Below, piece after piece: positions 1-37,201 of a stretch of DNA of 37,201 nucleotides. The stretch spans positions 1 through 37,201 of the forward strand of contig CAMEWO010000021.1 of assembly GCA_945946665.1 (NCBI GenBank). The letters run 5' to 3'. Position 1 is the stretch's first letter. Each line of letters starts with the position of its first letter. A program made the position numbers and the translations under genes. This DNA comes from an uncultured Eubacterium sp. (GTDB taxonomy: Bacteria > Bacillota > Clostridia > Lachnospirales > Lachnospiraceae). The notes under the pieces are model-generated. The model saw only the letters and a program-made list of their open reading frames with translations. It was not told the DNA's origin and did no database searches.

Positions 1-2
1 TA

Positions 3-34
3 TTGCAAAAAAGCGAAAATCCTTGAAATATAAT
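3..34 (+). promoter_or_regulatory. possible promoter upstream of proB
   Basis: A consensus -10 hexamer TATAAT lies at 29-34, about 65 bases before the proB start. The only -35-like hexamer in range is TTGCAA at 3-8, and its 20-base spacer is too long for a good sigma-A promoter. The -10 match in AT-rich DNA is weak evidence alone. The window starts here, so an upstream gene or promoter may also drive this operon. Confidence 0.25.
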
Positions 35-98
35 AGTTTATAAAAAGAAAAGGGGGGTCAGAGTTGACACTACCAAATATTCTTAGAGGGTGGAATGT

Positions 99-947
99 AT
101 GGAAAAATACAGAGAACAGTTAAAAAACAAGAAGAGAATTGTAGTTAAAATTGGTTCATCTTCGCTTATGCATGAGGAGACAGGAAGATTAGATCTTCTT
201 AAGATGGAAAGACTGGTCAGAGTACTTGTTGATATTAAAAATTCTGGGAAAGATGTTATATTAGTATCTTCAGGTGCTATCGCAGTTGGTAGGAACACAC
301 TTGGCCTGGTCGAAAGACCGGAAGATTTGTCTGTAAAACAGGCTTGTGCTGCTATTGGACAGGCAAAGCTTATGATGGTATACCAGAAAATATTTTCTGA
401 ATACAACACAATTGCAGCCCAGATTCTTATGACAAAGAACACAATTACAAATCAGGTAAGCAGGACTAATGCAAAAAATACATTTGATGAACTTCTTAAA
501 CTTGGTGTTATTCCTGTTGTTAATGAGAATGATACGGTTTCTACATACGAGATTGAGCAGGTTCAGAAGTTTGGTGATAATGACAGGCTTTCGGCTATTG
601 TTGCTTCTATAACTGGTGCAGATCTGCTTATTCTTCTTTCGGATATTGACGGAATGTATACAGATGACCCTAATAAGAATCATGACGCAAGGTTCATAAG
701 TATCGTAGAAAAAATAGACGACAAGCTTATGAATATGGGAAAGGATTCCTCTGGAAGTGGTGTGGGAACAGGTGGAATGGCTGCAAAGATTGTGGCAGCC
801 CAGATTGCAAATTATTCAGGTGCAGATATGGTAATTACAAATGGCAATGATGTTTTGAATATTCACAGAATAATTGCTGGGGAGGATGTTGGAACATTGT
901 TCCTGCAACATGAGAACAGGGATATTGATGTGCTTTCATTAGTATAG
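99..947 (+). CDS. proB: glutamate 5-kinase (ProB), short form without PUA domain
   Basis: Phosphorylates L-glutamate to gamma-glutamyl phosphate, the first step of proline synthesis, in the cytoplasm. The protein of 282 residues is an amino acid kinase domain. It has the N-terminal VVKIGSSSL nucleotide-binding strand (residues 15-23), SSGAIAVG, VNENDTVS, FGDNDRLSAIVA, the LILLSDIDGMY strand and GVGTGGMAAK near residue 225. It ends where the C-terminal PUA domain of longer ProB proteins (E. coli, about 367 residues) would begin, so it is the short form. I chose ATG 99 because AGAGGG at 85-90 is well spaced for it; the in-frame GTG at 90 overlaps that Shine-Dalgarno. The partner proA lies about 2 kb downstream, separated by three genes. 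Confidence 0.95.
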   Translation: MEKYREQLKNKKRIVVKIGSSSLMHEETGRLDLLKMERLVRVLVDIKNSGKDVILVSSGAIAVGRNTLGLVERPEDLSVKQACAAIGQAKLMMVYQKIFSEYNTIAAQILMTKNTITNQVSRTNAKNTFDELLKLGVIPVVNENDTVSTYEIEQVQKFGDNDRLSAIVASITGADLLILLSDIDGMYTDDPNKNHDARFISIVEKIDDKLMNMGKDSSGSGVGTGGMAAKIVAAQIANYSGADMVITNGNDVLNIHRIIAGEDVGTLFLQHENRDIDVLSLV

Positions 948-959
948 GTAACGAATTGT

Positions 960-2066
960 ATGGATATCAGATTAATTAAGAATTTTACCAAAGGTAAATA
1001 CAGAGCAGTTAACAGCAATCTAATGCTTCAGATAGTTGATGATAATAGGAAATTTGATAAGTTTTATGGTAAAAAGTTTTATCTATTTAACCCGGCAAAA
1101 AATGTCCATGAAGAGATTATGCCTGAAATCGCCAAATTTGATGTATTCAGAATATATAATGGATTAAAGGATAAGAACTTCTTCTTTTTTTCCTCTTTCA
1201 AAATGTTAAATGAGTCTGATGTTGAAATAAGCTATTATTATTACAATATCTCCAAGAGAATCTGTAAGATTGTCCATAATGATATAGTTAAACTCTGGCA
1301 GTTAAGGCAGTGCCGTAATTTCAAAATATTTGCTTTGACAGAAGATTACTGCATGTTCCAGAAATATGATTCTGAAAGTGAGTCATATGATATACAGCTT
1401 AAGGATATTATGGCTGATAAAGGAGTAAGAATTTCTAATGATGAACTTGTAAAAAACGGACTTGACTGTATTATTCCATTGGGAGGAAATAAATGCTGTT
1501 TTAAGGTTGGAGAAACTATTGTGGGAATTGTTAACGTTAATCAGTTTGTTTCAGATATGGTTCTTAATCTTCCAATGGTCTTTTCAGAAGTCCTTGACAA
1601 ATCTGCCGGTGATGTATTACTTACAGACATGTATGACAGTAACAGGAATATTATTTACACAAAGATATTTCCAGATAGTGATGTTGAAGAGGTCGTTATA
1701 TATGACTATATTAATGGCGTAAAAAAAGTAAGACAGATAGATAATAAATCTGATTTTTTCAATAAAAATCTATGTGTAATTAATGATGTGCCATATATAT
1801 ATTTATCAGATGAAGCCGGTACACATTTTGTGAACCTGAATTCACAGAGAGAAGAATGCCTGATTCCAGAGGAATATAAGGTAGAGGTTGTGTTTGGTGA
1901 GTATGTTGTCACAAGCAGACCGGTAAAAATAAATTTACTTAAAAAGAACAAAAGAATAATACAGGTTTTCAGAATTCCGGACATAAGTCACCCTGTTTTC
2001 AAAAAGAAAGGTGTCTATAATGGACATGCTACCCTGGATGAGGACCTGCTTATGTTTGTCAGCTAA
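960..2066 (+). CDS. protein of unknown function in the proline operon
   Basis: A 368-residue protein I do not recognise. It begins 12 bases after proB, so it is almost certainly co-transcribed. It has no signal peptide, membrane segment or nucleotide-binding motif that I can see, and is probably cytoplasmic. The sequence is rich in short hydrophobic or aromatic stretches separated by polar turns (for example FFFFSS near residue 75 and YYYYN near 95). These recur along the whole length and would suit an all-beta, possibly propeller-like fold; that is an inference from pattern only. Base and codon use match the neighbours, giving no sign of recent transfer. The start ATG 960 has only a weak AGGT ribosome site. 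Reading frame and context make it a real gene. Confidence 0.8.
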   Translation: MDIRLIKNFTKGKYRAVNSNLMLQIVDDNRKFDKFYGKKFYLFNPAKNVHEEIMPEIAKFDVFRIYNGLKDKNFFFFSSFKMLNESDVEISYYYYNISKRICKIVHNDIVKLWQLRQCRNFKIFALTEDYCMFQKYDSESESYDIQLKDIMADKGVRISNDELVKNGLDCIIPLGGNKCCFKVGETIVGIVNVNQFVSDMVLNLPMVFSEVLDKSAGDVLLTDMYDSNRNIIYTKIFPDSDVEEVVIYDYINGVKKVRQIDNKSDFFNKNLCVINDVPYIYLSDEAGTHFVNLNSQREECLIPEEYKVEVVFGEYVVTSRPVKINLLKKNKRIIQVFRIPDISHPVFKKKGVYNGHATLDEDLLMFVS

Positions 2067-2093
2067 TTTAAATAATAAATGTGAGGTTTAATA

Positions 2094-2360
2094 ATGATTA
2101 CACAGGAACAGATTGACAGAATTAATGAGTTATACAGGAAGTCCAAGGCAGAGGGACTTACAAGCAAAGAGGCAGAGGAGCAGAAAACACTTCGTCAGGA
2201 GTATATACAGGCATTTAAAAATAATTTAAGAGGAACACTTGAAACAATTAAAATCCAGAATCCTGATGGCTCTGTTATTGATGTAAAAAAACGACATGAC
2301 GAGAAGATGGAGTGCGAGTTAAAGAAAGAAATGGAAAATGCCAGAATTAATGGTAATTAG
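2094..2360 (+). CDS. DUF896 (YnzC/UPF0291) small protein
   Basis: An 88-residue protein of the DUF896 family, a small cytoplasmic helical-hairpin family of Firmicutes without an assigned molecular function. The family signature runs through the N-terminal two thirds: QIDRINELYRKSKAEGL, then EEQKTLRQEYIQAFKNNLR, followed by a charged C-terminal tail. GAGGT at the normal distance precedes ATG 2094. In Bacillus subtilis the homologue ynzC belongs to the SOS operon yneA-yneB-ynzC next to lexA. Here it lies in the proline operon, while lexA and a yneA-like gene are about 30 kb away in the same window. No SOS-like box is visible upstream of this copy. Confidence 0.85.
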   Translation: MITQEQIDRINELYRKSKAEGLTSKEAEEQKTLRQEYIQAFKNNLRGTLETIKIQNPDGSVIDVKKRHDEKMECELKKEMENARINGN

Positions 2361-2400
2361 CCATTGGGAATATTGTGAAATTACCATGTGAGGTATATAT

Positions 2401-2973
2401 TTGGAAAAAACATTATTGAGAAAACAGGCGAGAATAGTCAGGGATGGGCAGGATTCAGAAGAATTAAAGAAAAAAAGTAAAATAATTCTCGGCAAATTAT
2501 ATGATTTATCATGCTATAAAAAAGCAAAAAAGATTCTTACATATGTTAGCATTGGTTCAGAGGCTGATACAAGGGAACTGATTATTAAAGCTGTTAGTGA
2601 TAAAAAGAATGTTTATGTTCCCAGGGTTTATGGGAAAGAAATGAAATTTCATAAGATTAATTCATTGGATGAATTGTGTCCGGGGTATTATGGAATATTA
2701 GAGCCAGATATACATTGTGAAGAATGGAAAAGTGAGGACGATAACGTTGCTGGCACTGACCTGTGTGTAATGCCGGGGCTGGCTTTTGATAATAATTTTA
2801 ACAGGATTGGATATGGAGGAGGATTTTATGACAGATTTCTTTCGAAATATCCGGATGTTGTAAAGGCTGCAATATGTTATGAATTCCAGATGGTTGACAG
2901 TATATCATCAGAGGACACAGACATTAAGCCAGACTGGATAGTTACTGATATGGAGGTTAGAAAAAATGGATAG
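2401..2973 (+). CDS. 5-formyltetrahydrofolate cyclo-ligase
   Basis: ATP-dependent conversion of 5-formyltetrahydrofolate to 5,10-methenyltetrahydrofolate, returning the storage folate to one-carbon metabolism. The 190-residue length is normal. The family is recognised from the basic N-terminus (LRKQAR), YVSIGSEADTRELI, VYVPRV, and the C-terminal MPGLAFDNNFNRIGYGGGFYDRFL, which holds the glycine-rich GYGGGFYDR nucleotide-binding signature. It starts with TTG at 2401, seven bases after the ribosome site GTGAGG (2388-2393). The in-frame ATG at 2386 is followed at once by a stop codon, so TTG is the only sensible start. The gene overlaps proA by 8 bases, implying translational coupling. Confidence 0.92.
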   Translation: MEKTLLRKQARIVRDGQDSEELKKKSKIILGKLYDLSCYKKAKKILTYVSIGSEADTRELIIKAVSDKKNVYVPRVYGKEMKFHKINSLDELCPGYYGILEPDIHCEEWKSEDDNVAGTDLCVMPGLAFDNNFNRIGYGGGFYDRFLSKYPDVVKAAICYEFQMVDSISSEDTDIKPDWIVTDMEVRKNG

Positions 2974-4213
2974 CGTAGAACTGATTGGAAAGAGAGCAAA
3001 AGCTGCTTCAAAAAAGACAGCGGTCCTGACCACTGTTGAAAGAAATAATGCACTACGAAGCGTAGGAGATGCATTGATAAAGCATTCAGATGAAATAATG
3101 GAGGCGAATCGGATTGACATTGAAAATGCCAGAGCAAATGGCATGAAGCCAGCTCTTCTCGACAGGCTTTCTCTCAATGGGGAAAGAATTAAAGGGATGG
3201 TAGAGGGACTATTACAGGTTGCAGACTTAGAAGATCCAATTGGTGAGATTACTCATATGAAAAAAAGACCTAATGGTCTGATGATTGGGTATCAGAAGGT
3301 ACCCCTGGGGGTTGTGGCAATTATATATGAATCGAGACCTAATGTTACAGTCGATGCATTTTCACTTACATTTAAATCGGGTAATGCTGTAATATTAAGA
3401 GGTGGCAGTGACTGCATTAATTCTAACATTAAGCTGGTAGATATAATAAGAGACAGTCTTAAGTCTGTGGGACTTGATGAGGATAGTATAATTCTGATTA
3501 CTGATACAGATAGAAAATATGTCAATGAACTTATGAAGCTTAATGAATATGTTGATGTAATCATACCAAGAGGGGGAGCTGGTCTTATTAAGAATGTTGT
3601 GAATAATTCTACAGTCCCTGTTATTGAAACAGGAACAGGAAACTGTCATGTTTACGTGGATGAGTCAGCAGATCTTGATATGGCGGTTAATATTGTTTAT
3701 AATGCCAAGACCCAGAGGATTGGTGTGTGTAATGCCTGTGAGTCTTTGGTTGTGCATAGAGCAATAGCAGAGAAATTCATACCAATGGTTGTGGATAAGT
3801 TAAAAGAAAAGAATGTTGAGGTAAGAGGGGACAGCTTCAGTATGGATATAGATAGAAGAATAGTTCCTGCAACAGAGGAGGATTGGGGAACAGAGTATCT
3901 GGATTACATAATATCCTTGAAAACTGTGGACAATATTGATGAAGCAATAGAACATATTAACAGATACAATACAGGACATTCTGAAGCTATTGTTACAAAG
4001 GATTATAATAATTCCAGAAAGTTTACACAGCAGATTGATGCAGCAGCTGTGTATGTTAACGCATCCACAAGATTTACGGATGGATTTGAATTTGGTTTTG
4101 GTGCGGAAATTGGAATCAGCACCCAGAAAATCCATGCCAGAGGTCCTATGGGACTGGATGCTCTTACTACAGGTAAGTATGTTATTCTGGGTGATGGACA
4201 GGTAAGGAAATAA
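2966..4213 (+). CDS. proA: gamma-glutamyl phosphate reductase (ProA)
   Basis: NADPH-dependent reduction of gamma-glutamyl phosphate to glutamate-5-semialdehyde, the second step of proline synthesis, using the product of ProB. The 415 residues match the family. Visible motifs are YESRPNVTVDA (residues about 120-130), the ILRGGSD loop, PRGGAGLI, and the active-site segment RIGVCNACESLVVH, where Cys255 (VCNA) is the expected thiohemiacetal nucleophile. The C-terminus carries FTDGFEFGFGAEIGISTQK. The start ATG 2966 lies inside the end of the folate cyclo-ligase gene, preceded by a TGGAGG ribosome site. Confidence 0.96.
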   Translation: MDSVELIGKRAKAASKKTAVLTTVERNNALRSVGDALIKHSDEIMEANRIDIENARANGMKPALLDRLSLNGERIKGMVEGLLQVADLEDPIGEITHMKKRPNGLMIGYQKVPLGVVAIIYESRPNVTVDAFSLTFKSGNAVILRGGSDCINSNIKLVDIIRDSLKSVGLDEDSIILITDTDRKYVNELMKLNEYVDVIIPRGGAGLIKNVVNNSTVPVIETGTGNCHVYVDESADLDMAVNIVYNAKTQRIGVCNACESLVVHRAIAEKFIPMVVDKLKEKNVEVRGDSFSMDIDRRIVPATEEDWGTEYLDYIISLKTVDNIDEAIEHINRYNTGHSEAIVTKDYNNSRKFTQQIDAAAVYVNASTRFTDGFEFGFGAEIGISTQKIHARGPMGLDALTTGKYVILGDGQVRK

Positions 4214-4232
4214 AATATTGAAAGGTTGAAAT

Positions 4233-5657
4233 ATGATTAATAAGGAATTAGAAGGAAGTCAGCTTGACAGACAGTTAATGTATATAAATATGTGCAGGGA
4301 AAAGGTTAACCAGTTATCTAATGAACTGAAAAGACCTTTAAAATGCTGTGTACAGACATTCGGCTGCCAGATGAATGCAAGGGATTCTGAAAAGCTTCTG
4401 GGAATTTTGCAGGAGATAGGATATGAACCAACTGAATCTGAAGAAGCTGACATTGTAGTATATAATACATGTACAGTGAGGGAGAATGCTAATTTAAGAG
4501 TATATGGACGTCTTGGACAGTTAAGAGGATTAAAAAGAAATAATCCTCACATGATAATTGCATTGTGTGGATGTATGATGCAGGAAAAAGAAGTTGTGGA
4601 GAAAATACAAAAATCCTACAGCTTTGTTGATGTTGTTTTCGGAACTTACAATATTTTTCAGCTTGCAGAATTGCTTTTCCACCGTTGGGAAAGCGGTAAG
4701 ATGGTTATTGATATCTGGGACAGCCAGAAGCAGGTTGTAGAAGAACTGCCTACAGTGAGAAAATTTCCATTTAAATCGGGTGTTAATATAATGTACGGAT
4801 GTAACAACTTCTGTACTTATTGTATTGTCCCTTATGTTAGGGGAAGAGAAAAAAGCCGTGAGCCAAGGGATATTATACGGGAGATAGAAAGACTGGCAGA
4901 TGACGGTGTAAAAGAGATAATGCTCCTAGGACAGAATGTTAATTCTTATGGAAAGACACTTGATAATCCGGTTAGCTTTGCACAGCTCCTTAAAGAAATT
5001 GAGAAGATTGATGGAATAGAAAGAATCAGGTATATGACCCCACATCCGAAAGATTTTAGTGAGGAGCTGCTTGATGTGATGAGCCAGTCTTCAAAAATCT
5101 GTAATCACATTCATTTTCCTCTTCAGTCAGGAAGTACAAGACTTCTTAAGGCGATGAACAGGCAGTACACAAAGGAACAATATCTTAATTGGGTTGAAAA
5201 AATCAGGGAAAAACTGCCCGATGTTTCACTTACAACTGATATTATTGTCGGATTTCCTGGTGAGACAGAAGAGGATTTTGAAGATACTCTGGATGTAGTG
5301 AGAAAAGCTCAGTTTGACAGTGCTTATACGTTTATATACTCTAAGAGAACAGGAACGCCTGCTGCTTCAATGGAAAATCAGATTCCTGAAGATGTGGTCA
5401 AGGAAAGATTCAACAGATTACTTGAAACAGTTGGTGAAGTTTCACATAGTATCAGTGCCAGGTATGAGAATACAGATGCACAGGTTCTTGTGGAATCTCT
5501 TGATGATCATGAGCCGGGGCTTGTCACAGGAAGAATGACTAACAATATGCTTGTTCATTTTCCTGGTACAGCTGATATGATTGGAAAACTGGTGGATGTA
5601 AGACTTACGGAGTGTAAGGGATTTTATTATATGGGAAAGAGGAAGACAGATGGCTGA
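4233..5657 (+). CDS. miaB: tRNA-2-methylthio-N6-dimethylallyladenosine synthase (MiaB)
   Basis: Radical-SAM methylthiotransferase that converts i6A37 to ms2i6A37 in tRNAs reading UNN codons; its substrate is made by MiaA, encoded in the same operon. The protein has 474 residues. The N-terminal UPF0004 domain holds the three cluster cysteines in TFGCQMNARDSE (Cys45), NTCTVREN and CGCMMQ. The radical-SAM motif CxxxCxxC is Cys190, Cys194, Cys197 in GCNNFCTYCIVPYVRGRE. A TRAM domain closes the protein (about 405-470). It overlaps mutS by 8 bases, so translation is probably coupled. Confidence 0.96.
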   Translation: MINKELEGSQLDRQLMYINMCREKVNQLSNELKRPLKCCVQTFGCQMNARDSEKLLGILQEIGYEPTESEEADIVVYNTCTVRENANLRVYGRLGQLRGLKRNNPHMIIALCGCMMQEKEVVEKIQKSYSFVDVVFGTYNIFQLAELLFHRWESGKMVIDIWDSQKQVVEELPTVRKFPFKSGVNIMYGCNNFCTYCIVPYVRGREKSREPRDIIREIERLADDGVKEIMLLGQNVNSYGKTLDNPVSFAQLLKEIEKIDGIERIRYMTPHPKDFSEELLDVMSQSSKICNHIHFPLQSGSTRLLKAMNRQYTKEQYLNWVEKIREKLPDVSLTTDIIVGFPGETEEDFEDTLDVVRKAQFDSAYTFIYSKRTGTPAASMENQIPEDVVKERFNRLLETVGEVSHSISARYENTDAQVLVESLDDHEPGLVTGRMTNNMLVHFPGTADMIGKLVDVRLTECKGFYYMGKRKTDG

Positions 5658-8304
5658 GTTTTCACCAATGATGCAGCACTACCTGCAGACAAAGGAAGAA
5701 TACAAGGACTGTATATTGTTTTACAGACTGGGAGATTTCTACGAAATGTTCTTTGACGATGCAATTACTGCGTCAAAAGAACTGGAACTGACTCTCACTG
5801 GTAAAGATTGTGGTCAGGAGGAAAGGGCACCTATGTGTGGCGTGCCTTTTCATGCCTCTGAAATATACATAAACAAACTTGTGGCTAAAGGGTATAAAGT
5901 TGCTATATGCGAGCAGATGGAAGATCCAAAACAGGCTAAGGGGATTGTAAAAAGAGAGGTAATCAAGGTTGTTACTCCTGGAACTAACCTTAATACTTCA
6001 GGGCTTGATGAGACAAAGAATAATTATCTTTTTTCAATATGTTACCAGGGCAATGTTATGGGAATCTCCATATGTGACTTCACTACAGGAGATTACTATC
6101 TGACTGAGATTAATGAGGAACATGAGCTGGTTGATGAAATTAATAAATTTGTTCCTTCAGAAATAATTGTGAATGATGCCTTTGCCATGAGCGGCATTAA
6201 TCTTACAGATATTAACGATAAACTGGGAATAGCCATGTCTACACTGGACAACAGATATTTTGACGAAGGGGAATGTACAAGAAAACTGACAGGGCATTTT
6301 CATGTTAACAGTCTGTCTGGACTTGGTATTACAGATTACCCTGCTGGTATTATGGCTGCAGGGGCATTGCTTCAATATCTTTATGAGACACAGAAAAGCG
6401 ACCTTTCCCATATTATTACAATTACTCCGTACACAACTGGAAAATATATGCTTATAGACAGTTCTTCAAGAAGAAATCTTGAACTGGTTGAGACATTAAG
6501 GGAAAAGCAAAGAAAAGGTTCACTTATATGGGTTCTTGATAAAACAAGGACTGCGATGGGAGCAAGAGCCCTAAGGAATATAATTGAGCAGCCTCTTGTA
6601 GACCGGGAGTCTATAATTAGGAGACAGGATGCCATAGAAGAGCTTAACAATAAAAATATTGACCGGGAAGAGCTTCGGGAATATCTCAATCCTGTATATG
6701 ACCTTGAAAGAATTATGGCAAAGATAAGCTGCAAATCAGCCAATCCTAAAGATTTAATTGCTTTTAAGAATTCAGTGGAAATGATTCCACACATTAAAAA
6801 TGTTCTTAAAACATTTGCGTCCCAGCTTATACGTAGTCTGAATGAACAGATTGATGGGCTGTCAGATATTTTTGAACTGATTGATTCTTCTATAGTGGAT
6901 GATCCACCAGTGGGTATGAGAGATGGTGGAATGATAAAAGAAGGATTTTCTTCTGAGGCAGATGAGTTAAGAAAAGCTAAAACAGAAGGAAAACAGTGGC
7001 TTGTTGATATTGAAGAAAGAGAAAAAGAAAAAACAGGTATCAGAAATTTAAAGATTAAGTATAACAAGGTATTCGGATATTACCTTGAGGTTACTAATTC
7101 ATTTAAAAACATGGTACCGCCTGAATGGACAAGAAAACAGACTCTTACTAACGCAGAAAGATATACAACTGATGAACTGAAGAGACTTGAAGATATTATT
7201 CTCGGAGCAGAGGATAAACTTAATGAACTGGAGTATGAACTGTTTTCACAGGTCAGAGAAGAAATATCAAGGAATGCTGCCAGAATACTTAATACAGCCA
7301 AGGCACTTGCACAGGTTGATATGCTGGCGTCTCTCTCAACAGTTGCTGTTATGAATAATTATGTAAGACCGGCTATTAATGATAAAGGTCTGATTAACAT
7401 TAAAGATGGAAGACATCCAGTAGTGGAGAAAATGATAAACAATGATATGTTTATTAGTAATGATACTCTTCTGGATAATGGAAACAACAGAATATCTATT
7501 ATTACAGGGCCTAATATGGCTGGAAAATCAACATATATGAGACAGACAGCCCTTATAGTGCTGATGGCGCAGATTGGTTCATTTGTTCCTGCTTCTTATG
7601 CGGATATTGGAATTGTAGATAGAATATTTACAAGAGTTGGTGCTTCAGATGACCTGGCATCAGGACAATCAACGTTCATGGTTGAGATGACAGAGGTAGC
7701 TAATATTCTAAGAAATGCTACACCTGACAGTCTTCTCATACTTGATGAGATTGGACGTGGAACAAGTACATTTGATGGCTTGAGTATTGCCTGGGCAGTT
7801 GTTGAGCATATTGCTAATACTAAGATACTTGGGGCAAAGACACTATTTGCCACTCATTATCATGAACTTACAGAACTTGAAGGAACACTGGATGGTGTGA
7901 ATAATTACTGCATTGCTGTTAAGGAAAAGGGTGATGATATTGTATTTTTAAGAAAAATTGTGAGAGGCGGCGCTGATAAAAGCTATGGTATACAGGTTGC
8001 AAGACTTGCAGGAGTTCCTGAGACAGTAATTACCAGAGCTAAGGAACTTGTTACACAGCTTAGTGATGCAGATATTTCCCAAAAGGCAAAGGATATTGCC
8101 ATTTATTCAAAAAAGAGTGATAAGATACAGGAAGAATACAGAAAAGTAGATGAACTTGAGGTAAAACAGATGTCTCTGTTTGATGCTGTCAGTGATAATT
8201 CAATAGTGGAAGAGATTAAAAAACTTGATATCGGACACATGACACCTATTGATGCATTAAATACACTGTATAAACTTCAGGGTAAGATTAATAACCGGTG
8301 GTAA
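5650..8304 (+). CDS. mutS: DNA mismatch repair protein MutS
   Basis: Recognises mispairs and small loops and recruits MutL. The 884 residues are typical of MutS1. In order: the mismatch-reading wedge GDFYEMF (Phe30-Glu32), connector, lever and clamp domains, then the ATPase with Walker A GPNMAGKST (620-628), Walker B LLILDEIGRGTS and FATHYHEL. Near the C-terminus QMSLF (840-844) fits the beta-clamp binding consensus QxxLF, which in Bacillus MutS couples repair to the replication clamp. The start ATG 5650 lies within the end of miaB. mutL follows after a short gap, so the pair is made together. Confidence 0.97.
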   Translation: MAEFSPMMQHYLQTKEEYKDCILFYRLGDFYEMFFDDAITASKELELTLTGKDCGQEERAPMCGVPFHASEIYINKLVAKGYKVAICEQMEDPKQAKGIVKREVIKVVTPGTNLNTSGLDETKNNYLFSICYQGNVMGISICDFTTGDYYLTEINEEHELVDEINKFVPSEIIVNDAFAMSGINLTDINDKLGIAMSTLDNRYFDEGECTRKLTGHFHVNSLSGLGITDYPAGIMAAGALLQYLYETQKSDLSHIITITPYTTGKYMLIDSSSRRNLELVETLREKQRKGSLIWVLDKTRTAMGARALRNIIEQPLVDRESIIRRQDAIEELNNKNIDREELREYLNPVYDLERIMAKISCKSANPKDLIAFKNSVEMIPHIKNVLKTFASQLIRSLNEQIDGLSDIFELIDSSIVDDPPVGMRDGGMIKEGFSSEADELRKAKTEGKQWLVDIEEREKEKTGIRNLKIKYNKVFGYYLEVTNSFKNMVPPEWTRKQTLTNAERYTTDELKRLEDIILGAEDKLNELEYELFSQVREEISRNAARILNTAKALAQVDMLASLSTVAVMNNYVRPAINDKGLINIKDGRHPVVEKMINNDMFISNDTLLDNGNNRISIITGPNMAGKSTYMRQTALIVLMAQIGSFVPASYADIGIVDRIFTRVGASDDLASGQSTFMVEMTEVANILRNATPDSLLILDEIGRGTSTFDGLSIAWAVVEHIANTKILGAKTLFATHYHELTELEGTLDGVNNYCIAVKEKGDDIVFLRKIVRGGADKSYGIQVARLAGVPETVITRAKELVTQLSDADISQKAKDIAIYSKKSDKIQEEYRKVDELEVKQMSLFDAVSDNSIVEEIKKLDIGHMTPIDALNTLYKLQGKINNRW

Positions 8305-8344
8305 GTTATATTTTGTGACGTTTTCATAAGAAATGGAGTTTGCT

Positions 8345-10249
8345 GTGATTAATATACTTGATTCTGAGACAATTAATAAAATAGCTGCAGGAGAGGTAGT
8401 GGAACGCCCCTCATCAGTTGTAAAGGAACTTGTTGAAAATTCTATAGATGCAGGTTCTACAGCTATTACCATAGAGATAAAAGAGGGTGGAATATCTTTT
8501 ATCAGAATTACAGACAATGGATGTGGAATCCCTAAAGAAGACATTCCAAAAGCATTTCTAAGACATGCTACAAGTAAAATCAAGTCTGTTGAAGATTTGT
8601 TAAGCGTCTCTTCACTTGGATTCCGGGGAGAGGCTCTTTCCAGCATTGCGTCGGTTTCTCAGGTTGAACTTATCACTAAGACTGCTGATGATGTTTCGGG
8701 ATACAGATACACATGCGAAGGGGGAACTGAAGGTGTTTGCCAGGAAATTGGCGCTCCTGAGGGGACCACAATTGTTGTAAGAAATTTATTTTATAATACT
8801 CCTGTAAGAAGAAAATTTCTTAAAACAGCTTCAACAGAAGCCGGGTACGTAAGTTCACTTGTAGAGCATCTGGCTTTATCACATCCAGATATATCATTCA
8901 GATTTATAAACAATAATCAGAATAAGCTTCATACATCTGGAAATATGAACCTGCTTGATATTATTTATGGAGTATATGGACGGGATGTGGCAAGAAGTCT
9001 GATTAAAGCAGAAGGAAAGACCCAGGATATTAAACTTGAAGGTTTTATTGGTACCCCTGCCATAGTAAGGGGAAACAGATCTTACGAAAACTATTATATT
9101 AATGGAAGGTATATAAAAAGTAATGTTGTAACCAAGGCTATTGAGGATGCATACAAAGGCTTTATAATGCCTCATAATTATCCTTTTACTGCTCTTCATT
9201 TTACTATTGAGCCAGAGATAATAGATGTTAATGTTCATCCACAGAAGATGGAACTTAGGTTTTCAAAGAATGAGGCAGTGTATGATTTTATATACAGTAC
9301 ACTGGTTGAAGCATTAAAGAAAATGGATTTGGCAGTTAAAGTCCGGCTTGAGAACGAAGGAACTTCTTCTAAGGAGCCATCACTGCCAGAAAATAATAAA
9401 ATAATGCCACAGATGAACTTTAAACCAGAAAGTGTCAAACAAGCGTCACAGATGAACACCCAGGCAGAAGGTGATAAAAATGTGCCTCAGATGAGAATAC
9501 AGCAGGAAAAGGCGGTGCCGCAGCCTGCAAAAACCGGGAGACTGCCGGAACCATTTGAAATAAAAAGATCCCAGCAGATGGTTAAGGAGGATTCTGTACA
9601 GTTTAATGTGACAAAAGAAAGTGATGCAAAACAAATTAATCTGTTTAAAGATTCTTTCCTCAATGATACTAATAAAGATAATTACAGAATTATTGGACAG
9701 TTATTTGATACCTACTGGCTTGTTGAATATGAAGATAAGTTTTACATAATGGACCAGCATGCAGCTCATGAAAAAATAATATATGAGGAACTTATGGAAC
9801 GGATTAAGAACTCTGCTCCAGAAACCCAGATGATTATGCCTCCTGTTATTATTGAATTGAATTTAAGGGAAGCACAGGTCCTTGAAGAAAATATGGACTG
9901 TTTCTACAAGCTGGGTTTCGAAATGGAAAGCTTTGGAGATAAGACATACAAGATTACAGGTGTTCCTGCTAATCTTCCAAAGCTGGATTATGTCCATATG
10001 TTTATTGATATACTGGATAATCTTGCTGATGAAGGTGGATTGGGTTATGAGCTTCTGGCAGAAAGAGTGGCTACTATGTCGTGCAAGGCTGCTATCAAAG
10101 GTAATAATATGATAACATTTGAAGAAGCAAAAGAACTTATCACCAGGCTTATGAAGGCGGAAAATCCTTTTAACTGTCCACATGGCAGACCAACGCTGAT
10201 TGTCATGACAAAATATGATATTGAAAAGAAGTTTAAACGAATTATATAG
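8345..10249 (+). CDS. mutL: DNA mismatch repair protein MutL with endonuclease motif
   Basis: GHKL ATPase that acts after MutS and here should nick DNA itself. The N-terminal ATPase shows NKIAAGEVVERP, ELVENSIDAG, DNGCGI and GFRGEAL. A linker (about 335-435) follows, and then the dimerisation/nuclease domain with the metal motif DQHAAHE beginning at Asp470 (DQHA-x2-E-x4-E), SCKAAIKG and CPHGRP at Cys611. These are the marks of the latent endonuclease found in bacteria without MutH. I prefer GTG 8345 (634 residues, beginning MINILDSETI) over ATG 8333, because GGAG at 8335-8338 sits six bases before the GTG and covers the ATG, which has no good ribosome site of its own. Confidence 0.95.
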   Translation: MINILDSETINKIAAGEVVERPSSVVKELVENSIDAGSTAITIEIKEGGISFIRITDNGCGIPKEDIPKAFLRHATSKIKSVEDLLSVSSLGFRGEALSSIASVSQVELITKTADDVSGYRYTCEGGTEGVCQEIGAPEGTTIVVRNLFYNTPVRRKFLKTASTEAGYVSSLVEHLALSHPDISFRFINNNQNKLHTSGNMNLLDIIYGVYGRDVARSLIKAEGKTQDIKLEGFIGTPAIVRGNRSYENYYINGRYIKSNVVTKAIEDAYKGFIMPHNYPFTALHFTIEPEIIDVNVHPQKMELRFSKNEAVYDFIYSTLVEALKKMDLAVKVRLENEGTSSKEPSLPENNKIMPQMNFKPESVKQASQMNTQAEGDKNVPQMRIQQEKAVPQPAKTGRLPEPFEIKRSQQMVKEDSVQFNVTKESDAKQINLFKDSFLNDTNKDNYRIIGQLFDTYWLVEYEDKFYIMDQHAAHEKIIYEELMERIKNSAPETQMIMPPVIIELNLREAQVLEENMDCFYKLGFEMESFGDKTYKITGVPANLPKLDYVHMFIDILDNLADEGGLGYELLAERVATMSCKAAIKGNNMITFEEAKELITRLMKAENPFNCPHGRPTLIVMTKYDIEKKFKRII

Positions 10250-10258
10250 GATTATATT

Positions 10259-11221
10259 ATGGGTAACGATATTAATAACAGACCACTGGTTATCTTAACA
10301 GGTCCAACAGCAGTAGGGAAAACGGAACTTTCTATAAGGCTTGCAAAGACAATTAACGGGGAAATAATAAGTGCTGATGCTTTGCAGGTTTACAGGGGAA
10401 TGGATATTGGAACGGCCAAGGTTACAAGGGAAGAGATGGATGGTGTTAAACATTATCTGATTGATGTTATTGAGCCAGAAGATGAATTTAATGTGGCTGT
10501 ATTTAAAGGAATGGCGGAAAGTGCTATAAAAGAAATATATCAGAAAGGCAAAGTTCCAATAATTACAGGTGGAACAGGATTTTATATTCAGGCTGTGCTT
10601 TTTGGTATTGATTTTGATTCTGATGATGATAATAATCAGGAGTTCCGCAGAGAATTTCAGCAACTGGTTAACGACAAAGGAAAGGAATATGTTCATTCTC
10701 TATTGATGGAGAAAGATCCTGAGTCTGCAATGTCCATACATCCTAATAATACCCAAAGGGTTATAAGGGCATTGGAGTATTATTATGCTACAGGCAAAAA
10801 GTTTTCTTCACATAACAAAGAACAGAGAGAAAAAACATCTTCGTATAATTATCTTTACTTTGTTCTTAATGATGACAGAGACAAACTCTATGACAGGATT
10901 GACAGCCGTGTTGATATTATGTTTGATAAAGGACTGCTTACGGAAATGCAGAAATTGATAGACAGGGGGCTTACAAGAGAAAACCAGTCAATGCAGGCCA
11001 TTGGATACCGGGAATTGTTTGATTATTTTGAGAACAGGACTTCATTAGAAGAGGTAAAGGAACTTATTAAACAGAATTCAAGGCATTATGCAAAAAGGCA
11101 GCTGACCTGGTTCAGACGGGAAAAAGAAGTGAACTGGATAAATTATCCAGAGTTTAACTATTCTAAAGACGGAATATTAAAATATATGACAGATAAGATA
11201 AAAGAGAAAGGGATTATATAA
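10259..11221 (+). CDS. miaA: tRNA dimethylallyltransferase (MiaA)
   Basis: Transfers a dimethylallyl group to N6 of A37 in tRNAs reading UNN codons; MiaB, encoded upstream, then methylthiolates the product. The 320 residues match the family. Visible are the P-loop GPTAVGKTELS (about 15-25), SADALQVYRGMDIGTAK, HYLIDVIEPEDEFNVAVF, GGTGFYIQAVL, and in the C-terminal half QAIGYRELF and the RHYAKRQLTWFRRE basic helix. AGGATT about nine bases before ATG 10259 is the ribosome site. The gene follows mutL after nine bases. Confidence 0.96.
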   Translation: MGNDINNRPLVILTGPTAVGKTELSIRLAKTINGEIISADALQVYRGMDIGTAKVTREEMDGVKHYLIDVIEPEDEFNVAVFKGMAESAIKEIYQKGKVPIITGGTGFYIQAVLFGIDFDSDDDNNQEFRREFQQLVNDKGKEYVHSLLMEKDPESAMSIHPNNTQRVIRALEYYYATGKKFSSHNKEQREKTSSYNYLYFVLNDDRDKLYDRIDSRVDIMFDKGLLTEMQKLIDRGLTRENQSMQAIGYRELFDYFENRTSLEEVKELIKQNSRHYAKRQLTWFRREKEVNWINYPEFNYSKDGILKYMTDKIKEKGII

Positions 11222-11224
11222 GCC

Positions 11225-12508
11225 ATGGAAGAAATGAGAGAAATGTACAGAAATCTGGGAATATCAGACAAAATATATGATTATAGCAATGATATTCTTG
11301 AGGGATTAAAGGAGCGGTTTGACAATATTGACAAGAACGCTGAATATAATCAGCTGAAGGTTATAGATGCAATGCAGAAAAACAGAGTGGCTGAGATGCA
11401 TTTGTCTGGTACAACAGGATATGGTTACAATGACAGCGGAAGAGATACATTAGAGCAGGTTTACGCAGATATATTTAAAACCGAATCGGCACTTGTCAGA
11501 CCTCAGATAACATGTGGCACTCATGCGTTAAATGTTGCTTTATCAGCTAATTTAAGACCTGGAGATGAGCTTTTATCACCGGTAGGAAAGCCATATGATA
11601 CTATGGATGAAATAATTGGAATAAGACCATCAAAGGGCAGTCTTAAGGAATATGGTGTAACCTATTCCCAGGTAGATCTTCTTCCGGATGGAAGTTTTGA
11701 TTATGATGGTATTAAAAAAGCTATTAATTCAAGAACAAAGCTTGTAACAATCCAGCGTTCAAAGGGATATGCCAGCAGACCAACTCTGTCTGTTGAAAGA
11801 ATCGGAGAACTTATAAGATTTATTAAGAATATAAAGCCGGACGTTATATGCATGGTTGATAACTGCTATGGTGAATTTGTTGAAAGAATTGAACCATCAC
11901 AGGTTGGAGCTGATATGGTGGTGGGCTCATTAATTAAGAATCCGGGAGGCGGTCTTGCTCCATGCGGAGGATATATAGCTGGTACTAAAGAGTGTGTTGA
12001 ACAGGCTGCCTACAGACTGTCATCTCCAGGTTTGGGAAAAGAAGTCGGGGCAACGCTTGGAGTGAATTCTTCATTTTATCAGGGACTGTTTCTTGCACCA
12101 ACAGTAGTTGCAGGAGCATTGAAAGGTGCCATATTTGCAGCTAATGCATATGAAAAACTTGGATATAAGGTTATTCCTGATGGTAAGGAGCCAAGATATG
12201 ATATTATTCAGGCTGTGGAATTGGGAAGTGATAAAGGGCTCATTGCATTCTGTAAGGGAATTCAGGCCGCTGCTCCAGTGGACAGCTTTGTTACACCTGA
12301 GCCATGGGCCATGCCTGGATATGATTCTGATGTAATTATGGCGGCAGGAGCATTTGTTTCAGGCTCCTCAATAGAACTTTCGGCTGACGGACCCCTGAAA
12401 CCACCATATTCTGTATATTTTCAGGGAGGATTAACCTGGTATCATGCAAAACTGGGTATCATGATGAGTATGCAGAAAATGTCGGATGCTGGATTAATTA
12501 ATCTATAA
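11225..12508 (+). CDS. YnbB-type PLP-dependent enzyme (methionine gamma-lyase / aluminium-resistance family)
   Basis: Fold-type I PLP enzyme of the family annotated as methionine gamma-lyase or aluminium resistance protein, known as YnbB in Bacillus. Its true substrate is not settled. The 427-residue protein shows GTTGYGYNDSGRDTLEQVYADIF near the N-terminus, RPQITCGTHAL, LLSPVGKPYDTM, MVDNCYGEF with the PLP-pyridine Asp, and VGSLIKNPGGG with the likely Schiff-base Lys. Placement directly after miaA (3-base gap) matches the mutS-mutL-miaA-ynbB arrangement common in Firmicutes. No strong ribosome site precedes ATG 11225, and in-frame ATGs at 11234 and 11243 are possible alternatives. Confidence 0.88.
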   Translation: MEEMREMYRNLGISDKIYDYSNDILEGLKERFDNIDKNAEYNQLKVIDAMQKNRVAEMHLSGTTGYGYNDSGRDTLEQVYADIFKTESALVRPQITCGTHALNVALSANLRPGDELLSPVGKPYDTMDEIIGIRPSKGSLKEYGVTYSQVDLLPDGSFDYDGIKKAINSRTKLVTIQRSKGYASRPTLSVERIGELIRFIKNIKPDVICMVDNCYGEFVERIEPSQVGADMVVGSLIKNPGGGLAPCGGYIAGTKECVEQAAYRLSSPGLGKEVGATLGVNSSFYQGLFLAPTVVAGALKGAIFAANAYEKLGYKVIPDGKEPRYDIIQAVELGSDKGLIAFCKGIQAAAPVDSFVTPEPWAMPGYDSDVIMAAGAFVSGSSIELSADGPLKPPYSVYFQGGLTWYHAKLGIMMSMQKMSDAGLINL

Positions 12509-12515
12509 TATGTTA

Positions 12516-12544
12516 TATACTTTTAAAAATGGGTATGATATAAT
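12516..12544 (+). promoter_or_regulatory. extended -10 promoter ahead of the DUF4321 gene
   Basis: TATAAT at 12539-12544 is preceded by TG at 12536-12537, giving a TGnTATAAT extended -10 element. The hexamer 17 bases upstream (TATACT, 12516-12521) is a poor -35, as is usual for extended -10 promoters. It lies in the 81-base gap after the PLP enzyme and would start a transcript near 12551 covering DUF4321, radC and the mreBCD block. Confidence 0.55.
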
Positions 12545-12589
12545 CAAGATTGGCTTAATGTACAATTATATATTAAATAGGATGAGTTT

Positions 12590-12862
12590 ATGAGTAATTT
12601 ATCAAGGTATAAGAATGGCTGGATGTTATTGTTATTTATTCTTATAGGCGTTGTACTGGGAGGACTTATTGCTGATGTAACGGCAGGGGTTCCGGCTCTT
12701 TCGTGGCTTTCTTATGGCAACACTTTCGGAATGAATAATTCAGGAAATCCGCTTATTCTTGATTTAGGCATTCTTGTTATTACATTTGCTTTACAGATTA
12801 AAATAACTGTAGCAAGTATTATTGGAGTTATTCTGGCAATTGTAGTATACAAGGTAATTTAG
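12590..12862 (+). CDS. DUF4321 small membrane protein
   Basis: A 90-residue membrane protein of the DUF4321 family, found in Clostridia next to radC and mreB; its function is unknown. Two hydrophobic segments are visible, about residues 10-30 (WMLLLFILIGVVLGGLIA) and 57-88. Between them is an extracytoplasmic loop with VPALSWLSYGNTFGM and a conserved-looking GNPLILDLGI. AGGATGAG precedes ATG 12590. Constant association with the shape genes suggests, without proving, an envelope role. Confidence 0.8.
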   Translation: MSNLSRYKNGWMLLLFILIGVVLGGLIADVTAGVPALSWLSYGNTFGMNNSGNPLILDLGILVITFALQIKITVASIIGVILAIVVYKVI

Positions 12863-12891
12863 TGTTTTTCCGCCTTGAACGGAAAGGATTT

Positions 12892-13569
12892 ATGACTTCA
12901 GATAACAAACCATATGAGCGTTGTCTGGCTTATGGACCTAAATCTCTTACAGATTCCCAGCTTCTTGGAGCTGTTTTGAGAGTTGGTACTACCGGCATGG
13001 ATTCAACACAGCTGGCTGAGGCAATAATTAATCTTGGCCAAGTTAATAATTCTGAAAGTAGTCTGTTAGGAATTATGAATCTGTCAATTGAAGAACTAAA
13101 GAAAATAAAAGGCGTAGGAACTGTTAAAGCTGTTCAGATTCAATGTATATGTGAATTATCAAGGCGCATAGCCAAAAAGACAGCTTCCAAGAGGTTGAAG
13201 TTTTCAGATTCATCTTCAATAGCATCGTATTACATGGAAGATTTGAGGCATTGTAATCAGGAGCATGTTCTTCTTGTGCTTTTGGACAATAAGTGTAATC
13301 TGATTAAGGATGTTGTATTAACTATTGGTACAGCTAATTCGTCACTTATAAGTTCAAGGGATATTTTTTTACAGGCTTTAAAGTACAATGCTGTATATAT
13401 TGTACTTCTGCACAATCATCCAAGTGGAGATGCAACACCGAGCAGCAATGATATTTCAGTAACAAGAAGTGTTTCTGATGCTGGTGAGCTTATTGGTATT
13501 AAATTACTGGATCACATAATTATTGGTGACAACAGTTATGTGAGTTTAAAAGAAAAGAACTATATATAA
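12892..13569 (+). CDS. radC: RadC / UPF0758 JAB-domain protein
   Basis: Member of the RadC family: an N-terminal helix-hairpin-helix region (SLTDSQLLGAVLRVGT, then IKGVGTVKAVQIQ) and a C-terminal JAB/MPN domain with the JAMM metal motif HNHPSGDATPSSND. The historical DNA-repair role is doubtful and the biochemical activity is unknown. From ATG 12892 it is 225 residues, the usual family length, with GGAAAGGA (12881-12888) just upstream. The frame is open back to GTG 12862, which overlaps the stop of the preceding gene and has an AAGGT of its own, so a 235-residue form cannot be excluded. radC next to mreB is a classic Firmicute arrangement. Confidence 0.9.
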   Translation: MTSDNKPYERCLAYGPKSLTDSQLLGAVLRVGTTGMDSTQLAEAIINLGQVNNSESSLLGIMNLSIEELKKIKGVGTVKAVQIQCICELSRRIAKKTASKRLKFSDSSSIASYYMEDLRHCNQEHVLLVLLDNKCNLIKDVVLTIGTANSSLISSRDIFLQALKYNAVYIVLLHNHPSGDATPSSNDISVTRSVSDAGELIGIKLLDHIIIGDNSYVSLKEKNYI

Positions 13570-13586
13570 CTGAAAGGGGTACAGGT

Positions 13587-14606
13587 ATGGGCACTGTTTA
13601 TGGCATTGACATCGGTACAAGTAATTTTAAAATGTGTTGCAAGGACAAGGAGCAGATTCTTAATGAGAAGAACATCATTGCCATTGCTAACAAAAAGGAT
13701 CTTCTTGCTTTTGGAGATGAAGCATACGAGATGTATGAGAAGGCTCCGGAGAATATTGAAGTTTCTTTTCCAGTTAAGTATGGAGTTATTGCAGACATTG
13801 AAAATATGCAGACTCTCCTTCTTCAATTCTATAACAAAATTAACAACGACAAGAAAAGTGCTGCTAATACAGACTTTTATATTGCTGTTCCAACAGACGT
13901 TACTGAGGTGGAAAAGAGAGCATTTTATGAACTTGTTGCTGATTCAAAGGTAAAGGCAAAGAATATATATATTGTTGACAAGCCTGTAGCAGATGCAATC
14001 GGTGCCGGTCTGGATGTTACTAAATCAAGGGGTATTATGATAGTTAATATTGGAGCAGAAACTACTGAGATATCTGTTCTTTCTCTTGGTGGAATTGTAA
14101 TAAGCAAATCAGTTAAAATTGGTGGTAATAAGCTGGACGACTGTATTATAAGTCATATTAGAAAAGTGTATAATCTTGTGATTGGAAGTAAAACAGCAGA
14201 ATCATTAAAAAAAGAGATAGGCAGTGCAATTAAATGCGATGAGAAATTTGCACCTGGTTTTGGACGCAATGTTTTGTCAGGTCTTCCTGTGAGTGTGGAT
14301 ATTTCTTCTGATGTGGTTTACCAGGCTATTATTGACCCATTACATTCAATTATGGATTCCATTAAGGTTATTCTTGAAAGAACTCCGCCAGAACTTGCAG
14401 CAGATATTATTAAGAATGGTATATACGTGTCTGGTGGTACATCTAACATAAATAACCTTGAAGCATTTATCAGTGGGGAGACAAACCTTAAGGTAAATGT
14501 AGTTGAGAATCCGTCAGAAAGCGTTGTTAGAGGCCTTATGGGTGTTGTATCAAATCCGGATTTTGAGGGTATTGCATACACACCACAGGATAAGGTATAT
14601 GATTAA
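13587..14606 (+). CDS. mreB: rod-shape determining protein MreB
   Basis: Actin-like ATPase that forms membrane-associated filaments guiding cylindrical wall synthesis. The 339 residues carry the phosphate-1 loop YGIDIGTSNFK, PVKYGVIADIENM, the phosphate-2 region MIVNIGAETTEISVLSLGGIV, SVKIGGNKLDD and the adenosine motif GIYVSGGTSNI. A strong AAAGGGG ribosome site precedes ATG 13587. It is followed by mreC, mreD and a class B PBP, its usual elongasome partners. Several positions differ from the common MreB consensus (for example CCKDKE early in the protein), but no key motif is lost. Confidence 0.95.
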   Translation: MGTVYGIDIGTSNFKMCCKDKEQILNEKNIIAIANKKDLLAFGDEAYEMYEKAPENIEVSFPVKYGVIADIENMQTLLLQFYNKINNDKKSAANTDFYIAVPTDVTEVEKRAFYELVADSKVKAKNIYIVDKPVADAIGAGLDVTKSRGIMIVNIGAETTEISVLSLGGIVISKSVKIGGNKLDDCIISHIRKVYNLVIGSKTAESLKKEIGSAIKCDEKFAPGFGRNVLSGLPVSVDISSDVVYQAIIDPLHSIMDSIKVILERTPPELAADIIKNGIYVSGGTSNINNLEAFISGETNLKVNVVENPSESVVRGLMGVVSNPDFEGIAYTPQDKVYD

Positions 14607-14628
14607 TATATGTTAAGGATTATGTAAG

Positions 14629-15477
14629 ATGAAAAGGAAATTATCAGAATTTTTCACGTCCAAATATATTTTAATCGCAGTTGTAGTGTTGTGTGTACTG
14701 GTTATGGGTATAAGCTTTTTTACAGATAAGCTTTCTGCTCCTTTTAGAAATGCAGTTTCATCTGTGGTTATGCCTATCCAGAAGGGGATGAATTATATTG
14801 GACTGTGGACTAATGATAAATACAGTCAGCTTCAGGAGGTCAAAAGGCTTCTGGAAGAAAATAATGAACTTCGCAGTACAGTAGATAGTCTTACAGAAGA
14901 AAACAACAGATTAAAGCAGGATACATATGAACTGGAAAGATTAAGACAGCTTTATGAACTTGATGCCCAGTATGAGGAATATCCCAAAGTGGGAGCCAGA
15001 ATCATTGGCACGTCTTCTGATAACTGGTATTCCACATTTACAATTAATAAGGGGAGTGAAGATGGTCTTAAGGTTGATATGAATGTTGTAGCATCTGGTG
15101 GTCTGGTTGGAATAATCAGTTCAGTAGATTCACATTCTGCCACTGTTAGAACAATAATTGAGGATGGAAGCTTCGTCAGTGGCCAGCTTATTGATACAGG
15201 AGATAAATGTACTGTTGAGGGGAATATTAAACTGATGGACAGCGGACTTATCAGTATTAAGTATTTTAACAGCTCTGTCAATGTAAGAAATGGTGATAAA
15301 ATTGTCACATCTAATATAAGTGACAAGTATCTGTCTGGTATTCTTATTGGATATACAAAGGATGTGTCTTTGGATGCTAATAATCTAACACAGTCAGGAT
15401 ATCTGATTCCTGCCGTGGATTTTGAACATCTTCAGGAAGTTTTGATTATCACAGAATTAAAGGATTCCGGCAAATAA
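14629..15477 (+). CDS. mreC: rod-shape determining protein MreC
   Basis: Bitopic elongasome protein linking MreB and MreD with class B PBPs. The 282 residues show a short cytoplasmic N-terminus, one membrane segment (about 12-31, KYILIAVVVLCVLVMGISFF), a coiled coil (about 65-105, with LLEENNELRSTVDSLTEENNRLK) and the beta-rich extracytoplasmic MreC core with GARIIGTSSDNWYSTFTINKG and VVASGGLVGIISSV. The stop TAA is directly followed by the ATG of mreD with no gap. Confidence 0.95.
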   Translation: MKRKLSEFFTSKYILIAVVVLCVLVMGISFFTDKLSAPFRNAVSSVVMPIQKGMNYIGLWTNDKYSQLQEVKRLLEENNELRSTVDSLTEENNRLKQDTYELERLRQLYELDAQYEEYPKVGARIIGTSSDNWYSTFTINKGSEDGLKVDMNVVASGGLVGIISSVDSHSATVRTIIEDGSFVSGQLIDTGDKCTVEGNIKLMDSGLISIKYFNSSVNVRNGDKIVTSNISDKYLSGILIGYTKDVSLDANNLTQSGYLIPAVDFEHLQEVLIITELKDSGK

Positions 15478-16008
15478 ATGAAAAGAAAGATAGTAGAGTT
15501 GATTATAATTGTCATATTAATAGCAATTCAGAATTCACTGGGGAGAGTTATCAGTCTTGGTGGTGTAATGCCTAATCTCATGATACTCTTGCCAGTTATC
15601 TTTGGATATATCAATGGAAGCAAAGAGGGTATATTTACCGGTTTTTTTGCAGGACTGGCATATGATGCATATTCTGCAAATGTCTTTGGTTATTCTGCTC
15701 TGTGTTTTTCCGTTATTGGATATGTCTCTGGTCTGTTTTATTTGAAATATGAGGATGACAATATTGTCCTTCCGGCATTGTTTACCATGATTGGAGATTT
15801 ATGTTTTGAGACTGGTTCATACTTTGGTAATTTTATGCTTCATAATGACTTGAATTATGGGTTCTATCTGTCAAGAATTATTGTTCCGGAGATGCTATAC
15901 AGCACATTAATTATGCTTATCCTTATTAAACCTTTATGTATGCTTAATCCGCATCTTAACAGTAAGGATAAGAGGAGACTGGGTGAATTAAATGAAAGAG
16001 ATATTTGA
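15478..16008 (+). CDS. mreD: rod-shape determining protein MreD
   Basis: Integral membrane elongasome component of 176 residues with about five hydrophobic segments. The family pattern is visible: VMPNLMILLPVIFGYINGSKEGIFTGF, where the small, polar-flanked helix pair matches MreD, and GLAYDAYSANVFGYSALCFSVIGYVSG. It starts immediately after mreC and overlaps the following PBP gene by 17 bases, so the three are translationally coupled. Confidence 0.92.
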   Translation: MKRKIVELIIIVILIAIQNSLGRVISLGGVMPNLMILLPVIFGYINGSKEGIFTGFFAGLAYDAYSANVFGYSALCFSVIGYVSGLFYLKYEDDNIVLPALFTMIGDLCFETGSYFGNFMLHNDLNYGFYLSRIIVPEMLYSTLIMLILIKPLCMLNPHLNSKDKRRLGELNERDI

Positions 16009-18748
16009 TTACATTTTAAGTTTACTAAAGTCAAGAATTGTACCATTGGTACTAGTATTTATTGTTATGTTTTCCATTGCAGTCGGCAGATTGTTTAATA
16101 TTCAGATAATTAATGGGGAATCATATGTTTCATCACTTTCAGAATCTATAAAGAAAACTACCAGTGTTGCGGCAACAAGAGGTAGAATCTTTGATAAGAA
16201 TGGAGTTTTACTGGCTTACAATGAAATTGCGTTTGCTGTTAAAATCAGTGATAGTGGAACATATTCCAGCAATACAGTTAAGAATAATTCTATTAATTCT
16301 GCAATTGAAAAGACTTTGAATATAATTGAGTCGAAGAATGATAAATTCTCTAATGATTTTCAGATTGTATCAGATGGAAATAGCGGATTTAAGTACACTG
16401 TTTCAGATAATGCTTTATTAAGATTTAAGAGAGATACATATGGTGTGTCTACAATTTCAGGATTGTCAGATGAACAGAAAAACTCATCTGCCAATGAGAT
16501 GATTGATTATCTGTGTAACAGATATGAATTGAACAAAGATGATTACTCTGTTTCACATCTTCTGGAAATAATTAATCTGAGAGTGAGCATGTCTGCCAAT
16601 TCATATAACAGATATGTCAGCTTTACAATAGCAAATGAGGTTTCTGATGATACAGTTGCAGCTGTTCTTGAGAGTTCAGGAGAACTTCCAGGGGTTACAG
16701 TTGAGCAGCAATATGTTAGAAGATATGTAAACAGTGTATATTGTTCCCAGGTGCTTGGATATACTGGAACAGTATCAAGTGCGGAACTTGAAAATCTAAG
16801 AGCGCAAGACCCTTCTTATGAAAATAATGACATAGTTGGTAAAACTGGTATTGAGAAGGCTATGGAATCAGAACTATCTGGAACAAAAGGGTCTAAAACT
16901 GTCTATGTTGATACTGTTGGAAGAATAACTGAGGTTGTTGACGAAACAGACGCGGTAGCTGGAAATGATGTTTACCTTACCATAGATATCAACCTTCAGA
17001 AGTCTATATACGAGGCGATTGAAGATGAAATTGTTGGTATTTTATTAAGCTACATTACATTGGGGGATGATAAATACGAATATAATTCATCTGATGAAAT
17101 TTCACAGATTAATATTCCAATAAAGGAAGTTTACTTTGCACTGATAAACAATAACCTTATTGACCTTGACAAGATGGCATTGTGTGAACATCAGGCAGAG
17201 ACAGAGGTTTACAATGAATATCTTATAAAGAAGGACTACACTTTCAACTGGCTTGAAAGGGAACTAAAAGAGGGAAATACCCAGTACGGAAAGCTCACAG
17301 AGGAACAAAAGGCGTATATATGGTATATTTATAAGGATTTGTTGTGCGAAAGCAAGGTCTTCAATACTGGACGTGTGGATGTTAACGATGAGATGTATGA
17401 TGACTGGATAAATGGAAATAATACCAGTCTTTCTAATCTGTTAAAATATGGTATTACTAAAAACTGGATTGATATGTCTCTCCTTGCAGATGAACAGTAC
17501 ACCAGCTTATCGGAATCATATGATATATTGTGCCGGTATATTATGGATGAATTATATGTTGATAATAATTTTTCCAAGAAAATGTATAAATACATGGTGG
17601 AAGATGTTGATATAACTGGCCGCCAGCTGATTATGATTCTTTTTGAACAGGGATTCCTTGATTCTGAAGAAGAGTATGATCTGATTAATGAGGGGAGAAT
17701 GTCACCATATAATTTTATGCTGGATGCAATCTCTACTAAGAGGATTACACCTGCTGACCTGGCTTTAAAGCCTTGTTCTGGATCGTGTGTAATTGTAGAC
17801 CCTGATAATGGAAAGGTTATTGCACTTGTATCATATCCAAGCTATGATAATAACAAAATGTCAGGAACAGTGGATGCTGAATATTATGCTAAATTAAGCA
17901 ATGACAACTCAAAACCTCTTACTAATTATGCAACACAGGCACAGAATGCTCCAGGTTCTACATTCAAGATATGTTCAGCTGTAGCTGGATTAGACCAGGG
18001 AGTAATTACTACTTCAACAGAGTTTTTCTGTAATGGTATTTTCGCGGAAACTTCTCCTCCTCCAAGATGCTGGCAGAGATGGGGACATGGCAATGAGACG
18101 GTTTCAACTGCTATAAGAGATTCATGTAATGTATATTTTTATAATGTTGGGTTTAAATTGTCCAAACTGAAAAATGGTGAGTTTAACGATACCTATGGTA
18201 CTAATATCCTTAAAAATTATGCAGAACAGTTTGGACTTGCCACTACTTCTGGTATTGAAATATCTGAGAAACTGCCTCACCCATCAACAATTGATGTAAT
18301 AAGATCAGCAATTGGACAGGGGAACCATTCATACAGTGCCCTTAATCTGGCAAGATACTGTTCAACTATCGCAAACAGCGGTACATGCTATAATCTTACA
18401 CTTGTTGATAAGATAACAGATAACAGTGGTAATCTTATAGAAGAGAATCAGGCAGATGTGGCTTCAACAATGGATATTAATAATGGAATATGGAACGCTG
18501 TGCATTATGGCATGTATCTTACCACAGAATCATATCCTGCACTTGCAAATATTGGAATATCCGTTGGCTCTAAAACAGGAACAGCCCAGGAAAATGAAAG
18601 AGAACCTGATCATGCTACAATGATAAGCTATGCTCCGTATGATGACCCACAGGTTGCAATGTCTGTCATAATCAGAAATGGTTATGGAAGTGGTTATACA
18701 GCAACTTTGACAGCAAAAATATTAAAAACATACTTTGGTCTTGAATAA
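15992..18748 (+). CDS. class B penicillin-binding protein (PBP2/MrdA type) with large inserted region
   Basis: Transpeptidase that cross-links new peptidoglycan, most likely as the elongasome PBP2, given mreBCD just upstream and a SEDS polymerase downstream. The 918 residues comprise a short cytoplasmic tail, a membrane anchor (about 13-35), the PBP dimer domain (about 50-330), and a transpeptidase domain resuming at about 595. That domain has the nucleophile Ser656 and Lys659 in GSTFK, SCN at 711-713 and KTG at 861-863. About 250 residues rich in charged and aromatic positions separate the DINLQ strand (about 331) from the CVIVDPDNGKVIAL strand, where many PBP2 proteins have only a few tens. 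Hence it is some 200 residues longer than the Bacillus homologues. GGGTGA five bases upstream supports ATG 15992. Confidence 0.93.
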   Translation: MKEIFDYILSLLKSRIVPLVLVFIVMFSIAVGRLFNIQIINGESYVSSLSESIKKTTSVAATRGRIFDKNGVLLAYNEIAFAVKISDSGTYSSNTVKNNSINSAIEKTLNIIESKNDKFSNDFQIVSDGNSGFKYTVSDNALLRFKRDTYGVSTISGLSDEQKNSSANEMIDYLCNRYELNKDDYSVSHLLEIINLRVSMSANSYNRYVSFTIANEVSDDTVAAVLESSGELPGVTVEQQYVRRYVNSVYCSQVLGYTGTVSSAELENLRAQDPSYENNDIVGKTGIEKAMESELSGTKGSKTVYVDTVGRITEVVDETDAVAGNDVYLTIDINLQKSIYEAIEDEIVGILLSYITLGDDKYEYNSSDEISQINIPIKEVYFALINNNLIDLDKMALCEHQAETEVYNEYLIKKDYTFNWLERELKEGNTQYGKLTEEQKAYIWYIYKDLLCESKVFNTGRVDVNDEMYDDWINGNNTSLSNLLKYGITKNWIDMSLLADEQYTSLSESYDILCRYIMDELYVDNNFSKKMYKYMVEDVDITGRQLIMILFEQGFLDSEEEYDLINEGRMSPYNFMLDAISTKRITPADLALKPCSGSCVIVDPDNGKVIALVSYPSYDNNKMSGTVDAEYYAKLSNDNSKPLTNYATQAQNAPGSTFKICSAVAGLDQGVITTSTEFFCNGIFAETSPPPRCWQRWGHGNETVSTAIRDSCNVYFYNVGFKLSKLKNGEFNDTYGTNILKNYAEQFGLATTSGIEISEKLPHPSTIDVIRSAIGQGNHSYSALNLARYCSTIANSGTCYNLTLVDKITDNSGNLIEENQADVASTMDINNGIWNAVHYGMYLTTESYPALANIGISVGSKTGTAQENEREPDHATMISYAPYDDPQVAMSVIIRNGYGSGYTATLTAKILKTYFGLE

Positions 18749-18804
18749 TGACGAAAAAAATTTTAAAATATATATGTTTTTATTGTTAAGAAATGAGGTG
18801 TACA

Positions 18805-19518
18805 GTGAGTAATTCAGTTATAATTAAGAGCAATAAGCAGGGAATAACTGTTATTCTTGATGATGAAATCGGTTTCGATGAGTTAAAGAGCCTTGTTAAA
18901 GAGAAGTTTACACAATCTGCATCATTTTTTGGAAGTGCTGACATGGCCATGGCATTTGAGGGCAGGGAACTATCAAATAAGGAACAGCAGGAGCTTATTG
19001 ATATTGTTGAGGCATCAACCAATATGAAGGTTATATGCGTGCTGGATGAAAAATCTATTAAGGGTTCAAAGGATAACAGCAGTGGTTCTAATAGCTCTAT
19101 GCTTGTGAATGGTTCTCCAGATGGATTGTTTTATAAGGGCACATTAAGGTCAGGACAGGTTCTGGAGTCAGAGACAAGTGTTATTGTCCTTGGTGATGTC
19201 AATCCAGGTGGAAGGATTATTTCAAAGGGGAATGTTGTTGTACTTGGAAGTCTTAAAGGAAATGTGTATGCAGGTGCTGCCGGTAACAGTAATTCATTTG
19301 TTGTTGCTCTTGACATGAGTCCGATGCAGATAAAGATTGCAGATGTGATTGCAAGAAGTTCTGACAGTTCAATTCCTGCCAAGATTAAAAAGGCAAGAAA
19401 AAACAAGATGGCTAAGATTACAAAGAGTATTCAGCCTAAGATTGCATTTGTGGAGGATGGGAATATATACATAGAGAATCTTTCATCTGATGTGATTGAG
19501 GATATTAAAATCAATTAA
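18805..19518 (+). CDS. minC: septum site-determining protein MinC
   Basis: Inhibitor of FtsZ assembly, carried to the poles by MinD. The N-terminal domain (about 1-85) is followed by a serine/asparagine-rich linker (SKDNSSGSNSS) and the right-handed beta-helix C-terminal domain, with YKGTLRSGQVLESETSVIVLGDVNPGG, KGNVVVLGSLKGNVYAG and FVVALDMSPMQIKIADVIAR. I prefer GTG 18805 (237 residues), because GAGGTG at 18795-18800 fits it; ATG 18793 has no ribosome site before it and lies on top of that element. minD follows after 84 bases. Confidence 0.9.
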   Translation: MSNSVIIKSNKQGITVILDDEIGFDELKSLVKEKFTQSASFFGSADMAMAFEGRELSNKEQQELIDIVEASTNMKVICVLDEKSIKGSKDNSSGSNSSMLVNGSPDGLFYKGTLRSGQVLESETSVIVLGDVNPGGRIISKGNVVVLGSLKGNVYAGAAGNSNSFVVALDMSPMQIKIADVIARSSDSSIPAKIKKARKNKMAKITKSIQPKIAFVEDGNIYIENLSSDVIEDIKIN

Positions 19519-19520
19519 TG

Positions 19521-19549
19521 TTGATTTAATTGCTTAGTTGAAGCATAAT
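19521..19549 (+). promoter_or_regulatory. likely sigma-A promoter for minD-minE
   Basis: TTGATT (19521-19526) and CATAAT (19544-19549) are separated by 17 bases, close to the sigma-A consensus. They lie just after minC and about 55 bases before the minD start. This could give MinD and MinE an expression level independent of MinC, since minD also has an ideal AGGAGG ribosome site. It is prediction by eye only. Confidence 0.5.
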
Positions 19550-19602
19550 AAAATTGAGAATGGTTTGAAAAACAAATATTTTTAAATTACAGGAGGCGCG
19601 TA

Positions 19603-20409
19603 ATGAGCGAAGTTATTGTTGTTACATCTGGTAAAGGTGGTGTTGGTAAGACTACAACAACTGCTAACATTGGAACAGGTCTTGCAAAGCTTGGCAAGAA
19701 GGTTGTTATGATTGACACTGATACTGGTTTAAGAAATCTTGATGTTGTATTAGGTCTTGAAAATAGAATCGTTTACAATCTTGTTGATGTTGTAGAAGGA
19801 AATTGCAGAATCAAGCAGGCTATGATTACAGATAAGAGATGCCCTAAATTATATCTTCTTCCAACAGCACAGACAAGAGACAAGTCAGCTATTACTCCAG
19901 AACAGATGATTAAAGTTATTGAGGAGATTAAGGCAGATCCTGAAGAATTTGATTACATAATCCTTGACTGCCCTGCTGGTATTGAGCAGGGATTCCAGAA
20001 TGCAATTGCAGGTGCTGACAGAGCACTGGTAGTTACTACACCAGAGGTTTCAGCAATCAGGGATGCTGATAGAATTGTTGGTTTACTTGATGCACATGGA
20101 CTTAAAGACCATGAGGACTTAATTGTAAACAGAATCAGAATGGATATGGTAAACAGAGGCGAGATGATGTCAATTGAGGATGTCAATGATATCTTACAGC
20201 TTAATGTTATAGGCGCTGTTCCAGATGATGAGAACATTGTTGTAGCTACTAACAAAGGTCAGCCACTGGTTGGAGATGATTCTCTTGCAGGACAGGCTTA
20301 CATGAACATTTGTAGAAGAATTACCGGAGAAGAAGTTGAATTTCTTGATCTTAATGGCAAGGGAGGTTTCTTTAAGAAGCTGTCTTCACTCTTCAAGGGT
20401 AACAAGTAA
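19603..20409 (+). CDS. minD: septum site-determining ATPase MinD
   Basis: ParA-family ATPase that binds the membrane when ATP-bound, recruits MinC, and is released by MinE. The 268 residues begin with the deviant Walker A GKGGVGKTTTT, with signature Lys11 and catalytic Lys16. DTDTGLRNLD, DYIILDCPAGIEQGF and VVTTPEVSAIRDADR follow. The C-terminus FFKKLSSLFKG is the amphipathic membrane-targeting helix. The ribosome site AGGAGG (19591-19596) is perfect, and codon choice is more uniform than in the neighbours (GTT, GGT, AAG), suggesting high expression. Confidence 0.97.
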   Translation: MSEVIVVTSGKGGVGKTTTTANIGTGLAKLGKKVVMIDTDTGLRNLDVVLGLENRIVYNLVDVVEGNCRIKQAMITDKRCPKLYLLPTAQTRDKSAITPEQMIKVIEEIKADPEEFDYIILDCPAGIEQGFQNAIAGADRALVVTTPEVSAIRDADRIVGLLDAHGLKDHEDLIVNRIRMDMVNRGEMMSIEDVNDILQLNVIGAVPDDENIVVATNKGQPLVGDDSLAGQAYMNICRRITGEEVEFLDLNGKGGFFKKLSSLFKGNK

Positions 20410-20430
20410 TTTACAGGGGGCTGAAATATA

Positions 20431-20712
20431 ATGAGCTTATTAGATTTGTTTAAGAAAAAAGGCTCTGGCGACGTTGCAAAAGACAGATTAAAGCTTCTGC
20501 TTGTATCTGATCGTGCGAACTGTTCTCCAGAGGTTATGGAAATGATTAAAAATGATATTATTAAGGTAATATCAAAATATATGGTAATAGATGCTGAAGG
20601 ACTTGATATTCAGATTACGTCTACTGAATCTGATTCAAATAATGGTTCTGTTCCGGCATTATTTGCTAATATTCCTATTAAGGACATGAGAAATTGTGAT
20701 AATAATAAATAG
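20431..20712 (+). CDS. minE: cell division topological specificity factor MinE
   Basis: Small MinD activator that drives Min oscillation. The 93 residues have an amphipathic N-terminus (MSLLDLFKKK), the anti-MinCD segment with AKDRLKLLLVSDRANCSPEVMEMIKNDIIKVISKYM, and a C-terminal dimerisation domain with IDAEGLDIQI. It begins 21 bases after minD with an AGGGGG ribosome site. MinE together with MinC and MinD indicates an oscillating rather than a DivIVA-only Min system. Confidence 0.94.
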   Translation: MSLLDLFKKKGSGDVAKDRLKLLLVSDRANCSPEVMEMIKNDIIKVISKYMVIDAEGLDIQITSTESDSNNGSVPALFANIPIKDMRNCDNNK

Positions 20713-20735
20713 GGAATATATAACTAGGAGCTAGT

Positions 20736-21881
20736 ATGTTTAAGAAATATCAGTTGAAATCATATAATTTCAGACTTCTTGTACTACTGATAATAACAGC
20801 ACTTTATGGTATTCTGGTAATTAACAGTGCAAATCCTCTGTATACATTCAGACAGTGTTTTGGTTTTGTATTATCCCTTGCTGTAATGATATTCGTATCC
20901 TTTGTAGATTATAACTTTATTTTAAGGTATTACTGGGTATGGTATTTTTTTGATATCCTTCTTCTTATACTTGTTAAAGTAGTTGGAAAATCAAGCCATG
21001 GAGCAAAGAGATGGCTTCCGGTGTTTGGGATACAGTTCCAGCCTTCTGAGTTATCAAAGATAATCCTTGTTATAGTGGCTGCCAAGCTGATTTCTATGTA
21101 TAAGGATAAGATAAATGACTGGAGGTTTTTGTTGATTCTTGCTGTAATACTTGGGGTACCCTTGGTTTTAACTGCATCACAGCCGGATTTATCCACCACG
21201 ATTCTTACCTTTCTTATCCTTTTCACAGTTATATTTTGTGCAGGTTTAAGTTATAAGATAATAGGACTGGCTGTTTTGATAGTTGTTCCTCTTATGGTTG
21301 GCTCCTTATTCTATATTGGTAATGAGAATAATAATGTATTTTTCCTGAAGGATTATCAGAGAGACAGAATTGTTTCTTTCCTGCATCCTGACGAGAATGA
21401 TGCTGGCGTGTATCAGCAGGAATATGCTGTTAAGGCTATTGGTTCTGGACAGTTGTCAGGAAAAGGTCTTGATAATGATGATCCAACTTCTATGAAGAAT
21501 GCAAATTATATTGCTGAAGCCCACACAGATTTCATATTTGCTGTAATTGGTGAAGAACTTGGGTTTGTTGGATGCGTTGCGGTTGTGGTATTATTGGCAT
21601 TGATAGTTATGGAATGTATTATCGCAGCGGTAAGCGCGAAGAATCTGGCAGGTAAGCTGATATGCTGTGGGGTTGCAGCTTATATAGGGTTTCAATCCTT
21701 TATTAATATTGGAGTTGTAACTCATATTCTTCCTAATACTGGATTGCCGCTTCCGTTTTTTAGTTACGGTATTTCCTCTTTGCTTATATTGTTTTCATCT
21801 ATGGGGATTGTGCTTAATATCAGTCTCCAGAGAAATGTTATAAAAGATGATGAGATTTTTGCTAAGGATTTTAAAGGATAA
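20736..21881 (+). CDS. rodA: SEDS peptidoglycan glycosyltransferase (RodA/FtsW family), probably RodA
   Basis: Polytopic lipid II polymerase working with a class B PBP. The 381 residues have about ten hydrophobic segments. Family motifs are GAKRWLPVFGIQFQPSELSKI, SQPDLSTTI, YQRDRIVSFLHP, the large periplasmic loop with VKAIGSGQLSGKG, EAHTDFIFAVIGEELGFVG, and LPNTGLPLPFFSYGISSLL. Context (mreBCD, PBP2 and minCDE on the same strand) favours RodA over FtsW. AGGAG precedes ATG 20736. Confidence 0.9.
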   Translation: MFKKYQLKSYNFRLLVLLIITALYGILVINSANPLYTFRQCFGFVLSLAVMIFVSFVDYNFILRYYWVWYFFDILLLILVKVVGKSSHGAKRWLPVFGIQFQPSELSKIILVIVAAKLISMYKDKINDWRFLLILAVILGVPLVLTASQPDLSTTILTFLILFTVIFCAGLSYKIIGLAVLIVVPLMVGSLFYIGNENNNVFFLKDYQRDRIVSFLHPDENDAGVYQQEYAVKAIGSGQLSGKGLDNDDPTSMKNANYIAEAHTDFIFAVIGEELGFVGCVAVVVLLALIVMECIIAAVSAKNLAGKLICCGVAAYIGFQSFINIGVVTHILPNTGLPLPFFSYGISSLLILFSSMGIVLNISLQRNVIKDDEIFAKDFKG

Positions 21882-21906
21882 ATAATATCTTAAGAGGTAG
21901 GGCTGT

Positions 21907-22302
21907 ATGAACATAGGTCTAATTGCGCATGATTCTAAGAAAAAATTAATGCAGAATTTCTGTATTGCATATCACGGTATATTAAGTAAGAACCAGTTGT
22001 ATTCAACAGGAACAACAGGACAGCTTATTGAGGAGGTTACGAATCTTTCTGTTCACAAGTTCCTTGCAGGTCATCTTGGTGGCGTTCAGCAGCTATGTGC
22101 TGAAATTGAACATAATCAGATGGACCTGGTAATTTTCCTGCGGGAACCAACAAATCCAAAGGCACATGAACCCGATATCTCGGATGTTTCTGTTCTTTGT
22201 GATATGTATAATATTCCTCTTGCTACTAATCTTGCCACAGCGGAGCTTCTTATTAAGTCTCTGGAACGTGGCGATATGGAATGGCGTGAAATTTACCAGT
22301 GA
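21907..22302 (+). CDS. mgsA: methylglyoxal synthase homologue lacking the catalytic Asp
   Basis: By family this enzyme converts dihydroxyacetone phosphate to methylglyoxal and phosphate. The 131 residues align along the family: IAHDSKKK (His8, Asp9), YSTGTTGQLI, AGHLGGVQQ, DLVIFLREPTNPKAHEPD, and IPLATNLATAELLI. However, the GGDQQ motif that carries the catalytic base (Asp71 in E. coli) reads GGVQQ, with Val60. The DP motif (Asp91 in E. coli) reads EP, with Glu80. The phosphate-binding TGTTG and the His of HEPD are kept. Phosphate-ligand binding may survive while synthase activity is lost or changed. Position after rodA gives no metabolic hint. Confidence 0.85.
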   Translation: MNIGLIAHDSKKKLMQNFCIAYHGILSKNQLYSTGTTGQLIEEVTNLSVHKFLAGHLGGVQQLCAEIEHNQMDLVIFLREPTNPKAHEPDISDVSVLCDMYNIPLATNLATAELLIKSLERGDMEWREIYQ

Positions 22303-22315
22303 TAATATATTGTTA

Positions 22316-22342
22316 AGCCGGCTGCCCATTGGTTAGTCGGCT
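22316..22342 (+). terminator. hairpin after mgsA, weak terminator or attenuator
   Basis: Arms AGCCGGCT (22316-22323) and AGTCGGCT (22335-22342) form an 8-bp stem with one G-U pair and an 11-base loop, 14 bases after the mgsA stop. No clean T-run follows directly (only TTTT at 22351-22354), so termination may be partial. The next gene begins 42 bases later. Confidence 0.35.
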
Positions 22343-22384
22343 AATGTTCAGTTTTGATATTATTTATTAAGTAAAGGATTTCTT

Positions 22385-23791
22385 ATGGGCAAAGAAAATA
22401 AAGCCAAAAGTGGAAAAAAAGTTGTAAAATACAGAAGAAAGCCTAAGGCAGCTGCTGCAATACTGGCTGTTGTTCTGTTTTATCTTATAGCTTTTATAAT
22501 AATATATCTGTCAAAGTCAAAGGTGCAGACTTATGAAGTTGACATGGGGTCACTTACCTCTAATGCAACGTTCACCGGAATAGCCTTGAGAACAGAAAAG
22601 ATTGTTAATTCCAACTACTCTGGCAACATTAATTATTACCAGAAAGAGGGTAGCAGGGTAAAGGTTGGAGATACAGTTTATACTGTTGATGAAACGGGAC
22701 GTGTTTCTGAAATTTTATCCCAATACAAGAGAAGTGATGAAAATTCCCTGTCTAAGCAGGATCTCTCCACAATTAAGTCTATGCTGAACAATTTTAAGAC
22801 TAACTATGATGGCAGTAATTTTGGTGATATATATGATTTAAAAACAGAATTGAATTCAGCAGTGCTTCAATCAATGAATGAGAGCATAATTGCTAATCTT
22901 GACAGTATTGTTGCAAGCACAGGCTCTGAAAATCTATTTCAGACAGTTGCTGCAGATGAGGCGGGAACAGTTGTATATTATACAGATGGTTATGAAGATG
23001 TTACATCTGACACCTTAACAAATGACATGTTTAGTAAAAGTTCTTATAAAAAAACTAATCTTAAGACAGAAAGCATTGTTGTTAAGGATAATCCAGCATA
23101 TAAGATAATCACCGATGAGGTGTGGTATATATGTTTTCCTCTTACCAAGAACGATATTGAAAAGTATTCGCTGTCTGACAAGAGCTCTGTGTCAATAAAG
23201 ATATTAAAGGATAATATTTCTGTTGTTTGTCCGTTTGTTCTTGTTAATAACAATGGGCAATATTTTGGTAAGATTACCCTTAAGAAGTATATGGTAAGGT
23301 ATGCCACAGAGCGTTATATTGATTTCGAGCTTAGTTCATCAAGTAAGACAGGGCTTAAGATACCAGCCTCTGCAATTACAGATCATGAGTTTTATGTCAT
23401 ACCTAAATCATACCTTACAACTTATGGTAATAATAGTACATATGGCGTTATTGTAGAGGAATACTCTAATGGTGAGATGAAAAACTATTTTAAAGCACTG
23501 GATATATATAAACAGACTGATGAATGTGTATATATCTCAACTGATGCACTGGAAAGGGGAACATCTGTAATTAAGCCGGATTCTTCTGAAAAATTTGTTA
23601 TTAATTCAACAGAAAAGTTAAAGGGTGTGTACTGTGTTAATACCGGTTATACTGCATTTAAGATGGTAGATATTATTGACCAGAATAATGAATATGTTAT
23701 CTCTAAAAAGGGTATCTCTTATGGAATATCATTGTATGACAGAATTATTCTGGATGCTGAGAAGTATACTGACAACCAGATGGTATATTAG
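22385..23791 (+). CDS. HlyD-like membrane-anchored protein of unknown role
   Basis: A 468-residue protein with a very basic cytoplasmic N-terminus, one membrane segment (about 23-43) and a large extracytoplasmic part. The segment after the anchor (VDMGSLTSNATFTGIALRTEKIV, then NYYQKEGSRVKVGDTVYTVDETG) has the half-lipoyl/barrel pattern of HlyD/membrane-fusion adaptors. A middle helical region (about 110-190) and a beta-rich C-terminal half follow. No transporter ATPase or permease lies nearby; neighbours are mgsA, yggS and sepF, as seen in many Lachnospiraceae. AAAGGAT supports ATG 22385. An envelope or division role is an inference from position only. Confidence 0.8.
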   Translation: MGKENKAKSGKKVVKYRRKPKAAAAILAVVLFYLIAFIIIYLSKSKVQTYEVDMGSLTSNATFTGIALRTEKIVNSNYSGNINYYQKEGSRVKVGDTVYTVDETGRVSEILSQYKRSDENSLSKQDLSTIKSMLNNFKTNYDGSNFGDIYDLKTELNSAVLQSMNESIIANLDSIVASTGSENLFQTVAADEAGTVVYYTDGYEDVTSDTLTNDMFSKSSYKKTNLKTESIVVKDNPAYKIITDEVWYICFPLTKNDIEKYSLSDKSSVSIKILKDNISVVCPFVLVNNNGQYFGKITLKKYMVRYATERYIDFELSSSSKTGLKIPASAITDHEFYVIPKSYLTTYGNNSTYGVIVEEYSNGEMKNYFKALDIYKQTDECVYISTDALERGTSVIKPDSSEKFVINSTEKLKGVYCVNTGYTAFKMVDIIDQNNEYVISKKGISYGISLYDRIILDAEKYTDNQMVY

Positions 23792-23810
23792 GCGGAAAGG
23801 CAAGGCTTAT

Positions 23811-24512
23811 ATGGATAATGTTATAACAGAGAATTTAAAACAGGTTCAGAATAATATTAACTGTGCATGTGAAAGGGCTGGAAGGAGTACTTCCGAGGTT
23901 ATTCTTGTTGCGGTAAGCAAGACGAAACCGGTTGAAATGCTTATGGAAGCCTATAATGCTGGAATACGTGATTTTGGAGAGAATTATGTCCAGGAACTTG
24001 TTGATAAGATTGATATTATGCCAAAGGACATAAGATGGCATATGATTGGACATTTACAGCGAAATAAGGTAAAATATATCGTTGGCAAGGTTGCTATGAT
24101 TCATTCTGTTGATTCTTTACGGCTTGCAGAGGAGATTAGCAAGGAGTCAGTTAAGAAAGGCGTCGTGTCTGAAATTCTAATTGAGGTCAATGTTGGAATG
24201 GAGGAGTCCAAATTTGGTATTACAACAGAGAACGCTCTTGATATGGTTATTGCCATGAGTCAGCTTCCTAACATTGTTATCAGAGGTTTTATGACAAGTG
24301 CTCCATTTGTTGAAAATGCTGAAGATAATAGAAAGATTTTTAAATGTTTGCACAATATTATTGTTGACATCAGGGGTAAAAACATTGATAATACTACTAT
24401 GGATGTTCTTTCCATGGGCATGACCAATGATTATATTGTAGCAGTAGAAGAGGGAGCTTCAATGGTTCGTGTAGGTACAGCCATATTTGGCGCACGTAAT
24501 TATAATATATAG
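23811..24512 (+). CDS. YggS/YlmE-family PLP homeostasis protein
   Basis: PLP-binding, alanine-racemase-fold protein (YggS, YlmE in Bacillus, PROSC in animals) involved in PLP homeostasis, with no known catalytic reaction. The 233 residues show VILVAVSKTKPVEM with the PLP Lys37, DFGENYVQEL, WHMIGHLQRNKVKYIV, HSVDSLRLAEEI, LIEVNVGMEESKFGI and the phosphate-binding SMGMTNDY...GASMVRVGTAIFGAR. The frame is open upstream into the preceding gene, but ATG 23811 with AAGG five bases before it gives the family N-terminus. Its place directly before sepF matches the Bacillus ylmD-ylmE-sepF order. Confidence 0.93.
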   Translation: MDNVITENLKQVQNNINCACERAGRSTSEVILVAVSKTKPVEMLMEAYNAGIRDFGENYVQELVDKIDIMPKDIRWHMIGHLQRNKVKYIVGKVAMIHSVDSLRLAEEISKESVKKGVVSEILIEVNVGMEESKFGITTENALDMVIAMSQLPNIVIRGFMTSAPFVENAEDNRKIFKCLHNIIVDIRGKNIDNTTMDVLSMGMTNDYIVAVEEGASMVRVGTAIFGARNYNI

Positions 24513-24527
24513 TTTAGGAGATAGAAG

Positions 24528-25070
24528 ATGGGATTATTAGATGGTGTTATGAACGTATTCAAATTAAAAGATGATGATGATTATGATGATGAGTACGATT
24601 ACGATGAATATGATGATGAATACGATGATGAGGAGGATAAAGCCTCTGCAAGAAAGAAGCTTTTCTCTGGAACCAAGAAAACTTCATCGGAAGAAGATGA
24701 TGATTTCGAGGATTCAAAGGTACCTCCAAAGATTTCGTCTGGTTCTGGTAAGAAGGTTGTTCCAATTAAACCAGGTACATCAAGAGGGCTTGAGGTAGTT
24801 GTTATAAGACCGGAGTCCATGGAGGATGCCAGCGATATTACTGATACACTTCTCAATGGAAAGGCAGTTGTACTTAACCTGGAAGGTATTCATGTTGAGA
24901 TAGCCCAGAGAATTATTGATTATTCAGCAGGTTCTTGTTATGCTATGAGAGGTAATCTTCAGAAGATTACAAGTTACATATTCCTTGTTACCCCACCTAA
25001 TGTTGACATTTCAGGGGACATTCCTGAACTGGTGGCTGGAGGTATTGATTTATCTTCATTCAATAAGTAA
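24528..25070 (+). CDS. sepF: cell division protein SepF
   Basis: FtsZ-binding protein that anchors and aligns the Z-ring. The 180 residues start with the amphipathic membrane-binding helix MGLLDGVMNVFKL. An unusually acidic Asp/Glu/Tyr tract (about 14-45) and a Ser/Lys linker come next. The C-terminal SepF domain (about 85-175) has VVVIRPESMEDASDITDTLLNGKAVVLNLEG, AQRIIDYSAGSCYAMRG and YIFLVTP. AGGAG precedes ATG 24528. The gene follows yggS by 15 bases and is followed by a hairpin. Confidence 0.95.
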   Translation: MGLLDGVMNVFKLKDDDDYDDEYDYDEYDDEYDDEEDKASARKKLFSGTKKTSSEEDDDFEDSKVPPKISSGSGKKVVPIKPGTSRGLEVVVIRPESMEDASDITDTLLNGKAVVLNLEGIHVEIAQRIIDYSAGSCYAMRGNLQKITSYIFLVTPPNVDISGDIPELVAGGIDLSSFNK

Positions 25071-25080
25071 TTTTATTTTT

Positions 25081-25108
25081 ACCACCTGTTGCTTTGGTAG
25101 CAGGTGGT
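25081..25108 (+). terminator. hairpin terminator after sepF
   Basis: ACCACCTG (25081-25088) and CAGGTGGT (25101-25108) form a perfect 8-bp stem, 10 bases after the sepF stop. Only a mixed T-rich stretch (TATTTAG) follows, so the terminator may be leaky; a run of T and A precedes the stem. No convincing promoter is visible before aroB, which fits partial read-through. Confidence 0.55.
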
Positions 25109-25139
25109 TATTTAGTAATATGAAAGGATTATATGTATT

Positions 25140-26228
25140 ATGCCAGATTTAATTACAGTACATTTAGATGACAAGCCGATTTATGATATTGTTATTGAGA
25201 AAGATTTTTCAAAATTAGCAGAAAGCTTTAATAAGCTTAATGTTACAGGCAGAAAACTGGCTGTTATTACAGACAGTAATGTGGGACCTTTGTATTCAAA
25301 GCAGGTTGAAGAGGAACTAAAGAAAACTGGAAATGATGTTTATGTGTATGAATTTAAAGCTGGTGAAGAAAATAAGAACCTTGATACAGTATGTGATGTG
25401 TATGAGTTCCTTATTAAGAAAAGATTTGACAGGAAGGATATGCTTGTAGCATTAGGTGGTGGAGTTGTAGGAGACCTGACAGGATTTGCAGCTGCCAGCT
25501 ACTTAAGGGGTGTTGATTTCATACAGATTCCAACGTCTCTTCTTGCTCAGGTTGATTCTAGTATTGGTGGAAAGACTGGCGTTGATTTCAGGTCGTATAA
25601 GAATATGGTTGGTGCTTTTCATCAGCCAAAGCTTGTATACATGAATACTTCTACACTTAAATCTCTCAGTGATAGATTGTTTAATTCTGGATTTGGTGAA
25701 ATATTAAAGCATGGTCTAATTAAGGATTACTCGTATTTTACATGGCTTAAGGATAATGTTGACAGGATTAATACAAGGCAGGATGATGCATTGTGTGAAA
25801 TGATTTCTGTCAGCTGTAATATTAAACGCAGAGTTGTGGAACTTGATCCTACTGAAAAGGGAGACAGGGCATTATTAAACTTTGGACACACTCTTGGACA
25901 CGCCATTGAAAAATTAATGGATTTTTCTCTTTATCATGGAGAATGTGTTGTTCTGGGTATGATTGCAGCTCTTAAGATATGTGTTTCCAAGGGGACAATA
26001 ACAGATGCACAGTTTAATGATATTATAGAAGTATTTAAATCTTATAATTTTCCTTTGTCTGTATCTGGTATTACTATTGACAGGGTTATTGAAGTTTCCA
26101 AGAATGATAAGAAGATGGATGGTGGAAAGATTAAATTCATCCTTCTTTCAGAAATGGGTAATGCATATATTGACCGTGATGTAACAGATAAAGATATGGC
26201 TGACGCTCTGGTTGGAATAATAGAATAG
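25140..26228 (+). CDS. aroB: 3-dehydroquinate synthase (AroB)
   Basis: NAD-dependent conversion of DAHP to 3-dehydroquinate, the second step of the shikimate pathway. The 362 residues match the family, with GEENKN, ALGGGVVGDLTGFAAASYLRG, IPTSLLAQVDSSIGGKTGVD, GEILKHGLIKD, and the metal-ligand segments NFGHTLGHAIE and YHGECVVLGM. The ribosome site AAAGGAT lies about 11 bases before ATG 25140, which is long. It is ideally placed for the out-of-frame ATG at 25133, so a slight translational interference is possible. No other aromatic gene is nearby. Confidence 0.95.
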   Translation: MPDLITVHLDDKPIYDIVIEKDFSKLAESFNKLNVTGRKLAVITDSNVGPLYSKQVEEELKKTGNDVYVYEFKAGEENKNLDTVCDVYEFLIKKRFDRKDMLVALGGGVVGDLTGFAAASYLRGVDFIQIPTSLLAQVDSSIGGKTGVDFRSYKNMVGAFHQPKLVYMNTSTLKSLSDRLFNSGFGEILKHGLIKDYSYFTWLKDNVDRINTRQDDALCEMISVSCNIKRRVVELDPTEKGDRALLNFGHTLGHAIEKLMDFSLYHGECVVLGMIAALKICVSKGTITDAQFNDIIEVFKSYNFPLSVSGITIDRVIEVSKNDKKMDGGKIKFILLSEMGNAYIDRDVTDKDMADALVGIIE

Positions 26229-26243
26229 TTTTGTGGGGATAAT

Positions 26244-26777
26244 ATGATGGATAAATATAATAAAACTAAAATAAAGCCAATAATATTATATGCTGTGTTG
26301 GTTGTTGTTCTTACATTTGTTGACCAGGTTACCAAAATTGCAGCTACTGGATTAAAGGGGAAAACAGGGGTACCTGTTGTTGAAGGTGTATTTGAGTTAT
26401 TTTATCTTGAGAATACAGGAACTGCCTGGGGAATGTTTGCTGGAGCAAGATATATTTTCCTGATTATTACATGTATTGTAATTGCTATTATTACATATAT
26501 TGTTGTAAAGATTCCTTTTAATAAAAAATATGTTCCATTATATATTTCAATGGTATTGCTTGCAGCAGGAGGTCTGGGCAATTTTGTTGACAGACTGTTT
26601 CTTGGATATGTAAGAGATTTTCTATATTTTAAATTGATTGATTTTCCTGTTTTTAATGTGGCAGATTCTTATGTAACGATAGGATTAGTAATCCTTATTA
26701 TTCTTATTATGTTTGTATATAATGAAAAGGATTTTGGATTTCTGCCATTTGTAAAGGATAAGAGCAATGAGCAGTAA
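26244..26777 (+). CDS. lspA: lipoprotein signal peptidase (LspA)
   Basis: Membrane aspartic protease that removes the signal peptide of prolipoproteins after lipidation. The 177 residues have four hydrophobic segments (about 12-30, 68-88, 96-115 and 137-160). Family motifs: DQVTKIA near the N-terminus, LENTGTAWGMF, and the two catalytic Asp regions GGLGNFVDRLFLGYVRDFL and FNVADSYVTIG. ATG 26244 and 26247 are adjacent; either could be used. It overlaps the following pseudouridine synthase gene by 11 bases, the common lspA-rluD arrangement. Confidence 0.95.
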   Translation: MMDKYNKTKIKPIILYAVLVVVLTFVDQVTKIAATGLKGKTGVPVVEGVFELFYLENTGTAWGMFAGARYIFLIITCIVIAIITYIVVKIPFNKKYVPLYISMVLLAAGGLGNFVDRLFLGYVRDFLYFKLIDFPVFNVADSYVTIGLVILIILIMFVYNEKDFGFLPFVKDKSNEQ

Positions 26778-27696
26778 GATTATTATAAAAAATGTTGAGC
26801 CTGAATATAATGGTCAGCGTATTGATAAGTTTCTTTCTGAGACACTGCCGGAATACTCCCGTTCTTTTATACAGAAAGTTGTAAAAGATGGTGGCGTTTT
26901 AGTAGATGAAAAATGTGTCAAGAGTAATTACAAGCTGTCAGCAGGACAGATTTTAAAACTTAATGTTCCAGAGCTTGTTGAGCCTGATATTGTTCCAGAA
27001 GATATTCCTCTGGATATTCTGTATGAAGATGATGATATCATAGTAGTTAATAAACCTAAGGGAATGGTTGTTCATCCCGCTGCAGGCCATTATACAGGAA
27101 CTCTTGTGAATGCGTTAATGTACCATTGCCGTGATAACCTTTCTGGAATTAATGGGGTTACAAGACCAGGTATAGTGCACAGAATTGATATGAATACAAC
27201 GGGGGTGCTTGTTGCCTGTAAGAATGATGCTGCACATGTATTTTTATCAGAACAGCTTGCAGTTCATTCGATAACAAGGAAGTATAATGCAATAGTTCAT
27301 AACAGTTTTAAAGAGAATTCTGGGACTGTAGATGCACCAATAGGAAGACATCACATTGACAGAAAAAAGATGGCTATTGATTATAAAAATGGAAGAAATG
27401 CTGTAACGCATTACTCTGTCATCAGTAATTATGGAAAATATGCGTATATTGAATGCCAGCTTGAAACAGGAAGAACTCATCAGATAAGGGTTCATATGTC
27501 AAGTATTGGACATCCGCTATTAGGTGATGATGTATATGGTTCAGGAAAATCTCCATACAGACTGGAAGGGCAGACGCTTCATGCCAGAGTTTTGGGATTT
27601 GTGCACCCATCTACGGGAAAATATATGGAATTCGAAGCGCCACTTCCTGATTATTTTAAAGAAATAATTGTTGACTTGGAAAATAAATGCAAATAA
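26767..27696 (+). CDS. RluD-type pseudouridine synthase (RluA family)
   Basis: Isomerises uridine to pseudouridine in RNA. The 309 residues comprise an N-terminal S4 RNA-binding domain (about 13-75; GQRIDKFLSETLPEYSRSFIQK) and the RluA catalytic domain. The latter has VVNKPKGMVVHPAAGH, the active-site HRIDMNTTG with Asp141, and ETGRTHQIRVHMSSIGHPLLGD. The S4 domain and position after lspA match Bacillus YlyB and E. coli RluD; the exact target site cannot be told from sequence. It starts within lspA. Confidence 0.93.
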   Translation: MSSKIIIKNVEPEYNGQRIDKFLSETLPEYSRSFIQKVVKDGGVLVDEKCVKSNYKLSAGQILKLNVPELVEPDIVPEDIPLDILYEDDDIIVVNKPKGMVVHPAAGHYTGTLVNALMYHCRDNLSGINGVTRPGIVHRIDMNTTGVLVACKNDAAHVFLSEQLAVHSITRKYNAIVHNSFKENSGTVDAPIGRHHIDRKKMAIDYKNGRNAVTHYSVISNYGKYAYIECQLETGRTHQIRVHMSSIGHPLLGDDVYGSGKSPYRLEGQTLHARVLGFVHPSTGKYMEFEAPLPDYFKEIIVDLENKCK

Positions 27697-27736
27697 TATA
27701 TATATCAGCATGTTATTTTTGTCTGGAGGCATATAT

Positions 27737-28285
27737 ATGAGGAGAAGAGAGTTTATTGATTTGATACTAGACAGTATTTCTGATAAGTTTGACATATATC
27801 ACAATTACTGGTTTGATAATACCAAGTTTGTAATATATGCGTATAGTTATAACCAGAATAATAGATTCTCATCTTCTACAGAATCTTCTAAGCTCTGGGA
27901 AGCAAATTCATATGAACATCTTTTTTTTATAAACTCCGATAATCTTGATATGGATAAGCTTAACGAATTAAAGAGTTTTGCAATCAATAAAATTGAACCT
28001 CATTTCGTAAGAGGAGATGGAAAAACTCCTGTTAAGCATCATTTATATTCTCATATTTCATTTATTGTTATTACGAGAAATAAACCTTCCCAGGAAGTGT
28101 GTGATGCCATTAAGAATATAACATGGACAAAGAATTATGCTTTTTCAACTAAGGGGTACTGTGACCTTAGAATGGTCTGTGTAACACCAAGAGAGTACAA
28201 TGTTGTTTCTAACGAAAATGGAGATGAAATAAAAGATTTCTTAAGGGATATACTTCTTCATGTGGACCACTATGAGGATGATTAA
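27737..28285 (+). CDS. protein of unknown function
   Basis: A 182-residue protein I do not recognise. GGAGG at 27725-27729 sits seven bases before ATG 27737, which decides the start although the frame is open further upstream. No signal peptide or membrane segment is visible. The N-terminal basic helix (MRRREFIDLILDSI) is followed by an alternating strand/helix pattern. Notable clusters are KFVIYAYSYNQ, YEHLFFINSDNLD, HHLYSHISFIVITRN and YCDLRMVCVTP, suggesting an alpha/beta cytoplasmic protein. Base composition matches the neighbours. It follows the pseudouridine synthase by 40 bases and is probably the last gene of that transcript. Confidence 0.75.
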   Translation: MRRREFIDLILDSISDKFDIYHNYWFDNTKFVIYAYSYNQNNRFSSSTESSKLWEANSYEHLFFINSDNLDMDKLNELKSFAINKIEPHFVRGDGKTPVKHHLYSHISFIVITRNKPSQEVCDAIKNITWTKNYAFSTKGYCDLRMVCVTPREYNVVSNENGDEIKDFLRDILLHVDHYEDD

Positions 28286-28288
28286 TAC

Positions 28289-28317
28289 TGGATTTTAATA
28301 TGTTTTTATGTTATAAT
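28289..28317 (+). promoter_or_regulatory. extended -10 promoter for the kinase-like gene
   Basis: TATAAT (28312-28317) is preceded by TG at 28309-28310, forming TGnTATAAT. The -35 position at 17-base spacing (TGGATT, 28289-28294) is poor. It lies in the 78-base gap between the unknown gene and the cytidylate-kinase-like gene and would start a transcript about 40 bases before ATG 28364. Confidence 0.6.
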
Positions 28318-28363
28318 ATTCACATAGTGAGGGTATATATTTTACATATGGAGGTGTTATACC

Positions 28364-28999
28364 ATGTACGACAATACAGTGATTACAATCGGAAGAGAAT
28401 TCGGAAGCGGTGGACATGAAATTGGTATGAAACTTGCTGAAAAACTTGGGATAAAGTGCTATGACAAGGAACTTTTACAGCTTGCTGCTAAAAACAGTGG
28501 ATTATGTGAAGAGTTATTTGCGTCACAGGATGAGAAGCCAACTAACAGTTTTCTTTATTCACTTGTTATGGACACATATTCATTAGGTTATTCTAATTCT
28601 TATGTTGATATGCCTATTAATCATAAGGTATTTCTGGCACAGTTTGACACTATTAAAAAGCTGGCTGAGAATGAGTCTTGTGTTATTGTTGGCAGATGTG
28701 CCGATTATGCTCTTGAGGATGATCCTAATTGTGTCAGTGTTTTCATTAAGGCACCAATGAAGGATAGAGTAGAAAGAATCAAAAAGCTTTATAATATTAC
28801 TGATTCTAAAGCTTCAGATTTAATACAGAAAACAGATAAGAAGAGAGCAAGCTATTATAATTATTATTCAAGCAAGAAATGGGGAGAAGCAAAGAGCTAT
28901 GATCTTTGCCTTGATTCAGGTGACCTTGGAATTGAGGGAGCTATTTCTCTTATCTGTGAATATATTAAGATTAAAGAAGAACATTTGAAATCTAAGTAA
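28364..28999 (+). CDS. cytidylate-kinase-like P-loop protein
   Basis: A 211-residue protein of the cytidylate-kinase-like family (often annotated AAA family or Cytidylate_kin2). It has the P-loop variant ITIGREFGSGGHEIGMKLAEKLG (about 8-30), YDKELLQLAA, CVIVGRCADYAL, VFIKAPMKDRVERI and the lid-like segment KKRASYYNYYSSKKWG, followed by YDLCLDSG. The real substrate of this family is uncertain; it is distinct from housekeeping Cmk. GGAGG precedes ATG 28364, and an extended -10 promoter lies upstream. Confidence 0.85.
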   Translation: MYDNTVITIGREFGSGGHEIGMKLAEKLGIKCYDKELLQLAAKNSGLCEELFASQDEKPTNSFLYSLVMDTYSLGYSNSYVDMPINHKVFLAQFDTIKKLAENESCVIVGRCADYALEDDPNCVSVFIKAPMKDRVERIKKLYNITDSKASDLIQKTDKKRASYYNYYSSKKWGEAKSYDLCLDSGDLGIEGAISLICEYIKIKEEHLKSK

Positions 29000-29016
29000 A
29001 TATATATATTATTGTT

Positions 29017-29730
29017 ATGGGTATTGAGTATAGAAAAACTAAAAGAATCGATATTAAAAAATGGCTTTTGGGCGGTAATTCAAAGATTTATCTGATAATT
29101 CTTATTGTTTTTCTGGTTGTTGCAGTTTTTGCTTTTAATGCACTTAGAGATGTAGACAGCAGCAAATCAGGAGAGGAGCAGTCATTCTTTTCTGTTGATG
29201 GAGAAACTACGGAATCTCCATCGAAGGGTGATGAGGATAATAATAAGTTTATTGAAGATAGTCAGAGTTATAAAATCCGAATTAATAAGTCAACCCACGT
29301 ATTATCAGTTTTTAAGATGTTAAGAGATGGTATGTATTATCCTGCTTATACTTTTCATTGTGCTGTTAATTCTAATGTGGAGACAGGTGAGACTGTTATT
29401 CAGGGGAAACAGACCTGGATATTGAATAATGATTATTCCTATGGTCATTATGCGTCTCTTTTAGGTAATGGTGCATATATTCATTCTGCACCATATTGGA
29501 GCCAGAATAAGACCAGCCTGAGTGTGACATCATATAATAATATTGGTCAGACTGTTTCAGTTGGTTCAATATATCTTAAAGCTGCAGATGCAAAGTGGAT
29601 ATATGAAAATTGTGGCATTAACATTCCAGTAGAGATATATGAAGCCCCAGAGGAAGAGCCTGTTATTCAGTTGGAAGACTTTTCTAAGCTGCCTGGCAGT
29701 GCATATTATGACCCAAGCGATAAAGAATAG
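29017..29730 (+). CDS. membrane-anchored YkuD-domain protein with degenerate active site
   Basis: The 237 residues have a basic cytoplasmic N-terminus, one membrane segment (about 24-43), an acidic Ser-rich linker (about 45-85), and a domain with the YkuD/L,D-transpeptidase pattern. That domain has YKIRINKSTHVLSVF, a GKQTW strand, and GNGAYIHSAPY with the conserved His156. The canonical SHGC(V/I)R signature reads SVGSIY at 181-186. The nucleophile Cys is Ser184, the preceding His is Val182, and the Arg is Tyr186. Cross-linking activity is therefore unlikely; a structural or peptidoglycan-binding role is possible. No Shine-Dalgarno is visible before ATG 29017. A strong terminator follows. Confidence 0.8.
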   Translation: MGIEYRKTKRIDIKKWLLGGNSKIYLIILIVFLVVAVFAFNALRDVDSSKSGEEQSFFSVDGETTESPSKGDEDNNKFIEDSQSYKIRINKSTHVLSVFKMLRDGMYYPAYTFHCAVNSNVETGETVIQGKQTWILNNDYSYGHYASLLGNGAYIHSAPYWSQNKTSLSVTSYNNIGQTVSVGSIYLKAADAKWIYENCGINIPVEIYEAPEEEPVIQLEDFSKLPGSAYYDPSDKE

Positions 29731-29750
29731 TTAATTTGATAGTCAATATT

Positions 29751-29786
29751 AAACTCCGCCTCAACTTTAGTTGGGGTGGAGTTTTT
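29751..29786. terminator. strong bidirectional hairpin terminator
   Basis: A 15-bp stem (29751-29765 with 29770-29784, two G-U pairs, 4-base loop) begins and ends in runs of A and T, so it can terminate both the rightward YkuD-protein transcript and the leftward recombinase transcript. The two genes converge here. This marks the end of the long plus-strand gene run. Confidence 0.85.
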
Positions 29787-29808
29787 AGCAGGTGAATTAT
29801 TAATCATA

Positions 29809-30867
29809 TTAATCTTTTCTAAGGTGAACAGCATTACGGGCTTTACGCTTGTTCTCGTCAACAAGTTCTGCATAGTGTTTCCTTGTTGTATTAACGTCTT
29901 TGTGTCCCAAAACATCAGCAACAAGATAGATATCCTTTGTTTCCTGATAAAGATTAGTACCATATGTACTTCTCAGCTTATGAGGAGTGATATGTTTTAC
30001 AGTTGTAACTGTCTGAGAGTATTTCTTTACCAGAAGTTCTACAGACCTTACACAGAGACGTTTATTTTTTGATGATATAAATAATGCATTCTCGTGACCT
30101 GGCTCCGGATTAAGGGTTTTACGCTCTTGTAGATAATTAAATAGTGCTTCATGAACTTCATCACCAAAATACACAAAGCTTTCTGTTCCACCTTTTCTTA
30201 CAACCTTAATTCTGTCATTATCAAAATCTACATCATTAATATCAAGACCTACACATTCAGATACACGGATTCCAGTTCCAAGCATTAATGTTAGTAGTGC
30301 TAAATCCCTGTTCTTAAGCTTTTCATGCCTTTTAAGCTGGTTAAGAGATAATTTGTTGCCGGATTCCACATTATCAAGGAATTCGGATACTTCGTTAACA
30401 TCAAGCCTGGTGATAGCCTGTTCATGAATCTTAGGCATATCTACAAGCTGTGTTGGATTAGATGTAATAAGCTGATATCTGAAGAAAAAATTATACATTC
30501 CACGGAGAGAGCAGAGCTTACGTTTGGCAGCTTTCTCAGAGTTAGTTACAACAGAACCATCTCTGGAATATGCTTTAACATACCTCATATAATTGTTTAT
30601 ATCCTGTCCGGAAAGTTTCTCTAAATCTTTAATATTAAATTCCTTAATGGATTCATAATTAAAAAGATTAGAATTAAAGCACAAATATTCAAAGAATCCT
30701 TTAATATCCATTGCATAAGCAACTTTAGTCCTTGGCTGTTTAGTATATTCAAGACTGTCAAAATACTGCATGCAAAAATCAGGTAGTTCATGCAAAAGTG
30801 AAGTAAGCTGTTGTGAATATTTAATATTTTGTTGTTGTGTATATGTCTTAGATGAAGTATCTGCCAT
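29809..30867 (-). CDS. XerS-sized tyrosine recombinase
   Basis: Site-specific recombinase of 352 residues. The N-terminal core-binding SAM-like domain (about 25-135) is followed by the catalytic domain (about 150-345). The full set of active residues is visible: Arg201 in TGIRVSE, Lys225 in VRKGG, His296 and Arg299 in HKLRS, His322 in LGHKD and nucleophile Tyr332 in RKHY. It is longer than XerC/XerD (about 300) and close in size to the single-recombinase XerS of streptococci. ATG 30867 follows AGAGGT; the frame stays open to 30960 but that extension runs into the palindrome upstream. A near-perfect palindrome with a 6-bp centre lies 87 bases upstream, a plausible recombination site. No phage or transposon genes accompany it. 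Confidence 0.88.
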   Translation of the reverse strand: MADTSSKTYTQQQNIKYSQQLTSLLHELPDFCMQYFDSLEYTKQPRTKVAYAMDIKGFFEYLCFNSNLFNYESIKEFNIKDLEKLSGQDINNYMRYVKAYSRDGSVVTNSEKAAKRKLCSLRGMYNFFFRYQLITSNPTQLVDMPKIHEQAITRLDVNEVSEFLDNVESGNKLSLNQLKRHEKLKNRDLALLTLMLGTGIRVSECVGLDINDVDFDNDRIKVVRKGGTESFVYFGDEVHEALFNYLQERKTLNPEPGHENALFISSKNKRLCVRSVELLVKKYSQTVTTVKHITPHKLRSTYGTNLYQETKDIYLVADVLGHKDVNTTRKHYAELVDENKRKARNAVHLRKD

Positions 30868-30954
30868 AAAACTACCTCTGAATATGAAAATAATTGTCCT
30901 ATGAGATGAATTCTTTAGAAGCAAAGCAACTACGGAAGGGGGATTAGTATATAA

Positions 30955-30996
30955 ATACATAACTTCGCTAAAGTCCAGTTTAACGAAGTTATGTAT
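30955..30996. repeat. 42-bp palindrome with asymmetric centre; candidate lox/dif-like recombination site
   Basis: Two 18-base arms (30955-30972 and 30979-30996) match as inverted repeats at 17 of 18 positions around a non-palindromic 6-base centre, GTCCAG (30973-30978). The geometry suits a tyrosine recombinase: two binding arms and a 6 to 8 bp crossover region whose asymmetry sets direction. Each arm contains ATAACTTCG, identical to the outer nine bases of the phage P1 loxP arms. Centred as a 34-mer (30959-30992), the arms match loxP at 10 and 11 of 13 positions. It lies between the helicase stop and the recombinase start. As RNA it could form a hairpin, but it is AT-rich and lacks a T-run. 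Confidence 0.65.
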
Positions 30997-31015
30997 ATAG
31001 ATTTACAACAGTGTA

Positions 31016-32158
31016 TTACTTTGAAACCAATTTCCCATTATATAGTCTTTTTTGAATCATATTAATGTTAAACTGTTTCTGTAGCTTTTTTATCTTAAAT
31101 AGTTCGTTCTCTGTTATGATTGATATACATAAACCTGGCTTGTTATTACGTCCACAACGACCAGCTCTGTGCTGATAATCTGTATTATCTTCAGGAAGGT
31201 TAAGATTAATTACAGCTTCTATATTATCGAACTGAAGACCTCTTGCAGATACATCTGTTGAAAGCAGATAATTTATCTTTCCATTAGCAAAGTCATCAAT
31301 AGCTTTTTTCTTTTCATTCTTATCTTTATTTCCTGATACAGATGCAACCTTATAATGATGATATTCAAGCTTTTGAAAGGTTTCATCCAGGTCATATTTT
31401 GTATTAATAAATATAATTGATTTCTTGCTGTTAATTGCCTTAACAACTTTTCTTAATGTTTCAATACGTTCTCTGCGGTCTGTTATTATATAAATATGCT
31501 TAATTGTCTTTGGAATCAGATTGTTTTCCTTCTGGCACAGATTATATATTACAGGTTTGTATGTGAAATCATTTGCCTGCTTGATTGTTTTGTTGGAAAT
31601 TGATGCTGAGAACAACAAAACCTGTGTTCTTTTCATACATGATCTTCTGATTGATAAAACATTATCAAAGTTTGATTTATCAAAAAGCTTGTCTGCTTCA
31701 TCAAGAACAATGGTTTTTACGTCGTGTACATGTAGTTTCTTGTTATCAATAAGCTGTTTTACTCTTCCAGGTGTTCCAATAACATAAACCGGTTTCTTTT
31801 TAAGCTGTTCAGTCTGCCTTGTGATGTTACCATCACCTATTAGTACGCAGGATTTATCGTGAATCAAATCATTGCCATATATATTCTGAATAAGCTTATT
31901 GATTTGCATACACAGCTCCTGTGATGATGTTATGATTAATACCTGGACTGTTTTTAAGGTAATATCAGTTGAGGAAATCAAAGGAAGAAGGTATGCCAGA
32001 GTCTTTCCTGTTCCGGTGGGTGAGGATAATATAAGGTCTCTTCCTTCTTTAATTGTATTAAATGATTTTACCTGTACTTCATTAGGGTCTTTAATGTTAT
32101 ATACATTATATAAATTATCAATAATCTGTTGTGGTAATGAATAATCATAAAATGACAT
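31016..32158 (-). CDS. DEAD-box RNA helicase
   Basis: ATP-dependent RNA helicase of 380 residues, about the minimal two-RecA-domain core without a C-terminal extension. Motifs in order: Q-motif Gln29, Walker A SPTGTGKT (46-53), TPGR (about 128-131), DEAD (152-155), SAS (183-185, in place of the usual SAT), RGLQFD and HRAGRCGR near 320-345. Its closest role classes are ribosome assembly or mRNA turnover; substrate unknown. GAGGT eight bases before the ATG (complement of 32156-32158) is the ribosome site. A promoter and a 5' UTR hairpin are visible upstream. Transcription may continue into the recombinase gene. Confidence 0.92.
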   Translation of the reverse strand: MSFYDYSLPQQIIDNLYNVYNIKDPNEVQVKSFNTIKEGRDLILSSPTGTGKTLAYLLPLISSTDITLKTVQVLIITSSQELCMQINKLIQNIYGNDLIHDKSCVLIGDGNITRQTEQLKKKPVYVIGTPGRVKQLIDNKKLHVHDVKTIVLDEADKLFDKSNFDNVLSIRRSCMKRTQVLLFSASISNKTIKQANDFTYKPVIYNLCQKENNLIPKTIKHIYIITDRRERIETLRKVVKAINSKKSIIFINTKYDLDETFQKLEYHHYKVASVSGNKDKNEKKKAIDDFANGKINYLLSTDVSARGLQFDNIEAVINLNLPEDNTDYQHRAGRCGRNNKPGLCISIITENELFKIKKLQKQFNINMIQKRLYNGKLVSK

Positions 32159-32184
32159 ATTAAGATACCTCGTTTAATTATAAC

Positions 32185-32201
32185 CAGGACACCGTCCTGG
32201 A
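32185..32201 (-). repeat. perfect 7-bp hairpin in the helicase 5' leader
   Basis: CCAGGAC (32185-32191) and GTCCTGG (32195-32201) form a perfect inverted repeat with a 3-base loop. It lies about 27 bases before the helicase start codon and downstream of the predicted promoter, so it would be in the mRNA leader. It could be a regulatory or stability element. A short A/T-rich stretch after it on the minus strand is too weak to call a terminator. Confidence 0.45.
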
Positions 32202-32222
32202 AAGTCACATATCAACAGACAG

Positions 32223-32251
32223 ATTATATCAAATTATACTAAAAAAGTCTA
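32223..32251 (-). promoter_or_regulatory. promoter for the DEAD-box helicase
   Basis: Read on the minus strand: TAGACT (complement of 32246-32251), a 17-base spacer, and TATAAT (complement of 32223-32228), preceded by TGn to form an extended -10. The transcript would start near 32216, giving a leader of about 58 bases with the hairpin inside. Confidence 0.55.
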
Positions 32252-32287
32252 TTAAGGCTTATTATTATTGAGGCTTATCACTGAAGC

Positions 32288-32677
32288 TTATTTTAATTCA
32301 TCCGAATAATAATATATAATTAAATCCTGTCCGGAATAAATTGTTTCATCTGTCATATTATTAATTGACATGATGTTGTTCACATATGTTTTTGGTTTTT
32401 CTTTATATGAGTATTCATTAGCAATGTCCCACAGTGTATCATCAGCTTTAACGGTTACACTTGTAAAATACTTATGCATGGTTTTATCTTCTTTGTCAGA
32501 TGCATTAACAATATGTATGCTGCAGGAAATAGTTATTATAATTGCAAGGACTGCAACTATAATAAAAACAGGATTTAAATGAAAATGTGTTCTTGTGCTT
32601 CTGTGTCTGTGCTTTCTGCTGCTCTTCTGCATGCTTTCATATCTATGTGAATTAATATTGTGGCGTGTATTACTCAT
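32288..32677 (-). CDS. YneA-like membrane LysM protein, probable SOS division inhibitor
   Basis: A 129-residue protein with a His/Arg/Ser-rich cytoplasmic N-terminus (about 1-34), one membrane segment (about 36-58, VFIIVAVLAIIITISCSIHIV) and an extracytoplasmic LysM domain (about 72-126; VKADDTLWDIANEYS to YSGQDLIIYY). Size, topology, LysM domain and divergent position next to lexA match Bacillus YneA, which is induced by DNA damage and delays division. GGAGG seven bases before the ATG (complement of 32675-32677) makes translation efficient. The promoter is a full sigma-A consensus overlapped by LexA-like boxes, as expected for a gene that must be silent and then strongly induced. The functional assignment is by context, since sequence identity to YneA cannot be measured here. 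Confidence 0.8.
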   Translation of the reverse strand: MSNTRHNINSHRYESMQKSSRKHRHRSTRTHFHLNPVFIIVAVLAIIITISCSIHIVNASDKEDKTMHKYFTSVTVKADDTLWDIANEYSYKEKPKTYVNNIMSINNMTDETIYSGQDLIIYYYSDELK

Positions 32678-32714
32678 AGTTAAGTTCCTCCATAATCATA
32701 TATTGATATATTAT

Positions 32715-32740
32715 AAACATCTGTTCAGAACAATTGTTCT
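32715..32740. promoter_or_regulatory. LexA-box-like operators at the yneA-like start region
   Basis: AGAACAATTGTTCT (32727-32740) is a perfect palindrome with the GAAC-N4-GTTC core of Firmicute SOS boxes. Abutting it, AAACATCTGTTC (32715-32726) is a one-mismatch half-matching copy. They lie just downstream of the predicted transcription start of the yneA-like gene (near 32747), where LexA would block elongation or initiation. Confidence 0.8.
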
Positions 32741-32753
32741 TATCTTGCTTTGA

Positions 32754-32782
32754 ATTATAGAATACAAACATTTGTTTGTCAA
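32754..32782 (-). promoter_or_regulatory. full-consensus sigma-A promoter of the yneA-like gene
   Basis: On the minus strand, TTGACA (complement of 32777-32782) and TATAAT (complement of 32754-32759) are separated by exactly 17 bases: both hexamers and the spacing are perfect. The spacer is almost filled by a LexA-box-like palindrome. A start site near 32747 leaves a leader of about 70 bases. Confidence 0.85.
32765..32778. promoter_or_regulatory. LexA-box-like operator inside the yneA-like promoter spacer
   Basis: CAAACATTTGTTTG has symmetric halves (CAAAC and GTTTG) around four bases. It differs from the Bacillus SOS consensus CGAACRNRYGTTYG chiefly by A for G at the second base. It occupies the spacer and touches the -35 of the yneA-like promoter, an ideal site for repression. 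Confidence 0.65.
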
Positions 32783-32802
32783 TAAAAATCGAACAAATTT
32801 TT

Positions 32803-32816
32803 CGAACGTTTTTTCG
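32803..32816. promoter_or_regulatory. LexA-box-like operator upstream of the lexA promoter
   Basis: CGAACGTTTTTTCG matches CGAACRNRYGTTYG except for two positions, including T for the conserved G of the right half. It ends nine bases before the lexA -35 hexamer and could serve autoregulation. A second degenerate element (CGAAC to TTTCG, 32790-32804) with a one-base-longer spacing overlaps it. Confidence 0.5.
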
Positions 32817-32824
32817 GAAAAGAA

Positions 32825-32853
32825 TTGATTATCATTTTTTTATATGTTATTAT
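32825..32853 (+). promoter_or_regulatory. promoter of lexA
   Basis: TTGATT (32825-32830) and TATTAT (32848-32853) are 17 bases apart, with TG at 32845-32846 forming an extended -10. The start site would be near 32860, about 24 bases before the lexA ATG at 32884, leaving room for the GGAGG ribosome site only. Confidence 0.7.
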
Positions 32854-32883
32854 GGTGATAACAAAGATTGGAGGTTCTGTAAT

Positions 32884-33504
32884 ATGGCATATGGAAGGAT
32901 TACAAAGAAACAGACGGAGATTTTAGAATATATTAAAACACAGATACTTAACAAGGGATATCCACCTTCAGTAAGAGATATATGTCAGGCAGTTGATTTG
33001 AAGTCAACTTCTTCTGTTCATGCTCATTTAGAGACTCTTGAAAAGAATGGGTATATCAGAAGGGATCCTACTAAACCAAGAGCTATTGAGATTATTGATG
33101 ATAATTTTAATCTTACAAGGCGCGAGGTTGTTAATGTTCCTTTAGTTGGCCGTGTTGCGGCTGGTGAGCCTATTCTTGCTGTTGAGAATGTTGTAAGCTA
33201 CTTTCCTATTCCTGCTGAGTATATGCCTAATGAGGATGTATTTATGCTTACTGTAAAAGGAGAAAGCATGATTAACATGGGAATATATGATGGTGATAAC
33301 ATCATTGTGAGCAAGTGTAGTTCAGCCAGGAATGGTGAAGTTGTTGTTGCCCTTGTTGATGACTCTGCTACTGTTAAGAGATTTTACAAAGAAGACGGTC
33401 ATATAAGGCTTCAGCCTGAGAATGATTATATGGATCCTATTATTGTACCTGATTGCGAGATTCTTGGTAAAGTAATTGGACTTGTACGTCTTAATATTAG
33501 ATAA
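32884..33504 (+). CDS. lexA: SOS repressor LexA
   Basis: Represses DNA-damage genes and cleaves itself when stimulated by RecA filaments. The 206 residues have an N-terminal winged helix (MAYGRITKKQTEILEYI, GYPPSVRDICQAVDLKSTSSVHAHL) and a C-terminal S24 peptidase domain. The cleavage site is Ala93-Gly94 in GRVAAGEP; the catalytic dyad is Ser128 in KGESM and Lys165 in SATVKRF. All are intact. The frame is open from 32776, but ATG 32884, with GGAGG upstream and the canonical N-terminus, is the clear start; the extra upstream frame covers the promoter. It diverges from the yneA-like gene across a spacer with several LexA-like boxes. Confidence 0.97.
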   Translation: MAYGRITKKQTEILEYIKTQILNKGYPPSVRDICQAVDLKSTSSVHAHLETLEKNGYIRRDPTKPRAIEIIDDNFNLTRREVVNVPLVGRVAAGEPILAVENVVSYFPIPAEYMPNEDVFMLTVKGESMINMGIYDGDNIIVSKCSSARNGEVVVALVDDSATVKRFYKEDGHIRLQPENDYMDPIIVPDCEILGKVIGLVRLNIR

Positions 33505-33552
33505 TACATGTATTTGCATCTGGATTAATTTGTTTGTATTTTTACGTACGGC

Positions 33553-33597
33553 AAAGCCGTCAGATTCTGCTGATTATGTAGATAACTGACGGCTTTT
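33553..33597. terminator. hairpin terminator between converging lexA and rsfS
   Basis: AAAGCCGTCAG (33553-33563) and CTGACGGCTTT (33586-33596) form a perfect 11-bp stem with a 22-base loop, ending in TTTT on the plus strand. It serves lexA best. On the minus strand the stem also ends in TTT, so it can help to stop the rsfS transcript. Confidence 0.8.
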
Positions 33598-33621
33598 GCT
33601 TTATTAATATTCTGTTATATA

Positions 33622-33978
33622 TCATAATTCTTCAACATTAATTTCTTTTCCATCTCTCCATATTCTGTCCAGGTCATAGAATAATCTATCCTCTTTATTG
33701 AATATATGGATTATTACATCATTATAATCAAGAAGAATCCATGTGGCTGTATTATATCCTTCTACTCTTGGTTCTTTTACTCCTGCCTCATGGAGTTTTT
33801 CCTGAATATTATCTACAATTGCTTGAATCTGATTGCCATTATTTCCATCAGCTATTATAAAATAATCAGCAATTACAGATATTTTACTGATATCTAGAAT
33901 TTTTACATCACTGGCTTTCTTATCTTTTATTGCTTCTACAGCAATTTTTACTATTTCTTTTGAATTGGTGTTGCTCAT
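33622..33978 (-). CDS. rsfS: ribosomal silencing factor RsfS
   Basis: Binds ribosomal protein uL14 and blocks subunit joining when nutrients are short. The 118 residues show the family core: IVKIAVEAIKDKKASDVKILDISKIS, ADYFIIADGNNGNQIQAIVDNI, the VEGYNTATWILLDYNDVIIHIF segment and the C-terminal FYDLDRIW. I chose the ATG at the complement of 33976-33978 (MSNTNSKEIV), with AAGGA upstream, over the TTG at 33999. It overlaps the end of yqeK by four bases. It is the last gene of the rpmA-obgE-yhbY-nadD-yqeK-rsfS block. Confidence 0.93.
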   Translation of the reverse strand: MSNTNSKEIVKIAVEAIKDKKASDVKILDISKISVIADYFIIADGNNGNQIQAIVDNIQEKLHEAGVKEPRVEGYNTATWILLDYNDVIIHIFNKEDRLFYDLDRIWRDGKEINVEEL

Positions 33979-34589
33979 ATTAAAGGGTTCCTTTCGCAAA
34001 TTATTTTGTGATAATAGTTAAAGGTGTCTACAGTTGTCCTGTCTATTGGCTTATTATTTGTTTTTAGATATTCAAGAGTATGTTCACAAACTAAATATAT
34101 TGCTTTTTCTATGTCCACAAATACGATGCTTCGGATTTCATCCAAATCATCTGCTTTATTTCTGTAAGGCTCAATATAATCAGCAATAAATACAATCTCC
34201 TCCAGCTTTGACATTTCTGGTTTCCCGGTAGTGTGATACTTTATTGAACTGCATATTTCGTCATCACCAATACCAAATTCCGTTCTGGCATATAAAGCAC
34301 CAACTTTTCCATGAAGTAGATATGGACTTTTATATTCAAAATCAGTAACTTCAACAGAGTTTTTCCTGCATTCATATAGAAGTTCATCGTCTGAAAGACA
34401 TTTTGCACAATCATGGAGTAAACCGGCAATATATGCCTTTTCCATATCAACATTATATCTCATGGCAAGGCATGCACATGTATTTGCTACACCTATTGTA
34501 TGCCAGTATCTGTTTTTATTATCTCCAAGCTTTGCTTTTACTTTTTTTCTTAATTCTGTTATAGATTGATTATTCATTATATATCCCAT
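33975..34589 (-). CDS. yqeK: YqeK HD-domain phosphohydrolase
   Basis: HD-superfamily metal hydrolase; characterised YqeK proteins cleave diadenosine tetraphosphate symmetrically. The 204 residues show RYWHTIGVA (His30), AGLLHDCAK (His59, Asp60), LHGKVGA, YHTTGKPEM and IADYIEPYR, the full metal-ligand set. The ATG at 34589 overlaps the nadD stop (TGATG) for coupled translation. The ATG at 34577 has a GGGA ribosome site eight bases upstream and is a reasonable alternative, giving 200 residues. Confidence 0.92.
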   Translation of the reverse strand: MGYIMNNQSITELRKKVKAKLGDNKNRYWHTIGVANTCACLAMRYNVDMEKAYIAGLLHDCAKCLSDDELLYECRKNSVEVTDFEYKSPYLLHGKVGALYARTEFGIGDDEICSSIKYHTTGKPEMSKLEEIVFIADYIEPYRNKADDLDEIRSIVFVDIEKAIYLVCEHTLEYLKTNNKPIDRTTVDTFNYYHKIICERNPLI

Positions 34590-35191
34590 CAGCAGTATAG
34601 ATGATTATCGAGAATATACTGCTCTGCTTCTTTGTTTAACATATTATTTACAGGAAGATGCTGTTTTATCCTTTGCCTAATATCTGATGAACTTATATAT
34701 ACATTATCCATTGATATAAGGCTTATATTGGCATTATAAGTTTTCTTAAGATATTCAATACGATTATCAAGCTGTGTTTTAGTGTGATTATCTCTGTTTG
34801 CAGCAAGAATGTGGCAGTTTGTCATAACATATTCCGGATCATGCCATGTTTCAAGTGCATATAATGAATCAGCACCTATCAGAAAATATATATAATCATA
34901 GCTGTTTTTGAGTATTTTTAATGTATCTGAAGTAAATGTAGGACCAGTTCTTTCAATTTCCATGGTTGAAAGGCTCATATATGGGTATTTTTTAATTGAA
35001 AGTTCTATCATTGCACATCTATGGCTGGCATCCACAACAACGCTGGTGTCTTTGTATGATGAGGGTTGTCCACTTGGCATTACAAGAATATGTGGAATAT
35101 TAAATTGTTCATGGGCTTTAACAGCAATCTGTATATGCCCCAAGTGGATTGGATTAAAAGTTCCTCCCATTATTCCTATTATTCTTTCCAT
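34589..35191 (-). CDS. nadD: nicotinate-nucleotide adenylyltransferase (NadD)
   Basis: Transfers AMP from ATP to nicotinate mononucleotide in NAD synthesis. The 200 residues carry GIMGGTFNPIHLGH (about 6-19) with the nucleotidyltransferase HxGH motif, VMPSGQPSSYKD, FLIGADSLYALETWHDP and the C-terminal SSSDIRQRI. The best ribosome-like element, AGAGGT, lies about 16 bases before the ATG, which is too far. Translation may depend on the yhbY gene just upstream. Confidence 0.94.
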   Translation of the reverse strand: MERIIGIMGGTFNPIHLGHIQIAVKAHEQFNIPHILVMPSGQPSSYKDTSVVVDASHRCAMIELSIKKYPYMSLSTMEIERTGPTFTSDTLKILKNSYDYIYFLIGADSLYALETWHDPEYVMTNCHILAANRDNHTKTQLDNRIEYLKKTYNANISLISMDNVYISSSDIRQRIKQHLPVNNMLNKEAEQYILDNHLYC

Positions 35192-35223
35192 AGCAATAAT
35201 TAAAAATACCTCTTTCTATTAAT

Positions 35224-35526
35224 CTATTTCTTTTTATCAGGCGGAAGCTCGATTTTTTTCTTATTTTTAGATTCTTTATACAGGACGATTTTTTTCCCAA
35301 TAACCTGAACAACTTCAGAATGAGTTCTCTCAGCTAAAGTTGCAGCAATCTCCTTCGGATCATCCTGACAGTTCTGAAGAACATTTATCTTAATAAGCTC
35401 TCTGGCTTCAAGAGCTTCCGAAATAGCCTTAGTATTTTCAGGTGTAAGGCTCTGCTTTCCAAACTGGAATATTGGGTCAATATTCATGGCAAGACCTTTA
35501 AGATAGGCTCTTTGTTTACTTGTCAT
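35224..35526 (-). CDS. yhbY: YhbY-family CRM-domain RNA-binding protein
   Basis: Small RNA-binding protein that associates with pre-50S ribosomal subunits. The 100 residues are a single CRM domain: KQRAYLKGLAMNIDPIFQFGKQSLT, ALEARELIKINVLQNC, VVQVIGKKIVLYK, with the GxxG-type loop replaced by FGKQ as usual in the family. A lysine-rich tail follows. GGAGG eight bases upstream supports the start. It lies directly after obgE. Confidence 0.92.
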   Translation of the reverse strand: MTSKQRAYLKGLAMNIDPIFQFGKQSLTPENTKAISEALEARELIKINVLQNCQDDPKEIAATLAERTHSEVVQVIGKKIVLYKESKNKKKIELPPDKKK

Positions 35527-35568
35527 ATTTGCGTTCCTCCATTCTTATTGTGCAAAATTAATTTATAT

Positions 35569-36861
35569 TTAATCATAATAATCAAATTCAAGATACTCAC
35601 CTACTCTTACAGTATCTCCTTCTTGAACTCCAAGAGATTTTAATTCTTTTAAAATACCGGTTTCACGAAGAAAACGCTGGAAGAAATTAAATCCTTTTTC
35701 AGATTCAAGATTTGTATATCCAAGCATACGGTCAACTCTCGGACCATGTACAAGGTAGATTCCATCACTGTTCTTTTCAACATAAAATGCTTCATTAGGA
35801 TTATCAAACAATGTGTCTACATCAAGCTCTTTTTCAAAGGTTACCGGAGTGGAATCCATGTTTGAAAGAAGTGAACTTACGTGATATAGAAGCTCTTTTA
35901 GTCCTTGGCCTGTTACAGCAGAAATTGGAAATACTTTTATTCCGTCTTTTTCAAACTCATCCTTTAATTCTTTAATAGGATCGGTACCGTCCATAGCATT
36001 AAGAACATCAATTTTATTAGCAGCAATAACCTGTGGACGGGATAAAAGTTCAGGATTATATTCATAAAGTTCATGATTAATTGCTTTAATATCTGCAACT
36101 GGATTTCTTCCTTCCGTTGAAGCTGCATCAACCATATGGATGATTACCTTTGTTCTTTCGATGTGTCTTAAGAATTCATGTCCAAGACCAACTCCATCTG
36201 ATGCTCCCTCAATAAGTCCCGGAATATCAGCAATTACAAAGCCCTTTGCATCATCCAGATCTACTACACCAAGATTAGGATTTAAGGTTGTAAAATGGTA
36301 GTTTGCAATCTTTGGTTTTGCATTTGTAACTCTTGATAAAAGTGTTGATTTACCAACATTAGGAAAGCCTACAAGCCCCACATCTGCAATAACTTTTAAT
36401 TCTAATCTAACCCATAATTCCTGAGCATCCTGTCCTGGCTGGGCATATTGAGGCGCCTGCATGGTAGATGTGGCATAATTCATATTACCTTTTCCACCTC
36501 TTCCGCCCCTTAATATGGTTTCTCTTAGATTACCATTAGACATATCTGCAATAACTTTATGGCTTTCATCGTCATAAATAACTGTTCCTTCAGGAACCTT
36601 AATAATAAGGTCAGCTCCATCTTTGCCGGTACATCTTCTCTTTCCGCCTTCCTGACCACTTTCAGCTACATATTTGCTGTTATGTCTGAAGTCACTTAAA
36701 GTATTAAGGCCTTTATCAACTTCAAATATTATATCGCCTCCGCGGCCACCATTACCTCCATCAGGACCACCATCTGGAACATATAGTTCTCTGCGGAAAC
36801 TTACATGACCATCTCCGCCTTTTCCTGATTTAATAAATATTCTAGCTCTATCTGCAAACAT
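35569..36861 (-). CDS. obgE: Obg GTPase (ObgE/CgtA)
   Basis: Essential GTPase acting in late 50S ribosome assembly and stress signalling. The 430 residues have the glycine-rich Obg fold (about 1-158; GGDGHVSFRRE, GGPDGGNGGRGGD). The G domain follows, with GFPNVGKST (about 165-173), switch region TTLNPNLGVV, DIPGLIEGA, and NKID as the guanine-specificity motif. The C-terminal OCT domain (about 350-430) contains YLVHGPRVDRML. AGGAG precedes the ATG. It follows rpmA but is separated from it by a strong terminator-like hairpin. Confidence 0.97.
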   Translation of the reverse strand: MFADRARIFIKSGKGGDGHVSFRRELYVPDGGPDGGNGGRGGDIIFEVDKGLNTLSDFRHNSKYVAESGQEGGKRRCTGKDGADLIIKVPEGTVIYDDESHKVIADMSNGNLRETILRGGRGGKGNMNYATSTMQAPQYAQPGQDAQELWVRLELKVIADVGLVGFPNVGKSTLLSRVTNAKPKIANYHFTTLNPNLGVVDLDDAKGFVIADIPGLIEGASDGVGLGHEFLRHIERTKVIIHMVDAASTEGRNPVADIKAINHELYEYNPELLSRPQVIAANKIDVLNAMDGTDPIKELKDEFEKDGIKVFPISAVTGQGLKELLYHVSSLLSNMDSTPVTFEKELDVDTLFDNPNEAFYVEKNSDGIYLVHGPRVDRMLGYTNLESEKGFNFFQRFLRETGILKELKSLGVQEGDTVRVGEYLEFDYYD

Positions 36862-36885
36862 TGATTACACTCCTATGGAAATAAG

Positions 36886-36925
36886 AAAAAACTAAAAAAG
36901 CTCCAAATCCGAAGACTTGGAGCTT
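36886..36925 (-). terminator. UUCG-capped intrinsic terminator after rpmA
   Basis: Read on the minus strand, AAGCTCCAA and TTGGAGCTT (complements of 36917-36925 and 36898-36906) form 9 perfect pairs. Three more (one G-U) close a TTCG tetraloop with the C-G closing pair. The stem runs into TTTTTT, A, G and TTTTTT (down to about 36886). This is a textbook Rho-independent terminator located between rpmA and obgE, 13 bases after the rpmA stop. Confidence 0.9.
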
Positions 36926-36937
36926 AAAGATACATAA

Positions 36938-37201
36938 TTATTCGTTAGAAGCAACAGGATAAACAGAAACCTGCTTCTTATCTCTGCCCTTTCTTTCGAA
37001 CTTAACAGTTCCATCAACAAGTGCAAATAATGTATCATCGCCACCACGACCTACATTAACACCTGGAAGAACCTTTGTTCCACGCTGTCTGTAAAGAATA
37101 TTACCAGCTAAAACAAACTGTCCGTCAGCTCTCTTAGCGCCTAATCTCTTAGACTCAGAATCTCTACCGTTCTTTGTAGAACCAACACCCTTTTTATGAG
37201 C
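36938..37201 (-). CDS. rpmA: 50S ribosomal protein L27 (bL27), N-terminus cut by the window edge
   Basis: Ribosomal protein near the peptidyl transferase centre. The 87 visible residues begin at [21 protein letters not shown], which corresponds to the mature N-terminus. In Firmicutes a short leader is cleaved by the Prp protease; that leader and the start codon lie beyond the window. [26 protein letters not shown] and [11 protein letters not shown] confirm bL27. Codon use is strongly biased as in other ribosomal protein genes. It normally follows rplU and prp, which should lie just outside. Confidence 0.97.

Follow-up and report, generated by a model that had tools for sequence, protein, structure and literature searches.

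A probable dif site of a single-recombinase Xer system in Lachnospira and its counterpart on a second large replicon

Organization of the locus

The window, that is, the whole stretch of 37,201 nucleotides of DNA analysed here, constitutes contig C21 of a 2.45-Mb genome. A tyrosine recombinase gene and, upstream of it, a long palindrome have been located in the window; their features are as follows:

29809..30867, minus strand: Xer-type tyrosine recombinase of 352 aa, in a clade of its own related to XerS (profile matches and tree)
30955..30996, no strand assigned: full 42-bp palindrome (arm comparison), the outer parts of which vary between species
30962..30989, minus strand: dif-like core in an 11+6+11 frame, read on the minus strand as ACTTCGTTAAA-CTGGAC-TTTAGCGAAGT; the core is found in 18 of 22 genomes of the genus
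30973..30978, minus strand: central hexamer, GTCCAG on the plus and CTGGAC on the minus strand; suggested to serve as the overlap region and as the chromosome's replicon tag (centre comparison)

The two arms (30955–30972 and 30979–30996) match at 17 of 18 positions around the asymmetric hexamer GTCCAG at 30973–30978, as described in an initial annotation made from the letters of the window. The distance of 87 bases between gene and palindrome, given there as well, follows from the recombinase start codon at 30867, and the gene is indeed intact, encoding 352 residues with a match to PF00589 (1.6e-35). The window contains one palindrome of this type (18-base arms with at most one mismatch, 6-base centre); none was found in 30 first-order Markov sequences of window length, and the analytic expectation is 1e-4. 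The 42-bp palindrome is real and not a product of chance. At 32288–33504, next to lexA and 1.3–2.5 kb from the dif-like site, a LysM protein is encoded, the best match of which is the SOS division suppressor YneA (53.7 bits; cut-off 60).

The recombinase

The best NCBIfam model for the window enzyme is XerS (204.5 bits), yet neither this score nor the 199.8 bits obtained in the genome search reaches the XerS cut-off (NF003462, 267 bits), and the enzyme is 28–29% identical to three XerS proteins that exceed it. In a tree of 32 rows, built from chosen loci and with long branches flagged, the Lachnospirales enzymes form one clade (100/99) that is weakly joined to XerS (88/73). Each genome of the genus has one such recombinase. 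Across the family, the enzyme was recovered at E 1e-60 from 233 of 250 genomes, a few of them with two copies; the gene was absent at this threshold from 17 of the 250.

A separate xerC/xerD pair together with a standard dif had been named in the initial annotation as a finding that would speak against the proposed recombination site. As judged by the XerD model only, none of the 22 genus genomes carries a protein above the XerD cut-off, which is passed in 11 of 61 relatives, and in 11 of the 22 the enzyme described here is the sole match to this model at E 1e-30. The window genome holds two further Xer-like genes, both below the XerC and the XerD cut-offs. The FtsK gamma domain is present in 58 of the 61 relatives, the window genome included.

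Other tyrosine recombinases were observed in the course of these searches. A 306-aa Xer-like recombinase below the XerC and XerD cut-offs is encoded on a 4.9-kb contig (L009, 74–994; G000 C46), and similar-scoring copies occur in G004, G006 and G013, with three in G016. Another (L010, 1015–2004; G000 C11) exceeds the XerA-type cut-off and is flanked by ORFs that resemble, by eye, specificity fragments of type I restriction systems, an arrangement like that of phase-variable hsdS loci. In G024 (L061, C2:102222–104500), a second, 46%-identical recombinase copy lies about 3 kb from the first and has an imperfect palindrome of its own upstream.

Conserved core of the site in Lachnospira

Adjacency of palindrome and gene in related genomes, suggested earlier as a check, was found at 15 of the 16 distinct genus loci with this enzyme, where the core lies at most 130 bp upstream of the gene; at the sixteenth (G009) the two are 5.4 kb apart. 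Conservation was read from 35 genus sites in 18 genomes, which are partly non-independent (G003 and G008 are alike around the gene) and were collected by a scan that itself demanded the inner letters up to the C/T. The part kept is TTCGTTAAA-N6-TTTAGCGAA, mostly with AC/GT outside, which corresponds to an 11-6-11 dif frame, and a difference of T against C between the arms is kept in 33 of the 35 sites. In a looser search, allowing 3 mismatches in 28 positions, the mismatches of the accepted sites fall in the outermost two positions. The outer arms are variable, contiguous outer pairing being absent in 15 of the 35 sites; since the inner letters and the T/C difference are kept and the outer pairing varies, it is the letters, the small asymmetry and the frame that are conserved, not a hairpin. 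A need for a long cruciform was rejected, as the long outer arms are not kept in the 35 sites.

Each arm in the window also contains ATAACTTCG, which we take to be the outer nine bases of the phage P1 loxP arms. The nine-mer is present as annotated, but it is not conserved, occurring in both arms of 3 of the 35 genus sites (read by eye), and the 34-bp lox frame of 13+8+13 that had been fitted to the site is unsupported, the conserved unit being the 11-6-11 core at 30962–30989.

A genus-wide search for the core gave matches in 18 of 22 genomes, and its reversed-pattern control gave none in all 22. At least two accepted sites are present in 16 of the 22; the two genomes with a single site are 86% and 72% complete. 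No site was matched by this search in G010, G015 and G018 (genomes 59–84% complete). Of three matches in the window genome, the one on contig C1, with three mismatches and broken inner letters, was discarded as chance. The arms of the sites agree within a genome. A third site was recorded in G003 (L102, 3001–3028; the 12-kb contig C26), with the centre TTAGAC.

G014 has no match to the genus motif; its enzyme is about 43% identical and the arms of its site differ (CGCCGATAAA). Searching with the G014 arms gave two perfect matches, at the gene and on a different contig, with the centres TCCTGC and TCTCAG; two matches with three mismatches were discarded, and the control gave one match. At the recombinase locus (L060, contig C22), the site stands at −89 of this divergent genus recombinase, and the changed arms are seen on both sites of the genome. 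Of the evidence gathered, G014 speaks most strongly for a link between arms and enzyme, and a replacement of the whole system is likely here.

Position relative to the terminus

On the L. eligens chromosome the site lies at 1,024,257, and the skew passes from +0.24 (to 1,020,000) to −0.14 (from 1,040,001). The expected nearness to the GC-skew switch was seen in the window too: among the stretches analysed, within which the cumulative-skew peaks were computed, the peak falls 2.6 kb from the site in the window and 1.2 kb from it in G008 C4. To the right of the site, the window skew is about zero, not clearly negative, until about 35 kb. In nine of ten genomes, the recombinase gene is separated from dnaA by 0.455–0.54 of the circle, and in the tenth by 0.38; these are nine single-contig genomes and L. 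eligens, with fractions computed by hand and four of them based on rounded lengths. They represent those of 12 genomes searched for dnaA that had both positions among the matches listed.

The site had also been expected once per chromosome. This holds in the complete L. eligens genome, which has one site per replicon, but counted per genome there are two sites or more in 16 of the 22 genomes of the genus.

The second large replicon

In G002, which matches L. eligens ATCC 27750, a 6-kb stretch of contig C2 is 100% identical to NC_012780.1, a replicon of 626,744 bp typed as non-mobilizable, with gltX, mnmA, ParA and a ParB-domain protein aboard. The second L. eligens site lies at 340,494 of this replicon and is present in NZ_CP085937.1 too; the small third contig of G002 has no site at up to 3 mismatches. 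The second site of the window genome is on contig C9, where 13 of 14 assigned reading frames match NC_012780.1; in the window, 14 of 14 are chromosomal. By the same assignment, G008 C4 is chromosomal (33/33), and G008 C5 (6/7) and G012 C13 (44/44) match the second replicon. The counts include frames that overlap one another on opposite strands; the reference sample spans roughly one fifth of C1, with dense coverage near the terminus, and two thirds of C2. Flanks of the sites in G017, G019 and G009 C33 match the region around the second L. eligens site. The replicon assignment of sites rests on part of the genomes, and several second-site contigs gave unclear matches. No such recombinase is encoded next to the second site.

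On C9, the site at 45.0 kb is followed by ParA/ParB-like genes at 55.9–58.0 kb, 11–13 kb away. The ParB-like match scores 24.3 bits against a Pfam cut-off of 26.3, and the frame shares 72% identity with a frame of the L. eligens stretch at 279–299 kb. On NC_012780.1, ParA/ParB are located at 290.6–292.6 kb, 48–50 kb from the site. The cumulative-skew peak falls 208 bp from the C9 site (searched over 1–57.5 kb) and 300 bp from that of G012 C13; it is off the site by 11.5 kb on NC_012780.1 and by 32 kb on G008 C5. The skew of C9 is reversed from the site to about 58.2 kb. Sampled skew on NC_012780.1 is negative nearly all round, positive near 196–203 kb, and mixed, with positive stretches, between about 300 and 340 kb. 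From the skew and the positions of ParA/ParB, the second replicon looks almost unidirectional, with its putative dif near the origin region. Apart from the two second-replicon offsets and the third G003 site, and among the contigs assigned to a replicon, the sites are found one per replicon at a skew switch or terminus.

Centres of paired sites

The centres of the two sites of a genome differ at 3–5 of 6 bases in all 17 genomes compared, and reversing the reading direction of sites with symmetric arms leaves this unchanged; replicons have been assigned for part of these genomes. In the window genome, CTGGAC and the CAATGA of the second site differ at 5 of 6 positions. The third G003 centre is 2 of 6 bases from the recombinase-side centre and 5 of 6 from the other. 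When the 13 distinct pairs were shuffled, a minimum difference as large occurred in 0.75% of cases and a mean as large in 3.8%, a modest test that ignores relatedness and from which the third G003 site was left out. The centre CAAGAC belongs to the recombinase-side site in G009 and to the other site in G019.

Distribution of the motif in Lachnospiraceae

The upstream regions of 54 loci were examined (G014 plus 53 loci from other genera; at most 2 kb per locus, 76 kb altogether); 18 contain the relaxed motif with at most one mismatch, and none the reversed control. In 1.2 Mb of other sequence there were five motif matches, each a known site, and four control matches. The exact motif is present in 134 of 250 family genomes versus 34 of 250 for the control (control counted by eye), and absent in 116 of the 250. 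Among the matches listed, 26 of 47 motif–gene pairs on the same contig are less than 1 kb apart and 43 of 47 less than 10 kb; in G030, G076, G262 and G292 the motif is listed on a contig other than that of the gene.

The plasmid sample comprised three large Lachnospiraceae plasmids outside Lachnospira. In B. fibrisolvens pNP243, an exact motif stands at 125,198 of 242,710, opposite the replication gene; skew near it is weak, with a peak at 134,684 (within 100–150 kb). pCY360 and the 252-kb plasmid of A. rectalis have no motif at up to one mismatch. Five records searched gave 0, 1, 0, 1 and 1 motifs, all exact, versus 3, 0, 0, 2 and 2 for the reversed control.

An exact-pattern scan returned seven stretches. 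Four of them, all from Clostridium, carry the same 34-bp palindrome with ATAACTTCGCTAAA arms (L001 5217–5250, L002 2419–2452, L003 2359–2392, L007 3523–3556), upstream of a tyrosine recombinase at a distance of 16 to about 410 bases; this recombinase is 29–30% identical to the window enzyme. The L001 recombinase, the one scanned, is XerC/XerD-like (219 bits for XerC, 147 for XerS), and the tree places the three Clostridium recombinases that it includes next to XerD and not within the Lachnospirales clade, on long branches that were flagged; because of this enzyme type and the other clade, the Clostridium sites were rejected as the same system and look like a parallel. In L001 a gene that is LexA-like by eye follows the recombinase. 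For the Flavobacterium stretch (L006), no recombinase was recognised by eye among the ORFs of at least 120 aa in 8 kb.

Alternative explanations

The initial annotation had offered, besides dimer resolution, a lox-like switch. In a lox-like or invertible switch, DNA lying between the sites would be inverted or cut out by the recombinase. The nine bases that the palindromic arms share with lox and the adjoining gene would suit such a switch, but this reading is extremely improbable: L. eligens has one site per replicon and none on its small third contig (at most 3 mismatches), the centres differ in 17 of 17 genomes, and the gene lies near the terminus in other genera. The lox nine-mer, found in both arms of only 3 of 35 sites, is a species quirk on a conserved 11-6-11 unit. 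A role of the palindrome as RNA hairpin or as terminator of the helicase gene before it is hardly probable either. The palindrome is a strong inverted repeat 19–20 bases beyond the end of that gene, yet a terminator search of 30700–31200 found no terminator-like site, the same motif occurs in other gene contexts on the second replicon, and selection for a hairpin only, listed beforehand as a possible refutation, disagrees with the 35 genus sites, in which letters rather than pairing are conserved (outer pairing not contiguous in 15, inner letters and T/C asymmetry kept).

The position of the site within 130 bp upstream of the gene at 15 of 16 genus loci would also fit an operator by which the recombinase controls its own gene, the other sites being incidental. 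Such self-control, suggested earlier, is possible in the window but is not a general role, since the second site lacks an adjacent recombinase of this kind and site–gene distances in other genera range from 35 bp to 37 kb among the matches listed. With 21 of 47 same-contig pairs of other genera more than 1 kb apart (again among the matches listed) and the G009 site 5.4 kb from its gene, we hold the operator reading to be very unlikely. Dimer resolution by a single-recombinase Xer system, the other proposal of the initial annotation, is well supported by gene adjacency, the skew switch, the terminus and the lack of genus proteins above the XerD cut-off, and the palindrome is very probably the chromosomal dif site of such a system in Lachnospira.

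Comparison with known systems

The site resembles Cre/lox of phage P1 in the nine outer arm bases. Unlike in Cre/lox, the enzyme matches Xer models, the shared bases are unconserved and the frame differs.

A closer likeness is found in XerS/difSL of streptococci and lactococci. A review (PMC5357621) describes this system as a module in which a lone recombinase of about 356 aa is encoded directly beside its site, difSL being a 31-bp site with an 11-bp centre. The Lachnospira system likewise links a single recombinase to its site (15 of 16 genus loci), and among NCBIfam models the window enzyme scores highest with XerS, yet it is under the cut-off and in its own clade, and in contrast to difSL the genus site has 28 bp in an 11-6-11 arrangement.

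Replicon-specific dif centres are already known in Proteobacteria. According to Val 2008 (PMC2533119), dif1 and dif2 of Vibrio cholerae and the sites of multi-chromosome Proteobacteria have divergent centres with one machinery for two replicons, and fusion avoidance was proposed as the reason for the divergence. Whereas V. cholerae uses XerC and XerD, here there is one recombinase, in Bacillota, with its gene beside the chromosomal site. In the unidirectional chromids of Pseudoalteromonas, dif2 lies 4–27 kb from the chromid origin (PMC7858055). The second site is comparable in lying 11–13 kb (C9) or 48–50 kb (NC_012780.1) from ParA/ParB-like genes; unlike in Pseudoalteromonas, the phylum and the recombinase system are different and the direction is inferred from skew. 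Fournes 2025 reports an XerCD site on all enterobacterial replicons above 250 kb.

Among the matches listed in open-licence literature, no Lachnospiraceae single-recombinase dif system, no second-replicon dif of this family and no case of one recombinase serving two replicons was found; Xie 2021 was covered without its Table S1, where L. eligens may be listed. The available parts of Kono 2011 (PMC3025954), Castillo 2017 (PMC5357621) and Smyshlyaev 2021 (PMC8138268) describe no single-recombinase system in Clostridia or Lachnospiraceae.

Proposed mechanism and significance

In the proposed mechanism, two sister sites would be bound at their arms by four recombinase copies, which would cleave at the borders of the 6-bp centre and carry out strand exchange, so that a dimeric circle would be resolved into two monomers. 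The FtsK translocase with its gamma domain probably brings the terminus to the septum at resolution, and the one-base T/C asymmetry of the arms (33 of 35 sites) may give the site its direction. Strand exchange by tyrosine recombinases requires matching centres; each replicon would therefore recombine with its own sister, and chromosome and second replicon would stay unfused.

From these comparisons we lean towards a joint reading. In it, one Xer recombinase would serve all large replicons in a cell of the Bacillota, and selection would keep the 6-bp centres different as tags of replicon identity. The recombinase could change together with the arms at both sites (G014), and the dif of the second replicon would lie only about 12 kb from the partition and probable origin region.

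The results point to a dimer-resolution system that is likely to be that of the Lachnospiraceae, a large family of gut bacteria, and to a site motif that may be used for locating termini. The rule known from Proteobacteria, that each replicon has its own dif centre, would extend to Bacillota with one recombinase, and the idea of fusion avoidance would thereby become testable with one enzyme and short sites. G014, in turn, poses the question of how a recombinase and both of its sites may change specificity together.
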